From positions 1,210,640 through 1,274,639 of the forward strand of contig JAVQMD010000001.1 in assembly GCA_032595675.1 (NCBI GenBank): a stretch of 64,000 bases of DNA, written 5' to 3'. Position numbers and translations under genes: made by a program. Below the pieces are notes generated by a model, which did not search any database, had not been told where the DNA came from, and saw nothing but the letters and a program-made list of their open reading frames with translations. This stretch comes from Candidatus Electrothrix rattekaaiensis. Lineage in GTDB: Bacteria; Desulfobacterota; Desulfobulbia; Desulfobulbales; Desulfobulbaceae. Shown piece after piece: positions 1-64,000 of this stretch (position 1 is its first letter; every line of letters begins with the position of its first letter).

Positions 1-1
1 A

Positions 2-1207
2 TCCTTTGCTGACCTCTGGGGCCTGGAAACCAGCCTAGTGGAGTTCATGCCCCAGCTTTTACCCAAGCTGGTAGACGCCGACTTTGCCACTATGCTGGAA
101 CGGCATCTTGAGGAGATGAACGTGGCTGTCCATACTGGCGAAGGCGCAACCGAGATTGTCGGGGATAGCGGGGGCAAGGTCGTGGCCGTGAAAACACCTC
201 AACGCACCTTGGAAGCAGATCTGGTGGTGATGGCGGCAGGTGTCCGTCCGCGCAGTGACTTGGCCAAAAAGGCAGGCTTGCTTGTGGAACCTTGGGGCGG
301 TATCACGGTGAACAACAGGTTGCAGACCTCAGACCCGGATATTTACGCGGCGGGTGACTGTATTGCTGCCAAAAATCTGGTCACAGGAAAGCAGACCTTT
401 GCGCCTATGGGTTCACTAGCCAATCGGGAGGGCAGGGTGGCTGCTGATAATATGGCAGGTCTTGCTGCCTCCTTTGAAGGCGTGGTGGGTTCCTTTATCA
501 TGAAAGCCTTTGATCGCTGCATTGCTGCCACCGGTATTACCTATGAGGCGGCTGTGGCAGAGGGTTTTGACGCGGATTACTCGCTGACCGCCCCGTCTGA
601 TCGTGCCCATTTCTTTCCCAACACGGCAGCGGTCATCTTGCAGCTGGTTTTTGATAAGCGCACCCGTCGAGTACTGGGTTTGCAGGCCTTTGGCATGATG
701 AATGACTCCATCTCTGCCCGGATCAATGCGGCTGCCGTGATGATCAGCAAGGGGGCTACCATTGAAGATTTCATGATGGCGGAAATGGCCTATGCACCGC
801 CCTTTTCTGCGGCTATTGATTCCCTGAACGCTGCCGCTTTTGTGGCAGATAATATCTGCGCTGGCCGGATGCGTTCAGTGAGTATGCGCCGCTTTTATGC
901 CTGGATGGATGATTTTTCTACAGAACCGGATTGGGTGGCTCTGGATATCCGTCATCCCAAGGAGGCAGCGGTCTTTATCGAGAAATTCGGTGCCGACAAA
1001 TGGGTGGCAGTGCCCTATGCGGAGATGCGCCAGCGCTTTGCAGAAGTCCCGGATGACAAAACCTTGATTATTTTATGCGATGCCGGTACCCGTTCCTTTG
1101 AGGTTCAGGTCTTTTTGGATCATATTGGCAAAACAAACAGCCTTGTTTTGGGCGGCGGATTTAATGTTATCCGCAAGCTTGGGGCAGACTGGTTGCCGCA
1201 ATCATAA
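2..1207 (+). CDS. FAD/NAD(P)-dependent disulfide oxidoreductase fused to rhodanese (CoA-disulfide reductase-like), 5' end missing
   Basis: The reading frame is open from the first bases of the window, so the N-terminus with the FAD-binding motif lies upstream; about 400 residues are visible. The visible part has an NAD(P)-binding half, the second FAD motif (DPDIYAAGDC, near residue 115 of the visible part), a dimerisation domain, and a C-terminal rhodanese domain of about 90 residues with the active-site loop CDAGTRS. This architecture belongs to the CoA-disulfide reductase / NADH-dependent persulfide or polysulfide reductase group, cytoplasmic enzymes that reduce CoA disulfide, CoA persulfide or polysulfide. 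The rhodanese Cys is intact, so sulfur transfer is plausible. Whether the usual N-terminal redox Cys is present cannot be seen. A role in sulfur metabolism is inferred from the family. The gene ends directly before a 9-bp tandem repeat and a 28-bp palindrome. Confidence 0.85.
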   Translation, partial: SFADLWGLETSLVEFMPQLLPKLVDADFATMLERHLEEMNVAVHTGEGATEIVGDSGGKVVAVKTPQRTLEADLVVMAAGVRPRSDLAKKAGLLVEPWGGITVNNRLQTSDPDIYAAGDCIAAKNLVTGKQTFAPMGSLANREGRVAADNMAGLAASFEGVVGSFIMKAFDRCIAATGITYEAAVAEGFDADYSLTAPSDRAHFFPNTAAVILQLVFDKRTRRVLGLQAFGMMNDSISARINAAAVMISKGATIEDFMMAEMAYAPPFSAAIDSLNAAAFVADNICAGRMRSVSMRRFYAWMDDFSTEPDWVALDIRHPKEAAVFIEKFGADKWVAVPYAEMRQRFAEVPDDKTLIILCDAGTRSFEVQVFLDHIGKTNSLVLGGGFNVIRKLGADWLPQS

Positions 1208-1229
1208 CGGGCATAACGGGCATAACGGG
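1203..1229. repeat. 9-bp tandem repeat, three copies
   Basis: Three consecutive copies of ATAACGGGC (the last ends in G) begin inside the stop region of the preceding gene and run directly into the 28-bp palindrome. It is a simple slippage-prone repeat with no visible function. Confidence 0.7.
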
Positions 1230-1257
1230 GTAAGGGCACGGCATGCCGTGCCCTTAC
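1230..1257. repeat. 28-bp palindrome (family copy 1)
   Basis: Perfect 28-bp palindrome with outer arms GTAAGGGC/GCCCTTAC and inner core ACGGCATGCCGT. It belongs to the dispersed family with arms GTAGGGGC/GCCCCTAC found at twelve other places in the window. It lies between the oxidoreductase and higB. It can form a long hairpin on either strand but has no following T-run. Confidence 0.9.
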
Positions 1258-1339
1258 GGAATTTGTTGTACCGATCCTCTGTAGGGAAGAATCAACCGGT
1301 TAGCATTTTTGTAAAAAACGTTAAAATTTAAAATTCACC

Positions 1340-1377
1340 TTGATCCCAAAATGGTAACATGCTATATTTTTTACCAT
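1340..1377 (+). promoter_or_regulatory. higBA promoter with operator over the start codon
   Basis: A sigma-70-type promoter is readable: TTGATC at 1340-1345, 17-bp spacer, TATATT at 1363-1368. An inverted repeat ATGGTAA (1351-1357) / TTACCAT (1371-1377) overlaps the -10 box and the higB ATG at 1376. Transcription would start near 1375, so the higB message would have almost no leader, and no ribosome-binding site is visible. HigA binding here would give the usual autorepression; this is inference from position. Confidence 0.65.
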
Positions 1378-1669
1378 GAGGATAATTGCAAAGAAAACTC
1401 TGAGAGATTTCTGGGAGGCTCGCCCTGATGCGGAACAACCGTTAAAGGCGTGGCATGCCCGTGTGAAATCAAAAGATTGGAAAATATCAAGCGATATAAA
1501 ACAAGATTATGGAAATGCTAGTTTTCTTGCTGACAACAGGATAATTTTCAATATTAAAGGGAACACATACCGTCTTGTCACAATTGTAGCATACGATTTC
1601 GGCATTATTTATATCCGCTTCATCGGCACTCATGCGGAATATGATAGAATTGATGCCGCAATAATTTGA
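1376..1669 (+). CDS. higB: Type II toxin HigB, mRNA interferase
   Basis: The 97-residue protein has the length and sequence character of the HigB_toxin (RelE-superfamily) group: N-terminal KKTLRDFWEARPDAEQPL, central ADNRIIFNIKGNTYRL, and C-terminal FIGTHAEYDRID. Members cleave mRNA on the ribosome. The toxin precedes its antitoxin, the usual higBA order, with a 20-base gap. The start at 1376 matches the family N-terminus although there is no Shine-Dalgarno sequence; the promoter position suggests a nearly leaderless message. The gene sits between metabolic genes and is flanked by 28-bp palindromes, a common situation for a small acquired module. Function is inferred from the family. Confidence 0.9.
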   Translation: MRIIAKKTLRDFWEARPDAEQPLKAWHARVKSKDWKISSDIKQDYGNASFLADNRIIFNIKGNTYRLVTIVAYDFGIIYIRFIGTHAEYDRIDAAII

Positions 1670-1689
1670 AGGGAGACTAAGACTACGCT

Positions 1690-2058
1690 ATGGAAATCAG
1701 ACCTATCAAAACAGAAACAGACTACAGCAAGGCTCTCAAAGCTGTTGAAAAATTAATGGGAGCAAAACGTAATACTCCTGAAGGAGATAGACTTGATGTG
1801 CTTGCAACGCTCATTGAAGCATATGAAGAAAAACATCACCCTGTCTCGCCGCCGGACCCGGTAGAAGCCATAATTCATCAAATGGAAAGTCAGGGGTTAT
1901 CCCGTAATGACTTAATCCCTTTTCTTGGATCAAGATCAAGAGTTTCAGAAATATTAAACAGAAAGAGACAGCTGTCCATAAACATGATAAGGAAGCTTCA
2001 GGAAGGTCTTGGTATTTCGGCGGAAATTTTAGTTAAACCCTACAGGCTCCGTGCATGA
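1690..2058 (+). CDS. higA: Antitoxin HigA, HTH DNA-binding
   Basis: The 122-residue partner of HigB has an N-terminal region (residues 1-55, containing GDRLDVLATLIEAYEEKHHP) typical of HigA proteins paired with this toxin type, followed by an XRE-like helix-turn-helix at about residues 60-115 (LSRNDLIPFLGSRSRVSEILNRKR). The C-terminus is basic. A GGGAG ribosome-binding site lies about 12 bases before the ATG. HigA normally neutralises HigB and, alone or with it, represses the promoter; the inverted repeat at 1351-1377 is the likely target. The gene ends just before a degenerate copy of the 28-bp palindrome. Confidence 0.9.
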   Translation: MEIRPIKTETDYSKALKAVEKLMGAKRNTPEGDRLDVLATLIEAYEEKHHPVSPPDPVEAIIHQMESQGLSRNDLIPFLGSRSRVSEILNRKRQLSINMIRKLQEGLGISAEILVKPYRLRA

Positions 2059-2063
2059 TTCAG

Positions 2064-2091
2064 GTAAGGACACGGCGCGTCGTGCCGCTAC
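2064..2091. repeat. 28-bp palindrome (family copy 2, degenerate)
   Basis: Same length and layout as the other family members (begins GTAAGGAC, ends GCCGCTAC) but with several mismatches between arms. It fills most of the gap between higA and the prenyltransferase gene. The longer reading frame of the prenyltransferase would translate this element, one reason to prefer the ATG at 2111. Confidence 0.75.
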
Positions 2092-2110
2092 TGCCGGTGG
2101 TTCATCAATC

Positions 2111-2968
2111 ATGCTGAAAAAAATAAACATCCTGCTTGAAATGATCAAGTTCAAGCACACGGTCTTTGCCTTGCCCTTTGCCCTGATGGGGGCTGTTCTT
2201 GCAGCTCGGGGTATTCCCTCGTTCCGGGTCTTTTTCTGGGTGATCATCGCTATGGTCGGTGCTCGCACAGCAGCCATGACTTTTAATCGCATTGCGGATC
2301 ATCGCTTTGATGCGGCCAATCCCCGCACCGAGAAACGGGCCATTCCGGCGGGTGAGGTCTCGCTCAAAGAATCCTGGCTCATGGTCGGGGCAGCTTCGGC
2401 CCTGTTTTTCCTGACCTGCTGGATGCTCAATCCCTTGGCACTGACCCTTTCCCCTTTTGCTTTGGGGCTGACTTTTTTCTATTCCCTGACCAAGCGTTTT
2501 ACTTGGCTTTGTCATGTTCTTCTGGGTATAGCTTTGGCCGTTGCTCCCTTGGGTGGCTGGGTGGCAACTACAGGGAGCTTGGCGGAATATCCTTGGGTGC
2601 TGTCCTTAGGCGTGCTGTTCTGGGTGACTGGCTTTGATATAATCTATGCTTCTCAAGATGCAGAGTTTGACCGCAAGGCAGGACTCTATTCCATGCCCGC
2701 CATCTTAGGGAGAAAAAATGCCTTTCGCCTAGCAATCAGCTTTCATGTCTTGGCCTTTGTGCTTTTTACCCTGACCGGTTATTTTCAAGGGCTGAATATC
2801 GTTTATTATATCGGCATAGCTCTGACAGGAAGTGCCTTGTTTTATCAGCACCTCATCGTCAATCCGAGAGACCTGTCCCGGATTCAGGTCTCGTTTTTTT
2901 CTATGAACGGTTTTATTTCTCTGACACTTTTTGTCATGACCTGCCTTTCTCTGTTAATAACAGGTTGA
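2111..2968 (+). CDS. UbiA-family polyprenyltransferase (quinone biosynthesis)
   Basis: Integral membrane prenyltransferase of 285 residues with about eight hydrophobic segments. Both Asp-rich motifs of the UbiA family are present: NRIADHRFD (about residues 59-67) and YASQDAEFDRKAG (about 175-190). These bind Mg-diphosphate of the polyprenyl donor. The sequence resembles the 4-hydroxybenzoate-octaprenyltransferase-like enzymes that anaerobic Desulfobacterota use in menaquinone synthesis by the futalosine route (MqnP), but no other quinone gene is nearby, so the aromatic substrate is not settled. The ATG at 2111 is chosen because the longer frame from 2051 would translate a degenerate intergenic palindrome and overlap higA. 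Confidence 0.85.
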   Translation: MLKKINILLEMIKFKHTVFALPFALMGAVLAARGIPSFRVFFWVIIAMVGARTAAMTFNRIADHRFDAANPRTEKRAIPAGEVSLKESWLMVGAASALFFLTCWMLNPLALTLSPFALGLTFFYSLTKRFTWLCHVLLGIALAVAPLGGWVATTGSLAEYPWVLSLGVLFWVTGFDIIYASQDAEFDRKAGLYSMPAILGRKNAFRLAISFHVLAFVLFTLTGYFQGLNIVYYIGIALTGSALFYQHLIVNPRDLSRIQVSFFSMNGFISLTLFVMTCLSLLITG

Positions 2969-2991
2969 AGAAACTCGGCAGAGGAAAATGG

Positions 2992-3036
2992 ATAAAAAAA
3001 ACTGCCCGTGTCCTAATGAGGAACGGGCAGTTGGTT
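2992..3036 (-). terminator. Rho-independent terminator for the leftward secreted-protein gene
   Basis: A perfect 10-bp stem (AACTGCCCGT at 3000-3009 with ACGGGCAGTT at 3023-3032) is followed, reading leftward, by a run of eight T residues on the minus strand. It lies about 65 bases past the stop of the gene at 3101-3469. Reading rightward the T-run is poor (TTGGTTGTGGTTTT), so it mainly serves the minus strand but may weakly stop the prenyltransferase transcript as well. Confidence 0.8.
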
Positions 3037-3100
3037 GTGGTTTTGAACGTGTTATAAGAGAAGTAATGGCTGAGCTAGTAGCCGTCCCCTTATGATCAAC

Positions 3101-3469
3101 TTACGGTCGAATCACCAGCGCAGTTCTGTATTCGGTTTTCACCGGGCAGGAACCGTTGTCCGGGAAGGAGTAGACTTCCACGACAAACATTCCGTTTTCC
3201 TTTTCCGGCAGAATACGGATGCGAGCATTGCCGTGCAGTTTGTCTTTACCGAGCTGACCATCCGCTTTTCGGAGTATTTCAGCCCCTGCTGCAAAGGCTT
3301 CTGCCGGGGTTTTTCCGTAATCTCGGATGCAGATTTTGACAGCATCAGGGCCGCCAACAGTGGTTCGATTGACTTTCAGATTTTCTTCGGCTGCAAGCGG
3401 CGCGGCACAAAGAAAAAGAGCTGTCAGTATAGCCATACTTCTGTTAAATAACCTTCCTGTGGTTTTCAT
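3101..3469 (-). CDS. Small secreted protein of unknown function, riboswitch-associated
   Basis: 122 residues with a clear signal peptide (basic MKTTGRLFNR, hydrophobic SMAILTALFLCAAPL, cleavage near AAEEN), so the mature protein of about 95 residues is probably periplasmic. The mature part has two Cys (ICIRDYG and GSCPVKTEY) that could form a disulfide, and is rich in Lys, Glu and Gly. I do not recognise the family. The start is supported by an AGGAGGAG ribosome-binding site just upstream. The leader contains a candidate c-di-GMP-I riboswitch ending in a short terminator-like stem plus T-run, and the gene is closed by a strong terminator, so it is a single-gene transcription unit. If the riboswitch call is right, the protein is expressed according to c-di-GMP, suggesting a surface, adhesion or motility-related role; this is inference. 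Confidence 0.8.
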   Translation of the reverse strand: MKTTGRLFNRSMAILTALFLCAAPLAAEENLKVNRTTVGGPDAVKICIRDYGKTPAEAFAAGAEILRKADGQLGKDKLHGNARIRILPEKENGMFVVEVYSFPDNGSCPVKTEYRTALVIRP

Positions 3470-3484
3470 AATCTCCTCCTGGTA

Positions 3485-3600
3485 TTATAAGGAAATAAAA
3501 AAGCAGACAACCCGGCTGTCTCTCCAATGAGACCCGTGGCTTTCCGACACCGCCTCACGACGGCTGTGGCTTTTACAACTTTCCAGGGGATGAAACTTGT
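3485..3600 (-). ncRNA. Candidate GEMM / c-di-GMP-I riboswitch
   Basis: Read on the minus strand from about 3580 to 3504, the leader carries the segment AAAGCCACGGGTCTC, a short loop, then GAGACAGCCGGGTTGTC, which closely follows the conserved 3' half of GEMM-I riboswitches. Before it comes a stem closed by a GTGA (GNRA-type) tetraloop inside a GCCGTC/GGCGGT helix, as expected for the tetraloop-receptor arm, and a GTAAAAGCC strand in the place of the usual GCAAA-CC. The outer P1 pairing is weak (two G-U pairs). Immediately downstream, AGACA/TGTCT forms a short stem followed by TTTTTT (about 3494-3518), a possible transcription-termination platform overlapping the aptamer's 3' strand. It precedes a secreted protein, a common target. 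Recognition is from memory of the consensus. Confidence 0.6.
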
Positions 3601-3793
3601 GTTTGCTACCCCTGACCAGAAAGTTTTTCGCCCGCTTTGCAAAACAATCAAGCACAACATATATAAAGCACGAACTGTGCCAGAATGTAGCAGGAGTTTT
3701 TTCCAGGAGGAAGAAGTAGAGGGAAATCGACAGGAGAGGGTAAAAAATACCCGGCTTGCTACATAAATGTATCTCATGTCGCAAGGTATTTTG

Positions 3794-3832
3794 TATAAAA
3801 TTTTATATTTTTCACTGACGTAAAACGTCAGT
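3794..3832. promoter_or_regulatory. AT-rich palindrome and 8-bp inverted repeat in divergent promoter region
   Basis: A perfect 14-bp palindrome TATAAAATTTTATA (3794-3807) is followed by an 8-bp inverted repeat with a 3-base loop, ACTGACGT/ACGTCAGT (3814-3832). They lie between the leftward riboswitch gene and the rightward 40-residue ORF/vanZ pair, where promoters must face away from each other. A protein-binding site or the first transcribed hairpin are both possible; no promoter could be fixed. Confidence 0.4.
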
Positions 3833-3895
3833 ATCATGCCGTGTTAGGGCAAAATAACAACGGGGTAATACACCTGAGAAAAGGAGACGGATATT

Positions 3896-4018
3896 ATGGA
3901 GTTATTTTCAGGCACGCTGGGAAGCATTGGACTTGTTGTTTTGGTGGAGCTGGTTACTGCTAGCGACGATATCCAGAAAAGCGTTGGTCAGTCATTTGCT
4001 CAAATAATGAAGCCATGA
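3896..4018 (+). CDS. 40-residue hydrophobic small protein coupled to VanZ
   Basis: An ATG at 3896 with a good AAGGAG ribosome-binding site (about 11 bases before) opens a 40-codon frame. Its TGA at 4016-4018 overlaps the vanZ-family ATG at 4015 in an ATGA arrangement, so the two are probably translationally coupled. The first half (LFSGTLGSIGLVVLVELVTA) is hydrophobic enough for one membrane segment; the second half is polar. I do not recognise it. It could be a true small membrane protein or a leader peptide for vanZ. The strong ribosome-binding site and the overlap favour real translation. Confidence 0.5.
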   Translation: MELFSGTLGSIGLVVLVELVTASDDIQKSVGQSFAQIMKP

Positions 4019-4395
4019 GTTCTTTCCTGCGTTTAATACGAAAATACTGGCGTGCTTGCACGATAACTCTCCTTGTCGCTATTACTGTTCTGTCGCTCTG
4101 GCCGGATGATCCTTTATCGAGTGCTCCTGGAAACGATAAACTCCATCACTTCGTGGCTTATGCGGCTCTTGTCTTTCCTGTTGCTCTGCGCAGGCCGAAA
4201 TCGTGGCTGCTTATTATTGTCTTGTTTATCTTCCTGAGCGGACTGATCGAGTTGATTCAGCCCTTTGTCAATCGTTACGGAGAGTGGTTGGATTTGGCGG
4301 CAAATACCACAGGCTTGTTCTGCGGTGTTCTGATTGCGGAAGGACTCAGGCGGTGGGAGATGGTCAAGGGTGGTGAGGTAGCTGCGAAAAAGTGA
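4015..4395 (+). CDS. VanZ-family membrane protein
   Basis: 126 residues with three to four transmembrane segments (about 14-29, 42-56, 63-80 and 93-112) and family hallmarks: DKLHHFVAYAAL after the first segment and the later SGLIELIQPFVNRYGEWLDLAANTTGLFCGV. VanZ-like proteins are short integral membrane proteins; only the enterococcal VanZ is tied to teicoplanin resistance, and most bacterial homologues have no known role. The ATG overlaps the stop of the upstream 40-residue ORF. The C-terminus is charged and probably cytoplasmic. There is no visible terminator before the molybdoenzyme gene about 130 bases downstream. Confidence 0.85.
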   Translation: MSSFLRLIRKYWRACTITLLVAITVLSLWPDDPLSSAPGNDKLHHFVAYAALVFPVALRRPKSWLLIIVLFIFLSGLIELIQPFVNRYGEWLDLAANTTGLFCGVLIAEGLRRWEMVKGGEVAAKK

Positions 4396-4522
4396 AAAAA
4401 CTTCTTTCTACAGAAAAGGATCTCCGGTTGTGGATTATGCTTGCTGATAATTTCCTGCCGGTTTGCTTAAAAAAAGAAAGCACTCAATGCAGGTCTGACA
4501 AACTATCTCTTTAAGGGGTGAA

Positions 4523-6634
4523 ATGATGGCAATTCAATGGCATAAATCTACCTGTCCTTACTGCGGTGTCGGTTGCGGCCTGATGGTTGGTGTGGAGCAG
4601 GGACGTCTTATTCAGGTAAAAGGTATGAAAGAACACCCGACGAACAAGGGGCGTATCTGTACCTTGGCAGCCAATCTGCCGCCTGTTTTTAATGCACCAG
4701 ATCGTTTGACCCAGCCTCTCCTGCGACGTGACGGAAAGTTGATTCCGGTGAATTGGGATGAAGCCGTGCAGCATGTCGCGGAGAATCTAAAACGAATTAT
4801 TGAGCAATACGGCCCTGATTCCGTCGCATTTTATGGCGGCGCAGCCAACCTCACCGAAGAGTACTACCTGATGAATAAGCTGATGAAGGGATGCATCGGC
4901 ACGAATAATATCGAGTGTTCCACCCGGTTATGCATGGCTAGCACAGCGGCGGGTTTTCTTTCCACCTTAGGGGCTGATGCTCCGCCCACCTGTTATGCTG
5001 ATATCGAAGCGGCGGATCTTTTTTTCATTGCTGGTAACAATATGGCAGTAACCCTGCCGATCATCTTTCAACGCCTGAAGAAAGCCGCTGAAAATGGCAC
5101 TAAGGTTATAGTTGTTGATCCTCGTTGTACAGAAACAGCGGCAATTGCCGACATTCATCTGCAAATCAGGCCGGGCACCGATGTGGCCTTAAACAATACG
5201 CTGGCTCATATCCTCCTGCGGGAAGGCTTTGTTGATGAAGAAAATGTGGGGATTCATGCCTCCGGTCTTGGCGAGCTCAAAATATTTCTTGAAAAGTATT
5301 CTCCCGGCTACGGTGCTGAAATAACAGGATGCCCGGAAGAGCAGATCATCAAGGCGGCTCGTCTTATCGGTGAGGCGAAGAATATGCTCACCTTTTGGTT
5401 CCAAGGCTATAATCATTCCACGCAGGCGGTCTTTAAGAATAACAGTCTGCATAATCTCTCTTTGCTTACCGACAACTTCTGTCGTCCCGGGGCTGGGCCA
5501 CTCTCGATTACCGGAGAGGCCAATGCCTTGGGCAATCGCTGGGTTGGAGCTTTAAGTCATCTCTTGCCAGGAATGCGTTCGGTTGCCAACCCCAAACAGC
5601 GTCAGGAAATAGCAGACTTTTGGAATATTCCAGGAGAAAGGATGCAGCCGACTCCAGGTCGATCAATCATTGAAATAATTCAGGGCCTGCATGAGGGGAC
5701 TGTTCGCGCCCTGTGGGTCACCACCACCAATCCTGCTGCCTCTTTGCCGGATACGCGCTGGGTAGAGGAAGGGCTGAAAAAAGCCGAGCTGCTCATTGTT
5801 CAGGATATATTCCACCCTACCGAAACAACCGAATTGGCTGATGTGGTGCTGGCCGGTGCCCAGTGGTGCGAGAAGACAGGCACCTTTATCTCCTCGGAAC
5901 GACGTATTGAACTGGTGGGGAAATTGGTGGAGCCTCCAGGAGAGGCCAAAACAGACTGTGAAATTATCATTGATGTGGCGCGTGCCATGGGCTTCAAGGA
6001 GGAATTTCCCTACGCATCAGCAGAAGAGATCTTTGATGAATGGAAGCTTTTGACCAAGGACCGTATTTGCGATATGAACGGAGTGAGCTATGAACGCCTG
6101 CGGGATACAATCGGTCCTCAGCTTCCCTGTCCTGATCAGGAGCATCCAGGAACCGAGCGTCTTTTTCTTGATTGGCGTTTTCCTCGGCCAGACGGACGGG
6201 CGGCATTATTGGCTCGAACCTATCAGGGACCGGCGGAGGTGACGGATACGGAATTTCCTTTTATCCTGCTCACCGGTAAATTGGCTGGTCATTTTAATAC
6301 CAGAACCCGTACAGGGAGGGTACAGGAGCTGCAGGAGATGGAACCGGAGAACTATGTCGAAATTCATCAGCAAGACGCCGCCTCCCTTTGCATGCAAGAG
6401 AACGAGGTGGTCGAGGTGATTTCCCGTCGTGGCAAGGTGTATGCAAAAGTGAGGATTGCCGATAAGGTACAGGCAGGCACTGTTTATATGAATATGCACT
6501 TTGGTAATGCGCTGCAGGATGCTGATCACCGGTTGGCCAATATCCTCTGTACCCACGCCATTGACCGTCATTCCAAACAACCTGAGTACAAAATAACTGC
6601 TGTTCGCATGGCTAAAGTACATGAAAGACTATGA
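4523..6634 (+). CDS. Molybdopterin oxidoreductase, NarB/NasA-like (nitrate reductase or formate dehydrogenase type)
   Basis: 703 residues. The N-terminal [4Fe-4S] motif is complete (C11-x2-C14-x3-C18-x27-C46), followed by the bis-MGD catalytic core and a C-terminal dinucleotide-binding domain (from about residue 585, LLTGKLAGHFNTRTRTGRV). The expected metal-ligand position reads STRLCMAS, with Cys137 followed by Met, as in NasA/NarB/NapA nitrate reductases; formate dehydrogenases usually have Cys/Sec followed by His. Length fits the compact cyanobacterial-type NarB (about 730) better than NasA (about 870). There is no signal peptide, so it is cytoplasmic. No electron-transfer subunit, nitrite reductase or nitrate transporter is nearby, so substrate and donor remain open. 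AGGGG precedes the ATG. The stop overlaps the ATG of a sensor kinase. Confidence 0.8.
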   Translation: MMAIQWHKSTCPYCGVGCGLMVGVEQGRLIQVKGMKEHPTNKGRICTLAANLPPVFNAPDRLTQPLLRRDGKLIPVNWDEAVQHVAENLKRIIEQYGPDSVAFYGGAANLTEEYYLMNKLMKGCIGTNNIECSTRLCMASTAAGFLSTLGADAPPTCYADIEAADLFFIAGNNMAVTLPIIFQRLKKAAENGTKVIVVDPRCTETAAIADIHLQIRPGTDVALNNTLAHILLREGFVDEENVGIHASGLGELKIFLEKYSPGYGAEITGCPEEQIIKAARLIGEAKNMLTFWFQGYNHSTQAVFKNNSLHNLSLLTDNFCRPGAGPLSITGEANALGNRWVGALSHLLPGMRSVANPKQRQEIADFWNIPGERMQPTPGRSIIEIIQGLHEGTVRALWVTTTNPAASLPDTRWVEEGLKKAELLIVQDIFHPTETTELADVVLAGAQWCEKTGTFISSERRIELVGKLVEPPGEAKTDCEIIIDVARAMGFKEEFPYASAEEIFDEWKLLTKDRICDMNGVSYERLRDTIGPQLPCPDQEHPGTERLFLDWRFPRPDGRAALLARTYQGPAEVTDTEFPFILLTGKLAGHFNTRTRTGRVQELQEMEPENYVEIHQQDAASLCMQENEVVEVISRRGKVYAKVRIADKVQAGTVYMNMHFGNALQDADHRLANILCTHAIDRHSKQPEYKITAVRMAKVHERL

Positions 6635-8631
6635 ACGACGTTCGGCAACAGGATGTTGAGATCCTGCAAAAGACGGTCAAGTTTTTTGAGGCGGTGCTGG
6701 CCGCCTCGCAGGATGGCATTTTAATCACTCATGAGGACGCCACCATTTTGGTGGCGAATCAGAGTTTCTGTTCTCTTTTTGACTGTTCTCCCGGTGATCT
6801 GAGTGAAACCAGTCTCTTTGATTGGCTGAGTGCCTTTGAGAGAGATCCTGTTTCAGATTGGATTGCGTTGCAGAACGCCATTTATAGGAAAGGTGTCTGT
6901 AGTAATATTGAGTTTGAGCTGATGAGTGATGGTGTTCCCCAATTTTTTAGCGTCAACGCCTCTTCCTTGACCTTACACGAGGATGATGGACAGGGTGCCA
7001 TAGCCATTGTCAGTATATGGCGCGATATCACCTTGAGAAAGAGCACCGAAGCCGCCTTGGAGCACTCTAATATCTTGCTGGAACAACGGGTTGCAGAGCG
7101 GACCGAAGAGTTGAGGGTAGAACGAGATAATTTTGCTCACCTTCTCAGGTCAATGAAGGATGGTTGCTATATCGTCAATCAGAAATATGATATTCAATTT
7201 GTTAACCACGCACTTGCAGAGGATTTTGGCTCCTGGCAGGGGCACAAGTGTTATGCGTATTTCCATGACATCCGGGAACCATGCTCCTGGTGTAAAAATG
7301 ACCAGGTATTTGCCGGTAACACTATGCACTGGGAATGGTGCTCAAAAAAGAACGGAAAAACCTATGATATCATAGAAACACCAATGGCTGGTCAAGATGG
7401 TTCTGTCTGGAAATTGTTGATATTGAGAGATATTACAGAGCGGATAAGGTCTGAACGGGAAAAAGAGAGGATCACTACCGAGCTTATTAAAGCGAAGAAA
7501 ATGGAAGCCATGGGAGTGATGGCCGGTGGCGTGGCCCATGATTTGAACAATATTCTGACGGGGATTGTGGGCTATCCAGAGTTGGTGTTAATGAGGTTAC
7601 CTCAAGATAGCGAGTTGAGAAAACCGGTTGAGGCTATCCGTAACTCAGGTCGAAAAGCGGCAACAGTGGTTGCGGACCTCCTGACTGTTGCACGAGGTGC
7701 CGTCAGTATCAGAGAAATTCATAACCTCAACGTATTGATCAAAGAATATCTTAATTCTCCCGAGTGTGAAAAACTCAAATCGTTCTATCCGAACATCATA
7801 TTTCGCCATCAACTTGAGGCCACGCATCCCGTTGCTCTCTGTTCACCGATTCATATTGGAAAATGTCTCGTAAATTTGGTAACAAATGCGGCAGAAGCCA
7901 TTGGCACCGGTGCTGACGGAACCGTTGTTATCGCCACCCTGAATCAATATGTTGATGCGGCGGTGAGCACTGAGCATAATATGGAAAAGGGCGACTACCT
8001 TGTCCTCACTGTCCAAGATACCGGCCCTGGTATTCCCCAGACTGAACTGGAACATATTTTTGAACCGTTTTACACGAAAAAAGTAATGGGGCGAAGCGGT
8101 ACCGGTTTAGGGTTGACAGTGGCATGGAATACCATGAAGGATCATAATGGTAAAATTCTGGTAGAAAGTAATGATACGGGCACCTGCTTTCGACTTTATT
8201 TTCCAGTGCGTAAAGAGGAAGGCTGCATTTACTTAACGGTCGATAATGTGGACAACCTCGCCGGTTACGGTGAGAGGATTCTGCTTGTGGACGACGAGAG
8301 AGAATCACTTGATGTTGCCAAAGAGATGCTTGAAACGCTCGGTTATAGGGTAGAGACGGTTTGTTCTGGAGAGCAGGCTGTTCAATTTGTCAAAGATACT
8401 CCTGTTGATTTGATCGTGCTTGATATGTTGATGGAGCCCGGTATAAACGGGAGACAAACCTATGAAGAAATTCTCAAGCTGCATCCCGGTCAGAAGGCTG
8501 TTATAGCAAGCGGTTTTTCTGAAAGCGAGGATGTTCAGGCGACGTTGCAACTCGGGGTTGGCGGGTTTGTCAAGAAACCGTACTCAATGTGTCAATTGGG
8601 TCGCGCGGTAAGTGATGTGTTGAAAAAATAG
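6631..8631 (+). CDS. Cytoplasmic PAS-PAS hybrid histidine kinase with receiver domain
   Basis: 666 residues without a membrane segment. Order: PAS domain (about 15-140), a short coiled coil (EQRVAERTEELRVERDNF, about 150-175), a second PAS-like domain (about 175-285) carrying Cys/His-containing CYAYFHDIREPCSWC that could hold a cofactor or metal, a HisKA domain with phospho-acceptor His303 in GGVAHDLNN, an HATPase domain (NAAEAIG, DTGPGIP, GTGLGLTVAWN), and a C-terminal receiver with Asp598 in DLIVLDMLMEP and Lys in VKKPY. The ATG overlaps the molybdoenzyme stop by four bases, so the two are co-translated; a role in sensing the enzyme's substrate or redox state is inference. No output regulator is adjacent; the receiver may pass phosphate to a separate partner. 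Confidence 0.9.
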   Translation: MNDVRQQDVEILQKTVKFFEAVLAASQDGILITHEDATILVANQSFCSLFDCSPGDLSETSLFDWLSAFERDPVSDWIALQNAIYRKGVCSNIEFELMSDGVPQFFSVNASSLTLHEDDGQGAIAIVSIWRDITLRKSTEAALEHSNILLEQRVAERTEELRVERDNFAHLLRSMKDGCYIVNQKYDIQFVNHALAEDFGSWQGHKCYAYFHDIREPCSWCKNDQVFAGNTMHWEWCSKKNGKTYDIIETPMAGQDGSVWKLLILRDITERIRSEREKERITTELIKAKKMEAMGVMAGGVAHDLNNILTGIVGYPELVLMRLPQDSELRKPVEAIRNSGRKAATVVADLLTVARGAVSIREIHNLNVLIKEYLNSPECEKLKSFYPNIIFRHQLEATHPVALCSPIHIGKCLVNLVTNAAEAIGTGADGTVVIATLNQYVDAAVSTEHNMEKGDYLVLTVQDTGPGIPQTELEHIFEPFYTKKVMGRSGTGLGLTVAWNTMKDHNGKILVESNDTGTCFRLYFPVRKEEGCIYLTVDNVDNLAGYGERILLVDDERESLDVAKEMLETLGYRVETVCSGEQAVQFVKDTPVDLIVLDMLMEPGINGRQTYEEILKLHPGQKAVIASGFSESEDVQATLQLGVGGFVKKPYSMCQLGRAVSDVLKK

Positions 8632-8649
8632 TGTCCTTCCCTGTTCTCG

Positions 8650-9594
8650 TTAACGCATCGCGGCAACTGCCTGTTGGAGATATTTGTAGAACTCCCTGGT
8701 CTTCTCCATACTCTCTTTGCCTACATTTCCATATTTCTCCACCGGAAAATCCCAGCCGCCCTGCTCGTAATAATCGTAGAGGATTGAGCTGTAGTTTTTA
8801 CGGTTATTATAGACGTGTTTTGTGTTTGCTGGGTGATGCACATTGACAACGTATTTCTTATTTTCTCCGTCTGCGTCCGCAAGTCCTTTATAGGCTTTAT
8901 TATCAACCACCACTACATTCTCTGTACCACTTTCCTTAACAGCCTTCCTGATGATTTTTATATTTTGATTCTGGGCACCGCCAAGCAAAAGCAGGAGCTT
9001 GCACCGATCAGAACGGATAAAACGTCGCGCCAGATTATAGAGATACCCGTTGCCTCGACAAGCTTCACTATATTTCCACCATTCGGGTTTATACTGTGAC
9101 TTGCCGTTATCATCCCAGCAGCACATTGCCTGGGTAAACTGCACCTGCTCCGGTATGGATTCAAAAAAGCCGCTTGTTCCGAAGTCTTCAATCCCCATTT
9201 CAGCAATACTCTTTATCCTGCTGTTGATGTTAATCATCACCTGTTCGTTGATAAGTTCTTGCACCCCAAGAGCCTTGAGCAGCAAGGCCAAGTTAACCGC
9301 CATGCCACCTTTATACACAGACTGCAGGCAGGCTTTTTTCATATTGCCTTGTTCCTCAAGGGTGTTTTTCATGTCTTTCAAGGCGGTGAAGCTGGTTGCC
9401 AAACCGCAAACGGTCACAACGGGATCTGGGGGATAGGTGCCTGCTGGGGCAAAGTAGAGACTATCTCCTTTGACCTGGGCTATTTTATCACCAAGATGCA
9501 CCTGATTATCCAGGGCGAATTGAATGAGGTTGAGTTCGCTGTTCTGTTGAGTATAGTTAATGCATTGTTCGCATATTTCGCTGGTCATTGGCAT
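8650..9594 (-). CDS. Protein of unknown function, weak uracil-DNA-glycosylase-like hints
   Basis: 314 residues, soluble, no signal peptide. It faces the kinase gene convergently with an 18-base gap. Visible elements are two N-terminal Cys (CEQC, residues 8-11), a hydrophobic strand before CGLATS (about residue 63), LLLLLGGAQNQ (about 205) and VNVHHPANT (about 255). A beta-strand-linked first motif, a strand ending in a Gly/Asn loop and a late HPx motif are loosely reminiscent of the uracil-DNA glycosylase fold, but the diagnostic catalytic residues are not convincing, so I give no function. Codon use resembles its neighbours. It is probably transcribed alone; the upstream gene on the same strand (5-oxoprolinase) ends about 85 bases away. 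Confidence 0.6.
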   Translation of the reverse strand: MPMTSEICEQCINYTQQNSELNLIQFALDNQVHLGDKIAQVKGDSLYFAPAGTYPPDPVVTVCGLATSFTALKDMKNTLEEQGNMKKACLQSVYKGGMAVNLALLLKALGVQELINEQVMININSRIKSIAEMGIEDFGTSGFFESIPEQVQFTQAMCCWDDNGKSQYKPEWWKYSEACRGNGYLYNLARRFIRSDRCKLLLLLGGAQNQNIKIIRKAVKESGTENVVVVDNKAYKGLADADGENKKYVVNVHHPANTKHVYNNRKNYSSILYDYYEQGGWDFPVEKYGNVGKESMEKTREFYKYLQQAVAAMR

Positions 9595-9680
9595 TCCTTG
9601 TTAGGTAGATATGTGATTATAGGATAGGGAGTCATAGGAGGTAGAGCAAAGAAGACAACCCAATGAATCAACCAGAATCA

Positions 9681-12600
9681 TCAGTCCCGCCTCATTTCAT
9701 CCAGGTCTCCTTCCCATCGTAATTTTCCACGGAGCGATTTGATTTTCTGCTGCTTTTTTAGCCGAGTGAGTAACTTCAAGCCCTCACCCCATCCACCCCC
9801 ACCAGGCGTACATATCCGCAACCGATCCCCGGCCTCAGCCTGAATCGTATTCTTCCCGCCGAGATTTAGCTTTCTACCGTTGCTGCGGATAAAGATATTC
9901 TCCCCCTGCTTGCCATCTTCACCGCCGTTCAGCCCATAAGGCGCAAAGACCCTGCGTTCAGAGAGGATGGAGACCTGCAAGGGTTCCAGGAATTCCAGTT
10001 CCCTGATTAGGCCATCGCCTCCCTGATATTTCCCGGCTCCTCCCGAACCCCGACGCAGGGCAAACTCCCGCACCAGTACCGGATAGCGGCGTTCCATTAT
10101 CTCCGGGTCTGTAATGCGGGTATTGGTCATGTGAGTATGCACCCCGGATTGACCGTGCCAGCCTGGTCCGGCCCCGGCCCCGCCGCCAATGGTTTCATAA
10201 TAGCCAAAGCGTTCATTGCCAAAGGTGAGGTTATTCATGCAGCCTTGAGAGGCCGCTGCTACCCCGAAGGCCCGAAGCACCACATCCACCACCCGCTGGG
10301 AGGTAAGCACATTGCCGCCTACCACTGCCGCTTCCGGTGAGGGATCGAGCAGGGAACCGGGCGGGATGATCAGGCGGACAGGGATGAGGCAGCCGTGATT
10401 GAGCGGGATATCCTTTTCCACCAGACAGCGGAGGCTGTAGAGCAGGGCAGAGCGGGTCACCGCCTTGGGGGCGTTCAGGTTACCCCAAAGCTCCGGGCCA
10501 GTGCCGCTGAAGTCAAAGATGGCAGAACCATCCCTGCGGTCGATGGTCAAGCGGAGGCTAATCGGGCTGCCGTCATCCAGATAATCCACCGCTTCTACGG
10601 TATCCTGTTCTTTCATGCCCCGGTGCAGGGAAAGTTCGGCCAGGGCTTTGCGCACTGCTGCCTCGGCAGTATCCTGAACATGGCCCATATAGGCATGCAC
10701 CGCCTCCAGGCCGTACTCCTCGACCATGCCTAGGATCAGGTCAATGCCCTTCTGGTTGGCGGCCACCTGGGCCCGGAGGTCGGAGATGTTATCTGCCAGT
10801 CTGCGGGTACCGCTGCATCCCGGCCCGGTGCTTTTGAGCAGCAGGGTAGAGATGCCTTCTTCCTGAAACACCCCGCCCCGCACCAAACGAAAGGACTCAA
10901 TAGCGGCCCCTTCCTCGCTGAGGAGGCGGGAGTGCGGCGGCATGGAGCCGGGGGAGATACCGCCTATATCGGCATGATGCCCTCGGCTGGCTACCCAGAA
11001 GATGATCTTTCTCGTATCCTGCTGGAAGACCGGAGTGATCACGGTGATGTCCGGCAGATGACTGCCCCCGGCTGCCGGGTGGTTGCTCACCAGCACATCA
11101 CCGGGGTGCAGGTTTGGGCGACGACGGATCTGTTCCTGGACCGCCTCGCTCATGGCCCCGAGATGCACCGGCACATGGGGGGCATTGGCGACCAGTTGCC
11201 CGGCAGTATCAAACAGGGCGCAGGAAAAGTCCAACCGTTCCCGGATATTGGTGGACACAGCCGTCTTTTGCAGCATCCGGCCCATCTGCTCGGCAATGGA
11301 CATGAACAGATTGGCAAAGACTGACAGCCGCACCGGATCAAGTGCCGTACTGACGGCCTCCTGCTGTCTGCGCCCCACCTGAATTTCCACATCACCGTAT
11401 TCATTGATACGGGCCGTGCAATCCGGCTCCACCACGATGGTGGCAGTATCCTGAATCAGGATGGCAGGGCCAGGAATCTCATGCCCGGCCAGCAAGGTAT
11501 CCATTATATAAAGAGGTGTGTCCTGCTCTCCCTCTGGAAACCAGACCCGCACCAGAGCCTGCTCCACAGGCGGGGCCTCAGCCTCTGGGATAGGCTGCTT
11601 TTCCACCCTGCCTGCCTGACCAGCGGAACGCACCCTGCAATCATCAATCAGCACCGCACGATCCCGGAGGGTGAAACCGAATTCCCGTTGATAGGCGGCT
11701 CGGAAGGCTGCTTCATAATCACCATCTTGCGGCTCTTCAATCATCAGGGCCGTGTCCGTGTCTGCATAGCGGAGGTTGAGGAAGCAGCGACTGTTGATCC
11801 GCTCTCGGGGAATCCCCTGCTCCAGCAGCTCCTGTTCGGTGTCGGCTCGGAGGCGGGCAAGCTCTTCCTTCATGATCTCCAAGGCCTTTGGCCCTAACTC
11901 GGCGGCAGCGGCCTGACGACGATCCACAGCAGTATCGGCCATGCCCATGCCACAGGCGGACAGGATGCCGGAAAAGCGGTGGACTACCACCTTGCTGATC
12001 CCCAGAATCCGGGCCACGGAACAGGCATGTTGGGCACCGGCTCCCCCGAACACAGCCAGGACATGCTCGCGGATATCAAAGCCGCGCATCACCGAGATCT
12101 CCCGGATGGGTCGCACCATGACCTCATCCGCCACCCGGAGAAAGCCCAGAGCCACCTCCTCCACTGTCAAGGGGGCATGACCCTGTTCGCTGTACGCGGC
12201 ATTGATTGTTGCGGTCAGCTCTGCAAAGGCATTGCAGGCCGCTTCCTTATCCAGGGGCTGATCCTCGTCAGGCCCGAAGATGCAGGGGAAGTATTCGGGT
12301 TGGAGGCGACCGAGCACCAGATTGGCATCGGTCACGGTCAGAGAGCCGTTCTTGCGGTAGCAGACAGGGCCGGGATGGGCACCTGCGGACTCCGGTCCCA
12401 CCCGGAACATCCCGTTATCAAAGAAGAGGCGTGAGCCACCGCCTGCCGCCACAGTACGGATATCCAGTTGCGGAGCATGGATACGCACCCCGGCTGTGCA
12501 GTTGGCAAAGGTCAGCTCAGGTTCTCCGGCAAAGCGGGACACATCCGTGGACGTGCCGCCCATGTCAAAGCCGATCACCGGCTCCCTGCTGCTTGGATTC

Positions 12601-13520
12601 CAGACGCCCCGGCCATAGCCTATCACCCCGCCCGCAGGCCCGGAAAGCACGGCCCGTGATCCTGTGAAATTGTCTGCCCGGGCCAGGCCGCCGTCGGACT
12701 GCATAAAGAGGAGCTTGTCATCAGCCAGTCCGCCTGCAAAGCCGGAGCGAAAGCTGTCCAGATAGGTACGGATATGGGGGGTGAGGTAGGCATCCACCAG
12801 GGTGGTGTCACCACGCGGAACCAGTCTGACTGCTGGCATGACCTGAGAGGAAAGGGAGACCTGCTCAAAGCCCAGCTGGCGGGCCAGTTCACCGACCTGT
12901 TCCTCGTGCTGCGGGCAACCGTAGGCATGGGCAAAGACTATCGCCACTGAGCTGATACCCTGATCCAGGATTGTCTGCAAACGGGGTTGCAGGGCCTCAA
13001 GATCCGGGGTAGCCAGCACAGCAAAACGCTCGCCCGTACTGCCGATGATAATACGACGGCCCAGGGCCTGCTGGCGGGCTGCTTCCTGATCATCCTTGAT
13101 AAGCAGCAGGCGTTCCTCCACCTCAAGAACCTCCTCATACAAGAGGTCAGGCTTGACGATCTTGAGGTCAAAGAGGTCGGGCCGATCCTGATAGCCGATC
13201 TGGAGGATATCGCCGAAGCCCCTGGTGGTGAGCAGAGCGGTGCGGGCACCCTTGCGTTCCAGCAGGGCATTGGTGGCAACCGTCGTGCCCATGCGAATCC
13301 ACTCGATGCGGGAGCTGTCCAGCAGGCCGTCTTGCAGGGGGATGCCAAACTCGGCCAGAATGCGGCGGATACCCTCGCGGGGAGCGTCCGGGTAATTGGC
13401 CGGGTCTTCGGAGAGCAGCTTAATAGTGCGGAAGCCGGGTTCGCCCGGTACCTCGGCATAGACATCAGTAAAGGTGCCGCCCCGGTCTATGGAGAAGCGG
13501 AATTGTCCTGTTGCTGGCAT
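9681..13520 (-). CDS. oplaH: 5-Oxoprolinase / hydantoinase A-B fusion
   Basis: 1279 residues, the usual length of ATP-dependent 5-oxoprolinases in which HyuA-like and HyuB-like halves are fused. The N-terminal half starts [17 protein letters not shown] with the nucleotide-binding DRGGTFTD motif, and contains [13 protein letters not shown] and [12 protein letters not shown]; the second half (from about residue 730, [22 protein letters not shown]) has the HyuB signature including [16 protein letters not shown] and ends TPGGGGWG. The enzyme opens 5-oxo-L-proline to glutamate using ATP. Related fusions act on other cyclic amides, so the substrate is assigned by overall similarity. It is cytoplasmic, intact and not in an obvious operon; GC-rich composition matches the core genome. 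Confidence 0.93.
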
Positions 13521-13662
13521 GGGTGCTTGTTGGTTGAGTCTAGGGAGATGCGTTGCCTGTTCCGAGCCGCTATCCTATCATGCCGGGATGGGTGATGCAA
13601 CGAGGGGATGAGGAGAGTCGAACCAGAGTTGAAGAGAAGCTCATTCGTATGTATGAGGGGAG

Positions 13663-13777
13663 GACTTACCTAGATGGTACTGAGGGACTTACCTGTATGG
13701 TACTGGGAGACTTACCCAGGTATGTCCCGGAGACTTACCTAGGTATGTCCCGGAGACTTACCTGTATGGTACTGCGA
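13663..13777. repeat. 23-bp tandem repeat, five copies
   Basis: Five head-to-tail 23-bp units start at 13663, 13686, 13709, 13732 and 13755. Each begins GACTTACC; two internal versions occur (ending ATGGTACTG or GTATGTCCC plus 2-3 bases). 23 is not a multiple of three, so the frame that crosses them is unlikely to be coding. The rest of the gap between oplaH and the TPR gene (13521-14023) holds an inverted repeat ATTCGA/TCGAAT (13801-13819) and nothing else I can identify. Confidence 0.85.
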
Positions 13778-14023
13778 GACATAAACAGTTGTGAAAGTAT
13801 ATTCGATGTGTGTTCGAATGGTTTCCGTATGAATGACAAGCTGATTCTCCTTGCTGTTATGCAGGAAGGCGGTAGCATAGCTGGTATATCCACAAATTCT
13901 TCAATGAAAATGTCGTGATCATGCTTTATGCCTGTTATAGTATATGCTGCACAGAGCAGTTCGCATGAGCGGGTCAGTCCGTGTCCGGGAAAAACGAATC
14001 AGCAGTCTTACGGGAACCATACT

Positions 14024-15715
14024 ATGGTGGGAAACATAATTGATTGGGCAAGCAGCAAGCTGCAATGGCTGCTTGAGAATCCCGGAGTAACTTGGAGCGG
14101 CATCGGGGTGTATGCGCTTACGCTGCTGGTCAGTGCTCTGATTGCCGTTGTTTCCTATCTGTGCTGGAGAAAGAACAAGTCTTCGGCAGACAACACATTC
14201 ACCTGCAATAACGGCGAACAGAACAATGCCCAAGGTGACCATGCAACCGGCAAGCTGGTCAATAACCACGGGCCGGTCATCAGTACATCCGGCAATCAGT
14301 CTCCGGCGATTCATGGCCCGAATGCTACGGTGAACTATAACATCGTTTCCCCGGAAGCGCTTGCAGATGTGCGTAAGCTGGCAGTTACCGAGTCCGCCCT
14401 TGCCAGCTTCTTCAGGATACTCGAAGAGCAGCAGGTAGCTCGTGGTGACCTGGATGCCAAGCTGCGGGAAATAGCGATGCGCCATGTTGAGCTGCTGCAA
14501 CGCTTTGAGGCGGTCAGCTCTGATGACCCGGAGGTGCAGGCCCTGAAAAAGGAGGTCGGACAGGCGATTGAAAATGGCAAATATGACCGGGCGGATGAGC
14601 TTCTGGATCAAATAGATGAACGTCATGATAACGCTATTCATCAGCTACATAAACTCCAAGCAGAAACAGCGGCGAGATTGGAGAAGGAGCAGCTCGGCAA
14701 AGCGGAAAACTTAGTGAGTAAGGCTAAACTGCAAGAAATGCAATATCGCTATAAGAAGGCTGCTGAGTATTGGCAGGAAGCTGCTACGGCTTTGCCGGAA
14801 GGACATAAGGAAAAACGAGCAGATTGTCTGAGTATGGCTGCATATGATTTTTATTGTATCTCAAAGTTTCTAGAATCTATCTTATTATGGAATCAATGCC
14901 TGTTGATTTATCAAGAGACTGATAATAGATGGCAGGAAGCAAATACGTTGAATAGTATTAGCGGTATTTATCAATCCCAAGGAGAATTGCGGAAAGCCTT
15001 AAAGAAATCGGAGCAGAGTCTCTGTATATGCCGGGAAATTGGCGATAGGGAATTAGAGAGTGCGGCATTGAATAATATCAGCCAGATTTTCCGTGCTACT
15101 GGAGATTATTCAAAGGCTCTGAGTTATTTAAAACAGTGCCTACTGCTAGTCCAAAAATCAGGCGAAAAGGCTGGTGAAGGCGCAATATTACATAATATCG
15201 GTCGAATTTACTATGTGCAGAAAAACTATGAGACTGCGCTTAGATATTATCAGCAGGCATTAGCGATCAGTCGTTCGGTTCAAGATAAACGTTTGGAAAG
15301 TGCTGTGCTGAATAGCATCGGCCAAGTATACCATGATCAAGAGAACTATGATGCGGCCATGACGTACTTTGAGCAGAGCTTGATGACTAAACAGCAAATT
15401 GGCGATAGAAAAGGGGAAGGTTTAGCATTAAACAATATAGCAGGAATTTATAAAGAAAAAGAGGATTACAAGACTGCTTTGCAATACTTGGTGGAGAGTT
15501 TGACTATCTTTTCAGAGATAGGTGTAAAAGCAGAGGCGTCAGTTACTGTATGGAATATAGGGCAGATATACGAAGAACAGGGCGATCTACATAAAACATC
15601 ACAATACATGAAGCGTGCTATAGAAATGATGGAGCAAATTGGTCATCCTAAGCTGGAAGAATCGCTTCAAGCATTGGAAGCCGTTCGTACCAAGCTGCGC
15701 AGGCAGCATAAATAA
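14024..15715 (+). CDS. Membrane-anchored TPR-repeat protein
   Basis: 563 residues from the ATG at 14024. A transmembrane helix (about residues 24-43, YALTLLVSALIAVVSYLCW) is followed by a Gly/Asn-rich linker (NNGEQNNAQGDHATGKLVNN to about residue 105) of a type common before STAND, NACHT and TPR signalling domains, then a helical region (about 110-230) and at least six tetratricopeptide repeats of the TPR_12 kind (about 240-555; recurrent A-L-N-x-I-x-x-I-Y/F and LGxY-like pairs). The TPRs should form a cytoplasmic protein-binding superhelix. No enzymatic domain is present. A longer frame starts at 13928 but its extra 32 residues look non-coding. The gene is preceded by the 23-bp repeats and no partner gene is adjacent. 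Function unknown; scaffold role inferred. Confidence 0.8.
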   Translation: MVGNIIDWASSKLQWLLENPGVTWSGIGVYALTLLVSALIAVVSYLCWRKNKSSADNTFTCNNGEQNNAQGDHATGKLVNNHGPVISTSGNQSPAIHGPNATVNYNIVSPEALADVRKLAVTESALASFFRILEEQQVARGDLDAKLREIAMRHVELLQRFEAVSSDDPEVQALKKEVGQAIENGKYDRADELLDQIDERHDNAIHQLHKLQAETAARLEKEQLGKAENLVSKAKLQEMQYRYKKAAEYWQEAATALPEGHKEKRADCLSMAAYDFYCISKFLESILLWNQCLLIYQETDNRWQEANTLNSISGIYQSQGELRKALKKSEQSLCICREIGDRELESAALNNISQIFRATGDYSKALSYLKQCLLLVQKSGEKAGEGAILHNIGRIYYVQKNYETALRYYQQALAISRSVQDKRLESAVLNSIGQVYHDQENYDAAMTYFEQSLMTKQQIGDRKGEGLALNNIAGIYKEKEDYKTALQYLVESLTIFSEIGVKAEASVTVWNIGQIYEEQGDLHKTSQYMKRAIEMMEQIGHPKLEESLQALEAVRTKLRRQHK

Positions 15716-15796
15716 AGGCTTTGCCGCAACTCCTCACACTCCAATGGAGAAGCGGAATCGGCATGTTGCCAGCATGGGTGCTTGTTAGTTGCGTAC

Positions 15797-15841
15797 TTGA
15801 TACACTGTAAAGTGTACGTTATAATGCAAAGTATAACGTAC
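15797..15841 (+). promoter_or_regulatory. phd promoter with two overlapping palindromic operators
   Basis: TTGATA (15797-15802), an exactly 17-bp spacer and TATAAT (15820-15825) form a near-consensus sigma-70 promoter 42 bases before the antitoxin ATG. Two inverted repeats cover it: TACACT/AGTGTA (15801-15816), between the boxes, and a perfect 10-bp arm pair GTACGTTATA (15814-15823) / TATAACGTAC (15832-15841) that includes the -10 box. This is the arrangement expected for an autorepressed antitoxin gene. Confidence 0.75.
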
Positions 15842-15867
15842 AATATAGATTGCGAAAGAGGGGTGCT

Positions 15868-16158
15868 ATGCAACGATTACGAGTAGATCAGGATATCCGG
15901 CCAATGTCGGAATTCAGAACAGGAATTGCTTCATTTCTTAAACAAGTTCAGGAGACAAAACGGCCTCTGGTTATTACACAGCATGGTAAAGGAGCGGCTG
16001 TACTGCTTGACGTGGGAGAATTTGAAGCCATGCAGGAGAAGCTGGAATTGCTTCAGGATATTCAGGTAGCTGTCAGTCAGATTAACAATGGTGAAGGTGT
16101 CTCCCATGGGGATGCACAGAAAATGATATTGGAGAGGATGTCCGATATTGCCTGTTGA
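15868..16158 (+). CDS. Phd/YefM-family antitoxin, no adjacent toxin
   Basis: 96 residues. The N-terminal half (MQRLRVDQDIRPMSEFRTGIASFLKQVQETKRPLVITQHGKGAAVLLDVGEFEAM) is a typical Phd/YefM DNA-binding and dimerisation domain; the C-terminal half (EKLELLQDIQVAVSQINNGEGVSHGDAQKMILERM) is the usual toxin-binding tail. The ATG at 15868 is preferred over an upstream TTG because of the GAGGGG ribosome-binding site. Family members repress their own operon and neutralise a RelE, Doc or similar toxin. No toxin gene follows: the next 394 bases have no frame resembling a toxin. It may be an orphan that kept its operator, or act with a toxin elsewhere. Confidence 0.85.
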   Translation: MQRLRVDQDIRPMSEFRTGIASFLKQVQETKRPLVITQHGKGAAVLLDVGEFEAMQEKLELLQDIQVAVSQINNGEGVSHGDAQKMILERMSDIAC

Positions 16159-16552
16159 GGAGTTGTCACCATCAGAGTAAGTTGCATTGATCTCAGGTCA
16201 TTTTGATAATGAATTTCAAACAGCATGAAATACAAACACATCTACCTTTGGAATCGGCTGGCTGATGACATAGGAGATATTGGTTGAATAAGGGGGATGA
16301 GATTATAGGGCATTATTATAACATTTCAGGTGCTCATCCGCTATAAAGGGAGTGCCAAGCAAGCCTGTGCGGGGTAAGCATTTTTGTTCCTTTGAATTTT
16401 CTTTGGCGAGACTCGGGCAGATCGTTTATTCTGTTTACACTCCATGAAAATAGTGGTTCCTCTATGTGTTTATTTTATCGTTAACACGTTGAGGGTTGCA
16501 CTGTTTTTATGATTATTTTTGAAATAATTGCAGGATTTGGGGGAGAATAGAA
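16159..16552. other. Gene-free stretch after phd
   Basis: 394 bases without a supported gene, where a RelE-like toxin would be expected. All frames are interrupted. AT-rich near 16440-16545, probably promoter DNA for the secreted protein at 16553. I see no RNA gene or repeat. Confidence 0.5.
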
Positions 16553-17542
16553 ATGTTACTAAAATACGTTGCACCGTTAATCGTAATATCTGCCTTGCTG
16601 CTCCATTGTGTAACAGGAAAAACGGCAGTTGCACAGGATATTGAGTTTCAGCCACAGATTCATCAAGACGGTAGATTTCGCGTTATCTATTATATTGAGG
16701 GAAAACACGCTATCTCTCAGGAGGACAAAAACAAAAACAGTGTCCCTGACCAGGCTGAAGATGTCCTGACGCAGACAATGGCTGCTTACTATCTCTTTGT
16801 TGAGACGCTCGGCTTCCCAGATCCGTTTGAAGGCTCGTTCTTTCTTCGTGCAAAATTTCTTGATGTTGTGATGTGTTCACAAGAAGTAGCTGTCACAGAA
16901 GGAGGGCTCGGCGGCAAGCAGGGGCTCGCCTTTGATCAACCTCAGTTTTTCCGTATTCCTAGCGATCCTGAGAATACACTCAGTATCGGTTTTCGCATAG
17001 CCATATCCATTGATGCAGCATCTAGCCAAATACCGGCACGTGAATTTTTTCATCTCATTCAACACAGTGTGACCTTTTTTAAAAATCCTTGGTTCACTCA
17101 GGGAACCGCTCGTTGGGCGGAAGACGGGTTAAAGAAAGAAGATCCAGACGGATTAGTCCCGCGCCTTGCAACGTGGCCGTTATCAAAGGAGCAGACAGCT
17201 ACCTTGTTTACAACAGGTGAAAACGCAGCAGAAACTTTTTGGATACCGCTGGCTGCAAAGATGAATAATATTGGAGTGATCCCTTTTACGCCAGCTCTCT
17301 ATAAAATTATGCCTCTGGTATATGCCAACGAAAAACCTGTTTTCAAAAGTATGCGTTTCCCCGGTTGGATGTTTATCCGTGACGTTCTGATCGAACTGGG
17401 CAGGATGGACGACACCGCCTTTCAAAAACTGGGCTACCAGGGATGGACAGAGAAAAATCAATTATCACCAAAAAATAACAGCTATATCATGCAGGCAGTC
17501 AACACGGTGGTGACCCGTTATGAGGAAGCCTTTCATCTTTAA
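16553..17542 (+). CDS. Secreted protein related to neutral zinc peptidases, catalytic His lost
   Basis: 329 residues with a signal peptide (LLKYVAPLIVISALLLHCVTG, residues 2-22; a Cys at 19 makes a lipoprotein conceivable). Residues 58-70, DKNKNSVPDQAED, look like a calcium-binding Asp-rich loop seen in secreted peptidases of this type. At 162-171 AREFFHLIQH occupies the place where such proteins carry a zinc-binding HExxH (often HEFFHxxQ), followed by WFTQGTARWAEDG (180-192), which fits the helix with the third ligand. Here the first His is Arg (REFFH), so the protein is probably not an active zinc peptidase and may bind or inhibit instead. The family link is inferred from motif layout. GGGGGAG precedes the ATG. 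The sixA-like gene follows within 20 bases. Confidence 0.7.
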   Translation: MLLKYVAPLIVISALLLHCVTGKTAVAQDIEFQPQIHQDGRFRVIYYIEGKHAISQEDKNKNSVPDQAEDVLTQTMAAYYLFVETLGFPDPFEGSFFLRAKFLDVVMCSQEVAVTEGGLGGKQGLAFDQPQFFRIPSDPENTLSIGFRIAISIDAASSQIPAREFFHLIQHSVTFFKNPWFTQGTARWAEDGLKKEDPDGLVPRLATWPLSKEQTATLFTTGENAAETFWIPLAAKMNNIGVIPFTPALYKIMPLVYANEKPVFKSMRFPGWMFIRDVLIELGRMDDTAFQKLGYQGWTEKNQLSPKNNSYIMQAVNTVVTRYEEAFHL

Positions 17543-17561
17543 AACAAGATTCAGAGTTCTA

Positions 17562-18059
17562 ATGAAAAAAATCCACCTGATACGACATGCAAAATCGAGT
17601 TGGAACGATGACTCGCTGAACGATATCGCTAGGCCGCTGAATAAGCGAGGTAAAAAAAACTGCCGAGCCATGGCGCAGCATATTGCTGATGCCGGTTGCT
17701 GTTTTAAACACATTTTTTGCAGCCCGGCAGTCCGAGCGCAGTCTACCATAGAGCGAATCAGGAAATCTTTGAAAACAGACCTGCAATGGCAGACTACGGA
17801 GCAACTGTATACCTTTGACAGCGAGTTTCTTTTTGATTGGTGCAGAACACTGGATGAATCTATAACCGAGCCGCTGATTATCGGACATAATCCGGCCTTG
17901 ACCGATTTTTGCAATGCGCTCAGTAACAGCACGGTTAAAAACATACCAACCTGCGGATATACTCAGCTGAGCATGGGCAAAGACTGCTCCTGGCGGGAAC
18001 TCGTTGAGGGCTCTGCGGAATTAACTGTCTTTCTCCGACCGAAAAGAAGCATAAAATGA
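17562..18059 (+). CDS. SixA-like phosphohistidine phosphatase
   Basis: 165 residues from the ATG at 17562. It is a small histidine phosphatase: the catalytic RHA motif is at the N-terminus (KKIHLIRHAKSSW), the conserved phosphate-binding Arg in RPLNKRG and SPAVRAQST, and the second catalytic His in IIGHNPALTDF. Length and motif spacing fit SixA, which removes phosphate from His-phosphorylated proteins such as phosphotransfer domains or NPr. An upstream in-frame start at 17520 would overlap the previous gene and lacks support. With hybrid kinases elsewhere in the window, a phospho-relay target is possible but not shown. It probably shares a transcript with the secreted protein upstream. Confidence 0.88.
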   Translation: MKKIHLIRHAKSSWNDDSLNDIARPLNKRGKKNCRAMAQHIADAGCCFKHIFCSPAVRAQSTIERIRKSLKTDLQWQTTEQLYTFDSEFLFDWCRTLDESITEPLIIGHNPALTDFCNALSNSTVKNIPTCGYTQLSMGKDCSWRELVEGSAELTVFLRPKRSIK

Positions 18060-18310
18060 GAGTGCTCTCTCAACGTGCCAGAATAATAGGCAGGGCCTGT
18101 GAAGAGCAAGAATAAAGCCAGCACCGGGAAAGGATTCTGTGAAAGGAGATCATCTGCAATACTTTTCAGAAAGAGGTACTGCTGGCCTGTTTGTCATCAT
18201 GTCTTGTTCTTTTCTTATATCGCCTTACTTCTTCGTTTGCTTTTCTTGATAAAATATTATACTTTGTTTGGAAATACCGATAAAAATTAACCCTTGTTGG
18301 GGGAGTATAT

Positions 18311-18769
18311 ATGGAATCTGTTTCTCCTATTCTTATCTGGTTTCTTTTAGGCATAGCTTTTTTTGTCACTGAGCTTTTTTTGCCTGCCTTTATCCTTTTC
18401 TTTCTCGGTATCGGTGCTTGGTGCACAGCTTCGGTGTTGGCTGTGATTCATGTCACGCTGACTGCTCAAATGATTGTTTTTCTAGTAAGTTCTCTTTTTT
18501 CGCTGGTTATGCTTAGGACATGGCTTCGCTCGATTTTCCTTGGAAATTCCAGCGAGGAAGAAGGGTCAGCGAATGTTAATTCCGGTCCGTCAACCGGTGT
18601 TGTGACCGAGGCTATTATGCCTCCGGGCCACGGGCGGGTTCAATACGGAGGCTCTTTTTGGCAGGCGATTGCTGATGAGCCTATACCTGTGGATACGGTC
18701 GTTCAGATCCTTGAAAGAAAAAATCTCATCGTTCAAGTCCGCCCTCTGCACGCTGAAGAAGCAGCATAA
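18311..18769 (+). CDS. NfeD-like membrane protein
   Basis: 152 residues. Two or three transmembrane segments fill residues 5-70 (ILIWFLLGIAFFVTELFLPAFILFFLGIGAWC and VTLTAQMIVFLVSSLFSLVML), followed by a soluble OB-fold domain (about 90-150) ending FWQAIADEPIPVDTVVQILERKNLIVQV, the usual NfeD C-terminal signature. Short NfeD proteins pair with SPFH/stomatin-like proteins in the membrane, and the SPFH gene follows here, separated by about 320 bases that contain a decayed extra NfeD end. The pair resembles ybbL/ybbK (qmcA) type operons. GGGGGAG lies upstream of the ATG. The exact cellular role of NfeD/SPFH pairs is not settled. Confidence 0.9.
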   Translation: MESVSPILIWFLLGIAFFVTELFLPAFILFFLGIGAWCTASVLAVIHVTLTAQMIVFLVSSLFSLVMLRTWLRSIFLGNSSEEEGSANVNSGPSTGVVTEAIMPPGHGRVQYGGSFWQAIADEPIPVDTVVQILERKNLIVQVRPLHAEEAA

Positions 18770-18841
18770 ATGAAATAGCATAAATGGAACAGCTGATCGG
18801 CTTTGTTATCTTTGGTCGGTATAGCTGTTATTGTCGGCATT

Positions 18842-18936
18842 TTTTGACGAGCCGTTGCCGAAGAGCCGATACCTGAGGATAGGATTGTTCAGATTGTTGA
18901 GCAAAAAGACCTTGATTTTAAGGTTCATCCCTTCAT
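18842..18936 (+). pseudogene. Decayed duplicate of the NfeD C-terminal domain
   Basis: Translated in the frame of 18851, the stretch reads AVAEEPIPEDRIVQIVEQKDLDFKVHPF, closely matching AIADEPIPVDTVVQILERKNLIVQVRPL at the end of the intact NfeD gene just upstream. Just before it the frame reads GIF-stop-RAVA where the intact gene has GSFWQAIA, so the conserved Trp codon has become TGA. It is a partial tandem duplication in which only about 30 codons remain recognisable. No start codon or ribosome-binding site is associated. Confidence 0.75.
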
Positions 18937-19089
18937 TCCTTACCTACCTTTAAGGCCGAGCAAGGAGACGAACTCTGAATGTTCTCCAGGTTGGTTTTGT
19001 GCTACGGCTTGTTTTTTACCTTATTTTTTATTGCCCGGTCCATCTTCGCGTGTCCAAGGGCTATCAATAGAGTTAACTGGAGGAGTAAC

Positions 19090-20037
19090 ATGGAATTATT
19101 GTTCGGTGTAATTGTTCTTGTTGTTTTTGTTTCTGTTATTTTAATCAAGACAGCGATTGTCGTGCCACAAAGGCATGAGTACGTAGTTGAACGTTTGGGA
19201 AAGTACCGCACCACTCTTGAGGCGGGATTTCACATACTGATACCCTTTCTTGATAAAATCGCCTATCGACGGAATTTGAAAGAGCTTCCGGTTGATATCG
19301 GCGGGCAAACCTGTATTACAGCGGATAACGTTACCTTGGAAGTGGACGGAATTATGTATATTCAAGTCGTCAATTCACGCCAGTCCGCCTATGGAATTGA
19401 AGATTACCATTTTGCTGCTTCCCAGCTGGCCCAGACCTCCCTCCGTTCCGCCATCGGCAAGATCAGTCTGGACAACACCTTTGAGGCCCGTGAGAATTTA
19501 AACCAGCAGGTGGTTGAGGCCATTGATGATGCAGCCCAGAATTGGGGTATCAAGGTACTTCGCTATGAAATCAAGGATATTCAGCCGCCTCGTTCCGTTT
19601 TGGATGCAATGGAGAAACAGATGCAGGCGGAACGGGAGAAACGAGCTGAGATCGCTCGATCTGAAGGTGACAAACAATCGGTAATCAACCGAGCCGAAGG
19701 TGAACGGGCTGAGGCAATCGCCAAATCCGAGGGTGAGAAAATGAAACGGATCAACGAGGCAGAAGGCCGGGCCCAGGAGATCCTCAAAGTTGCCGAGGCG
19801 ACAGCAGCCGGTATCCGCAAGGTCGGTGAGGCCTTGGCATCTCCCGGAGGTCATGAGGCGGCTAATCTTGAGGTGGCAAAGAAATATCTTGATGAGTTCG
19901 GTAAGCTGGCTAAGGAAAATAACACCATGATTGTGCCCGGCAACCTGACCGATGTTTCCGGCATGATCGCCGCCGCCATGACTACGTTGCAGCATACTGG
20001 CAAGAAACGCCCTGTCTCTCCTCTCCGGGCCGAGTAG
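19090..20037 (+). CDS. SPFH/Band 7 paraslipin (QmcA-like)
   Basis: 315 residues from the ATG at 19090, chosen because GGAGGAG lies just before it; a longer frame from 18979 would begin inside decayed sequence. One N-terminal membrane segment (LFGVIVLVVFVSVILIKTAI) is followed by the SPFH domain (about residues 20-190, VVPQRHEYVVERLGKYRTTLEAGFHILIPF through IKDIQPPRSVLDAMEKQM) and a coiled coil rich in Glu/Ala/Arg (190-265, EGDKQSVINRAEGERAEAIAKSEG). The C-terminus is a short conserved tail. SPFH proteins of this group form large membrane-bound oligomeric cages and usually partner with NfeD, encoded just upstream. Confidence 0.93.
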   Translation: MELLFGVIVLVVFVSVILIKTAIVVPQRHEYVVERLGKYRTTLEAGFHILIPFLDKIAYRRNLKELPVDIGGQTCITADNVTLEVDGIMYIQVVNSRQSAYGIEDYHFAASQLAQTSLRSAIGKISLDNTFEARENLNQQVVEAIDDAAQNWGIKVLRYEIKDIQPPRSVLDAMEKQMQAEREKRAEIARSEGDKQSVINRAEGERAEAIAKSEGEKMKRINEAEGRAQEILKVAEATAAGIRKVGEALASPGGHEAANLEVAKKYLDEFGKLAKENNTMIVPGNLTDVSGMIAAAMTTLQHTGKKRPVSPLRAE

Positions 20038-20306
20038 AATCGATATTCCTCAAGGCACAGGGGGGCTTATGAGAGCTGGAAAGGGAGGAGTGTTCATTTC
20101 TCCCTTCTCCCTTGTCAGGTTCAACATGCTGGGTCATTTTTACTCAGAAAGCTGAAGAGAAGTTTAAAAAATAGTACTGAATTATAAAAAAAGATTGAGC
20201 TTCTCTTTTATGTCGTGATATATAAGAAATATATAAAAGGCAATTTCTATGCTTTTCGTTTTTTTGGGATGCCTGCGTGTATATTTTTTACAACATGTTA
20301 TTTGTT

Positions 20307-20906
20307 ATGTCGAGATACACCTTCTTTAAGGCCGCGCTGTTGATTTTCTGCGGACTCTGCCTGCAGTTTCCCGTGGGTGGCTTATTGTTTGCAGAAGACG
20401 GGGAATGCGTAACTTCTTGTGTTAACGGGGAAGGCGTGATGGTGTATCCGGATGGAAGCACATATACCGGGGAATGGAAAGACGGTAAGCGGCACGGCAA
20501 AGGGGTTCTTGTTTATTTTGACGGTAGGAAATACGAGGGGGAGTTTGCCGACGACCAGTTGCACGGAAAAGGGATTATCACACTTCTTGACGGTAGGCTT
20601 ATAGAAAGCTATTGGGATAACGGCGAACAAATTTCAGCACGATTTGCCAATGGTGACATATTCACCGGAACATGGGAAAATGGAACGTTTGATGGCGAGG
20701 CAACAGTCACTCTGCCTAATGGAGACCGCTATTCCGGCGGATTCAAAGAAAGTAAATATCACGGATATGGAGTCATGTCCTATGCAGACGGCAGCAAGTA
20801 CACCGGTGAATTCAAAGACGGAAAATTCAACGGAAAAGGAGCAATCTCTTTCCCGGACGGTACTGTGATAGAAAGTGAGTGGAAAGACGGCCACCCTGTC
20901 AATTAA
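20307..20906 (+). CDS. Secreted MORN-repeat protein
   Basis: About 199 residues with a signal peptide (FFKAALLIFCGLCLQFPVGGLLFA) and then six to seven MORN repeats of about 23 residues (GEGVMVYPDGSTYTGEWKDGKRHGKG, GDRYSGGFKESKYHGYG and so on). MORN repeats form an extended beta-meander; bacterial secreted versions are mostly of unknown role. Upstream in-frame starts at 20295 and 20277 are possible and no clear ribosome-binding site decides between them. Two repeats are altered (RLIESYWDNGEQISARF and the final VIESEWKDGHPVN), marking the middle and the C-terminal cap. The gene stands alone, with about 270 bases upstream in which I see no promoter. Confidence 0.85.
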   Translation: MSRYTFFKAALLIFCGLCLQFPVGGLLFAEDGECVTSCVNGEGVMVYPDGSTYTGEWKDGKRHGKGVLVYFDGRKYEGEFADDQLHGKGIITLLDGRLIESYWDNGEQISARFANGDIFTGTWENGTFDGEATVTLPNGDRYSGGFKESKYHGYGVMSYADGSKYTGEFKDGKFNGKGAISFPDGTVIESEWKDGHPVN

Positions 20907-21238
20907 GGCAACTCAACGCATCTTCTCTTCTTTTTTCCTTTCGTTTCTCTCTCCCAAGATCCCGGTTGATCTTGAGGCCTTTGTTCCTTGATTTGACAAA
21001 AGGTTCTTTTCTACACATTTTTCGCTTTTTCACGCTGAACTTCGATGTTTCAGTAAGGCTACCTGTTCTTTGCTTTGCTGTTCATGGGAAAAAGGTTTAT
21101 AGTATGCTCTGCTAGAGTATGCACGACTACGTCAAAATGATTTGACCTGCTGATCAGACGGAAAAACGCTTGTGCCCTCTTTTATTGGAGTTTTTTAGAG
21201 AGATGGGGACGTAATATAGCTAACAGCACTCCTTCATT
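20907..21238 (+). promoter_or_regulatory. MORN-nnr gap with weak hairpin and candidate nnr promoter
   Basis: 332 bases without a gene. A 7-bp stem CAAGATC/GATCTTG around 20955-20975 follows the MORN gene but has no T-run. A candidate sigma-70 promoter lies at TTGCTG (21075-21080), 17-bp spacer, TATAGT (21098-21103), giving a leader of about 130 bases before the nnr ATG. Nothing else is recognisable. Confidence 0.4.
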
Positions 21239-22843
21239 ATGAAAATAGTAACCTCGGACCAGATGCAGGCCTTGGACAAAACCTCCATTGAGGAAATCGG
21301 TATTCCCGGCATTGTCCTGATGGAAAATGCAGGCAGAGGGACCGTGGATGCGATGGAACAGGAGTACGGTGCTGTTCAGGGAAAAACCGTTTGTGTTTTT
21401 ATCGGTCCGGGGAATAATGGGGGCGATGGTCTTGTTATTGCCCGCCATATTGCCCAGCGGGGGGGGTGCCCCTTTCTCATTTATTTGATTAGCCCTGAAA
21501 AACTCTCCGGCGATGCCGGAATAAATGCCGGAATTTGCAACAAACTTGGCTTTATCCATTATATCATTCACTGCGAGGACGAGGTCAGGCAGCTCAAGCA
21601 ACTGATCCGCCAGCTTCATTTCTGTCATCCTGTGCATAGTCTGGTTGATGCCCTGTTTGGAACAGGACTGTCCAGGGAAATTAAAGGATATTTTGCCGAT
21701 GTTGTAGGGTTTATCAATATCTTGGCCGCTGACAAGCAATGGCCTGTGGTGGCGGTGGATATTCCCTCCGGCCTTTGCGCTGATACCGGCACCTCTCTTG
21801 GATGCGCTGTGCGGGCTGATTTTACGGTGACCTACGGGCTTGCCAAACCCGGACATTTCCATCACGGAGGTCCGATGGTCGGCAAGCTGACAGTGCTTGA
21901 TATTTCTATCCCCAATTTGGTGATAAAGCAGGCTGATCTGCGTGGCCGAGTCCTTGATCGTTGCGAAATAGTCCCTCGTGTTCAAGAACGCCGAACAGCT
22001 GGTCATAAAGGAACTTATGGGCATCTGGTTATGTTGGCTGGCTCTGAAGGGAAGACTGGAGCCGCTCTTCTTGCAGGTAAGGCTGCTCTGCACAGCGGTT
22101 GCGGTTTGGTGACCTTGGTAGTTCCTGCGGAGCTGAATACGATTTTTGAGATAAGCCTGCCCGAGGCTATGACGGTTCCTCTTCCGCATTCGAGTAAGAC
22201 TTTTTGCGCTGCGGATTATGATTTGATTTGTGAGCAGCTTGACGGGCGGGGTGCTTTGGTGATTGGGCCGGGTATAGGGACGGATCTTGAGACTGGTGTG
22301 CTGGTCCGCCGTCTGTACAGAGAGCTGAAGCTACCCATGATCATTGATGCGGATGCGCTCAACCTGCTGGCCGCAGATCCAGAGGATTTGAGAAAATGCG
22401 CTGGAGTTCGCCTTCTCACCCCTCATCCCGGTGAAATGTCTCGTCTGACCGGAAAAACAGTCGCTGATATCCAGGAAAATCGTTTGGATGCCGCAGGCCA
22501 ATTGGCAAAGGCTCTGGCAAAGGATCTGGTGCATGATGAACATGAAATTATTGTGATACTTAAGGGCGCCGGAACAGTGCTGAGCTCCAGCAAAGGGGAT
22601 TGGGCCATCAACAGTAGCGGTAATCACGGGATGGCAACCGGTGGCATGGGAGATGTGTTGGCTGGTTTGATCGGTGGACTGCTTGTCCAAGGCTATACAC
22701 CTTGGAATGCCGCTGCCATCGGGGTATATCAGCATGGTTTGGCTGCTGATCTTCTGGCTGAAGATTGGAGCCACGGCTTCACAGCCTCTGAAGTTGCGGC
22801 TGTTCTGCCAAAGGCACTTATGCGGATTAAGGAGACTGATTAA
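21239..22843 (+). CDS. nnr: Bifunctional NAD(P)H-hydrate epimerase / ADP-dependent dehydratase
   Basis: 534 residues, the length of fused YjeF_N plus YjeF_C (carbohydrate-kinase-fold) proteins. The N-terminal epimerase domain (about 1-225) contains GPGNNGGDGLVIARHI and PSGLCADTG; the C-terminal dehydratase domain (about 235-530) contains HKGTYGHLVMLAGSEGKTGAALLA, LTPHPGEMSRLTG and the nucleotide-binding GGMGDVLAGLIGG. It repairs damaged NADH/NADPH hydrates in the cytoplasm. The ATG at 21239 matches the family N-terminus (MKIVTSDQMQALD). It begins a rightward run of closely spaced genes (CBS, LivF-like, Gfo/Idh) that may be one transcript. Confidence 0.95.
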   Translation: MKIVTSDQMQALDKTSIEEIGIPGIVLMENAGRGTVDAMEQEYGAVQGKTVCVFIGPGNNGGDGLVIARHIAQRGGCPFLIYLISPEKLSGDAGINAGICNKLGFIHYIIHCEDEVRQLKQLIRQLHFCHPVHSLVDALFGTGLSREIKGYFADVVGFINILAADKQWPVVAVDIPSGLCADTGTSLGCAVRADFTVTYGLAKPGHFHHGGPMVGKLTVLDISIPNLVIKQADLRGRVLDRCEIVPRVQERRTAGHKGTYGHLVMLAGSEGKTGAALLAGKAALHSGCGLVTLVVPAELNTIFEISLPEAMTVPLPHSSKTFCAADYDLICEQLDGRGALVIGPGIGTDLETGVLVRRLYRELKLPMIIDADALNLLAADPEDLRKCAGVRLLTPHPGEMSRLTGKTVADIQENRLDAAGQLAKALAKDLVHDEHEIIVILKGAGTVLSSSKGDWAINSSGNHGMATGGMGDVLAGLIGGLLVQGYTPWNAAAIGVYQHGLAADLLAEDWSHGFTASEVAAVLPKALMRIKETD

Positions 22844-22916
22844 AGTAACCACTGTAGGAAGTTAGGGATTCAACAACTCAGAAAACGATATAGAGATAGA
22901 AAAATAAGGAAATATA

Positions 22917-23372
22917 ATGTTGCGTGCACAAGACCTTATGACGGAGAACGTCATTGCTGTCACCAAAGAGACAGAAGTCCGTGAGCTTGCTCAGATCCTG
23001 ACGGAAAATAAAATCAGTGGGGCTCCGGTACTTGACGGGGCTGGTAAGCTTGTCGGAGTGGTCACGGAAAGTGACCTTATCTTCCAGAATAAGAAGGTGC
23101 ATATTCCCACTGCTGTTGCCATTCTGGATGCCTTTTTCTTTCTAGAAAGCCCAGACAAAATGGAGCAGGAAATGAAAAAGATGTCTGGCGTGACTGTGGG
23201 GGATATTTATGCTTCAGAGGTAATCTCTGTGCAAAAAGACACCCCCTTGGATGAGCTTGCCACCTTAATGGCCGAAAAAAAAATTCATACATTGCCCGTT
23301 CTTGATAAGGAAGAGCTCGTTGGAGTGATCGGCAAGTCAGATATTATCCGAACTATTGCCGAAGGAAAATAA
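22917..23372 (+). CDS. Tandem CBS-domain protein
   Basis: 151 residues consisting of two CBS domains (about 1-60: LRAQDLMTENVIAVTKETEVRELAQILTENKISGAPVLD...GVVTESDL; and about 90-150: VGDIYASEVISVQKDTPLDELATLMAEKKIHTLPVLD...GVIGKSDIIRTI) joined by a linker of about 30 residues. A CBS pair forms a Bateman module that binds adenine nucleotides and usually regulates a partner; a stand-alone protein of this kind is common and its target cannot be told. It lies 73 bases after nnr and about 40 bases before the ABC ATPase, so co-transcription is likely. Confidence 0.92.
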   Translation: MLRAQDLMTENVIAVTKETEVRELAQILTENKISGAPVLDGAGKLVGVVTESDLIFQNKKVHIPTAVAILDAFFFLESPDKMEQEMKKMSGVTVGDIYASEVISVQKDTPLDELATLMAEKKIHTLPVLDKEELVGVIGKSDIIRTIAEGK

Positions 23373-23415
23373 CCTTGTTCAGACGAGTTGTTGTTATTCG
23401 GTCTGGAGCAAGTGC

Positions 23416-24129
23416 GTGAACATGCTTGAACTGCGGAACATCAATACCTTTTACGGTAGCATTCAGGCCTTGCATGATATCAGCCTGCATGTGGAACAAG
23501 GGGAAATTATTACCCTGATCGGGGCTAACGGAGCTGGAAAATCAACCATCCTGATGTCCATCTGCGGCATTGTCCCGCCCAGGAGTGGTGAAATTCTGTT
23601 CAAGGGAACTTCCATCGCCCGGATGTCCCCGGAGAAAATTGTCGCCTTGGGGCTCAGTCAAGTTCCAGAAGGACGCCATATCTTTCCAGCACTCACTGTA
23701 GCTGAAAATTTGGATATGGGAGCCTTCCTTCGCAAGGATACCAGACAGATCCGGCAGGATTTTGAGCATGTCTACACCCTGTTTCCCATCTTGGCGGAAC
23801 GCCGTCATCAGCTTGGAGGCAACCTGTCCGGCGGGGAGCAGCAGATGCTGGCCATTTCCCGTGCTTTGATGGCCCGACCGCAACTTCTGCTCCTCGACGA
23901 ACCTTCTATGGGGCTGGCACCGTTAGTTACAAAACAGATCTTCAGTATTATCCGTAAGATCAATCAGGAAGAAAAGACAACCGTTTTTCTTGTGGAACAG
24001 AACGCGAATCTGGCTTTGAAAACAGCTGACCGGGGGTATGTTCTTGAAAATGGAAAAGTTATTATGCATGATCGGGCGGAAATCCTGCTGGGTGACAAGG
24101 ATATCCAGAAGGCCTACCTTGGAATTTAA
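23416..24129 (+). CDS. ABC transporter ATP-binding protein, LivF-like
   Basis: About 237 residues of the branched-chain-amino-acid (LivF) ATPase type: Walker A GANGAGKST, Q-loop, signature LSGGEQQM, Walker B LLLLDEPS, and the LivF-style segment GLSQVPEGRHIFPALTVAENL. The GTG at 23416 is seven bases after GGAG; an ATG two codons later (23422) is 13 bases away, so the GTG is preferred though the difference is trivial. No LivG, permease or binding-protein gene is nearby, which is unusual because LivF normally sits at the end of a five-gene cluster. It may serve permeases encoded elsewhere, so the substrate is unknown. Confidence 0.88.
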   Translation: MNMLELRNINTFYGSIQALHDISLHVEQGEIITLIGANGAGKSTILMSICGIVPPRSGEILFKGTSIARMSPEKIVALGLSQVPEGRHIFPALTVAENLDMGAFLRKDTRQIRQDFEHVYTLFPILAERRHQLGGNLSGGEQQMLAISRALMARPQLLLLDEPSMGLAPLVTKQIFSIIRKINQEEKTTVFLVEQNANLALKTADRGYVLENGKVIMHDRAEILLGDKDIQKAYLGI

Positions 24130-24192
24130 CAGAATAAGGAATCGGAAATTTCCAGAACAAAGTTTTTTCCTGTTTTGGAGCCGTTAAGTGAA

Positions 24193-25194
24193 ATGAACGA
24201 GGAAAAATTACGAGTTGGAGTTATCGGGGTCGGCTATCTTGGCCGCTTTCATGCCATGAAATATGCGGCGATGGATGATGTGCTCTTGGTTGGTGTTGCA
24301 GATACAGATCCACTCCGTGCGCAGGCCGTTGCCGAAGATTGCTCCACCAAGGCATTTGCCGACTATCAGTCTCTTCTTGAGCAGGTCGATGCAGTCTCCA
24401 TTGTTGTTCCCACTGTTTATCATCATGGTGTTGCGATGGCCTGTCTGGAGCAAGGGGTCGATATTCTTTTGGAAAAGCCGATGACCACCTCCCTAAAAGA
24501 GGCAGACGATTTGATTGCCTTGGCAGATCGCAAGAAGCTGCTGCTCCAAGTTGGGCATCTTGAACGCTTTAACCCTGCTGTCCTAGCCATGCAACCCCTG
24601 TTGAATAACCCCCTTTTTATTGAAGCTCATCGTCTGTCAACCTTTAAAAATCGCGGCACAGATGTTGATGTCATCCTTGACCTGATGATTCATGATATTG
24701 ATATCATCCTCTCCATTATTAACTCACCGATTCAAGACATTCATACTGTGGGCGCACCGGTGATCACCCAGCTCACTGATATTGCCAATGCCCGGATTGT
24801 TTTTAAGAACGGATGCACAGCCAATATTACGGTCAGTCGAATTTCCATGGAAAATGTACGACGGATGCGTATTTTTCAGCCTGGGAAATACCTCTCTGTT
24901 GACTTTGGCAAAAAGGAAGTCATGGCAATTAAGCTGAAACAAGGTGCCCAGGGAGATATACCGCTTCCTGATGTTTCACGGCACGGTTTTAGTGATCAGG
25001 ATGTGTTGGAAATGGAGATCAGGGAATTTATCAATAATATCCGTCATCGCCTGAAGCCAACTGTCTCCGGCAGGGAAGGGCGTCGTGCTTTGGCTGTGGC
25101 CCTTTCCGTGATCAGTCAGATCCAGGAGAATCAGGAGCAGTTCAGGCATCTGTTGGGACAAGAGGGTAACTTCGGCTTTATTCATGAGCCCTGA
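24193..25194 (+). CDS. Gfo/Idh/MocA-family NAD(P)-dependent oxidoreductase
   Basis: 333 residues. An N-terminal Rossmann fold (LRVGVIGVGYLGRFHAMKYAA; GVGYLG is the dinucleotide loop) and LLEKPMTTSLKEADDL with the conserved EKP motif lead into the C-terminal alpha/beta domain with MIHDIDIIL. The GYLGRFHA version resembles the UDP-GlcNAc 3-dehydrogenase-like (GnnA) proteins often found beside lipid A genes in Desulfobacterota, but no lpx gene is close here, so the substrate is left open. The ATG at 24193 is preferred to a TTG six codons upstream. It is the last gene of the nnr-CBS-LivF run. Confidence 0.88.
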   Translation: MNEEKLRVGVIGVGYLGRFHAMKYAAMDDVLLVGVADTDPLRAQAVAEDCSTKAFADYQSLLEQVDAVSIVVPTVYHHGVAMACLEQGVDILLEKPMTTSLKEADDLIALADRKKLLLQVGHLERFNPAVLAMQPLLNNPLFIEAHRLSTFKNRGTDVDVILDLMIHDIDIILSIINSPIQDIHTVGAPVITQLTDIANARIVFKNGCTANITVSRISMENVRRMRIFQPGKYLSVDFGKKEVMAIKLKQGAQGDIPLPDVSRHGFSDQDVLEMEIREFINNIRHRLKPTVSGREGRRALAVALSVISQIQENQEQFRHLLGQEGNFGFIHEP

Positions 25195-25510
25195 AAGATT
25201 CCTTTGCAGATTTTCTGATTAGCCGAGTCCACTATAATTTTGTCATCAGACCGAGTTCGATTGAATGAGACGGTCTGATTCCGCACCATTCCGCGCACCC
25301 CCCCCTCCTATTTTTGAGGACCCTCCAACCCTGCTTTTCGGTGATTTTTTCCGTTTTGGTTGTCCAAATAGTCGTCGTTTTCTGACGAGAAAAGTTGCTT
25401 TTTAAGTACAAAGGTTGTATAAATATTTATACAGAAGTGTTGTTGTGTATAAATATTTGAATGGCACTTGCGTAAAAGCATAGTTATTAATTTTCAATAA
25501 CGGTTGTATC
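25195..25510. other. Intergenic stretch before the two-CW gene
   Basis: 316 bases without a gene. A nine-C run lies near 25300. The right half carries the two AT-rich palindromic sites described separately at 25417-25458. No terminator was found for the upstream operon. Confidence 0.5.
25417..25458. promoter_or_regulatory. Twin AT-rich operator-like sites spaced 30 bp
   Basis: A perfect 16-bp palindrome, GTATAAATATTTATAC (25417-25432), is followed exactly 30 bp downstream by a second partial copy beginning with the same 12 bases, GTATAAATATTT (25447-25458). Thirty base pairs is close to three helical turns, so both would face the same side of the DNA. They end about 50 bases before the two-CW gene. 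A cooperative repressor or activator site is the simplest reading; the binder is unknown. Confidence 0.5.
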
Positions 25511-25789
25511 ATGGAAGAGAACTACTTGAACTGTTGGGAATTCAAGGAATGCGGTAGAGAGCCCGGTGGTAAAAATGTCATCCTGTATGGAGTGTGTCCT
25601 GCTGCAATTGATGAAAGAGCAAATGGAATCCATAATGGTAAAAATGGCGGGCGTTGCTGTTGGGTTGTGGCCTCTAGAAAACTTTTAGGAGGAACGTTAG
25701 ATTGTTGTTTTGGTGGATTTAACGAATGCCGTAAATGTGATTTCTATAAAATGGTCAAGGAGGAGACTGAGCTGCTTGTTATGGTATAG
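25511..25789 (+). CDS. Two-CW-domain protein, Cys-rich
   Basis: 92 residues with the characteristic pattern of two-CW proteins: NCWEFKECGREPGG at the start, GVCPA in the middle (about 28-32), GKNGGRCCWVVA (about 43-54) and a C-terminal CxxCDFYK (NECRKCDFYKMV). The nine cysteines and conserved Cys-Trp pairs suggest a redox- or metal-binding module. The domain also occurs attached to bacterial signalling proteins; the stand-alone form has no established role. It is soluble, with no signal peptide. It is preceded by twin palindromic sites and followed by a hairpin, so it is probably a single-gene unit with its own regulation. Confidence 0.8.
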   Translation: MEENYLNCWEFKECGREPGGKNVILYGVCPAAIDERANGIHNGKNGGRCCWVVASRKLLGGTLDCCFGGFNECRKCDFYKMVKEETELLVMV

Positions 25790-25866
25790 GCTTCAAGTTT
25801 AATTTTTTGGGTGAGCACCTTTAATTCCTGAGCCGGTTTTTTATGTCCCATGCTTCCTTCGGTCGA

Positions 25867-25893
25867 AAACTCCGTGAGAAATGAACACGGAGT
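25867..25893. terminator. Hairpin between convergent genes
   Basis: A 9-bp stem AACTCCGTG/CACGGAGTT with a 9-base loop lies between the two-CW gene and parC, which converge here. There is no T-run on either side, so intrinsic termination would be weak; it may instead protect RNA 3' ends. Confidence 0.45.
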
Positions 25894-25922
25894 TCAACTG
25901 AGGCGATGGGCAGGTCTTCACA

Positions 25923-27974
25923 TCACACCTTGTCCAACCCTGGCAGCGATGTAGCCACCGGACCCATCTTCTTAGGTTTTCCAGTTATATCCGTCACCCG
26001 ACGGACCACCCGGCTGCTGATTCGTTTGCCCTTGGCCGCAGCTCCCTTGATCAGATAATCGTCCATTTCGATTTCCAGCGAATTATAGCGAGCCCGTGAA
26101 GAGGGAACCAAGCTGATTCTGGCCCGGATTCCCTCTTTTCCGACCCGTAGCATCTGGATAGCTGAGCGCTTATGTTTCTCGAATAGGCGATACTCTCGGT
26201 TGAGTATAAATTTCGGAGTCTTAAAGCGTTTAACATAGCTCATGTTCACTGAGCCAGCACGGTATATCAGGTTAAAGACGAGGCTTTCATCAACCACCCC
26301 CAGCCACACCACTTCACTGCCGACAAAAAGCTTATCCGGTACGTTGATCACTTTATACAGGCCGTCATTGAAAATCAGTAGAATACGGTCCAGATCAGAG
26401 CAGGCGAATTCTCTATCTTTTTTCTTATCTTCAGCTCTGATTTTATGGCCTATGAAGCCGGACTCCCGGTGATAAACAACTTCGATATTGGACAGGGCAG
26501 CCTCTCGGGCATTGACCTCGTCAAAGGATTTTAGCTCACTCCTGCGCGGGAAGGCTTCACCGTATTTATCCAGCACTTCCTGGAGATAATTCTTAGTAAA
26601 AAGCACCATATCTTTCAGATGCTTTTCAATGACGGCAATACCCTTTTCCAAGGTACGGATTTCCTTTTGCTGCTTATTGATATCATAGCGGGAAATACGT
26701 TTTATCCTGATTTCCAGCAGACGCTCGATATCCTCTTTTGTCACCTTGCGGATCAACTCGTCGGCAAAGGGGATCAAGGCCTCACGTACGGTGGCGGTCA
26801 CGGCCTTGTATGAGGTTTGCTCCTCAATTTTTTTATACAGGCGTTCCTCAATAAAGATCTGTTCCAGCTTGCGAGCATGAAGTTTATCCAGCAAACGCCC
26901 TCGCTCGATATTTAATTCTGCTTCCAGATTCTGCTTCAGCTTATCTGTATTACGACGAAGCACCTCTTCAACCGAGACAATGCAGGGGAGGTTCTCTCTG
27001 ATCACCACAAGATTGGGGGAGATGCTGAGTTCGCAATCGGTAAAGGCGTACAGGGCGTCGATGGTCTCCTCGGCATAGACCCCGCGCGGCAGTTTAATCT
27101 CAACCTCCACCTTTTCTGCTGTATAATCATTGATTGAGGAGATCTTGATCTTGCCTGCCTTGGCCGCCTTTTCCACGGAATCTGTCAGGGCCTGGGTGGT
27201 CAGGGTATAGGGCAGCTCGGTAATGGTGATGGTTTTTTCGTCGCTGATTTCGATCTTGGCCCGACAGCGCAGGCGACCGTTGCCGTGGTCATAGCCTGCA
27301 ACATCGACAATCCCTCCTTTGGGGAAATCCGGGTACAGGATAAAGTCCTCACCTTCCAGGTATTTGATCTGGCATTGCAGGAGTTCCCGGAAATTATGGG
27401 GCATGATCTTAGTGGCCATGCCCACAGCGATGCCCTCGGCACCAAGCAGCAGGAGCATGGGCAGCTTGGAGGGCAGAGAGACCGGCTCCTGCATGCGTCC
27501 GTCATAGGAATCAACAAACTCGGTCAGATCCTTGTTGAACAGGGTCTCTCGGGCCAGCGGGGTCAGGCGGCATTCGATATAACGGGCCGCTGAGGCCTGA
27601 TCGCCGGTGTAGATATTACCGAAGTTTCCCTGACGATCAATAAGGTAGTTTTTATTGGCCAAGTTGACTAAAGCGGCAAAGATGGATTGATCCCCGTGGG
27701 GATGGAGCTTCATGGTCTCGCCCACCACATTGGCGACCTTATGGTAGCGTCCATCGTCCATGTTATGCAAAGTCTGGAGGATACGCCGTTGCACCGGTTT
27801 CAGGCCGTCGTCGATGTCCGGGATGGCCCGTTCCCGGATCACATAGGAGGTGTAGTCGAGAAAATTATCGTCAAAGAGCTTATGGAGCTTGCCCTGACGT
27901 TTTTCTTGCTGCTCATCTGGAGCTGTTGCTTCAACAGTCTTTTGGGGTTCAGTCTTTTTGGGTTCACTCGTCAT
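25923..27974 (-). CDS. parC: DNA topoisomerase IV subunit A (ParC-type)
   Basis: 683 residues. The type IIA breakage-reunion domain starts near residue 35 (DYTSYVIRERAIPDIDDGLKPVQRRIL) and includes the catalytic Tyr in ASAARYIECRLT (about residue 132) and the KLHPHGDQSIF loop near the quinolone region. The C-terminal domain is short, lacks the QRRGGKG GyrA-box, and diverges from gyrase, so ParC is preferred over GyrA. With ParE, not encoded here, it would decatenate chromosomes using ATP. It begins four bases after coaX on the same strand, with AGG of the ribosome-binding site overlapping the coaX stop. The Lys/Glu-rich N-terminal extension (about 30 residues) is probably disordered. Confidence 0.87.
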   Translation of the reverse strand: MTSEPKKTEPQKTVEATAPDEQQEKRQGKLHKLFDDNFLDYTSYVIRERAIPDIDDGLKPVQRRILQTLHNMDDGRYHKVANVVGETMKLHPHGDQSIFAALVNLANKNYLIDRQGNFGNIYTGDQASAARYIECRLTPLARETLFNKDLTEFVDSYDGRMQEPVSLPSKLPMLLLLGAEGIAVGMATKIMPHNFRELLQCQIKYLEGEDFILYPDFPKGGIVDVAGYDHGNGRLRCRAKIEISDEKTITITELPYTLTTQALTDSVEKAAKAGKIKISSINDYTAEKVEVEIKLPRGVYAEETIDALYAFTDCELSISPNLVVIRENLPCIVSVEEVLRRNTDKLKQNLEAELNIERGRLLDKLHARKLEQIFIEERLYKKIEEQTSYKAVTATVREALIPFADELIRKVTKEDIERLLEIRIKRISRYDINKQQKEIRTLEKGIAVIEKHLKDMVLFTKNYLQEVLDKYGEAFPRRSELKSFDEVNAREAALSNIEVVYHRESGFIGHKIRAEDKKKDREFACSDLDRILLIFNDGLYKVINVPDKLFVGSEVVWLGVVDESLVFNLIYRAGSVNMSYVKRFKTPKFILNREYRLFEKHKRSAIQMLRVGKEGIRARISLVPSSRARYNSLEIEMDDYLIKGAAAKGKRISSRVVRRVTDITGKPKKMGPVATSLPGLDKV

Positions 27975-27978
27975 GTCA

Positions 27979-28773
27979 TCACCTGTGGTTTAACTCATGG
28001 ATGAGGCGCAGGCCGGTCAAGGTCAGGAGTGGATCAATGGTCGTGATGGATGAGCAATAGGGGGCGATCATCTCTGCCATGCCTCCAGTGGCGATGATAT
28101 TGATTTCCTCATTCTCCCGCTGCATTTCTTTGAGCAAGAGACTGGTCATCCGATCAATCATACCGCCAAAGCCGTGCAGCATTCCAGAACTGATCGCATC
28201 AACCGTATTGGTACCGATGACTGGAACAGGTTTTCGGTCCAGGTCTATCCGAGGCAATTTAGCGGTTTTGCCTGCAAGGGCATCAAGGGATATGCCGATA
28301 CCCGGATGGATGGTGCCACCGAGATATTCCCCTTTTTTGCTGACACAGTCAAAGGTGATGGCTGTGCCGAAATCGATAGCCAAGAGAGCGGTTTTGAAAT
28401 AATCCCAGGCCGCCACTGCATTGACAATTCTGTCTGCACCCACTTCAGCAGGGCTTTCTGTTCGAATAATGATGCCGGTGTTTGTCTTGTGGGAAACCGC
28501 TATAGGCGAGGGGATGCAACTGGTAAGATATTTTTCTGCAAAATTTAGCCAGCTGGTTTCCAGAGTGGGGACGACCGAGCTAACAATGAACGCAGTAATG
28601 TCCTCTTTTTGGATTCCATCCATCTGAAAGAGGGAGTGGTAGCGGATGGCCAGCTCATCGGCTGTTTTGTCCCGATCTGATTTTAACCGCCATTGATGGA
28701 TCAGGTTTTGACCATAGAAAACACCGCTGACAGTGTGTGAATTGCCTACATCGACAGTAAGGAGCATAGACAT
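27979..28773 (-). CDS. coaX: Type III pantothenate kinase
   Basis: 264 residues, standard CoaX length. The ASKHA-fold phosphate motifs are present: DVGNSHTVSGVF at the N-terminus, TESPAEVGADRIVNAVAA (about 105-122), and LLAIDFGTAITFD (about 130-142); C-terminal IIATGGMAEMI binds the nucleotide. It phosphorylates pantothenate in the first step of CoA synthesis and typically needs a monovalent cation. An in-frame ATG two codons later is an equally possible start. It is followed at once by parC and is probably co-transcribed with it. Confidence 0.95.
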   Translation of the reverse strand: MSMLLTVDVGNSHTVSGVFYGQNLIHQWRLKSDRDKTADELAIRYHSLFQMDGIQKEDITAFIVSSVVPTLETSWLNFAEKYLTSCIPSPIAVSHKTNTGIIIRTESPAEVGADRIVNAVAAWDYFKTALLAIDFGTAITFDCVSKKGEYLGGTIHPGIGISLDALAGKTAKLPRIDLDRKPVPVIGTNTVDAISSGMLHGFGGMIDRMTSLLLKEMQRENEEINIIATGGMAEMIAPYCSSITTIDPLLTLTGLRLIHELNHR

Positions 28774-29154
28774 AGATTGTGCAGAGATAGAGAGTTATGT
28801 TGGAAATCAAGAGTTGTACTCGGAAATGATTATCAAAAAAAAGTACTTCTGTCAAACCATGTTGCTTCTTCGATTCATTTCTTGCCCAGTTAACTCGTTT
28901 AAACCAGTTTAAGGAGAAAGAAGAAGAGAGGGGGCTTCAGTCGTCCCTGTCGGGCAGATTCTCCTTGTTTTGCCAAGGTAATATTGTTAGATATTCCTCC
29001 CTAAGATTCTCTGTCATAAGTCGGATGGCGTAGGAGTAGGAGCACGGCACGCCGTGCCCCTACTATAGTTCTGCACCTCTGCATCTGAAAGGGGATTTTG
29101 TTTTTTGAAAAATTTCTTAATAAATTCTACGCAATATCCAATTACTGAAAAAAT
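28774..29154. other. coaX-trmFO divergent gap
   Basis: 381 bases between divergent genes, containing one 28-bp palindrome (29036-29063). AT-rich DNA close to each start probably holds promoters, but I could not fix -35/-10 boxes. No RNA gene is visible. Confidence 0.5.
29036..29063. repeat. 28-bp palindrome (family copy 3)
   Basis: Arms GTAGGAGC/GCCCCTAC with core ACGGCACGCCGT; near-perfect palindrome 91 bases before the trmFO start. Confidence 0.85.
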
Positions 29155-30462
29155 ATGTCAACGATACAAATAATCGGAGGTGGTCTGGCTGGTTGTGAGG
29201 CTGCTTGGCAGGCTGCGGAACGCGGCTGTACTGTGGATCTCTATGAAATGAAACCGACCCGCTTTAGCCCAGCCCATGAATCAGAGCTGCTGGGTGAGCT
29301 GGTCTGCTCTAATTCCCTGCGTTCCAATGCCCCGGATTCTGCTGTGGGCCTGCTCAAGGAGGAAATGCGGCGTTTTGACTCGCTGATTATGCGGGCTGCG
29401 GATGCCACGTCCGTGCCTGCGGGTTCAGCCTTGGCCGTGGATCGGCAACAGTTTGCCGTTTTTATTTCGCAAGCTGTGGAAGAACATCCCGGCATTACGG
29501 TTATTCGGGAAGAAGTGACCAGTCTGCCAGAGAAGGGGGATCCTGTCATTTTGGCGACCGGGCCGTTAACCTCCGAGGCCATGACAGCTGCTCTGGTCGA
29601 GTTGACCGGTGAGCAGCACCTCGCCTTCTACGATGCCATTGCCCCGATTGTAGCGGCGGACTCGCTGGATATGGACATCATTTATCAGAAATCCCGCTGG
29701 GATAATGAGGGGCCAGGAGATTATCTGAACTGCCCCATGTCCGAGGACCAGTATCGGGATTTTATTGATCTACTGGGCTCGGCTGCGACTGTGCCGCTGA
29801 AATCCTTTGAAAAGACCAAATATTTCGAGGGCTGTCTGCCCATCGAGGTGATGTGCGAGCGGGGGCTGGAAACCCTCCGCTTCGGTCCTATGAAACCGGT
29901 GGGGCTGGATCACCCAAAGACCGGGGAAAAGGCCCATGCTGTTGTCCAGTTGCGAGCGGAAAATCGTGATAAAACAATGTATAACCTGGTGGGCTTTCAG
30001 ACCAAACTTACCTATTCGGAACAGAAGCGGGTTTTCCGCACCATTCCCGGTTTGGAAAAGGCTGAATTTGCCCGGCTCGGATCTATTCATCGCAATACTT
30101 TTATCTGTGCTCCTGAATTGCTGGATGCTTCTTTGCAGATGAAAAAACGACCCGGTCTTTTTCTGGCTGGTCAGCTTTCTGGGGTGGAAGGTTATGTTGA
30201 ATCCACAGCTATGGGTCTCCTGGCCGGTATCAACGTGGCTTCTCTTTTGGCAGAGAAGCCGATGATCCCGCCGCCTGCGGCCACGGCACTTGGGGCTTTA
30301 ATCCGTCATCTTACGGAAACAGATCCAAAGCATTTCCAACCTTCCAATGTCAACTTCGGGCTTTTCCCGCCGCTGGGAAAAAAAATGCGTAAGCGGGATC
30401 GAGGGGGTGTCAGGGCCGAGCAGGCTTTACGCTTGCTGGAGGAATGGCGGCAGGAGTTGTAA
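29155..30462 (+). CDS. trmFO: Folate-dependent tRNA (uracil-5)-methyltransferase TrmFO
   Basis: 435 residues, family length. The FAD-binding GGGLAGCEAAWQ is at residues 7-18, the conserved LLGELVCSNSLRSNAPDSAVGLLKEE with its functional Cys at about 45-70, GCLPIEVMCERG (about 225-236), and the late IGGQ-like GLFLAGQLSGVEGYVESTAMGLLAG. TrmFO uses methylene-tetrahydrofolate and FADH2 to make m5U54 in tRNA, typical of Gram-positives and many Desulfobacterota. It is intact. It ends just before a 28-bp palindrome that has a T-run nearby and may terminate it. Confidence 0.96.
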   Translation: MSTIQIIGGGLAGCEAAWQAAERGCTVDLYEMKPTRFSPAHESELLGELVCSNSLRSNAPDSAVGLLKEEMRRFDSLIMRAADATSVPAGSALAVDRQQFAVFISQAVEEHPGITVIREEVTSLPEKGDPVILATGPLTSEAMTAALVELTGEQHLAFYDAIAPIVAADSLDMDIIYQKSRWDNEGPGDYLNCPMSEDQYRDFIDLLGSAATVPLKSFEKTKYFEGCLPIEVMCERGLETLRFGPMKPVGLDHPKTGEKAHAVVQLRAENRDKTMYNLVGFQTKLTYSEQKRVFRTIPGLEKAEFARLGSIHRNTFICAPELLDASLQMKKRPGLFLAGQLSGVEGYVESTAMGLLAGINVASLLAEKPMIPPPAATALGALIRHLTETDPKHFQPSNVNFGLFPPLGKKMRKRDRGGVRAEQALRLLEEWRQEL

Positions 30463-30476
30463 ACTCCACGGAAGAT

Positions 30477-30504
30477 GCAGGGGCGGTTCGCGAACCGCCC
30501 CTAC
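30477..30504 (+). repeat. 28-bp palindrome (family copy 4), possible terminator
   Basis: Begins GCAGGGGC and ends GCCCCTAC around the core GGTTCGCGAACC. The stem is strong, and a run of eight T starts about 8 bases beyond it (30513-30520), so it may end trmFO transcription. The distance is longer than in a classic terminator. Confidence 0.75.
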
Positions 30505-30508
30505 ACCC

Positions 30509-31003
30509 TCATTTTTTTTCGTCCTCAGTATCCTCGCAGACCTGACGATACGGATTAATGGTCATGACCGGACAGCAGGAGTTCTTGACCACCTTGTCGG
30601 CCACGCTGCCGAACATGATTCGCTCAAGGCCTTTATAGCCGTGGGTGCCCATGACGATCAGATCACAGGCAATATCCTTGGCATACTGAAGAATTTCCTC
30701 GCTCACATCCCCGGTCAGCACTTTGCTGTGGACAGCGGCTGCACCGGCTTTCAGATACTCTTCTTCCTTGTCCGCAATAAATTCATCCATTCGCTGTTGT
30801 GCGGATTTCAGCAGTTCTTCTTCCAAGTTAGGAAGATTGACTGGCGGAACAAAAAAGCCGGAATAATCCTCGAAATTTTGGACCACAAAGATCAGATGCA
30901 GTTCAGCACCGAATTTTCCTGCTGTGTATGCGGCTGATTCCGCTATCATCTCGGCGTTGTCGGAAAAATCAACAGGGGTGATAATGGTTTGGATTTCCTG
31001 CAT
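30509..31003 (-). CDS. Universal stress protein (UspA family)
   Basis: 164 residues from the ATG at 31003, which has AGGAGA upstream; a longer frame to 31054 has no such site. The Usp fold is evident: N-terminal IITPVDFSDNAEMIAESA, an acidic/helical middle and the C-terminal ATP-binding signature GTHGYKGLERIMFGSVADKVVKNSCCPVM (G-2x-G-9x-G-S type), so ATP binding is likely. A middle insertion (DYSGFFVPPVNLPNLEEELLKSAQQRMDEF) is common in sulfate-reducer homologues. Cytoplasmic, monocistronic by layout; its C-terminal Lys codons lie in the T-run next to the palindrome ending trmFO. Confidence 0.93.
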   Translation of the reverse strand: MQEIQTIITPVDFSDNAEMIAESAAYTAGKFGAELHLIFVVQNFEDYSGFFVPPVNLPNLEEELLKSAQQRMDEFIADKEEEYLKAGAAAVHSKVLTGDVSEEILQYAKDIACDLIVMGTHGYKGLERIMFGSVADKVVKNSCCPVMTINPYRQVCEDTEDEKK

Positions 31004-31086
31004 GGTGTTCTCCTGAGTAGTGAGCACCCCGCCTGCAAAAGGCAGGGCATTCAAAATGAAAGTAATTTTTTAAATATGCCGTAGAA

Positions 31087-32169
31087 TCAGAAATCAACAA
31101 GTTCCACGTCAAAGACCAGCCAAGCATCGGGAGGAATGACGCCACCTGCTCCCTGTGATCCGTAGGCCAGTTCTGGCGGTATGATCAGGGTCCGTTTTTC
31201 TCCTTTGCGCATATTGGAGAGGGCTTGGTCCCAGCCTTTAATCACGCGACCCATGCCGACTTCAAACTGGAGAGGTTCTCCGCGATCATAGGAGCTGTCG
31301 AATTTTTTATTATTGGACAGCAGACGACCAGTGTAATGAGCACTGATCATGGTTCCTGGGGCTGGTTTGTCTCCTGCGCCTTCTTTAGTCACAACCCAGT
31401 AAAGTCCAGAATTACTGAAATGGGCATCAGGCCATTTCTGTTTGATCATTTTGATGGTTGCTTCCTTTTCCTTATCAGCGGCATTTTCCTGATTTTCATT
31501 CAGTTTTGCCTGTATCTGCTCAAAGGCTTCCTGGTCGGCCTTGAAATTCTGCGCTTTCTCGCCGACTCGGATAATCTCGACGCTTTTGATCACATCGTTC
31601 TGGGCAATGCTGTCAACCACGTCCTGGCCTTCCACCACATGGCCGAAGATGGTGTGTTTGCCGTTCAGGTGCGGGGTCGCAACGTGGGTGATAAAGAATT
31701 GAGAACCGTTGGTGCCAGGTCCGGCATTGGCCATAGCCAAAATACCGGGGCCGGTGAAACGCAGTTCCGAGTCGAATTCATCGGCAAAGGTGTAGCCAGG
31801 ACCTCCGGTTCCGGTACCCAGCGGGCAGCCGCCCTGAATCATGAAGTCCTGGATGACCCTGTGAAACTTTAAACCGTCGTAGAAACGAATTCCAGTGGGT
31901 TTTTCCGCGCCGCCGTAGATCAGTGTGCCTTCTGCTAGACCGACAAAGTTTATGACTGTCAGCGGGGTCTTGTCATAATACAGATTGAGAAGGATGTCTC
32001 CTTTGGGGGTGCTTATCTTTGCGTATAATCCGTCTTGCATATTTTTTTCCTTGGTTTTCTGAGGGGCTTCCCCTTGTTCGGTTGTTGCTGAAACAGGCTG
32101 TTGTATAAAAACAAACAATGCCGACAAGATAATGGGAATGATGTAACGATGTGCGAGCAGTTTGTGCAT
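31087..32169 (-). CDS. Exported cyclophilin-FKBP fusion, dual peptidyl-prolyl isomerase
   Basis: 360 residues from the ATG at 32169, preceded by TGGAGG. A signal peptide ([22 protein letters not shown]) points to the periplasm. The first domain (about 45-205) is a bacterial cyclophilin: [31 protein letters not shown]. After a charged helical linker (about 205-255) comes an FKBP domain (about 265-360: [34 protein letters not shown]...VIKGWDQAL...[16 protein letters not shown]) with the usual Tyr/Phe/Trp pocket residues. Both active sites look intact. Such two-family fusions are rare; cytoplasmic versions are known from spirochaetes and flavobacteria. Role in folding envelope proteins is inferred. 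Confidence 0.93.
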
Positions 32170-32504
32170 GGACGCCTCCAACAGCAGATATAATGTATTT
32201 TTTGCCTTGCCCAGGTGTTTATCGGACCTGCCCCGTTCTGTCGCTTCAAACATTAACCGAAGAAGAAGGACAGGGGAGCAGAATGGTCTACCTGAACAGA
32301 GAAACTGTATAGGGTTGCTAACAAAACATGGTAGTAGTTGTCAAGAAAAACCGAAGTATTTCTTTTTTATGATTGCGCTTTCTTCCCTATTGACGAGGAC
32401 GGATAATCTTGTTTAAATAAGCATTTTTGCGAAAAGATAGCAAAAATCCGGTTCTTCTTTGAAAAAGCGAAGTTTTTTCAGGCCGGGAAAGACAAGGACA
32501 CGCA
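32170..32504. other. Divergent gap before waaA
   Basis: 335 bases between the divergent isomerase and waaA genes. A GAAAAA/TTTTTC stem lies near 32460-32480. Promoters presumably occur here but none could be fixed; no repeat family member is present. Confidence 0.45.
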
Positions 32505-33863
32505 GTGCTGTACAATTTCTATCGGATAACCGGAGCAATTCTTTATCCTCTGCTCGTTATGGTGTCACCGCTCCTTGAGTGTCTTTTGCCGAATTGGCAG
32601 CTCACCCAACGGTTTGGGCGTTATCGGGATCTTGAACGATCAGCGATGGCGTCGGATCATCCGCAGCTGATCTGGATACATGCCTCTTCGGTCGGGGAAG
32701 TGCAGGCGGCGCGTGCTCTTATTGCGGTCTTGGCTGATACCTTGCCTGATGCTGAAATCTTTCTGACCACCATGACTCGGCAGGGAAGGGCCGTTGCCCG
32801 AACTTTGCTGCCCGTCCAAGTTCGTTGCGAACTGGCCCCCTTGGATATTTCTCAGGTCGTTGCCAAGGCTGTCAGACTTGTGCAACCGGATCTTTATATT
32901 TGTCTTGAAACAGAATTTTGGCCTGTTATGCTGACAACGATGCGCAGGGCCGGGGTGCCTATGCTGCTCCTTAACGGTCGGATTTCTGAACGCTCCTTTA
33001 AGCAATATCAGCGCATAAAAGGTACTGTAGAGTCAATCCTTTCCGGTTTTTCAGCTGTCGGTGTGATTCGGGAGCAGGACAGAGAACGTTTTCGTTGTCT
33101 CGGGGTGCCAGTTGAGCGTCTTCAGGTCTGCGGGAATATGAAGTATGACCTGAAGTACGACCTCATGCCGCAAGATCCGCAAGAACTGCAAGAATCGGGA
33201 ACCAATGCAGCGGAACAGAGTGAAAAAAATTACGCTCGACTTCTTGCAATTCAGCCGAATGAAGTCGTTTTTATCTGCGGCTCAACCCGCACAGGGGAAG
33301 AAAGACTCCTTCTGCCTGTCTATACTCGTTTGCAAGAAAAATACTCTGGAAGGCTCCTGTGGATTCTTGCCCCTCGCCATTTAGAACGTTTACCCGAGGT
33401 GATGACCTTGCTGGATCGGGCTGGACACGGCTATGAGTTATTTTCACAATACTCTCAGGGTGCTCGGGGCTTTGGCAAGGAGCGTCAAAAGAATATTATC
33501 CTGCTGGACAGCATAGGCGAACTCGCCCGCCTCTATGCTGTGGGGCATTATCTTTTTTGCGGGGCCAGCCTTGTGAACAAGGGAGGACATAATATTATGG
33601 AGCCCATAGCCCAGGGGAAGCCGGTTTTTTTCGGCCCCTTTATGCAGGATTTTCAGGATGCGGTGGATCTGGTGCTTGCAGCCGGTGCAGGTGTTCAGGT
33701 TGGCTCGCCCGATGAGTTGGCGGATCGTTTGCTTGAGTATCCTCCTAAATCATCCGCCTATGCACAGGCATGTCAGGCGGCCGAGCGACTCGTTCGGACC
33801 CAGCAGGGAGCGGCACAGCGGCAGGCGGAAATGGTTTTGCGGGTGATGAAAGGTCAAGGGTGA
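32505..33863 (+). CDS. waaA: 3-Deoxy-D-manno-octulosonic acid transferase
   Basis: 452 residues with a GTG start at 32505 placed six bases after AAGGA. The N-terminal GT30 domain has the family marks RFGRYRDLERS, WIHASSVGEVQAARALI and ETEFWPVML; the C-terminal GT-B half has FICGSTRTGEERLLLPVY, WILAPRHLERLPEV and NKGGHNIMEPIAQGKPVFFGPFMQDFQDAV. The first 20 residues form a membrane anchor. It adds Kdo from CMP-Kdo to lipid IVA at the inner membrane, so the organism makes LPS. Slightly longer than E. coli WaaA (425) because of a Ser/Glu insertion near residue 235. No other lipid A gene is adjacent. Confidence 0.95.
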   Translation: MLYNFYRITGAILYPLLVMVSPLLECLLPNWQLTQRFGRYRDLERSAMASDHPQLIWIHASSVGEVQAARALIAVLADTLPDAEIFLTTMTRQGRAVARTLLPVQVRCELAPLDISQVVAKAVRLVQPDLYICLETEFWPVMLTTMRRAGVPMLLLNGRISERSFKQYQRIKGTVESILSGFSAVGVIREQDRERFRCLGVPVERLQVCGNMKYDLKYDLMPQDPQELQESGTNAAEQSEKNYARLLAIQPNEVVFICGSTRTGEERLLLPVYTRLQEKYSGRLLWILAPRHLERLPEVMTLLDRAGHGYELFSQYSQGARGFGKERQKNIILLDSIGELARLYAVGHYLFCGASLVNKGGHNIMEPIAQGKPVFFGPFMQDFQDAVDLVLAAGAGVQVGSPDELADRLLEYPPKSSAYAQACQAAERLVRTQQGAAQRQAEMVLRVMKGQG

Positions 33864-33891
33864 TCCTGTTTAATAAAAAAAATCTTATTTT

Positions 33892-34821
33892 ATGCGTATT
33901 CAAATCACAGAAAAAAAAAACGGTTGTCTTCTTGTCATATTGCTTCTTGTTTCGTTGCTGCATACCTCAATATCCGAGGCGACAGAATTTTACCTGTCAG
34001 TTGCCGGAGGCAATGAAGAAAAACATTGTGACTCCCTCCAAATAAGAGAGAATAACATCGCATGTATTGAGCAGAATCAGGTTGTCAGCTATGATCTCAG
34101 TACGGTGGAAGGCGTTCAGATTATCGATAAGGAGAAAATCGAATTTATCAACAGGTTCACTCCCGGTGTGATTGCAAAGATCAACGGGGCAAATCAACGC
34201 AATAGAGACTATGAGGAAGCCGTTGAGAAAACCGTTGAGGATATAGAGCAGAGTAGGGTCGGTTACCTTATTCATAAATTAAAGTCCGTTGAGTCATTTG
34301 CAGATCTTCAAAATCTCGGTGAAAAACAGTATCAAAAATACGGCCTGAGCGGCGTATTGCATCTTTTTCTTCCTCTTCTCGGCGCGTTCCTCATTCTTGC
34401 CGGGTCATTCTGGCTTATTATTGCCGCCTTCCGAGTGCATATTCTCTGGGGATTTGGTTGTCTCCTGCTTCCCTTTGTGCCCCTGGTTTTTCTTGTCCTC
34501 CATTGGCGGTCTGCTGCAAAACCCTTTATGTTGTCTGTGATCGGTGTGCTGCTTGCGTTTTCCGGCGTGTATCTTTTTGATGAAAAAGAGGGACATCTTG
34601 TCAAAGAACACGAAAAACACAAGGGACAATCGGTGGCAAGATCTGTGAACAAGAAGACAACAGGACAAGAAAAAAGTAGATTTTCTTGCCAAGGAAAGAA
34701 GCACTGTTCCGAAATGACTTCCTGTGCAGAGGCAACGTTTTATATACGGAATTGTCCTGGAACCAAGATGGATGGTGACAATGACGGTATTCCGTGTGAA
34801 CGTCAGTGGTGCGGCAGGTAG
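33892..34821 (+). CDS. Membrane protein with C-terminal Excalibur domain
   Basis: 309 residues. An N-terminal signal or anchor (LLVILLLVSLLHTSISEA) precedes an exported-looking region (about 30-150) with two Cys; then two or three transmembrane helices (about 155-230) and a C-terminal segment ending with an Excalibur domain (about 265-307: FSCQGKKHCSEMTSCAEATFYIRNCPG then KMDGDNDGIPCERQWC). Excalibur is a small extracellular calcium-binding domain with a DxDxDGxxCE loop, seen with nucleases and surface proteins. No catalytic domain is visible. I do not recognise the N-terminal region. It follows waaA by 28 bases and may be co-transcribed. Cellular role unknown. Confidence 0.75.
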   Translation: MRIQITEKKNGCLLVILLLVSLLHTSISEATEFYLSVAGGNEEKHCDSLQIRENNIACIEQNQVVSYDLSTVEGVQIIDKEKIEFINRFTPGVIAKINGANQRNRDYEEAVEKTVEDIEQSRVGYLIHKLKSVESFADLQNLGEKQYQKYGLSGVLHLFLPLLGAFLILAGSFWLIIAAFRVHILWGFGCLLLPFVPLVFLVLHWRSAAKPFMLSVIGVLLAFSGVYLFDEKEGHLVKEHEKHKGQSVARSVNKKTTGQEKSRFSCQGKKHCSEMTSCAEATFYIRNCPGTKMDGDNDGIPCERQWCGR

Positions 34822-34894
34822 TACCCCGGCCATTTGCCGATGTTATAGATGTATATTTTTTATGAGTTACGAATCACGAACTACGAGGTCAGTC

Positions 34895-35494
34895 ATGAAA
34901 ATCATAGGTGTAGCAGCAAGTCCGAGAACGAATAAATCCACCCGATTCCTGTTGGAACAATGCCTTGATGCTATCAAGAATGCGAGCGAGGCATCTAAAA
35001 ACGGCATTGAGGTTGAATTAATTGATCTTGCCCAGCTTGAAATTCAGGGCTGTATCGCCTGTGATGCCTGCAAAAAAGGTGTCTTATGCAGTCAGGATGA
35101 TGGCTTTCAGTCGATCATCCCAAAACTTGCTGATCCAGAAGTCGTTGGGATCGTCATGGCTACCCCGGTCTATATGGGCTGTATGACCAGTCGGGCTAAG
35201 GCCTTTATTGATCGAACTGTTCTCTTCCGGCGCAACGGGTTTCTTTTTAAAAATAAACTCGGCGGGGTCATCGCCGTGGGAGGATCGCGCAACGGGGGCC
35301 AAGAGCTGACCGTGCAGGCCGTGCATGCTGCCATGATGATTCATGATATGATCATTGTCGGTGACGGCGATCATTTCGGCGGAGCTGCCTGGGCCAATCA
35401 TCCAGACGGCTATGAAGCCGATACCACAGGTATTGCCACGGCCAGGAATCTCGGTATACGTATGGGGGAGGTCGCCGCAACGTTGCGGGGATAG
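34895..35494 (+). CDS. Iron-sulfur flavoprotein / NADPH-dependent FMN reductase family
   Basis: 199 residues from the ATG at 34895; a longer frame runs back into the preceding gene and lacks support. The N-terminus has the flavodoxin-like FMN loop ([16 protein letters not shown]), and residues 55-67, [13 protein letters not shown], form the compact CX2CX2CX5C cluster motif of archaeal and sulfate-reducer iron-sulfur flavoproteins. Later motifs [19 protein letters not shown] and GGSRNGGQE also fit. These proteins pass electrons between low-potential donors and unknown acceptors in the cytoplasm. The substrate is not known. The gene sits about 100 bases upstream of carA. Confidence 0.88.
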
Positions 35495-35600
35495 CTTTCT
35501 GTTATCTTCATTGCAAAGCGATACAGAGAATGGTAAAAAGCGTCGGAACTCAAACGCCGCAGGCGAAATCCATAGTCTCTCTCTACAGAATATATTTCAT

Positions 35601-36719
35601 ATGAAAGCATTAATCGCGCTTGAAGATGGCACCGTGCTCATTGGTCGCTCCTTTACCGGAGCCGGAGAAGCAGTGGGCGAAATTGTCTTTAATACCGGAA
35701 TGAGCGGGTATCAGGAGGTTTTGACCGATCCCTCCTATACCGGCCAGCTCGTCACCATGACCTATCCCCTGATCGGTAATTACGGGGTCAACGATGAGGA
35801 CATGGAGTCCGCATCCGTGCATCCCCGCGCCTTTCTGATGCGTGAGTATCAGGACCTGCCCAGTAACTTCAGGGCAACCGGTACCTTGGCTGATTTTCTC
35901 AAGCAGTATGGTGTGCTGGGTGTTGATGGCTTTGATACCCGGATGCTGACCCGGATTATTCGTAACCACGGGGCAATGAAGGCGATCATTTCCACTGAAG
36001 ACCTGGACGAGGCCTCTCTGGTGCAGCGGGCCAAGGACTGGCCGGGACTGGTAGGCCGGGATATGGTCGCCAGGGTCACAACCAAAACGCCCTATAACTG
36101 GGTGAATAACGCCCCGGTGGCGGGAGCAGGGTTCGGTACTGGTTTGGCCGAGGATGCTGCTCAGTACAAGGTGGTTGCCTACGATTTTGGGGTTAAGTAC
36201 AACCAGCTACGGATTCTCAAAGACAAGGGCTGTGCCGTGCATGTGGTGCCAGCCACAACCTCTGCCGAGGATGTGCTGGCCCTGAACCCGGATGGTATCT
36301 TTCTCTCCAACGGTCCTGGTGATCCTGCCGGTGTAGAAGGGGTGGTGGAAAACGTTCGCAAGCTTTTGGGAAAAAAACCGATATTCGGCATCTGTCTTGG
36401 TCATCAAATTTTGGGGTTAGCCTACGGGGCTGCAACCTATAAACTCAAATTTGGTCATCGGGGCACTAATCAGCCAGTCAAGGATTTGCAGACCGGCAAG
36501 GTGGAGATCACCTCGCAGAACCACGGATTCTGCGTTGATCCCGACAGTCTGCCCGACGCAGTGGAAGTCACCCATGTCAATTTGAATGACGGCAGCCTGG
36601 AGGGCATGCGCCATACCGAGTTTCCAGCTTTTTCTGTGCAGTACCACCCTGAGCATGCACCCGGCCCCCATGATGCTGTTTATCTCTTTGACCGCTTCCT
36701 GGAGCTGATGGCCCGGTGA
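35601..36719 (+). CDS. carA: Carbamoyl-phosphate synthase small subunit
   Basis: 372 residues from the ATG at 35601, the family N-terminus [18 protein letters not shown]; the longer frame extends into the neighbouring gene. N-terminal CarA domain (1-150) and a class I glutamine amidotransferase domain (about 190-370) with nucleophile Cys in [15 protein letters not shown] and the His/Glu pair near [12 protein letters not shown]. It releases ammonia from glutamine for the large subunit, encoded next, for arginine and pyrimidine synthesis. The ribosome-binding site is poor. Two 28-bp palindromes lie between carA and carB. Confidence 0.97.
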
Positions 36720-36750
36720 GTTGTTTCCGGGAATAAAATTTATATGATAC

Positions 36751-36778
36751 GTAGGGGCACGGCATGCCGTGCCCCTAC
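36751..36778. repeat. 28-bp palindrome (family copy 5)
   Basis: Perfect palindrome: arms GTAGGGGC/GCCCCTAC, core ACGGCATGCCGT. Lies between carA and carB. Confidence 0.92.
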
Positions 36779-36784
36779 ACATCA

Positions 36785-36812
36785 TCGGGCAGACACGCAG
36801 GTCTGCCCCTCC
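36785..36812. repeat. 28-bp palindrome (family copy 6, imperfect)
   Basis: Begins TCGGGCAG and ends CCCCTCC, with GGGCAGAC/GTCTGCCC pairing around a short ACGCAG centre. It follows copy 5 after six bases, so two hairpins stand side by side between carA and carB. Confidence 0.75.
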
Positions 36813-36849
36813 ATGAAATCTCCATTAAATATTTCATATATCCTCTGTC

Positions 36850-39800
36850 ATGCCAAAACGTACAGATATACATAAGATCCTGATTATCGGGTCCGGGCCG
36901 ATCATTATCAGTCAGGCCTGTGAATTTGATTATTCCGGTGCGCAGGCCGTCAAGGCCCTCAAAGAAGAGGGCTATGAAGTGGTGCTGATCAACTCCAATC
37001 CTGCCACCATTATGACCGATCCGGGTCTAGCCGACCGCACCTATATTGAACCCATTACCCCGGAATACCTGATCAAGGTTATTGAGCGGGAACGACCTGA
37101 TGCTATCCTGCCCACCCTCGGCGGTCAGACCGCCCTGAACACGGCCATTAAGGTGGCTGAGACCGGTATCCTGGAGAAGTATAATGTCGAGATGCTGGCC
37201 GCTAATATTGAGGTTATCCGCAAGGCCGAAGGCCGGGAAGAGTTCCGCGATGCAATGGAGAAGATCGGCCTGAATGTGCCCAGATCCTTTATCGTCCATA
37301 CCATTGAGGATGCTATGGATGCCGGTGATAAAATCGGCTTTCCGGTGATTGTCCGCCCCAGCTTTACCTTGGGCGGGACCGGCGGCGGGGTGGCCTATAA
37401 CCGCCAGGAACTGCGGGAGATGTGTACAGCTGGGCTGGATCTCTCCATGACCACTGAGATCATGCTGGAGCGCAGCCTGTTGGGCTGGAAAGAGTATGAG
37501 CTGGAGGTGGTGCGGGATCGCAAAGACAACGTGGTGATCATCTGCTCCATCGAGAATATTGACGCGATGGGCGTGCATACCGGTGATTCCATTACCGTGG
37601 CTCCCCAGCAGACCCTGTCCGATGTGGAGTATCAGGAACTGCGTGATGCCTCCATTGCCATCATCCGAGAGATCGGGGTAGAAACCGGCGGGTCCAATGT
37701 CCAGTTTGCGGTCAACCCGGAAGACGGCGAGATCATGGTCATTGAGATGAACCCCAGGGTGTCTCGCTCTTCCGCTTTGGCCTCTAAGGCCACTGGCTTT
37801 CCCATTGCCAAGATCGCGGCCAAGCTGGCAGTCGGCTATACCTTGGATGAGTTGCAGAACGACATCACCAAGGAGACCTATGCCGCCTTTGAACCGACCA
37901 TTGACTACTGCGTGGTCAAGATCCCTCGCTGGACCTTTGAGAAGTTCCCAGAGACCGAAGATTTCCTGACCACAGCCATGAAGTCGGTGGGCGAGACCAT
38001 GTCTATGGGCCGTACCTTTAAGGAAGCCTTTCAGAAGGCCCTGCGTTCGCTGGAAATCGGGCGGATGGGCTTTGGCTTTGATGGCAAGGATGACCTGCAT
38101 GAGCTGCATCAGGATGATCTGGAGCAGGGGCTGAATGTGCCGAACTCCAGGCGCTTCTTCTTCCTGTTCGAGGCCATGCGGCGTGGCATGTCCATTGAAC
38201 GGATGTTTGAACTGAGCAAGATTGATCCTTGGTATTTGCGCAGTATGCAGCAGATTGTCGATATGGGCCTGGGTATTCAGCAGCAGGGCTTTGCCGGGCT
38301 TGCTGCTGAGTCCCTGCGCACGGCAAAACAGAACGGCTTTTCCGATGCCCAATTAGGCTACATGACCGGAACTTCAGAAGACGATATCCGGCAGCTGCGC
38401 AAGGAAAAGGAGATTCTGCCGGTCTATAAGCAGGTGGACACCTGTGCTGCCGAGTTTGAATCCTACACGCCCTATTATTACTCCTGCTATGACCAGGAGA
38501 ACGAGTCCCTGCCCTCGGACCGGAAAAAGATCATCATCCTGGGCGGCGGACCCAACCGGATCGGCCAGGGCATCGAGTTTGATTATTGCTGCGTCCATGC
38601 CTCTTTTGCCTTGGAGGAGATCGGGGTGGAATCCATCATGGTCAACTCCAACCCGGAGACCGTGTCCACAGACTATGATACCTCGGATCGGCTTTATTTC
38701 GAGCCGCTGACCCGTGAGGATGTGCTCAACATTATCGAGCTGGAGCAGCCGGACGGGGTTATTGTCCAGTTCGGCGGCCAGACCCCGCTCAATCTGGCCG
38801 TGGCCCTGGACAAAGCCGGGGTGCGCATCATCGGGACATCACCGGATGCCATTGATCGGGCTGAAGACCGCAAGCGTTTTCAGCAGCTTTTGCAGAAGCT
38901 CGGACTCAAGCAGCCGGAAAACGGTACGGTCAACTCTCTGGAAGATGCCCTCAAGGAAGTAGAGCGGATCGGCTATCCCGTGGTTATGCGGCCTTCCTAT
39001 GTGCTGGGCGGGCGGGATATGAAGATTGTTTATAACGATCAGGGCCTGCGGGACTTTATGGCCCGTCCCACGATCAAGAACAGCGAACACCCGGTTCTGC
39101 TGGACAAGTTCCTCAAGGATGCCGTGGAAGTGGATGTGGATGCGATCTCGGACGGTACGATGACTGTAATCGGCGGGATCATGGAGCATATTGAGGAGGC
39201 CGGTATCCACTCCGGTGACTCGGCCTGTGTGCTGCCGCCCCATACTTTGTCCGAGGCCATGATTGCCGAGATCATGCGGGCCACCAAGGCGATGGCTGCC
39301 GAGCTGGGCGTTATCGGCCTGATGAACGTGCAGTATGCGGTCAAGAATGAGGAACTCTATATCCTGGAGGTCAACCCCAGGGCCTCGCGCACAGTGCCCT
39401 TTGTGTCCAAGGCCACGGGCGTGCCCCTGGCCAAGATGGCCACTAAAGTGATGATGGGCATCAGTCTGGAAGAGCTGGGCTTTACTCAGGAGGTTGCAAT
39501 CAGCCACTGGGCAGTCAAGGAAGCCGTGTTCCCTTTTGACCGTTTTGAAAACGTAGATACCCTGCTCGGGCCGGAGATGAAGTCCACGGGCGAGGTCATG
39601 GGCATTGATGATGATCTGGGGCTGGCCCTGGCCAAGGCCCAGCAGGCGGCAAACCAGAAGATCCCTGAAGCTGGCTGCGTCTTCATCTCGGTTCGGCGCG
39701 GTGATAAGGAACCCTTGGTTCCGGTGGTTAAATCCTTGCTGGCAAGGGGCTTTACAGTGCTGGCCACGGACGGAACAGCGGAACGACTGACCGAGTACGG

Positions 39801-40071
39801 GGTGGCCTGCGAGCAGATCAATAAGATCTCTCAGGGTCGCCCGCATATCCTGGATAAGATCAAGGACGGGCAGGTGCAGTGGATCATCAACACCTCCTCT
39901 GGCAACAGAACCACGGAGGATTCGTATCGCATCCGCCGGGCTGCTCTGGATTATCATATCCCCTATACCACCACGGTCAGCGGGGCGGTGTCTATGGCCC
40001 AGGCCATTATTGCCTCTGCTGAGCAGGAGGTGGGCGTGAAGACGGTGCAGGAGTTCTCTGCCAAGGGGTGA
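36850..40071 (+). CDS. carB: Carbamoyl-phosphate synthase large subunit
   Basis: 1073 residues, full length. Two homologous halves each carry an ATP-grasp fold: first (residues 1-400) with [28 protein letters not shown] and [10 protein letters not shown], second (about 550-935) with [28 protein letters not shown], followed by the C-terminal MGS-like regulatory domain (about 935-1073). It uses ammonia from CarA, bicarbonate and two ATP. Several sites normally variable are conserved, so it is surely functional. The start sits about 130 bases after carA, past two palindromes. The stop lies three bases before another palindrome. Confidence 0.98.
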
Positions 40072-40073
40072 TC

Positions 40074-40101
40074 GTAGGGGCACGGCGTGCTGTGCCCTTA
40101 C
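40074..40101. repeat. 28-bp palindrome (family copy 7)
   Basis: GTAGGGGC/GCCCTTAC arms with core ACGGCGTGCTGT; one or two mismatches. Begins three bases after the carB stop. Confidence 0.85.
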
Positions 40102-40127
40102 CGTGTCTCATCTGCAAACCCGTCTCT

Positions 40128-40155
40128 GTAGGGGCGTTTCGCGAAACGCCCCTAC
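40128..40155. repeat. 28-bp palindrome (family copy 8)
   Basis: Perfect palindrome with arms GTAGGGGC/GCCCCTAC and a different core, GTTTCGCGAAAC, showing that the outer arms are conserved while the centre varies. Confidence 0.9.
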
Positions 40156-40237
40156 GCGTGCCCGGCAATCCCTTCCAAGGTGCTTGCGCATAACCGAGCT
40201 GTCCGGTGCAGTTCGTCGAAGCAGGCATGAGACCTTG

Positions 40238-40426
40238 GTATGAGGAGGGGCATACCAGTCGTATGCGCCTCGACATACTACCCCGTATGCGCCTCGTCAT
40301 ACCAACCCATATGCGCCTTGGCATACCACCCCGTATGCGCCTCGTCATACCACCCCATATGCGCCTCGACATACTACCCCGTATGCGCCTCGTCATACCG
40401 CCCGTATGCGCCTGCGCATACACCGG
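40238..40426. repeat. 24-bp tandem repeat, about eight copies, each with an internal inverted repeat
   Basis: Units start at about 40238, 40261, 40285, 40309, 40333, 40357, 40381 and 40404, five of the internal ones exactly 24 bp. Each contains GTATGCGCCT...CATACC (or ATATGC), so every unit can fold a GTATG/CATAC stem. The first and last are degenerate. Because 24 is eight codons, open frames run through on both strands (Met-Arg-rich peptides on one strand, Arg/Gly-rich on the other), but the flanks carry no start signals or conserved protein. Confidence 0.85.
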
Positions 40427-40432
40427 AAGCCT

Positions 40433-40460
40433 GTAGGGGCACGGCATGCCGTGCCCCTAC
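40433..40460. repeat. 28-bp palindrome (family copy 9)
   Basis: Perfect palindrome, identical in sequence to copy 5; six bases after the end of the 24-bp tandem array. Confidence 0.92.
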
Positions 40461-40527
40461 GCCGGCCCCCTCAATCCCCTTCAGGATGGCGCGGATGACG
40501 GTGGCCTTTATCGTTCATCGGGATGGC

Positions 40528-40665
40528 CGTCCCGTAGGGACGTTGCGAACATAGCCCAGTGTTTTAACGCTGGGGATGATTGCATTGCACCGCTGGGGGC
40601 GATGCAGCGGTGTCCTGGCCCGGTGTTGAAACACCGGGCTATTACCGGGCTGTCCCTCCGGGACG
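40528..40665. repeat. Cluster of five further hairpin-forming palindromes
   Basis: In order: CGTCCC/GGGACG (40528-40542), CCCAGTGTT/AACGCTGGG (40555-40574), CACCGCTG/CAGCGGTG (40588-40612), CCCGGTGTT/AACACCGGG (40619-40638) and GTCCC/GGGAC (40652-40664). These are not the 28-bp family but a second, different palindrome set. A transcript through here would be a chain of stable hairpins. No coding potential. Confidence 0.75.
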
Positions 40666-40685
40666 CTGGTGCGAATCATCCGCCT

Positions 40686-40713
40686 GCACGGGCACGGCAT
40701 GCCGTGCCCCTAC
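40686..40713. repeat. 28-bp palindrome (family copy 10)
   Basis: Begins GCACGGGC, ends GCCCCTAC, core ACGGCATGCCGT as in copies 1, 5 and 9. Confidence 0.85.
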
Positions 40714-40732
40714 GCATCCCCCTCAACCCGAT

Positions 40733-40760
40733 GTAGGGGCGAATCCCCGTGTTCGCCCTG
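40733..40760. repeat. 28-bp palindrome (family copy 11, imperfect)
   Basis: Begins GTAGGGGC; GGGCGAA/TTCGCCC pair around a CCCCGTG centre. The right end (CCCTG) has lost the usual arm. Confidence 0.7.
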
Positions 40761-40777
40761 GTATGCCGGTTGCCGAA

Positions 40778-40805
40778 ACGGGCAGGCACAGGGACCTGCC
40801 CCTAC
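40778..40805. repeat. 28-bp palindrome (family copy 12) containing the CHAT gene stop codon
   Basis: Begins ACGGGCAG and ends CCCCTAC; GGGCAGG/CCTGCCC pair around CACAGGGA. The CTA at 40802-40804 in its right arm is the TAG stop of the leftward CHAT gene, so the last codons of that gene and the repeat overlap. Confidence 0.8.
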
Positions 40806-43800
40806 GCCTTCCCCTCAATCCCCACCAGAATGGCGCGGATGACGGCGGCATCCCTGTAATCCAGCGGCTCGGACAGGGTGGCCTCATCGCGTTCACCGTC
40901 GAGGATGCGCTGGATAGCGGCTTTCAGGTTGATCCACCCTTCGCTGTAAGGGGCCAAGGCAGCCTCCATGTCACCACCTTGCACCACCGCTGCAATCAGC
41001 GGCTCATGCTGGTACAGCCCCTGCCGCCAGCCGGGAAAGGCCAGATACGCCTGCCTGCTCTTAGCCCGATATTCGGCAGCTTGGCTGCTGTCTCCCTGCT
41101 GGTCAGCAATACGGGCCAGTAGTTCGTAGGTCTTCCATATCGCCAGTGCTGCGTTGTCAAGGGCCTCCTTAATGGTTAACGCTTCCTCAGCCAGGCCACG
41201 GGCCTCGTCCAGGCGGGCCGGGTCATCAGCCAGCAGGTCGGCAAGATTGCTGAGGGTGATAGCCATGCCGGGCCGGTCTTCCGCTGCCCGGCGTGCTGCC
41301 AATGCCTTGCGAAACCACTGCTCCGCCTCTGCCTTACGGCCTGTGGCCTTGCAGACTTGGGCGAGCTGATCCCAGCTACCAGCTGCACTCGCGTTGCCGC
41401 CCAGCAAACCCTGTTCCTCCTTCAGTCGGGCTGCCTGCCGATATGCCTGCTCTGCTGCCTCCCACTGCTTTGCCTGCTGATAGACCACGCCCAGCTGGTG
41501 CCATAACACAGCCTCGGAGGCAGGCTCGTTGATGCGCTGGAACAGGGTCAGGGCTTCCTTGTACCGCTCCTCTGCCTTAGCCAGCTCACCCTGCATGTAG
41601 GCCAAGGTGCCGAGCTGGCTGCGTACTATGCCTTGCTGCCGTTTATTACCTTGCTTATCAGCAATCTCTAAGCTCGCCTGATAGGCTTGCTTGGCCTCGT
41701 CATAGCGTCTCTGGTCACGCAGCACATCAGCCAGATCCGTCTGGAATACGCCGGTTTGTCGTCGTACTTGGTCGCCCTGCTCCAACTGGACTATCTCTGT
41801 CAATGCCTGCCGGTAGTGTTGTTCTGCCTGAGCAGGCTGACCCTGGGATGCACAGCAGCGGCCCAGCATGTGCAGGGTGATGCAGCGTTGATAGCCGGGA
41901 GTCCCCTCCAGTCCAGCCAGGATGTCCGCAAAGACCTGTGCTGCTAGTCCGGGCTGACCGTTTCCCCAAAGCTGCTCGCCCTTATTGCTTTGGCTAAGAT
42001 ACCATGCCTGGGTTCCGATTGTACTGCCTGCCTTGCCAGCGGCCTCTAACAGTTCCTCAGCGTCCCGGCGTAGCCCGAAGGGACGGAGAAAGAAATTGAC
42101 CTTATTAGCAAAGTCCACGCCCTGTTCAGCTTCGCCTGTCTGCAAGGCAACATGGACAGCCCGAAGCAGGTTAGGCAGTTCGCAGTGGGCAAGGGCGCGG
42201 GCGGCATGGGGATTGGTGTCATCCAAGTGATAGAGCTGATTGGCGAGCTGGTGATAGGCTTGCCAATAGCCTGCCAGCAGCTTGTCCTGCTCCTCCTTAG
42301 CCAGCCGCTGCCACAGGGCCGGGGCCAGGGTCGGGTGGAAGCGGAGGAAGGTTGCATCAACCACCGGTACGCGCTCGGCCTGCATGAGTCCGGCGATAAG
42401 CAGGTGGTTGCGCAGCTCCTGCCAGTCAGCCTCCTTGAGGCCGGTTATGCCCTCCACCATCCCTTCCAGACATCCCCCCTGAAACACCCCCAACCTGGGC
42501 AGCCACTCCCGGCATTGCGTGGGCAGTTGCTCAATGGACAGCTCCAGGGAGGCGAGCAGGGAGCGGTCTGCCTGATTCACCGGCTGCTCCTCCAGCAGGG
42601 CCTCCAGTCGTTCCACCACATCAGCCGGGCCGCGCTCCTTGAGCTGTTGCGCCAGCAGGGAGATGGACAGGGGATGAAAGCCTACCTTGCGGAACAGGTT
42701 GATCAGCACATCGCGGCGGGGTCGCTTGAGCCTGGTCTTGGGCGGCAGACGGCGCAGGCTGTCGAACCAGTCCACGCTATCGTGCGGTTGCAGGCCCTGG
42801 AGGGCAAGGGTTTGGTGCCTGTAGTCGCCAGCCAGGGGATAGCCGGGATGGTTGCAATCCGGTTGCCGGGAGGTGAGCAGCACCCGACTGGCCCCGGCTT
42901 CAGACCAGGGCAGAGCCGCATCCAGCAGCTCGGCCAGGGTGTTGTCAGCAGCCAGGGACTCCAGGTTATCCAGAATCAGCAGGGTAGGGGTCTGTGCCAG
43001 CGATGCTCGGGCCGCATCCGCATCAATCAGGCTCTGCTCAAAGGTCGTGCTCATGGTGGCAACGGCCATACTCACCGGGTCGCTGCCCTGATAGGCGGCA
43101 TAGCTGATCATGCAGACCCGCTCGAACAGGTGCGTGCGGAGCAGCCAGCGGCCCGCTTCCAGGGCTAAGGCGGTCTTGCCCTGTCCCCCAAAACCGGTGA
43201 TGGAGAAACGACGGCAGTCCTCCACCCCAAAGGCCCGTTCGATCTGCCACAGCTCCCTGCTGCGCCCGAAAAAGCCGGAGGGCTGCGGCTCAGGCAGATT
43301 GGAGAGCAGGGCAGGGCGGGCTTCCGGGCTTTCGCCGACCTCGGCACTGAGCAGGGCCATATCCTGACCGCTCTGATACAGGGCAGGCAGGAACCAGTCG
43401 TGCAGCTCCAGCCGGACTTCCTGGGCGTTCTGCTCACCGCGCAGCCGGATGCCGCGCTCCGGGTTAAAGAGGAGGTCGTGCCGGGCCTCGTCCAGGGATC
43501 GGGCCACTGTGCAGCCTTGGAACAGGCTGCTATAGAACTCGGCAAAGAGCTGCTCTGCCGTGCTGACCAGCACGCTATGGGTCATGGCGATGACCGCAGG
43601 GATACCCGCATGGACCAGTCGGGCTGCGACCCCGCTCATGGGATCTTTGCTGTCCATTGCTGCGGACTGACAGGCGGAAAGCACGACCAGGCCTGCATGG
43701 TTCTGATGAAGCAGCTGCCCGAACTTCTCCGCCGCAACCCGGTCTTTACCGCCCTCCTTGTCCTCAAACAGGAGCCAGCCCTGCTGCCTGTCCGTTGCCG

Positions 43801-44560
43801 TCCCATCGCCCTTGGTATCATCGCCCTTGCCGCCCCTGTCCGCCTCGCTGTCCTTGCCAAACACCCCGTGCCCGTCAAAATGGATGATGTCCACCGTGGG
43901 CAGTCGGGTATCGCGCAATCGCCTGCGCAGGGCATCCAGGGTCGGGGGCCGGAGAAACTCTACCTCCACCCGCGCCTGTTCCTGTTGGGCCAGGGCCGAG
44001 AGCACGGCATCGGCATCGCGGCGGGGATCAATAAAGCTGGCTCCGTCTGGTCTGCTGACGATAAAGAGGAGATGCAGACCGGGCTTGGCCGCACGGGGCT
44101 GCGGAGTACGGGCATCGCCTGCGCCGGGCAGTCCCCGCCGGATGGAGATGGGCGGGTTCTCGTTGACAAGAAAGCTACCCTTGGGCGTGTGGAGCAGCTC
44201 CCAGGGCAGGGTGAGCACGGCTGGCTCATCAGCAGCAATACTGAGGACGCGGCCCTCCTCGCCGCTCTCCAGGAAGCGGTCAAAGAGCTTGGCTGCCTTG
44301 CGCTCGTTATCCAGAGCGGCCTCGAACAGGGCGGTTCCCCAGACAGGCAGTTGCTCCTGCACGGCAACGGCCCGCACATCATCCGGTTCAGCCGCATAGC
44401 TGGTTCCGTAGTCCTCCAAATACCAGCGGAGTTCGTTGAGATCGGCCTCCTCCAGGGGATTGATGAACTCGGCAGGTGGGCTGTACTCCGCTGCCGCACC
44501 CAGCAGGGAGACGGCAACATGGGAGGCATCGGAAAAGGTCAGGCGTAGTTCAAGGGGCAT
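40802..44560 (-). CDS. CHAT protease - NB-ARC ATPase - TPR protein (STAND, NLR-like)
   Basis: 1252 residues. An N-terminal extension (1-150) leads into a CHAT caspase-like domain (about 155-400) with the catalytic pair His231 (IIHFDGHGVFG) and Cys297 (VVLSACQSA). After a Pro-rich joint, GFFGRSREL opens an NB-ARC-type ATPase (about 428-770) with Walker A GFGGQGKTA (456-464), Walker B TLLILDNLES (about 540) and the sensor LTSRQPD. The C-terminal 450 residues are helical with at least six TPRs. STAND proteins stay inactive until the repeats bind a trigger, then oligomerise; here the effector would be a protease. Similar CHAT-STAND proteins are implicated in programmed cell death or defence, but the trigger and substrate are unknown. 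Both active sites look intact; stop codon lies in a repeat element. Confidence 0.9.
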   Translation of the reverse strand: MPLELRLTFSDASHVAVSLLGAAAEYSPPAEFINPLEEADLNELRWYLEDYGTSYAAEPDDVRAVAVQEQLPVWGTALFEAALDNERKAAKLFDRFLESGEEGRVLSIAADEPAVLTLPWELLHTPKGSFLVNENPPISIRRGLPGAGDARTPQPRAAKPGLHLLFIVSRPDGASFIDPRRDADAVLSALAQQEQARVEVEFLRPPTLDALRRRLRDTRLPTVDIIHFDGHGVFGKDSEADRGGKGDDTKGDGTATDRQQGWLLFEDKEGGKDRVAAEKFGQLLHQNHAGLVVLSACQSAAMDSKDPMSGVAARLVHAGIPAVIAMTHSVLVSTAEQLFAEFYSSLFQGCTVARSLDEARHDLLFNPERGIRLRGEQNAQEVRLELHDWFLPALYQSGQDMALLSAEVGESPEARPALLSNLPEPQPSGFFGRSRELWQIERAFGVEDCRRFSITGFGGQGKTALALEAGRWLLRTHLFERVCMISYAAYQGSDPVSMAVATMSTTFEQSLIDADAARASLAQTPTLLILDNLESLAADNTLAELLDAALPWSEAGASRVLLTSRQPDCNHPGYPLAGDYRHQTLALQGLQPHDSVDWFDSLRRLPPKTRLKRPRRDVLINLFRKVGFHPLSISLLAQQLKERGPADVVERLEALLEEQPVNQADRSLLASLELSIEQLPTQCREWLPRLGVFQGGCLEGMVEGITGLKEADWQELRNHLLIAGLMQAERVPVVDATFLRFHPTLAPALWQRLAKEEQDKLLAGYWQAYHQLANQLYHLDDTNPHAARALAHCELPNLLRAVHVALQTGEAEQGVDFANKVNFFLRPFGLRRDAEELLEAAGKAGSTIGTQAWYLSQSNKGEQLWGNGQPGLAAQVFADILAGLEGTPGYQRCITLHMLGRCCASQGQPAQAEQHYRQALTEIVQLEQGDQVRRQTGVFQTDLADVLRDQRRYDEAKQAYQASLEIADKQGNKRQQGIVRSQLGTLAYMQGELAKAEERYKEALTLFQRINEPASEAVLWHQLGVVYQQAKQWEAAEQAYRQAARLKEEQGLLGGNASAAGSWDQLAQVCKATGRKAEAEQWFRKALAARRAAEDRPGMAITLSNLADLLADDPARLDEARGLAEEALTIKEALDNAALAIWKTYELLARIADQQGDSSQAAEYRAKSRQAYLAFPGWRQGLYQHEPLIAAVVQGGDMEAALAPYSEGWINLKAAIQRILDGERDEATLSEPLDYRDAAVIRAILVGIEGKA

Positions 44561-44598
44561 GATGGTTCCTCATAGATGTGGTTATGGGGGATGCAGGG

Positions 44599-44626
44599 GT
44601 AGGGGCGATTCGCGAACCGCCCGCAG
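44599..44626. repeat. 28-bp palindrome (family copy 13)
   Basis: Begins GTAGGGGC, ends GCCCGCAG, core GATTCGCGAACC close to copy 4. Lies between the CHAT start and the DUF1456 stop, within the possible CHAT leader. Confidence 0.8.
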
Positions 44627-44642
44627 GAAAGGCAAGGAAAGT

Positions 44643-45101
44643 TTAGGGGCGATAGTGAAGCTGCATACCTTTAAGGAAATTGCGTAATATTTGATCCTTA
44701 CAGGCACGGTAATGAGTATGGCTTGGTTTACGGAAGAAAGCACTTAATTCGGGTTTACCTATGGGGAACTCAGCCAGCTCCATGATCTTCAATATATCTT
44801 CCGCTTGAAGGTTTAAGGCTATTTTTAGCTTGAGAAGGATAATATTATTGGTTAAACGTTTCTCCGGCTGAGGTTGCGGACCTTCTTTTTTGCCGCGTTT
44901 ATCATTGATCAAGCCATTGAGGAACGTTGCCATGTGCTTGTCATTGCATCTTTGAAACGCTGGGTCATCATCCTTTTTTAACCAGTCGCTGATCTGCCCA
45001 CGCGTTACCTGTTGACCACCTGAGGCAAAGAGGGCAATTATTTTAGAATCATTAAAAGCAAAGGTATAGCGTATACGGCGTAAAATATCATTGTTGGTCA
45101 T
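44643..45101 (-). CDS. DUF1456 (YehS-like) family protein
   Basis: 152 residues made of two related halves of about 65 residues, each beginning with a TNNDILRRIRYTFAF or TNNIILLKLKIALNL type helix and ending with a Lys/Arg-rich stretch (AFQRCNDKHMATFLNGLI and HYRACKDQILRNFLKGM). This matches the DUF1456/YehS family, small soluble proteins of unknown function widespread in proteobacteria. It lies 82 bases upstream of the CHAT gene on the same strand, so a shared transcript is possible. No clear link between the two is known. Confidence 0.88.
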   Translation of the reverse strand: MTNNDILRRIRYTFAFNDSKIIALFASGGQQVTRGQISDWLKKDDDPAFQRCNDKHMATFLNGLINDKRGKKEGPQPQPEKRLTNNIILLKLKIALNLQAEDILKIMELAEFPIGKPELSAFFRKPSHTHYRACKDQILRNFLKGMQLHYRP

Positions 45102-45172
45102 GGTTAGGCACTGGACTTCTTTTGTTATTGTTTTTTATCACGAACCGGGTAATCAGGACGGCAGAATGCCCC

Positions 45173-45940
45173 CTAAAATCCATAGGCAATCCCGATCAGG
45201 CCGAAGAAGAGCGCATCCTTATCCACGATAGGACTGTCAGTAATCTCCTGATCAAGGAGCTCCAGGCCGAACAGGGTGCTGATCATGATGTTTTGGGTCA
45301 GGCCGATCCGAAGAGCCATTCCTGTCTGCCAATTGGCGGTCCAGCCAAGTTCGTATTCCGGTCGTCCGGCAATGGCCTCTGAGGCATCAACCCCATAATA
45401 ATACGTTGAAGAGGCATCGCTGTGGAGAGAAATTCCAAGATACGGCGTAACAAAGAGCATGCGCCATCGAAAGGGTTTCTTGATTCTGAGATTGATCTCT
45501 TGCCCACCGTGCTTATTGAGCAGATCTGTAAAAACTTGGCAGGAGAACACTGCCTGCTCAAGCCGCCAATTCACCGCCACACCCGCTTCCACGGTGCCGT
45601 TCCTGTCCTTTATCCCGACTAAAGATGCACTGTCTCCCTCCTCGTATGCCTCAAACCTGTACTTGCCCAACAGGTCGACCGAGAGACCTTTGTCCTGATA
45701 AACATGCATTCCTGCCCCGGTTCCTCTGATGAAAAACTGCTCCCCCGAGAACATGATCAGCGGAATCGCGATGGCGTTATTGTTCGCCCCGTGGTACAGG
45801 GATGTTGAAAAAACTGCTCCTGTGCCCAAGGAAAAGGTCGGGGCTCCTCCTCTTGGCTGGGCATCAGCATTGCTCACAGCAGAGAATGTGAAAAAGAAGA
45901 GGATGAGAAGAAGGTACAGGGATATTCGTCTGTTGTTCAT
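45173..45940 (-). CDS. MipA/OmpV-family outer-membrane protein
   Basis: 255 residues from the ATG at 45940, supported by AAAGGAG just upstream; the longer frame to 46120 runs into non-coding DNA. A signal peptide (ISLYLLLILFFFTFSAVSNADA) is followed by alternating amphipathic strands typical of a small beta-barrel, including FSLGTGAVFSTSLYHGANNNAIAIPLI near the start and the terminal FFGLIGIAYGF, which ends in Phe as outer-membrane proteins do. MipA was described as a murein-hydrolase-interacting scaffold in E. coli; OmpV homologues are porin-like. The exact role here is unknown. Confidence 0.85.
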   Translation of the reverse strand: MNNRRISLYLLLILFFFTFSAVSNADAQPRGGAPTFSLGTGAVFSTSLYHGANNNAIAIPLIMFSGEQFFIRGTGAGMHVYQDKGLSVDLLGKYRFEAYEEGDSASLVGIKDRNGTVEAGVAVNWRLEQAVFSCQVFTDLLNKHGGQEINLRIKKPFRWRMLFVTPYLGISLHSDASSTYYYGVDASEAIAGRPEYELGWTANWQTGMALRIGLTQNIMISTLFGLELLDQEITDSPIVDKDALFFGLIGIAYGF

Positions 45941-46116
45941 GACGTCTCCTTTGCGTGGCATGGCCCTCCCAGGCGGGAAAGGTTGTGGGATGCGTTGTGG
46001 GATGTGGGTTTGGCGGGGTGCGGTGGAGGGCGATCCTTCTGATCGCCCCTGTCCGAAGAGTGAATGCACCCTTTCAGGACTGCGAGTTGTACGTATTGTA
46101 CGTATTCCAGACGTAC

Positions 46117-46509
46117 TCAAGCCAAATCAATCTGTAAAGGGATGCTGTGCAGGCTTTTTTGAGGCTGCTGGGTTCTGCCCAATTTCCAGGCCTCGCATTT
46201 GGCCTTGCCGTCCAGTTTTTTCTCCACATCCGTGACCAGTCCTTCAATATTGATCACTTTATGGCGGGAAAAGACATCAGGAAGACCGCTGGTCAGGTTG
46301 CACGCCAAGCAGCAGCCCGGTCGCTCGTGCAGGTCCAGATTGAAATGGAGCGTATTGCTTTTCTCGTTATGACCTTGGAAACTCAGGGAGATATCATAGG
46401 CACCTTCGTCTGCATCACCGAACAGGGCCTCGAAAAACTCATTTGCTCGTTGCGCCGGGAAAAGCTCCTGGAGGACTTCATTTGTAAATACGTCATTCAT
46501 GGAATTCAT
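46117..46509 (-). CDS. Small conserved protein, often labelled 'pancreas/duodenum homeobox protein 1' in Desulfobacterota
   Basis: 130 residues from the ATG at 46509 (a second ATG three codons later is possible; ribosome-binding sites are weak). Recognisable stretches are LQELFPAQRANEFFEALFGDADEGAYDI, HERPGCCLACNLTSGLPDVFSRHKVINIEGLV and AKCEAWKLG. From memory, proteins with this pattern occur mainly in sulfate-reducing Desulfobacterota and carry a misleading animal homeobox name in databases; nothing in the sequence looks like a homeodomain. The CCLAC group could bind metal. Function unknown. Confidence 0.7.
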   Translation of the reverse strand: MNSMNDVFTNEVLQELFPAQRANEFFEALFGDADEGAYDISLSFQGHNEKSNTLHFNLDLHERPGCCLACNLTSGLPDVFSRHKVINIEGLVTDVEKKLDGKAKCEAWKLGRTQQPQKSLHSIPLQIDLA

Positions 46510-46827
46510 AGCTTCTTCTTCGCTTCTTTTTGCTGTTTGGGGAGTTCGCAGGTAGCGGCAACGCAAGGGGGGATACACACCACACCGGGCAGAGCAGTCT
46601 GCCGGTTCCGCAGGCGAAGGCCATGCAATGTACCTGTCGATTTATAGAGATCTTCGGAGAAATTTAATCTGAGATGCAAGGGCTGTCAACATTCATTGCG
46701 GTGGCCGGGGTGTTATGGTAAAGAATGGCCTATGAAACAGAACAAACAGAACAAACAGAATATATTTTTTACTCATCCGGAAAAGCCGGAGAGATCGGAA
46801 AAGCAGGAAGGGCAGGGGACTGTGAAC
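46510..46827. other. Gap before the helicase gene
   Basis: About 320 bases between divergent genes if the helicase starts at 46828. The right end (46732-46765) holds an ACAAACAGA-type short tandem repeat that would encode KQNKQNKQN if an upstream start at 46732 is used. No other feature recognised. Confidence 0.4.
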
Positions 46828-48978
46828 ATGGAAAGCCTGAATCCATCCCAGCACAAGGCGGTCATCCACGGGGACGGGCCGGTGCTGGTGATTGCCGGCG
46901 CAGGCAGCGGTAAGACTCGAACCCTCGTTCATCGTATGGCTTGGCTGCTGGATCAGGGCGTGCCCCCGGAATCCATCCTCCTGCTTACCTTTACCCGCCG
47001 ATCAGCCCAAGAAATGCTGCATCGGGCCGCCCGCATCTCTGGCCAATCCTGTAATCGGGTCGTGGGCGGAACCTTCCATGCCACCGCAAATATGCTGTTG
47101 CGCAGACATGGGCATTATCTCGGTTTTGGTGGCGGATTCACTATTATCGACCGGGGCGATGCTGAGGGGGTTATTAACCTGCTCCGCAACTCCCTGGGTC
47201 TTTCCGGGGCTGGTAAGCGTTTTCCCACCAAGCGGGTTATTCTTAATCTTCTTTCCGGGGCAATCAATAAGTCCTTTGAGCTGGAAGATCTGATCTTTGA
47301 AACCCAACCCCATCTTGTCGAGTTTGCTCAGGATATCGTTAGAATTCGTAAGGAATACGTTGTGTTTAAGCAAAACAACGCCTTGATGGATTATGATGAC
47401 TTGCTGGTCAACTGGCAGCGGCTGCTCGGTGAATCAGTCCAGGCCCGCACGGAAATTGCCTCCCAGTTTCGTTACATCCTGGTGGATGAATACCAGGACA
47501 CTAACTTGATTCAGGCCCAGATTGTTCGCCTGCTGGCCTATGGTCATGATAACGTGATGGTGGTCGGTGATGATGCCCAGTCCATCTACAGCTTTCGTGG
47601 CGCAGATTTTTATAATATCATGCGTTTTCCTGAGCAGTTTCCCGGTGCCAAGGTCATTAAGCTGGAGCAGAATTATCGCTCGGTCCAACCTGTCTTGGCC
47701 CTGACCAATGCCATTATTGCCCAGGCAGAGGAAAAATACACCAAAGAGCTGTTCAGTGAAATTGAGGGCGGGGTCAAACCGGTTGTTTACTCTGCCCGTA
47801 ACGAGGGCGGCGAGGCCCGCTTTATTGTGGAGAAGGTCAAGGATTTGCTGCAAGCAGGCACGGCAAGCAAGGAGATCGCGGTCCTGTTTCGCTCTGGATT
47901 TCATTCCTATAAACTGGAAATGGAGCTGGCAGCCCATTCGCTGGAGTTTGAAAAGCGAGGCGGGATGAAGCTCACCGAGGCTGCCCATATCAAGGATGCG
48001 CTTTCCTTTTTGCGGGTGCTGATCAATCCCTGGGATAATCTCTCCTGGAATCGGCTTCTCCTGCAATTGGACAAGGTCGGCCCCAAGACGGCCCAGAAGA
48101 TTCTTGAGATGGTCATGGCTGAGGATAAACCTATCGCGGCCTTGGGGGAGTATAAGACGAGTGCCAAGTGGAAGGAACCCCTTCAGCGATTGGCCGAGGC
48201 CTTGGCTGCGATGGATCGCCTTGAACTGACTCCCTCAGGGGTTTTTGATCTGGTCATGGAGTATTACGAGCCCATTTTTGAACGGATCTATCATGATGAT
48301 TATCCGAAACGGCGGCGTGATCTGGAGCAGCTCAAGGCCCTGATCGGCGGCTATGGCGATCTCCAGTCTTTTGTGGATGATACGGCCCTGGATCCGCCTG
48401 ATCCTGCGCCCGGCCCCGTGGAAACTGCACCGGAGAAATTGATCCTCTCCACCATTCACTCGGCCAAAGGCCTGGAATGGGATGCTGTTTTTGTGATTGG
48501 GTTGTCTGAGGGACGCTTTCCCCATCAAAAAACTGTCCCTGGCGGCGAGCAATGGGAAGAGGAACGTCGTTTGCTCTATGTGGCAGCAACCAGAGCTAAG
48601 AAGCAGCTTTTTTTCACCTATCCCAGGACCATCATGACACCGGATCGGAAATTTCTTAATGTGGTGATGTCGCCCTTTCTCCGGGAGATCAATCCAGGCC
48701 TATATGTTAATGAGGACTCCGCACCTGCCATAGGCCCAAGCACTATCGCGTACCGCAGCAATCCTGAAGGCGTTCTTCCAGAACCGACCACCTTGAAAAA
48801 AACAGCTGTGCAATCTGCTCGCGTCGAATTCTGCAAGGGCATGACTGTACGCCACCCCTTTTTCGGGATCGGTAAAATTAAAGAAATCCCGGCTCCCCGC
48901 CGGGTTGAGGTTCGTTTTGACCGGCACGGGGATAAGCTCCTTCATCTGGATTATGCCAAGCTGGAAGTGATGGATTGA
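46828..48978 (+). CDS. UvrD/Rep-family superfamily 1 DNA helicase
   Basis: About 716 residues from the ATG at 46828 (upstream in-frame start at 46732 would add a low-complexity head encoded by short tandem repeats). SF1A motifs in order: Q-motif LNPSQHKAV, Walker A GAGSGKT (about residue 27), Ia TFTRRSAQEM, II ILVDEYQDTN, III GDDAQSIYSFRGAD, IV NYRS, V STIHSAKGLEWDAVFV, VI YVAATRAKK. The C-terminal tail (RHPFFGIGKIKEIPAPRRVEVRFDRHG) resembles the Tudor-like domain of UvrD/PcrA that contacts RNA polymerase. It should translocate 3'-5' on single-stranded DNA in repair or replication restart. Complete and GC-rich like the core genome. Confidence 0.93.
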   Translation: MESLNPSQHKAVIHGDGPVLVIAGAGSGKTRTLVHRMAWLLDQGVPPESILLLTFTRRSAQEMLHRAARISGQSCNRVVGGTFHATANMLLRRHGHYLGFGGGFTIIDRGDAEGVINLLRNSLGLSGAGKRFPTKRVILNLLSGAINKSFELEDLIFETQPHLVEFAQDIVRIRKEYVVFKQNNALMDYDDLLVNWQRLLGESVQARTEIASQFRYILVDEYQDTNLIQAQIVRLLAYGHDNVMVVGDDAQSIYSFRGADFYNIMRFPEQFPGAKVIKLEQNYRSVQPVLALTNAIIAQAEEKYTKELFSEIEGGVKPVVYSARNEGGEARFIVEKVKDLLQAGTASKEIAVLFRSGFHSYKLEMELAAHSLEFEKRGGMKLTEAAHIKDALSFLRVLINPWDNLSWNRLLLQLDKVGPKTAQKILEMVMAEDKPIAALGEYKTSAKWKEPLQRLAEALAAMDRLELTPSGVFDLVMEYYEPIFERIYHDDYPKRRRDLEQLKALIGGYGDLQSFVDDTALDPPDPAPGPVETAPEKLILSTIHSAKGLEWDAVFVIGLSEGRFPHQKTVPGGEQWEEERRLLYVAATRAKKQLFFTYPRTIMTPDRKFLNVVMSPFLREINPGLYVNEDSAPAIGPSTIAYRSNPEGVLPEPTTLKKTAVQSARVEFCKGMTVRHPFFGIGKIKEIPAPRRVEVRFDRHGDKLLHLDYAKLEVMD

Positions 48979-49070
48979 CTTCTCCTCGCAGAGGGGGCGA
49001 TCCGTTTTTTTTAATATGCTGACCGGCAAGAGTTTTGGTTCGTCATAGAATCGCATAACTCCTGTAAGAA

Positions 49071-51947
49071 ATGAAAATATTTAAAAACACATTGTTTTTG
49101 ACGACCTTCGCCTTTCTCTTTATTTTTGGTCAAGGCATAATAATCTATAGAGATTCCTTCAGCCTCATTCTGAATAGACGGCAGGTTGCCGAGCTTGTTT
49201 TTTTCGTTGCGCTACAGACAGTACTGATCGGCACCCTGTTTTTTTGTTATAGAAAAAAGAGAGCGGCGGAAAAGGCCCTGCTGGAATCAGAGGAGATTTA
49301 TCGCTGTATTCTTCAAAATATAATTGATCCTGTTTTTATCACCGATAAGGATGGAAATTTCACGTTTGTCTGCCTGAATGTAATACATACGTTGGGGTTC
49401 ACAGAGCAGGAAGTCCGAGCACTGGGAAATATTTCAAAGCTCTTGGGTGAGAATGTTTTTGACCAACAGGAGCTGGAGAATAATGGTGAAATTTTGGATA
49501 TTGAGAGAATAATCCAAAATAAAAAGGGGCAAAAACTTACATTTCTTGTCACTGTCAAAAATGTCCTCATACGAGAGGGGACGCTGCTCTTCTATACTTG
49601 CCATAATATTACTGATCGCAAGCGAGCTGAGGAAAAGTTGCGCCTGCATGAAAAAATATTAAGCAAGTCGGAGAAAATTGGTCACTTAGGGAGCTGGCAC
49701 TTAGATATTAAAAAAAATATTTTAACATGGTCGGATGAAAATTATCGGATCTTTGGTTATGCTCCACAGGCGTTCGGGGCGACTTATGAGGCTTTTCTTG
49801 ATGCTATTCATCCCGATGACCGAGATATGGTGGATAGAATGTATACCGATGCCATAAATACTAATACCCCATACGAGTGTGTCCACAGGATTGTGAGACC
49901 GAGTGGCGAGGTAAGAGTCGTTTTGGAAAGATCGGAAGATATTGTCGATGAAAACGGAGAGAGCATTTATTCCTTCGGTCTTACTCAAGATATAACTGAA
50001 CGCAAGCAGAAAGAGGATGCCCTACTGGAAAGCGAGAAAAAATTTCGAGCTCTTTTTGAACAGGCAGGTGGCTATTGCATGATCCTTGATCCTGATACCC
50101 CTGATGGTATCCCGTTGATTATTGATGCAAATAAAGCGGCATGTTTAATGCATGGGTACAAACGGGAGGAGTTTGTCGGTCGACCAGTTGCCGATATTGA
50201 TGATGAAGATGGAAGGCGTTTGGTTCAAGAGAGAACCGTTGAAATCATGAAGGGAAAACCGTTTTATGTTGAGAATGTACATGTTCGCAAAGACGGTACA
50301 ATGTTTCATGTGGCTGTAAATGCGCAACGGATTGATATAGGAAATGGAAAAACAGTTATTCTCACAACGGAATATGACATCACCGAACGGAAAAAAGCGG
50401 AAATCAATCTCCTGGAAAGTGAAAGAAAATACCGAAATCTTCTTGAATCGACTTCCACGGTGCCCTGGGAACTCGATCTTGAATGTGGGGAATTCAGCTA
50501 TATGGGGCGTCAGATTGAAAAGCTGTTAGGGTATCCGACTGAATCATGGATGGATGTGAACGTATGGGCAGAACGCCTTCATCCTGACGATAGAGAACAG
50601 GCTGTCCAGTTTTGCACTGTTGAGACCCAAAAGGGCAATGATCACGATTTTATTTACCGGGCTGTCCACAAAGATGGTTCTCACCGATGGATCAGAGACA
50701 TTGTCTCTGTGGTGATGGGCGAAAAAGGCCCGGAAAAACTTGTTGGCTTTATGCATGATATAACAGAACCCAAGGAACTCGCTGCGGAAAAAGAAAAACT
50801 TGAAGAACGGTGGGTCCAAACACAAAAACTTGAAGCCGTTGGAACCTTGGCTGGCGGCATTGCGCATGATTTCAATAATATCCTTTGCATCATATTAGGA
50901 TATGCTGATTTGGCTAAAATTAATGCCCCGCCGGGTTCGGATTTTTCTCAAAATCTGGAAGAAATCACCAATGCTGGCAACCGTGCAAGGGATCTTATTA
51001 AGCAGATACTCACCTTTAGCCGGAAGGCGAAAGTGGAAAAAAAAGTTGTAGACCCCCGACCCGTGATCAAGGAAACATTGAAGATGCTTCGGGCCACACT
51101 GCCGACAATAATTGCAATGAAGGAGGATCTTGCGCTCGATTGCGGAACAATGTACGTCGATCCTACACAGATTCATCAGATTGTGCTGAATTTAGGCACA
51201 AATGCCTTTCATGCCATGGAAGAAAACGGAGGCTTGCTCACGGTTCAACTGAAAAAAGCCGATATCATACCTGATGAGCTGTATGAAGAGGCTGAGAAAA
51301 ATGATTTTATCGAGCTCTCTGTCAGTGATTCGGGAAGCGGAATTGCTCCCTCTATAATTGACAATATTTTCGATCCGTTTTTCACCACTAAAGAGCTTGG
51401 TAAAGGCACAGGGATGGGGTTGTCGACCGCTTATGGGATTGTTAAAGATTCCGGCGGAACGATTACGGTCGACAGCCTGCCGGGCCGGGGCACCACCTTC
51501 CGATTATATTTCCCCAAATGTCGACAGCCGTCGGTTGTGGAAGATTTTAATGAAGCAGATTCCTCGGTCGGAAATGAGAAAATACTTTTTATTGATGATG
51601 AAGAGAGCCTAGTGGAATTGTGGAAGAGAGTTCTTGAAGGCCTTGGTTATCATGTGACCGCTTATCAAAGCAGCCTTGATGCCCTTTCAGCCTTTGAGAA
51701 AAGTCCGACCGATTATGATATTGTTATCACAGATCAAAATATGCCAGGAATGACCGGGTTTGATCTTTCCCGCCGAATGCTCGAAGTAAGGCCGAACCTG
51801 CCCATCATCCTTTGCACCGGATATAGTTCCACTGTTGATCCGCTGAAAGTAAGGGCAATCGGAATTAAAGAATTTACGCTCAAGCCCCTTACGAAAGGAG
51901 TGATGTCGAATCTGATCAGAAAGGTGCTGGATGTAAATTTTGAATAA
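49071..51947 (+). CDS. Membrane-associated multi-PAS hybrid histidine kinase
   Basis: 958 residues. Two N-terminal transmembrane helices (about 5-25 and 43-63) with a short periplasmic loop, then four PAS/PAC units (about 75-195, 200-320, 325-445, 450-570), a HisKA domain with phospho-acceptor His599 (GTLAGGIAHDFNN), an HATPase domain (NLGTNAFHAM, DSGSGI, GKGTGMGLSTAYGIV) and a C-terminal receiver with Asp888 (IVITDQNMPG). PAS units 2 and 4 contain WSDENYRIFGY/HPDDR type motifs (PAS_3 fold). The ligand-binding role of the PAS units cannot be told. No response regulator is adjacent; the SixA-like phosphatase and the other kinase are far away. Stands alone. Confidence 0.92.
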   Translation: MKIFKNTLFLTTFAFLFIFGQGIIIYRDSFSLILNRRQVAELVFFVALQTVLIGTLFFCYRKKRAAEKALLESEEIYRCILQNIIDPVFITDKDGNFTFVCLNVIHTLGFTEQEVRALGNISKLLGENVFDQQELENNGEILDIERIIQNKKGQKLTFLVTVKNVLIREGTLLFYTCHNITDRKRAEEKLRLHEKILSKSEKIGHLGSWHLDIKKNILTWSDENYRIFGYAPQAFGATYEAFLDAIHPDDRDMVDRMYTDAINTNTPYECVHRIVRPSGEVRVVLERSEDIVDENGESIYSFGLTQDITERKQKEDALLESEKKFRALFEQAGGYCMILDPDTPDGIPLIIDANKAACLMHGYKREEFVGRPVADIDDEDGRRLVQERTVEIMKGKPFYVENVHVRKDGTMFHVAVNAQRIDIGNGKTVILTTEYDITERKKAEINLLESERKYRNLLESTSTVPWELDLECGEFSYMGRQIEKLLGYPTESWMDVNVWAERLHPDDREQAVQFCTVETQKGNDHDFIYRAVHKDGSHRWIRDIVSVVMGEKGPEKLVGFMHDITEPKELAAEKEKLEERWVQTQKLEAVGTLAGGIAHDFNNILCIILGYADLAKINAPPGSDFSQNLEEITNAGNRARDLIKQILTFSRKAKVEKKVVDPRPVIKETLKMLRATLPTIIAMKEDLALDCGTMYVDPTQIHQIVLNLGTNAFHAMEENGGLLTVQLKKADIIPDELYEEAEKNDFIELSVSDSGSGIAPSIIDNIFDPFFTTKELGKGTGMGLSTAYGIVKDSGGTITVDSLPGRGTTFRLYFPKCRQPSVVEDFNEADSSVGNEKILFIDDEESLVELWKRVLEGLGYHVTAYQSSLDALSAFEKSPTDYDIVITDQNMPGMTGFDLSRRMLEVRPNLPIILCTGYSSTVDPLKVRAIGIKEFTLKPLTKGVMSNLIRKVLDVNFE

Positions 51948-52003
51948 TTGGATGGAGTTTTCTGGCAAAGGAGACAGTGTTCCTTATTTCGAAATAACTC
52001 TAT

Positions 52004-52241
52004 TTATTGTTTTTTTGTATCAGCATTTTGGACCTCTAGCTCGATATACTTCCCAACAACCTGCGGAGCGATGCGCCTGAATTCCTCAGCATGGGAGCCG
52101 GAGATCAGCCGATCATTGCCTGCCCGGATATAGGTACAGGGTATTTTCAGGATCTGCTGCTCCGTGCGTATCATCCACCAGATTCCAAACCACCTGATCC
52201 GTGCCGCTCATGCGGATGAATTGTTGCGAAGTATGACTCAT
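52004..52241 (-). pseudogene. Frameshifted alpha/beta-hydrolase C-terminal fragment, coupled to fic
   Basis: Its ATG (52241-52239) overlaps the fic stop in an ATGA arrangement. One frame reads MSHTSQQFIRMSGTDQVVWN then LVDDTHG and soon stops; from about 52175 another frame reads TEQQILKIPCTYIRAGNDRL followed by ISGSHAEEFRRIAP and ends at 52004. Joined by a one-base shift near 52170, they give about 78 residues whose second part looks like the end of an alpha/beta hydrolase, with the acid residue in GND and HAEEF near the catalytic His position. The N-terminal catalytic part is absent. A sequencing error at the shift cannot be excluded. Confidence 0.5.
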
Positions 52242-53395
52242 CTTTCTTCCATAACATGGTGCGGTTCGAAGCATTCCCAGCTAAGATCGTATTTGCTGCT
52301 TCTTCCACCCCCTTCCAGGCGTTTGAGGATACCCTTTTTGATCAGATCTTCCAGATCACGCGAAGCAGTGGCCTTGGTTGTTTTTGCCAGGGAACGATAT
52401 TTTCGCGCGGCTAAATATCCTTCAAAATTACCCTTGCCCGCATCCAGCAGGGTGTTGATGACTTTTTTTTGGCGCGAGTTCAGCTCTATTCCGGCAAATT
52501 CCTGCCAGAAGCCCGCTTTGACCAGAACACGGTTGATGAGCTGTTGAGAACTGATTACTGCCTGCTGAAAGCTCTGTAAAAACCATTCCAACCAGGGCGT
52601 GACATCTCCTGAGCCATTGGAACATTGCTCTAACACCGCATAATAGGCATCTCGGTCCTGCATGATTCGATTGGAAAGACTGTAAAAGCGGGTCGCGCTG
52701 TTTTCGTCCTGGGCCAAGGCCATGTCCGTGAGTGCTCTGGCGATCCGGCCATTACCGTCATCAAAAGGATGGATAGCAACAAAGCGGTAATGGGCAAGCC
52801 CGGCACGAATAAGTCCGTCCATTGCGGCTGGAAATGAGGTCTGGTCGTTCAGCCAATGGAGAAAGGAGGTGATCTCTTCCGAGACAGTCTCAGGCGGCGG
52901 TGCCTTATAATGCACCTGTTGCCGACCTTCTGGCCCGGAAACGATTTCCATTTCCTGTTGCCGCCAATTGCCGGTGACTATGCGATGAAACCCAGAATAT
53001 CCGTCTGGGAAGAGGGCGGCGTGCCAGCCTTTGAGGCGTTCTTCGGAAAGGGCCGTGTTGAAATGCTTGGCAGCATCCAGGAGGACATCCACTGTTGCGT
53101 CGGTTTTCCGATCTGCCGGTCGGGAGCCTGCCGCTGCCAGTCCCAGCTTATTGGCCACGGAAGAACGAACGCCTTCCGGGTCAAGCTGTTCCCCTTCGAT
53201 GGCTGAGGTTTCGATGACTTCTTTTTCAAGAATAATCCCCTGGGCTTGAAGTCGCAAATCAAAACCCAGCACAGAGACCGCACCGAGCAGGAAATGCTGT
53301 TTCTTTCTGCATTGGGTGATAAGGGGGGCAAGGGCCTGCTCGTCCCATTGCAGGTTCGGCCAAGATGGATATTGCCAGATGTATTTTTTTGCCAT
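52238..53395 (-). CDS. Fic-family protein with N-terminal inhibitory helix and C-terminal winged-helix domain
   Basis: 385 residues. N-terminal part (about 1-50) matches the DUF4172 type seen in Fic proteins. The inhibitory helix motif TSAIEG (residues 63-68, [S/T]xxxE[G/N]) comes next, then the Fic core with HPFDDGNGR (209-217), the complete catalytic loop for AMP transfer. The C-terminal 80 residues (RQKKVINTLLDAGKGNFEGYLAARKYRSLAKTTKATASRDLEDLIKKGILKRL) form a winged helix-turn-helix, so the protein probably binds DNA, perhaps its own operator at 53415-53429. Because it carries its own inhibitory helix, it is the class that self-restrains. The target is unknown. Confidence 0.93.
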   Translation of the reverse strand: MAKKYIWQYPSWPNLQWDEQALAPLITQCRKKQHFLLGAVSVLGFDLRLQAQGIILEKEVIETSAIEGEQLDPEGVRSSVANKLGLAAAGSRPADRKTDATVDVLLDAAKHFNTALSEERLKGWHAALFPDGYSGFHRIVTGNWRQQEMEIVSGPEGRQQVHYKAPPPETVSEEITSFLHWLNDQTSFPAAMDGLIRAGLAHYRFVAIHPFDDGNGRIARALTDMALAQDENSATRFYSLSNRIMQDRDAYYAVLEQCSNGSGDVTPWLEWFLQSFQQAVISSQQLINRVLVKAGFWQEFAGIELNSRQKKVINTLLDAGKGNFEGYLAARKYRSLAKTTKATASRDLEDLIKKGILKRLEGGGRSSKYDLSWECFEPHHVMEER

Positions 53396-53414
53396 GCGTG
53401 CCCTTGATTTTTCG

Positions 53415-53460
53415 TCTCATATTATGAGATGATTATAGGGGCTATTCGGCTCATGGGCAA
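53415..53460 (-). promoter_or_regulatory. fic promoter and operator (copy A)
   Basis: On the minus strand: TTGCCC (53460-53455), 17-bp spacer, TATAAT (53437-53432), followed at once by the 15-bp inverted repeat TCTCATAATATGAGA (53429-53415). Start of transcription would fall in the repeat, about 30 bases before the fic ATG. Its -35 box overlaps the last codons of the truncated antitoxin gene. A close copy exists at 53692-53737. Confidence 0.75.
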
Positions 53461-53636
53461 GGTGTTTTTGACGGCTGATCGCGAGCCTTGGCAGCAATAC
53501 CCAAGGCATGGGCGAGTTCCTCGCTGTCTCCTTCTTTAATCACCATGGACACGTAGGCGGCTATGTCTTCTTCACTTTTCAGCTGCTGGGCCATATCAAA
53601 CTCGGGTAGATTGTCAATGCGTGTTTTTTCGATCAT
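53451..53636 (-). pseudogene. Truncated addiction-module antidote (HI1420/HigA2-like), C-terminus replaced
   Basis: 61 codons. Residues 1-50 (IEKTRIDNLPEFDMAQQLKS, then EEDIAAYVSMVIKEGDSEEL and so on) follow the start of HI1420-type antitoxins, which normally continue through a helix-turn-helix to about 100 residues. Here the frame runs straight into DQPSKTPCP and stops: these last codons belong to the copy A promoter repeat, so the DNA-binding half has been cut off at a recombination point. GGAGG lies before the ATG and copy B of the promoter/operator is about 60 bases upstream. No HigB-like toxin is next to it. Probably a non-functional remnant, though a short peptide could still be made. 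Confidence 0.65.
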
Positions 53637-53691
53637 TTTTCAATCCTCCAACCTGATTTCGTGTTTTTGAGCCTGTTTGGCTTTCTTTTCG

Positions 53692-53737
53692 TCTCGTTTG
53701 GCGAGATGATTATAGATGGTATTCGTTTCAGGGACAA
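53692..53737 (-). promoter_or_regulatory. Antitoxin-remnant promoter and operator (copy B)
   Basis: On the minus strand: TTGTCC (53737-53732), 17-bp spacer, TATAAT (53714-53709), then the 15-bp inverted repeat TCTCGCCAAACGAGA (53706-53692). The layout is the same as copy A, about 280 bases away; the repeat arms differ (TCTCG/CGAGA versus TCTCAT/ATGAGA) yet both stay self-complementary. Confidence 0.7.
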
Positions 53738-53910
53738 GGTGCTTTTGTTGCCTGCACGAAAAATCAGGCGTTGATATTCGGCAGGGTGCCATTCAAAGCA
53801 GTTCAGTTCGTCCAGGTTCCAGAAAGATAATAAAGTGGCTTGATGCGAAGCACCAAAAAACAATGGCGGCGTAAAAGAACGACTTTCCTGCTTGAGATTG
53901 GTCAAATAAA

Positions 53911-53990
53911 AAACCGGGCTATGCGGTGAGCATGTACCCGGTGAAACAACGAGAGCTGAACAATTTCACATAAGATCTGTTATGCGACCT
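53911..53990 (+). repeat. Inverted dispersed repeat, copy 1
   Basis: About 80 bases with two conserved blocks: AACCGGG-CTATGCG...GTACCCGGT followed by GAACAACG-like AAACAACGAGAGC, and later TTATGCGAC. ACCGGG/CCCGGT forms a stem. A second copy in the opposite orientation lies at 59631-59711. Not recognised; it does not have the paired end motifs of an integron attC site. Confidence 0.65.
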
Positions 53991-54031
53991 TCATACAAAA
54001 TTCACATACGCTCTTCTTTGCACAATTAATT

Positions 54032-54871
54032 CTACTCTATATAAGCTTGTCTCTTTATATCTTTTACCATATTCTCTAAATCTGGAAATAAATTCCCCCA
54101 GCTAACACCCAACATTTGTAAATCATTTATAATTTGCGGTTTATCTTGAGCCGGAATTGTATATTTGCGAATCTGGGAACCAACTAAGTTGTCAAGATTA
54201 ACTGTCGAATTTGGGTGATGAAGTGTAAAGCAAGACACCTGATTAACGATTCTACCTGCCTGCGCATTTGGTTCAATTTTAAGTGGATAGCATGTGCATT
54301 CTGGAACATCAAAAATAATATTATCTTCTGTTAAGAACCCAAGCAATGATGTAACTTTATCGTCATTCTGACTGACAATATCATTCTCTTCATGCCCCGG
54401 AATATCCGCCCTTGAAAAATACATATAAATAGAACCATCTTTCTCTTTATGGCTTATTACGCTAAAGAAAAAAGCGGCTAGAGGATTTCTAGACCAATCA
54501 AGCAATCTCGTTGGCAGGCCATAATGCTGCGACAAAAAATACACTTCTATTTGATTTAAATTCTCAGGAATTAGATGTGCCCCTTGCGCTAACAGTTTTT
54601 TATAAATTGTTTTTTCGTAAGCTAACGGTGAATCACCTGCTAATCTTGCTGTCTCAATAAAGGCCTTTCGTTCAACTTGTGGCTCTAAATTAAAACTACT
54701 ATCTGCTTGCCCTCTAAACCATAAATTTGCGTTATATTTATACCATGATGGTCCTTTCGATTGACTATTACTGCTTGAATTAAATTCTTCTTGATGCTCT
54801 TTTATGATAGATAACAGATCGTTAATTGATTTTATCTGAGTAATCATTCCGTTTGATCCCATCAATTTCAT
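54032..54871 (-). CDS. FRG-domain protein
   Basis: 279 residues carrying the FRG motifs: NLWFRGQADSSFNLEPQVER (about 50-69) and SQHYGLPTRLLDWSRNPLAAFFFS (about 113-136), with several further conserved aromatic and Asn positions. FRG is a domain of unknown biochemistry found in predicted toxins and in prophage or defence neighbourhoods. The gene is markedly AT-rich compared with its neighbours, so recent acquisition is likely. There is no partner gene on its strand. The ATG at 54871 has only GAGAG upstream; an inner ATG at 54847 is possible. Cytoplasmic, no membrane segment. Confidence 0.85.
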   Translation of the reverse strand: MKLMGSNGMITQIKSINDLLSIIKEHQEEFNSSSNSQSKGPSWYKYNANLWFRGQADSSFNLEPQVERKAFIETARLAGDSPLAYEKTIYKKLLAQGAHLIPENLNQIEVYFLSQHYGLPTRLLDWSRNPLAAFFFSVISHKEKDGSIYMYFSRADIPGHEENDIVSQNDDKVTSLLGFLTEDNIIFDVPECTCYPLKIEPNAQAGRIVNQVSCFTLHHPNSTVNLDNLVGSQIRKYTIPAQDKPQIINDLQMLGVSWGNLFPDLENMVKDIKRQAYIE

Positions 54872-54932
54872 CTCTCTATAGAATTAGAATTCACATTAAT
54901 TTACCAATAAATTCAGCATGAAAAATAACCAT

Positions 54933-55044
54933 GCTAAATGAATTAGGGACAGACCGACAGCCTACTGCTCAGTACAATATAGTATCAAACTGAAAAGTCA
55001 ATGGAAATGAGTAATAGGGGGCAGTCCCCGATTCATTCAGCCTC
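54933..55044. mobile_element. Small inverted-repeat element with GGGACAG/CTGTCCC-type ends
   Basis: AATGAATTAGGGACAGACC (54937-54955) is matched in reverse by GGCAGTCCCCGATTCATT (about 55020-55037), giving imperfect terminal inverted repeats of roughly 20 bases around about 65 bases. Similar GGGGACTGTCCCC motifs often flank REP-associated tyrosine transposase elements; no transposase is present here, so this would be a non-autonomous remnant. A single related end is at 58881-58905. Confidence 0.45.
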
Positions 55045-55184
55045 AGAGCCAGGACACAGAAAGGCGACGGAGGAAAGTAAACAGGCAGCGCGTCAGCACG
55101 GGCAGCGCGACAACTTTTCTTCAGGTTAAAAGTACTCATCTCGGTATCACAGAGCAAAATCGGAGGCCGCAGTGACGGGGGTTA

Positions 55185-55210
55185 CAGCGAGGGGTCGCAG
55201 GTTCGAATCC
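55185..55210 (+). other. tRNA T-arm fragment
   Basis: GCGAGGGGTCGCAGGTTCGAATCC resembles the variable loop and T-arm of a tRNA, but the 3' part of the T-stem and the acceptor end are missing. It may be a leftover of an attachment site created by integration at a tRNA gene. Confidence 0.45.
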
Positions 55211-55472
55211 AAATATCAAGAGGAAAGGAGAATACAAGACTCGAATTTTAAATAGCCGTCATAGAAAAACGAAGCGTGAAAAACCGCTTTCTGTGGGCTG
55301 CCATTTACTTTGACACCGCCAGCGTATCCTTTGTACATTGGCCGCAATCATTAGACAGTACCAAGATACCTGATACCGGAGAACCCAGAGAACAGTTTTG
55401 CATTACCAAGGCAAAACATCATCCTTCAGGTGTCTGTGGGTTATTCGTTTCAGTAGTGCGATGAGATTATGC

Positions 55473-55991
55473 TCATGTATTGTCGCTCTCCAATTCGGCA
55501 ACAATCCTCGCACAAACCTCTTTTGGGCTCAGTCCAGTGCAGTTGATCGTAATATCCGCATACTTCCTGTACAGCGGAAGGCGCTCGTCAAACAGTTGCG
55601 CAAAAGTCTGGTCAGCTCGCTTGACGAGACCTCGGGTGGCGAAATCATCAATCCTCGACTCCAGCGTGGCGAGATCCGTATCAAGAAAAAGAGCGATACC
55701 GTCTGCTTTGAGATGCATCATGCCTTGTTCGCTGTAGACCGCGCTGCCTCCTGTGGCAATGACGTAATTATGGTGGTTATGGAGAGCAAGACTGAGCAGA
55801 ACCTCTTCTTCAATCAGCCGGAGGGCCGCCTGTCCATCTGTATTTACAATATCCTGCAATGCCCGTTGTTGTGACGCCTGAATAAGCAGGTCTGTATCCA
55901 GGAAGTCGCGAGATATACTTTGGGCGAGGAGCGGGCCGACAGTACTCTTGCCTGCGCCCGGCATCCCGATTAAAATAATGTTTGTTTTCAA
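55473..55991 (-). CDS. aroK: Shikimate kinase
   Basis: 172 residues, standard length. Walker A IGMPGAGKST (9-18), the shikimate-binding FLDTDLLIQ (about 30-38), IIEEE-like RLIEEEVL, and VIATGGSAVYSEQGM (about 77-91) are present; the lid Arg lies in ATRGLV. It phosphorylates shikimate on the way to aromatic amino acids. Its ATG overlaps the stop of the upstream ktrA-like gene by four bases, tying a core biosynthetic gene to potassium uptake genes in one transcript. Confidence 0.94.
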   Translation of the reverse strand: MKTNIILIGMPGAGKSTVGPLLAQSISRDFLDTDLLIQASQQRALQDIVNTDGQAALRLIEEEVLLSLALHNHHNYVIATGGSAVYSEQGMMHLKADGIALFLDTDLATLESRIDDFATRGLVKRADQTFAQLFDERLPLYRKYADITINCTGLSPKEVCARIVAELESDNT

Positions 55992-56638
55992 GGCACCACC
56001 CTATCCAGTTGAGAAACCTCCCCGATGGCCACAAAATTATCCCCTTCATGAAAGGTTTCATTGGCCTTTGGTATATATTGATACCCCTTGTTGCCGTTTC
56101 TCCGTACTGCAATGACCTGAATACCAAAGGTGTTGGTCAAATTTAATTCCAGGAGAGTTTTGCCTTCCCAATCCTTAATGGTGAATTCTTTCACCGCCAT
56201 AGATTCGTCAAAAGGGAGATAATCAAGAAAGCCGGGCATGGCGATGCGACTGGCGATCTGCTTTGCTGCCATGAATTCCGGGATCACCACCTCATCCACG
56301 CCTATTTTCTGGAGCAGTTTTTCATGGTCCTGATGAATGGCCTTGACCCAGACCTTGGCCACACCCAGCTCCTTCAGGAACATGGAAATCATCACACTGG
56401 CGGCAATAGAATCGCCTACGCTGACCAGCACATGATGAAGATCCTGGATACGTATCTGCTCCAGAGCCTCTCGGCTCATGGCATCGACCTGATAGACCTG
56501 GGTCAGGACATGCTGGGCATTTTTTACCTTTTCAGGATTTGTCTCCACTCCCAGAACCTCGTGACCGAGATCAACCAGGGTTTTTCCCAGTTTGAGGCCG
56601 AATTTTCCTAATCCGATAATACCTATTTGTAATTTCAT
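55988..56638 (-). CDS. ktrA: Potassium uptake regulatory subunit, TrkA/KtrA family
   Basis: 216 residues from the ATG at 56638, five bases after GGAG. An RCK_N Rossmann domain (MKLQIGIIGLGKFGLKLGKTL with GLGKFG; later GVETNPEKVKNA and HVLVSVGDSIAASVM) and a C-terminal RCK_C domain (about 135-216). It binds nucleotides and gates the KtrB channel subunit encoded just upstream. Single RCK_N plus RCK_C length supports KtrA rather than the double-length TrkA. The gap from ktrB is 25 bases and it overlaps aroK. Confidence 0.92.
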   Translation of the reverse strand: MKLQIGIIGLGKFGLKLGKTLVDLGHEVLGVETNPEKVKNAQHVLTQVYQVDAMSREALEQIRIQDLHHVLVSVGDSIAASVMISMFLKELGVAKVWVKAIHQDHEKLLQKIGVDEVVIPEFMAAKQIASRIAMPGFLDYLPFDESMAVKEFTIKDWEGKTLLELNLTNTFGIQVIAVRRNGNKGYQYIPKANETFHEGDNFVAIGEVSQLDRVVP

Positions 56639-56663
56639 CATTACTCCGATTTTTATTCCGACG

Positions 56664-58037
56664 TTAGCCCACTGCAAGCGTTTCTTCGGGCTTGGAAAAA
56701 AGAATTTTTGTTCGCATAGATTGAATGGAACTCAACAGGACAAGGGGACCCAGCCGGCCGACAAACATGAGGAACATAATGATCACTTTGCCCGGAGGAG
56801 AAAGCTTAGAGGTTAAACCGGTGCTCAAGCCTGCTGTACCGAAGGCCGAGACGGTTTCAAAGAGAATTTCAAGAAATTGGCCGCGTACCTGATTATGGGG
56901 GACATTGCCCCCTTCAGTGAAATCCAAGGCGATCAGGCAGAAAAAGATGAGGGCCAGGGAAAAGAAGAGCAGGGTCAGGGCTTTGTTCACGGATTCCCGA
57001 TCAACAGCGTATCTGCCGATCACGGCTTGGTCCCGGCCTGAGATCTGGGCTTTAATAAAAGCGGCAAGGATGCGGAAGGTGGTGACCTTGGTTCCGCCTG
57101 CGCAGGAACCCGGTGCGCCGCCGACAAACATGAGGAAGATCATAAAGACCAGCGAGGCATTGGTCATGCTTGCCAGATCCAGGGAGTTAAAGCCAGCTGT
57201 CCGGCAAGTGACTGATTGAAAGAGCGAGGTCAGGACAGCTTCATGGCAGCTGATATCTCCCTTGGCTCCAAGAAACTCTGCACAATAAATATAGAGCCAG
57301 CCAGCCAAGATAAGAAAAAGAGAAGTTTGCAGCACCACCGTAAAATGCCAGCTCTTCTCTATTTTCTGTTTGGAATTTTTGAACCGGGCCAGCAGGATAT
57401 CCTTGCCCTCGACAAGCACGGCAAAGCCGATCCCGCCGAGCAGGATAAGGAGAATAATGGTCAGGTTGACCAGCCAATCGCTTTTATATCCGACTAAGCT
57501 GTCGCTGTGTAGAGAAAAACCTGCATTGCAAAAGGCGGAAATAGCATGAAAAAGGGCTGAAAAGGGTGAGAATCCTTCAGGGTCTGCAAAAAAGAGGAGC
57601 AGGGCACCGAAGAACTCAATCACCAAGGTCACGGTCACGATTTGGACAAGGAATCGTCCCAGATGAAACCCGGAATTATGGAGCAGGCTCTGGCCCACTG
57701 CAATACGATCAGTCAGGGAGACGCGCTTTTTCCAAAGAAAAAAGGTCAGGCTGGAAAAGGTCATGATGCCTAGGCCGCCCATCTGGATAAGCAACAGAAT
57801 CACAGATTGACCGGCACGGGTGAATTCCTGGCCGGTATCAGCCACTGCCAGTCCGGTGACACAGACCGCTGAGGTGGCGGTGAACAGGGCGTCCAGCCAG
57901 GAGATGGCTGGCCCGTTGCAGCTAAAGGGACTGTGCAGAAGACATGCTCCGACAATGATCGCTCCTAAAAAGAAAAAAACTGGTAGCGAGATGGGTGCGA
58001 AAAAGTTTCTGATTTTATTGCGAAAGCTATTATTCAT
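56664..58037 (-). CDS. ktrB: Potassium uptake channel subunit, KtrB/TrkH family
   Basis: 457 residues from the ATG at 58037 (a longer frame to 58118 adds a Lys-rich head without a ribosome-binding site). Four M1-P-M2-like repeats with pore loops such as FTATSAVCVTGLA, FHAISAFCNAGFS, FQSVTCRTAGFNSLD and FETVSAFGTAGLSTG, each containing the selectivity-filter Gly. Ten membrane segments in total. With KtrA it takes up K+ (often Na+-coupled). It heads the leftward ktrB-ktrA-aroK set. Confidence 0.93.
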   Translation of the reverse strand: MNNSFRNKIRNFFAPISLPVFFFLGAIIVGACLLHSPFSCNGPAISWLDALFTATSAVCVTGLAVADTGQEFTRAGQSVILLLIQMGGLGIMTFSSLTFFLWKKRVSLTDRIAVGQSLLHNSGFHLGRFLVQIVTVTLVIEFFGALLLFFADPEGFSPFSALFHAISAFCNAGFSLHSDSLVGYKSDWLVNLTIILLILLGGIGFAVLVEGKDILLARFKNSKQKIEKSWHFTVVLQTSLFLILAGWLYIYCAEFLGAKGDISCHEAVLTSLFQSVTCRTAGFNSLDLASMTNASLVFMIFLMFVGGAPGSCAGGTKVTTFRILAAFIKAQISGRDQAVIGRYAVDRESVNKALTLLFFSLALIFFCLIALDFTEGGNVPHNQVRGQFLEILFETVSAFGTAGLSTGLTSKLSPPGKVIIMFLMFVGRLGPLVLLSSIQSMRTKILFSKPEETLAVG

Positions 58038-58308
58038 TCCGGTGTTGAGGTACAAAGGATGTATTTTTTTCAACGCAGTTTGCGTGGTGATTATAAGGAG
58101 TATTTGCCTTATCTGCAACGAGGTGCTGAAAATTTGTTGGGATCAGGGGAGCGATATCCATGCTTGAGTTTGTCTGAATTCGAGTTATATACAGGAAATG
58201 ACGGTCTGCATGCCGTCAACATGTGTACATAATTCTCATGTCTCGAATGATGTGAATGCAGTTTTAGATCAGTAGATTAGTAGATTAGTAGATTAGAGAG
58301 GGAGTGAA
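58038..58308. other. Divergent gap between ktrB and an HTH gene
   Basis: About 270 bases, with the 8-bp tandem repeat near its right end. A toxin gene would be expected near this type of HTH protein, but no frame supports one. Promoters for ktrB could not be fixed. Confidence 0.4.
58271..58294. repeat. 8-bp tandem repeat, three copies
   Basis: Three copies of AGTAGATT stand about 15 bases before the HTH gene start, overlapping where its ribosome-binding site region begins. Copy-number change could alter expression. Confidence 0.65.
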
Positions 58309-58689
58309 ATGACAACCAAGGTTATGAAAATAGGAATAATATCAAAAGAGAACTATATCAAGAGAACTCTAGCGATAGCAAAGGGTACCTATAAACCAAG
58401 AAAGGATGAACCTAAGGTTTGGTTTGAATCCACAAAATCTATGTCTCAGGTTTTGAGTAATGAAAATCAGGAACTCCTGCGGGTTATTATTGCGAATAAT
58501 CCCCATTCTATTACTGAACTTGAAGAGATAACAAAGAGAAAAAAATCGAATCTTTCCCGCACACTCAAAACTCTGGAGAAGTATGGAATTGTAGAGTTAA
58601 AAAAGATGAAGGGTAAAATTATACCTAAAGTCAAAGCAACTGATTTCAGGGTTGAATTTGGCCTTCATTATAGTTGTCCTGCCTCCTGA
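58309..58689 (+). CDS. Winged-helix DNA-binding protein, HVO_A0114/COG4190-like
   Basis: 126 residues. The C-terminal part (about 47-115, LSNENQELLRVIIANNPHSITELEEITKRKKSNLSRTLKTLEKYGIVELKK) is a MarR-like winged helix. The N-terminal FESTKSMSQVL linker matches stand-alone regulators of the HVO_A0114 group, which often act as antitoxins or repressors next to a toxin gene. No such toxin is visible on either side. The ATG has AGAGGGAG upstream. AT-rich like the FRG gene, suggesting foreign origin. Confidence 0.75.
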   Translation: MTTKVMKIGIISKENYIKRTLAIAKGTYKPRKDEPKVWFESTKSMSQVLSNENQELLRVIIANNPHSITELEEITKRKKSNLSRTLKTLEKYGIVELKKMKGKIIPKVKATDFRVEFGLHYSCPAS

Positions 58690-58766
58690 CTTTCCGGGCA
58701 CTTGCCGTTCCTTCACCTTCCTCCTGCTTTTTTATCCGTCTATCAGCCCACGCAATTGCGCCTTTC

Positions 58767-58786
58767 TTTGGGATTCGAACCCGCAA
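58767..58786 (-). other. tRNA T-arm-like fragment
   Basis: On the minus strand GCGGGTTCGAATCCCAAAG resembles a tRNA T-arm and the start of the acceptor strand; no full tRNA fits around it. Its orientation is opposite to the fragment at 55185-55210, and the ktrB-ktrA-aroK set lies between them. Confidence 0.35.
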
Positions 58787-58880
58787 TTCCGGCCTGTACT
58801 CGCATCGCTACGCGGGTACTTTTTATTGACTTTTTCAGTTCTGCATGTACTTTGTTAGATTGAAATCATTATTGATTTTT

Positions 58881-58905
58881 AATCGGGGCTGTCCCTGATT
58901 TAGTC
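58881..58905. repeat. Palindromic end related to the 54.9-kb inverted-repeat element
   Basis: AATCGGGGCTGTCCCTGATT plus TAGTC; AATC-GGG/CCC-GATT pair around GCTGT. It matches the ends of the element at 54933-55044 and occurs right before the zinc-finger membrane-protein gene. Confidence 0.45.
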
Positions 58906-58950
58906 ACCTGGTCGGGCTTGCTATACAATAAGTATAATACGGAAATACTC

Positions 58951-59592
58951 ATGTCACATATTTATCAGATTTTTGTTGTTATTCTAATATTTTATGGCAT
59001 TTATCTTCTTTTTTCCAGACTAGGAAGATTATTCGGGACTATATTTATTACTATAGGTATTTCTTTTTTTATTCTATCTATTTATTTATATGTCAGCTTA
59101 GGCACTAATCCATTAGGCACTTTTTCTACAGCCTTATTTTTTTTTATTGGAGGATTACTATTACGAAAAACAGACAGTACCAAACCTCCAATTAAGCCTG
59201 ATATAAATGCTAAGATATGCCCTGATTGCAAAGGAAAAGGAACAATGATAAGCGGGTATGAAAGGGCATTTTATTACGAATGCGTAACTAAAAAGTTCAA
59301 GTGTAAGTCTTGCGTAAATGGTAGATATCAAAACCGTGCCCTAGTAGGGATACATGATAGATGCGATTCATGTAATGGTAGAGGATATACAACTGTAAAT
59401 GAGACTGTAAAAAAATATACCTCGGAAATGGTTCCTGTCATTATCGAATGTAAAACTTGTGAAAAAACTGGATATATTGGAAAACATGTTGAGAGAATTC
59501 AAGAAATAAAACTTAATAACTCAAGAAAACAAGTAGCATATCTCATATTGTTTTTTTGTATAATATTAGTACTTTTCTATTCAAGTAGATAA
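58951..59592 (+). CDS. Membrane protein with DnaJ-type zinc-finger CxxCxGxG repeats
   Basis: 213 residues from the ATG at 58951 (an upstream TTG at 58918 is possible). Two or three hydrophobic segments (about 5-75: IFVVILIFYGIYLLFSRLGRLFGTIFITIGISFFILSIYLYV and TFSTALFFFIGGLLL) precede four Cys pairs: CPDCKGKGT, KFKCKSCVNGRY, HDRCDSCNGRGY and IECKTCEKTGY, the spacing of the DnaJ zinc-binding region, and a last membrane segment at the C-terminus (QVAYLILFFCIILVLFY). DnaJ's J-domain is absent. Function unknown; a membrane-tethered zinc-finger with chaperone-like substrate binding is conceivable. AT-rich. Confidence 0.75.
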   Translation: MSHIYQIFVVILIFYGIYLLFSRLGRLFGTIFITIGISFFILSIYLYVSLGTNPLGTFSTALFFFIGGLLLRKTDSTKPPIKPDINAKICPDCKGKGTMISGYERAFYYECVTKKFKCKSCVNGRYQNRALVGIHDRCDSCNGRGYTTVNETVKKYTSEMVPVIIECKTCEKTGYIGKHVERIQEIKLNNSRKQVAYLILFFCIILVLFYSSR

Positions 59593-59630
59593 TTATTGCA
59601 AGGAAAATAGGAGGAGGCATCCTGTTAAAT

Positions 59631-59711
59631 TACGATAACAAGTCGCATAATGTAATGTTTCCCCGCTCTCCGTTGTTCCACCGGGTACGTGCCTAGCGCA
59701 TAACCCGGTTT
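59631..59711 (-). repeat. Inverted dispersed repeat, copy 2
   Basis: Reverse-complement partner of 53911-53990: the blocks AAACCGGG-TTATGCG...GTACCCGGT, GGAACAACGGAGAGC and ATTATGCGACTTG match in the same order. The two copies lie 5.6 kb apart facing each other and enclose FRG, ktrBA, aroK and the HTH and zinc-finger genes. Confidence 0.65.
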
Positions 59712-60053
59712 CTTTTTGCCCTGCCTTCTTCCCCTTCTCGCGGCCTTAGAAAATACATTTTTTATATCTGCTCATACATTTCTTCTACCTTTTTATATAT
59801 CCAGACTACAAAAAGATACTCTCCGACTATTTCCAGATACAAAAAAAAGACAAAAAGGTATAAACAATATACTTAAAGCCAGACTGCTCCTTGCGGCCCA
59901 TTAATATTTTACAGCTCTGTTCAGAGATCATCGTCCTCCTATCCCGGCAACATCCCCAAAACCCCTTCACGAAAATCATCCTCGCAGAGTCCCCCGCCAG
60001 CATCCGTTGCAATCCCTCGCAGCCAGTCCGTACAAAAAAACATCTTCTCCCCC

Positions 60054-60081
60054 TTGACTTTTGCAGTATTGTCTTTATTGT
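60054..60081 (+). promoter_or_regulatory. Candidate promoter of the ABC exporter operon
   Basis: TTGACT (60054-60059), 16-bp spacer, TATTGT (60076-60081), about 210 bases before the ATPase gene. The only good sigma-70 match in the gap; it leaves a long leader. Confidence 0.35.
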
Positions 60082-60295
60082 TTCCTGCGGTTGTTTTTCA
60101 TCGCTGTAAACTCTGTGAAAACAGAGAGATATTCCCGGACCTGGTCGGACGAACGCAGGAGGCTATTTTATCCACCCTGCGTCCTGCCCTGTTTCCACCT
60201 GCCCCGATCCTCCCTGTTTTTAACTCGTTCCAGCGAAAATTTATCCTTGTTCGTTTATCGATTTATTTTTCAATTCAGTACATGGAGTTGCGCAC

Positions 60296-61225
60296 ATGAT
60301 TAACGTTGAACACCTCACTAGAAAGTACGGAGACTTTACAGCAGTCGATGATGTTTCGTTTGCAATCGGCCAAGGCGAGATTGTCGGTCTGCTGGGTCAT
60401 AACGGTGCTGGCAAGACCACCATCATGAAAATGATGACCGGGTATCTTGAGCCGACAAAGGGGAATATCACCGTCGACGGACTGGATGTCGGCAGAGATC
60501 GCCGTAAGATCCAGAAAAAAATCGGTTATCTCCCGGAAAATTGCCCGGTCTATCCTGAGATGACCGTGTTGGAGTACCTGGAGTACAGTGCTGCCCTGCA
60601 CGGGGTTACCAAGCAGGATCGACCGGCCTTGATCCGAAAGGCTGTGGCCCGAACAGCCTTAGAAGCAAAGGCGACTAAACAGCTTGCCACCCTCTCCCGA
60701 GGCTACCGGCAACGGACCGGTGTGGCCCAGGCCATTCTTCATCAGCCGGATATTCTGATTCTGGATGAGCCGACCAACGGACTTGATCCTACCCAGATTC
60801 AGCATATGCGGACCCTGATCAGGGAATTGGCTGAAACCTCTACCGTCATTATTTCCACCCATATCCTCCAGGAGGTCCAGGCGATCTGTGACCGGGTGAT
60901 TATCATCAAGGACGGTGCTATGGCCCTGGATGCACAGGTGGACGGCTTGCAACAGAGTTCAAAATTACTTATCAATACGGATGCCGAGGCTGATTCCGCA
61001 CTGGAGCTGTTTCAGTCCTTTGCTCAGGTTTCCTCTGCCGAAGCCGTCAGAGAGCAGCAGTTTGAGCTGAAATTGAATACAGATGCAGACAGCAAGGCAA
61101 CCGCAGCGGCTCTGGCCAAGGGTATCCATGAAAAGGACTGGCAGCTCTTTGCCATGCATTTTGAGTCCCGCAATTTGGAAACGGTCTTTGCCGAGATCAG
61201 TGAGAGAGGAGGTGCTGTATCATGA
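60296..61225 (+). CDS. ABC-2-type transporter ATP-binding protein
   Basis: 309 residues. Walker A GHNGAGKTT (about 37-45), Q-loop, LSRGYRQR in signature position (a variant of LSGGQ seen in this subgroup), Walker B ILILDEPTNG and switch His in STHILQEV. The C-terminal 90 residues beyond the nucleotide domain are typical of GldA/CcmA-like exporters. The partner permease follows with a four-base ATGA overlap. Together they resemble the GldA-GldFG type exporters of gliding bacteria and many Desulfobacterota. Substrate unknown. Confidence 0.92.
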   Translation: MINVEHLTRKYGDFTAVDDVSFAIGQGEIVGLLGHNGAGKTTIMKMMTGYLEPTKGNITVDGLDVGRDRRKIQKKIGYLPENCPVYPEMTVLEYLEYSAALHGVTKQDRPALIRKAVARTALEAKATKQLATLSRGYRQRTGVAQAILHQPDILILDEPTNGLDPTQIQHMRTLIRELAETSTVIISTHILQEVQAICDRVIIIKDGAMALDAQVDGLQQSSKLLINTDAEADSALELFQSFAQVSSAEAVREQQFELKLNTDADSKATAAALAKGIHEKDWQLFAMHFESRNLETVFAEISERGGAVS

Positions 61226-64000
61226 GCACATTATTTCGCATCGCACGCAAGGAGTTCGGAGCCTTTTTCAGCTCTCCGGTTGCCTTTATCTTTCTTGGCA
61301 CCTTTCTTGCGACAACTCTTTTTATTTTCTTTTGGGTGGAGACTTTTTTCTCCCGCAATATTACAGAACTCAGGGCCTTGTTTGAGTGGATGCCCATTCT
61401 GCTCATCTTTCTGGTTGCAGCCATCACCATGCGGATGTGGGCAGAGGAGCATCGGGCTGGCACCTTGGAATTCCTGCTGACCTCACCGGTACGACCGGTC
61501 ACCCTGGTTTTCGGGAAATTTATAGCCTGTCTGGTGCTGATTGCCCTGGCCTTGGCCTTGACCCTGCCTCTGGCCATTACCGTGAGTTTTCTCGGGCCGC
61601 TGGATTGGGGGCCGGTGCTGGGTGGCTATCTGGCCTCTCTCTTCCTGGCAGCGGCTTATATCTCTATCGGCCTCTTTGTCAGCGTGAAGTCAGAAAACCA
61701 GATCGTCAGCCTGATTACCACCTCGCTGATTTGCGGACTGCTCTACCTGATCGGTTCTGATACCCTGTCAGCCTTTTTCGGCAATAAGGGTTCTGAGATC
61801 CTCCAGATGATGGGAAGCGGATCCCGTTTTCACTCTATCACCCGAGGCGTGATTGATCTTCGCGATTTGTATTATTACGTGGGCATCATGGGCGTTTTCC
61901 TCTGCCTCAATATCTACGGTCTGGAGAAGATCCGCTGGGCAGGTAACCCGGTGAACAGCAATCATCGGGCTTGGCAGTTGGCTTGCGGTCTGCTGATCGC
62001 CAACTTTCTCGTTGCCAATTTCTGGCTTGCCCCTCTGGGAGAGTTGCGTTCCGATATGACGGACGGTGATATCTACTCCATCTCCGATGCCACTCGCAGC
62101 TATCTGGGACAGATTCGCGAGCCCCTGCTTATTCGGGGCTATTTCTCAGCCCAAACCCACCCCTTATTGGCCCCGTTGGTTCCTCGGCTTCGTGATTTGC
62201 TGGAAGAATACGCCATAGCAGGCAACAACAAGGTACGGGTTGAATTTATTGACCCGGCAGATAACCCGGATCTGGAGCAGGAGGCCGGCCAAAAATACGG
62301 CATCCGGCCTGTGCCTTTTCAGACAGCCAGCAAATATCAGGCCTCGGTCACGAATTCCTATTTTGATATCCTGATTCGCTACGGTGATCAGTTCGAGACC
62401 CTGGGTTTCCGCGATCTCATCGAGATTAAGGCTCAGGATGAGCAGGATCTGGACGTGGAGTTGCGTAATCCTGAATACGATATCACCCGGGCCATCAAGA
62501 AGGTCTTGTACAGCTATCAGGCAGGCGGAGATCTGTTCAGTTCTATGAAGAAACCGGTTGAACTGACCGGCTATTTTTCCGCTGATGAGCGATTGCCCGA
62601 AGAGCTGGTCACGTTAAAGGCCGATCTGCTGGTTCTGTCCAAGGAGCTGGAAGCAGAGAGCGATGGTCGTTTCACCGCCGCAACTGTTGATCCAGAGGCA
62701 AACGGTGGTACCATTGCGGAGCAAATCAGTCAGGAATACGGTTTTCGGCCTATGGCTGCCAGCCTGTTTGATCAAAATTCCTTCTGGTTTTACATGATTC
62801 TGCAAAGCGGCGACCAGACCGTGGAGATCCCCTTGCCCGAGGATCTGAAAAAAGAAAGTCTGAAGCGGGCTATTGATGCGGGCTTGAAACGTTTTGCCAC
62901 CGGTTTTACCAAGAACGTGGCCCTGAGTGTTCCCCAATCCACGCCGCCTATGCCGCAGTACGGGATTCCCGGAGGAGGCGGGCCTAAGTTCGAGGCCCTG
63001 CGCGAGCTGCTTTCCCAAGAGCATACAGTCACGGATGCAGATTTAGCCAAGGGGCAGGTTCCGGGCGAGGCTGATATCTTGATGCTGGCTGCTCCAGAAG
63101 AGCTTGATGAAAAGGCACTCTTTGCTGTGGATCAGTTTCTTATGCAGGGCGGGACCGTGATTCTGGCGGCTTCTCCCTATAAAGTTGATCTCCAGAGACA
63201 GCTTTCCATGACCGAGAAGAAGACCGGTCTGGAAGATTGGTTAGAACACAACGGCATTGTCATTGAAAAGCAGGTGGTGCTGGACCCGCAGAACAGCCCC
63301 TTTCCTGTGCCGGTGCAGCGAAACCTGGGCGGTTTCATGATCCGGGAGACGCAACTGGTCAATTACCCCTATTTTGTTGATATCCGACCGGAGGGCATGA
63401 ACGAGGACAGCGGTGTAACCTCGGGCTTGCAGCAGCTCACCATGAACTGGCCGTCACCGATCACCATTGATCCAGAGAAAAACAAGGGCCGCAAGGTCAC
63501 TCGGCTGCTGGAAAGTTCGGAAAAGAGCTGGCTTTCTTCATCCACCATGATCCAGCCGGATTTCAAGACCCACGGCGATCTTGGTTTCGCTGTTGAGGGT
63601 GAGCAGGGACAGCAGCTGCTGGCAGCGGCTATTGAGGGTGGTTTCACCTCCTATTTTACAGGAAAGCCTTCGCCGTTATTGAAAAAGGATGAGGATGCAG
63701 CGGAAGCGCAACAGAATCCCATGCAAAATCCTATGCAGAACCCGATGCAGAATCCTCTACAGGATCCCATGAAAAAAGATGGCGAAGAGAAAGAAAAGCA
63801 GGTCATTAGCCGCCAGTTGGATAAATCCCCGGACACGGCCAGGATCATCCTGTTCGGTTCCAACAGCTTTCTCAGCGATACAGTGCTGAGCATCAGCTCC
63901 AGTGTGATGCGCACCAATTACCTCGGGCCAGTGCAGCTGGTGGCCAACACTGTGGACTGGTCGCTGGAGGATCGGGGCCTGCTCTCTATCCGGGGCAGAA
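61222..64000 (+). CDS. ABC-2 permease fused to GldG-like auxiliary domain, 3' end beyond window
   Basis: At least 926 codons, frame open to the window end. Residues 1-250 form a six-helix ABC-2 permease (EHRAGTLEFLLTSPVRP is the conserved amphipathic motif), then a transmembrane helix (about 253-270) starts a large GldG/ABC_transp_aux region with IRGYFSAQTHPLLAPLVPRLRDLLEEYA and VRVEFIDPADNP. GldF and GldG are separate proteins in gliding Bacteroidetes; here they are one chain. Near residue 830 five 12-bp repeats encode a Q-N-P-M string (63712-63771). It overlaps the ATPase gene and must work with it. Substrate unknown; GldFG-like exporters are linked to envelope functions. Confidence 0.88.
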   Translation, partial: MSTLFRIARKEFGAFFSSPVAFIFLGTFLATTLFIFFWVETFFSRNITELRALFEWMPILLIFLVAAITMRMWAEEHRAGTLEFLLTSPVRPVTLVFGKFIACLVLIALALALTLPLAITVSFLGPLDWGPVLGGYLASLFLAAAYISIGLFVSVKSENQIVSLITTSLICGLLYLIGSDTLSAFFGNKGSEILQMMGSGSRFHSITRGVIDLRDLYYYVGIMGVFLCLNIYGLEKIRWAGNPVNSNHRAWQLACGLLIANFLVANFWLAPLGELRSDMTDGDIYSISDATRSYLGQIREPLLIRGYFSAQTHPLLAPLVPRLRDLLEEYAIAGNNKVRVEFIDPADNPDLEQEAGQKYGIRPVPFQTASKYQASVTNSYFDILIRYGDQFETLGFRDLIEIKAQDEQDLDVELRNPEYDITRAIKKVLYSYQAGGDLFSSMKKPVELTGYFSADERLPEELVTLKADLLVLSKELEAESDGRFTAATVDPEANGGTIAEQISQEYGFRPMAASLFDQNSFWFYMILQSGDQTVEIPLPEDLKKESLKRAIDAGLKRFATGFTKNVALSVPQSTPPMPQYGIPGGGGPKFEALRELLSQEHTVTDADLAKGQVPGEADILMLAAPEELDEKALFAVDQFLMQGGTVILAASPYKVDLQRQLSMTEKKTGLEDWLEHNGIVIEKQVVLDPQNSPFPVPVQRNLGGFMIRETQLVNYPYFVDIRPEGMNEDSGVTSGLQQLTMNWPSPITIDPEKNKGRKVTRLLESSEKSWLSSSTMIQPDFKTHGDLGFAVEGEQGQQLLAAAIEGGFTSYFTGKPSPLLKKDEDAAEAQQNPMQNPMQNPMQNPLQDPMKKDGEEKEKQVISRQLDKSPDTARIILFGSNSFLSDTVLSISSSVMRTNYLGPVQLVANTVDWSLEDRGLLSIRGR
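63712..63771 (+). repeat. In-frame 12-bp coding repeat, five copies (QNPM)
   Basis: Five consecutive 12-bp units (CAGAATCCCATG and variants) encode QNPM four-residue repeats in the linker between two parts of the GldG-like domain. Lengths are multiples of three, so copy-number change would not shift the frame. The preceding and following residues are rich in Lys and Glu, consistent with a flexible loop. Confidence 0.75.

Follow-up and report, generated by a model that had tools for sequence, protein, structure and literature searches.

The window, a 64,000-nucleotide (64-kb) stretch of a Candidatus Electrothrix rattekaaiensis contig, contains on its minus strand a gene for a small exported protein, the leader of which carries an aptamer of the c-di-GMP-I (GEMM-I) family preceded by conserved strands and a putative promoter (Table 1). 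The gene starts with an ATG at 3469, with AGGAGG five bases ahead of it. The match to RF01051 (cmscan) is complete, spanning model positions 1–87 with an E value of 5.6e-8, and it is the sole Rfam match in the 64-kb window at or above the gathering cut-off, which for this family is 35 bits. A preliminary description of the locus had proposed a GEMM-I riboswitch in this minus-strand leader, and the match bears it out: judged by sequence, the element belongs to the c-di-GMP-I riboswitch class. Elsewhere in the window, at 1376–2058, a gene for a HigB-type toxin is followed by a helix-turn-helix partner, and the two are likely a toxin–antitoxin pair.

Table 1. Features of the switch, its leader and the downstream gene, in 5′-to-3′ order on the minus strand
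Feature	Position	Strand	Basis
Putative sigma-54-like promoter TGGCACAGTTCGTGCT; RNA predicted to start near 3656	3667..3682	-	loose regular expression for the sigma-54 consensus
Strand D, AAGCGGGC; its possible pairing with tail 3508-3501 would bury base 92	3630..3637	-	swap test, fold
Strand A, CUUUCUGGU; P0 5′ arm and predicted anti-Shine-Dalgarno	3615..3623	-	9/9 pairs with 3483-3475
P0 3′ arm, CCCCUGGAAAG; overlaps P1 5′ strand	3579..3589	-	P0 own-versus-swapped z -5.0
P1 5′ strand AAAGUUG; partner 3506-3500	3576..3582	-	sequence
c-di-GMP-I aptamer (RF01051)	3503..3580	-	54.9 bits against gathering 35
G20-equivalent ligand-reading base, G	3570	-	RF01051 alignment, mapped via J1/2 as described in PMC6274999
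A47-equivalent base, A	3543	-	RF01051 alignment
Weak terminator-like hairpin, then GCTTTTTT	3505..3521	-	sequence, fold energies
C92-equivalent ligand-reading base, U (GGGUU-G-U-CUGC)	3507	-	U in 5/5 distinct orthologue aptamers, window included
Tail GUCUGCUUU; P1 3′ strand and alternative partner of D	3500..3508	-	pairing score
Shine-Dalgarno site, able to pair with strand A, ACCAGGAGG	3475..3483	-	leader sequence, pairing
Exported 122-aa protein (signal peptide by eye)	3101..3469	-	ORF; family in 2/20 genera searched

In the RF01051 alignment and the predicted fold, P2 is capped by a GUGA tetraloop of the GNRA type (GCCGUC-GUGA-GGCGGU, 3564–3549) and P3 keeps its bulged AG; the GNRA stem and a 3′ half close to consensus are both as the preliminary description had read them. 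The 5′ side is atypical, again as described earlier: the adjacent P1 (AAAGUUG/CUGCUUU) contains one U–U mismatch, and further conserved strands reach to about 3637. An own-pair test of P1 covariation was not significant (z -1.4, reached by 156 of 2,000 permutations), and our placement of P1 rests on the known c-di-GMP-I architecture. The internal loop of P2 reads ACA/GUC, as opposed to AAA/GAC in the model. Position 92 was mapped through published descriptions of the Geobacter aptamer, in which J1/3 consists of G74–C75 and J1/2 ends in A14 (PMC6274999), and of the Vc2 contacts, in which C92 reads the second guanine of the ligand (PMC9049102). Because this C is replaced by U, with G20 and A47 kept, we refer to the window element as a variant rather than a plain RF01051 member; it is divergent, as suspected earlier.

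Two related GEMM models come close to elements of this kind. In a scan of the small region, RF03168 (c-di-GMP-I-UAU) outscored RF01051 with 63.6 bits, 2.3 below its gathering cut-off of 65.9. Its consensus, GuUGUC, shares U92 with the window and has U at the G20 position, where the window has G; we rejected membership on the score and on position 20, the combination of U20 and U92 as a mark of the class being our own reading of the model consensus. The RF03168 cut-off is exceeded by the switches of two window-gene orthologues (G005 and G006), not by those in G001, G004 and G007, and by none of the 21 elements of the window’s genome. Among seven loci of this genome that were scanned, two (L001 and L002) reach the cut-off of RF03167 (GGC), an assignment that we rejected for both because position 47 is A.

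The protein behind the switch had been described as a 95-residue exported protein of unrecognised family. A signal peptide placed by eye agrees with export, but the reading frame preceded by a good Shine-Dalgarno sequence encodes 122 residues, and 95 is approximately what remains after that signal peptide. The family is indeed unrecognised, with no match to Pfam or NCBIfam, and the protein has no sequence relative in the PDB (best E 0.84). An AlphaFold model built from five sequences contains a beta-alpha-beta-beta core at residues 47–101 (mean pLDDT 60.2), and a fold search with this weak model returned no good match (best E 0.13). The family occurs in 9 of the 27 genomes searched; Ca. Electrothrix marina A5 has an orthologue with 82% identity, and the MAG Desulfobulbaceae S24.Bin023 has one with 73%. 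Leaders of homologous proteins, to which the preliminary description had pointed, repeat the arrangement in part: once 3 of 31 family loci with a match limited to the first 40 residues are set aside, a switch stands directly upstream of the family gene at 13 of the 28 loci examined, and it is absent at the G002 orthologue. The earlier picture of one switch controlling one small protein holds insofar as the element precedes the 122-aa gene, yet the genome contains 21 related switches, three of which (the window’s, L008 and L018) precede members of the window protein family.

All 21 RF01051 matches in the window’s genome carry the variant core, CCACA...G(U/C)CGG as opposed to GCAAA...GACGC in the RF01051 consensus. 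Seven other genomes of the genus contain 21, 10, 27, 18, 9, 21 and 19 RF01051 matches, ten other genomes of the family contain 0–5, and nine of the order contain 0–2, except for one with 24. In the latter genome (G024), from another family of the order, none of the 24 fits the variant-core pattern. Of the 257 genomes from 69 genera of the class that we searched, 12 from two genera match a degenerate version of this pattern, namely 8/8 genomes of the window’s genus and 4/5 of a second genus, g10; the reversed pattern, used as a control, had no match in the same search. Cable bacteria are described as two candidate genera (PMC10030654), and from that statement we infer that g10 is Ca. Electronema. 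As seen here, the two genera that carry the variant appear to be cable bacteria or relatives of these. Literature searches, with most subscription papers outside their coverage, found no publication on a riboswitch in Electrothrix, and the matches listed for cable bacteria with c-di-GMP or riboswitch, and for Desulfobulb with GEMM or c-di-GMP riboswitch, included none on the subject.

The genus has canonical c-di-GMP-I copies as well, with tandem examples in G004 and G007. At these loci (L084 and L085, respectively), three canonical aptamers lie 131–135 nt apart, with an adjacent TTAAG/CTTAA P1 and tails that look terminator-like by eye; both genomes also hold many variant copies. L120 (G003:C76) has, next to a complete element, a half one that covers model positions 3–37 and continues with TCTGTTTTTTTTT; this suggests duplication or decay. 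In the window’s own genome, candidate target genes located up to about 450 nt downstream of the switches encode, among others, CAP-domain, phosphonate-type binding, RHS-repeat and fibronectin-III proteins, a hemerythrin and a protein with a PilJ-like domain. Some of them stand after a short ORF. A short ORF of roughly 46–123 codons uses the switch-covered Shine-Dalgarno site at no fewer than 7 of the 21 loci; a larger gene starts 180–450 nt past the aptamer at L005, L009, L010, L012, L014, L015 and L017, and L002, L006 and L009 have common sequence in the region between aptamer and larger gene.

Comparison of these elements revealed conserved pairing partners on the 5′ side of the aptamer. From 131 distinct hits we parsed 103 variant elements, the remainder being canonical, partial or unparsed, and 101 of the 103 have both an upstream arm and a gene start. 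Most elements contain a hairpin, P0 (CUUUCYGG...CCRGAAAG), upstream of the aptamer (L004 lacks the arm), and in many a further strand, D (AGCRGGU), lies directly 5′ of P0. The 5′ arm of P0 (strand A) matches the Shine-Dalgarno region as a complementary strand, with 9/9 pairs in the window and at least 8/9 in 77 of the 101 elements. With registers picked to maximise pairing, the duplex energy between A and its own Shine-Dalgarno partner was -9.33, as compared with -7.90 for partners swapped between elements (z -7.5, 0/2,000 permutations, 89 unique combinations), and a second score gave the same result (z 7.6, 0/5,000 permutations, 87 unique combinations); with the Shine-Dalgarno sequence reversed, z was 0.0. 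At least 8/9 pairs form in 74% of own and 62% of swapped combinations within the main set, the latter fraction being this high because both strands have a consensus, and in 19% of trials in which the 87 A strands were set against 19 ordinary window leaders. A tree that leaves out A and the Shine-Dalgarno region was built from the 93 of 101 elements with at least 7/9 pairs; on it, 12 compensatory changes were counted, each within a single branch, at positions 5, 6, 8 and 9.

Twenty elements fetched later, 18 of which have the arm (L210 and L223 do not), again show the complementarity, with at least 8/9 pairs in 14/18, but own partners paired no better than swapped ones (p 0.37). Diversity among these 18 is low; a shared consensus therefore accounts for part of the A:Shine-Dalgarno signal. 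Among the six g10 loci of this set, which overlap places examined earlier, pairing is 9/9 in L206, L208 and L209 and 8/9 in L205 and L207, and L210 is the one without the arm. The other strands behave similarly in the main set. P0 arms fit their own partners better than swapped ones (z -5.0), as do D and the aptamer’s 3′ tail (z -4.7); the D:tail score is at least 10 in 62/101 elements, as compared with 28.5% of shuffled regions, and below 10 in the other 39/101. In L188, an A in D stands opposite U92, by eye restoring the pair.

A start of the RNA near 3656 is predicted from the putative promoter at 3667–3682, which resembles the sigma-54 consensus. Such a site lies 41–43 nt before the P0 arm in 5/5 distinct leaders of window-gene orthologues; among all elements scanned there are nine matches, to a loose pattern used without a chance control. 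Sites of this type also occur at L019, L046, L140 and L146, and sigma-70-like sites were seen by eye at many other loci.

Starting from the family match, the conserved complementarity with its partial covariation, the distribution and the base changes, we propose that the element is a variant c-di-GMP-I-class switch that turns translation off, with the A:Shine-Dalgarno duplex as its output and U92 retuning the ligand site, a reading that we hold to be slightly better than an even bet. The strands are ordered, 5′ to 3′, D, A, P0 3′ arm/P1 5′ strand, aptamer, tail and Shine-Dalgarno, and two mutually exclusive nested folds of them would control translation of the secreted 122-aa protein. Without ligand, D would pair with the aptamer’s 3′ tail and bury base 92, and A would be held by the P0 3′ arm, leaving the Shine-Dalgarno site free of A and allowing translation. 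With ligand, the pocket and P1 would need base 92 and the P1 3′ strand; P1 would take the AAAG of the P0 3′ arm, and the released strand A would pair with the Shine-Dalgarno site across the aptamer and shut translation off. U92 would either weaken the affinity for c-di-GMP or favour a ligand that places an adenine opposite it, such as 3′,3′-cGAMP.

The geometry of the pairings is compatible with such an exchange. D:tail nests with A:P0-3′, and P1 nests with A:Shine-Dalgarno, whereas D:tail crosses A:Shine-Dalgarno; because that last pair would form a pseudoknot, the two sets of strands exclude each other. Since D pairs with base 92, the state combining D:tail with A:P0-3′ cannot hold ligand. 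We considered D as a lengthened P1 and rejected the idea because D also pairs with base 92, which is needed for ligand binding. For the window RNA, free minimum-energy folding yields the state with D:tail and P0, at -61.1 kcal/mol, as compared with -54.0 kcal/mol for the A:Shine-Dalgarno state; in the ON fold, the Shine-Dalgarno site also sits inside a local hairpin. Ligand binding at high affinity (0.011 nM in Vc2, PMC9049102) could pay the 7 kcal/mol, with the proviso that the window has U92. Across 75 usable of 77 elements, a comparison that excludes L140 and L146, the energy difference between the states ranges from -14.0 to +12.8 kcal/mol, a spread so wide that some elements do not look switchable.

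Relative to the described c-di-GMP-I riboswitches (RF01051; Vc2, Vc1 and Cd1), the window element has the same fold, GNRA stem and A47 and G20 equivalents but differs in U92, in the ACA/GUC loop of P2, in the extra 5′ strands D and A and in the position of its predicted anti-Shine-Dalgarno strand upstream of the aptamer. Vc1 likewise precedes a gene for a secreted protein, GbpA, but there c-di-GMP raises expression (PMC4744006), whereas the window element is predicted to be an OFF switch. The GEMM-I aptamers of pilM (Geobacter metallireducens) and Cd1 exchange strands as proposed here, with a downstream terminator as their output (PMC9262584) in place of the predicted upstream anti-Shine-Dalgarno strand. 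The Geobacter 3′,3′-cGAMP riboswitches (GEMM-Ib) share the fold with the window, and a reading base is altered in both; their A14 maps to position 20 (PMC6274999), where the window has G (3570), its own change being at 92. The A20 that marks GEMM-Ib is found instead in four paralogue switches.

Altered reading bases are concentrated on the window protein family. Among 121 distinct variant elements, read with position 47 not forced, positions 20/47/92 are G-A-C in 109, G-A-U in 8 and A-A-C in 4. The 12 distinct switches that precede the window protein family comprise five with U92 (the window’s and those of four distinct orthologues), four with A20 (the paralogue switches L018, L053, L054 and L055) and three plain ones. 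In a comparison that forces A47, positions 20 or 92 are thus altered in 9/12 switches of the family and in 3/109 others (L137, L188/L206 and L218; L212, outside this comparison, has C at 92), with a Fisher p of 4e-9 that ignores shared ancestry. The altered switches in each group are related by descent, which leaves at least two origins, not nine.

The ligand may be c-di-GMP or 3′,3′-cGAMP. That it is plain c-di-GMP acting through the same architecture, with U92 as tolerated drift or as a change that lowers affinity and thereby sets a higher threshold, overlaps with the explanation that we favour, and we give it an even chance. The predominance of G-A-C in the variant as a whole points this way, as do GGDEF proteins, which are encoded in 8/8 genomes searched, with 13 matches in the window’s genome. 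The retention of U92 in 5/5 distinct orthologue switches and the concentration of altered bases on one protein family argue against it, and in Vc2, c-di-GMP binding goes from 0.011 nM to 4900 nM when G20A and C92U are combined (PMC9049102).

A different output would follow if the element were a transcriptional ON switch: the hairpin at 3521–3505 and its U-run would terminate transcription without ligand, ligand-bound P3 and P1 would prevent this, and U92 would complete the stem. In the window and four other distinct orthologues (L056, L060, L064 and L061), AGACAGCCGGGTTGTCTGC is followed by T5-6, U92 takes away an A–C mismatch in the hairpin stem, and pilM of Geobacter is a precedent for a terminator-based ON switch (PMC9262584). 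The hairpin and U-run of the short overlapping terminator proposed earlier are real features of the sequence, but the stem is worth -6.7 kcal/mol as compared with -13.8 kcal/mol for the overlapping P3 that it must break, and three such sites occur between 2950 and 4050, about 1.5 sd over shuffles (mean 1.4, sd 1.1). Moreover, two other U92 elements, L137 and L188, have T-runs of only 4 and 3, and runs of 5–7 T are also present in elements without the stem (L002 and L125). The weak fold and this site count led us to reject the terminator as the main output and to keep it as a rival that we think fairly unlikely; judged on the aligned leaders, the upstream anti-Shine-Dalgarno strand has the better comparative support, the later set taken alone excepted.

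If translation is controlled through strand A as we favour, a bolder extension is that the protein family moved from c-di-GMP to 3′,3′-cGAMP control by two routes, an idea that we regard as unlikely. Among the duplicated riboswitches, one paralogue group would have followed the Geobacter route, A20, and the window group would have acquired U92 while keeping G20, the upstream anti-Shine-Dalgarno strand serving as output for both. By simple pairing, U92 together with G20 would read one G and one A and hence cGAMP. We know of no described natural switch with the combination of G20 and U92. In the window’s genome, L174 (G000:C1:268769-269236) encodes a GGDEF domain with GHHAGT and a Thr at the Hypr selectivity position; this Thr is conserved in 6/6 genomes of the genus that were checked (L174 and L177–L181), with the GGDEF motif intact. 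Hypr GGDEFs have serine at this position and ordinary GGDEFs have aspartate (PMC6456294), and a protein of the L174 type could be the source of a cGAMP ligand.

Finally, the element might be a decayed copy or one without function, carried along when promoters and signal-peptide regions were duplicated, as the many similar copies per genome, the half elements or loss of P0 at some loci (L004 and L120) and the G002 orthologue without an element might suggest, but the window copy keeps P2, P3, A47, P0, A:Shine-Dalgarno and D:tail, scores 54.9 bits and is retained in five distinct orthologues, and we consider decay very improbable.

With 9–27 c-di-GMP-class switches per genome in the genus, several of them before secreted-looking proteins, the genus offers a sequence-defined candidate regulon. 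If the upstream anti-Shine-Dalgarno strand is true, it would represent a riboswitch layout in which the output strand stands ahead of the sensor. A shift of ligand caused by U92 would reveal a second natural route to altered GEMM-I specificity and open up cGAMP signalling in cable bacteria to direct tests.
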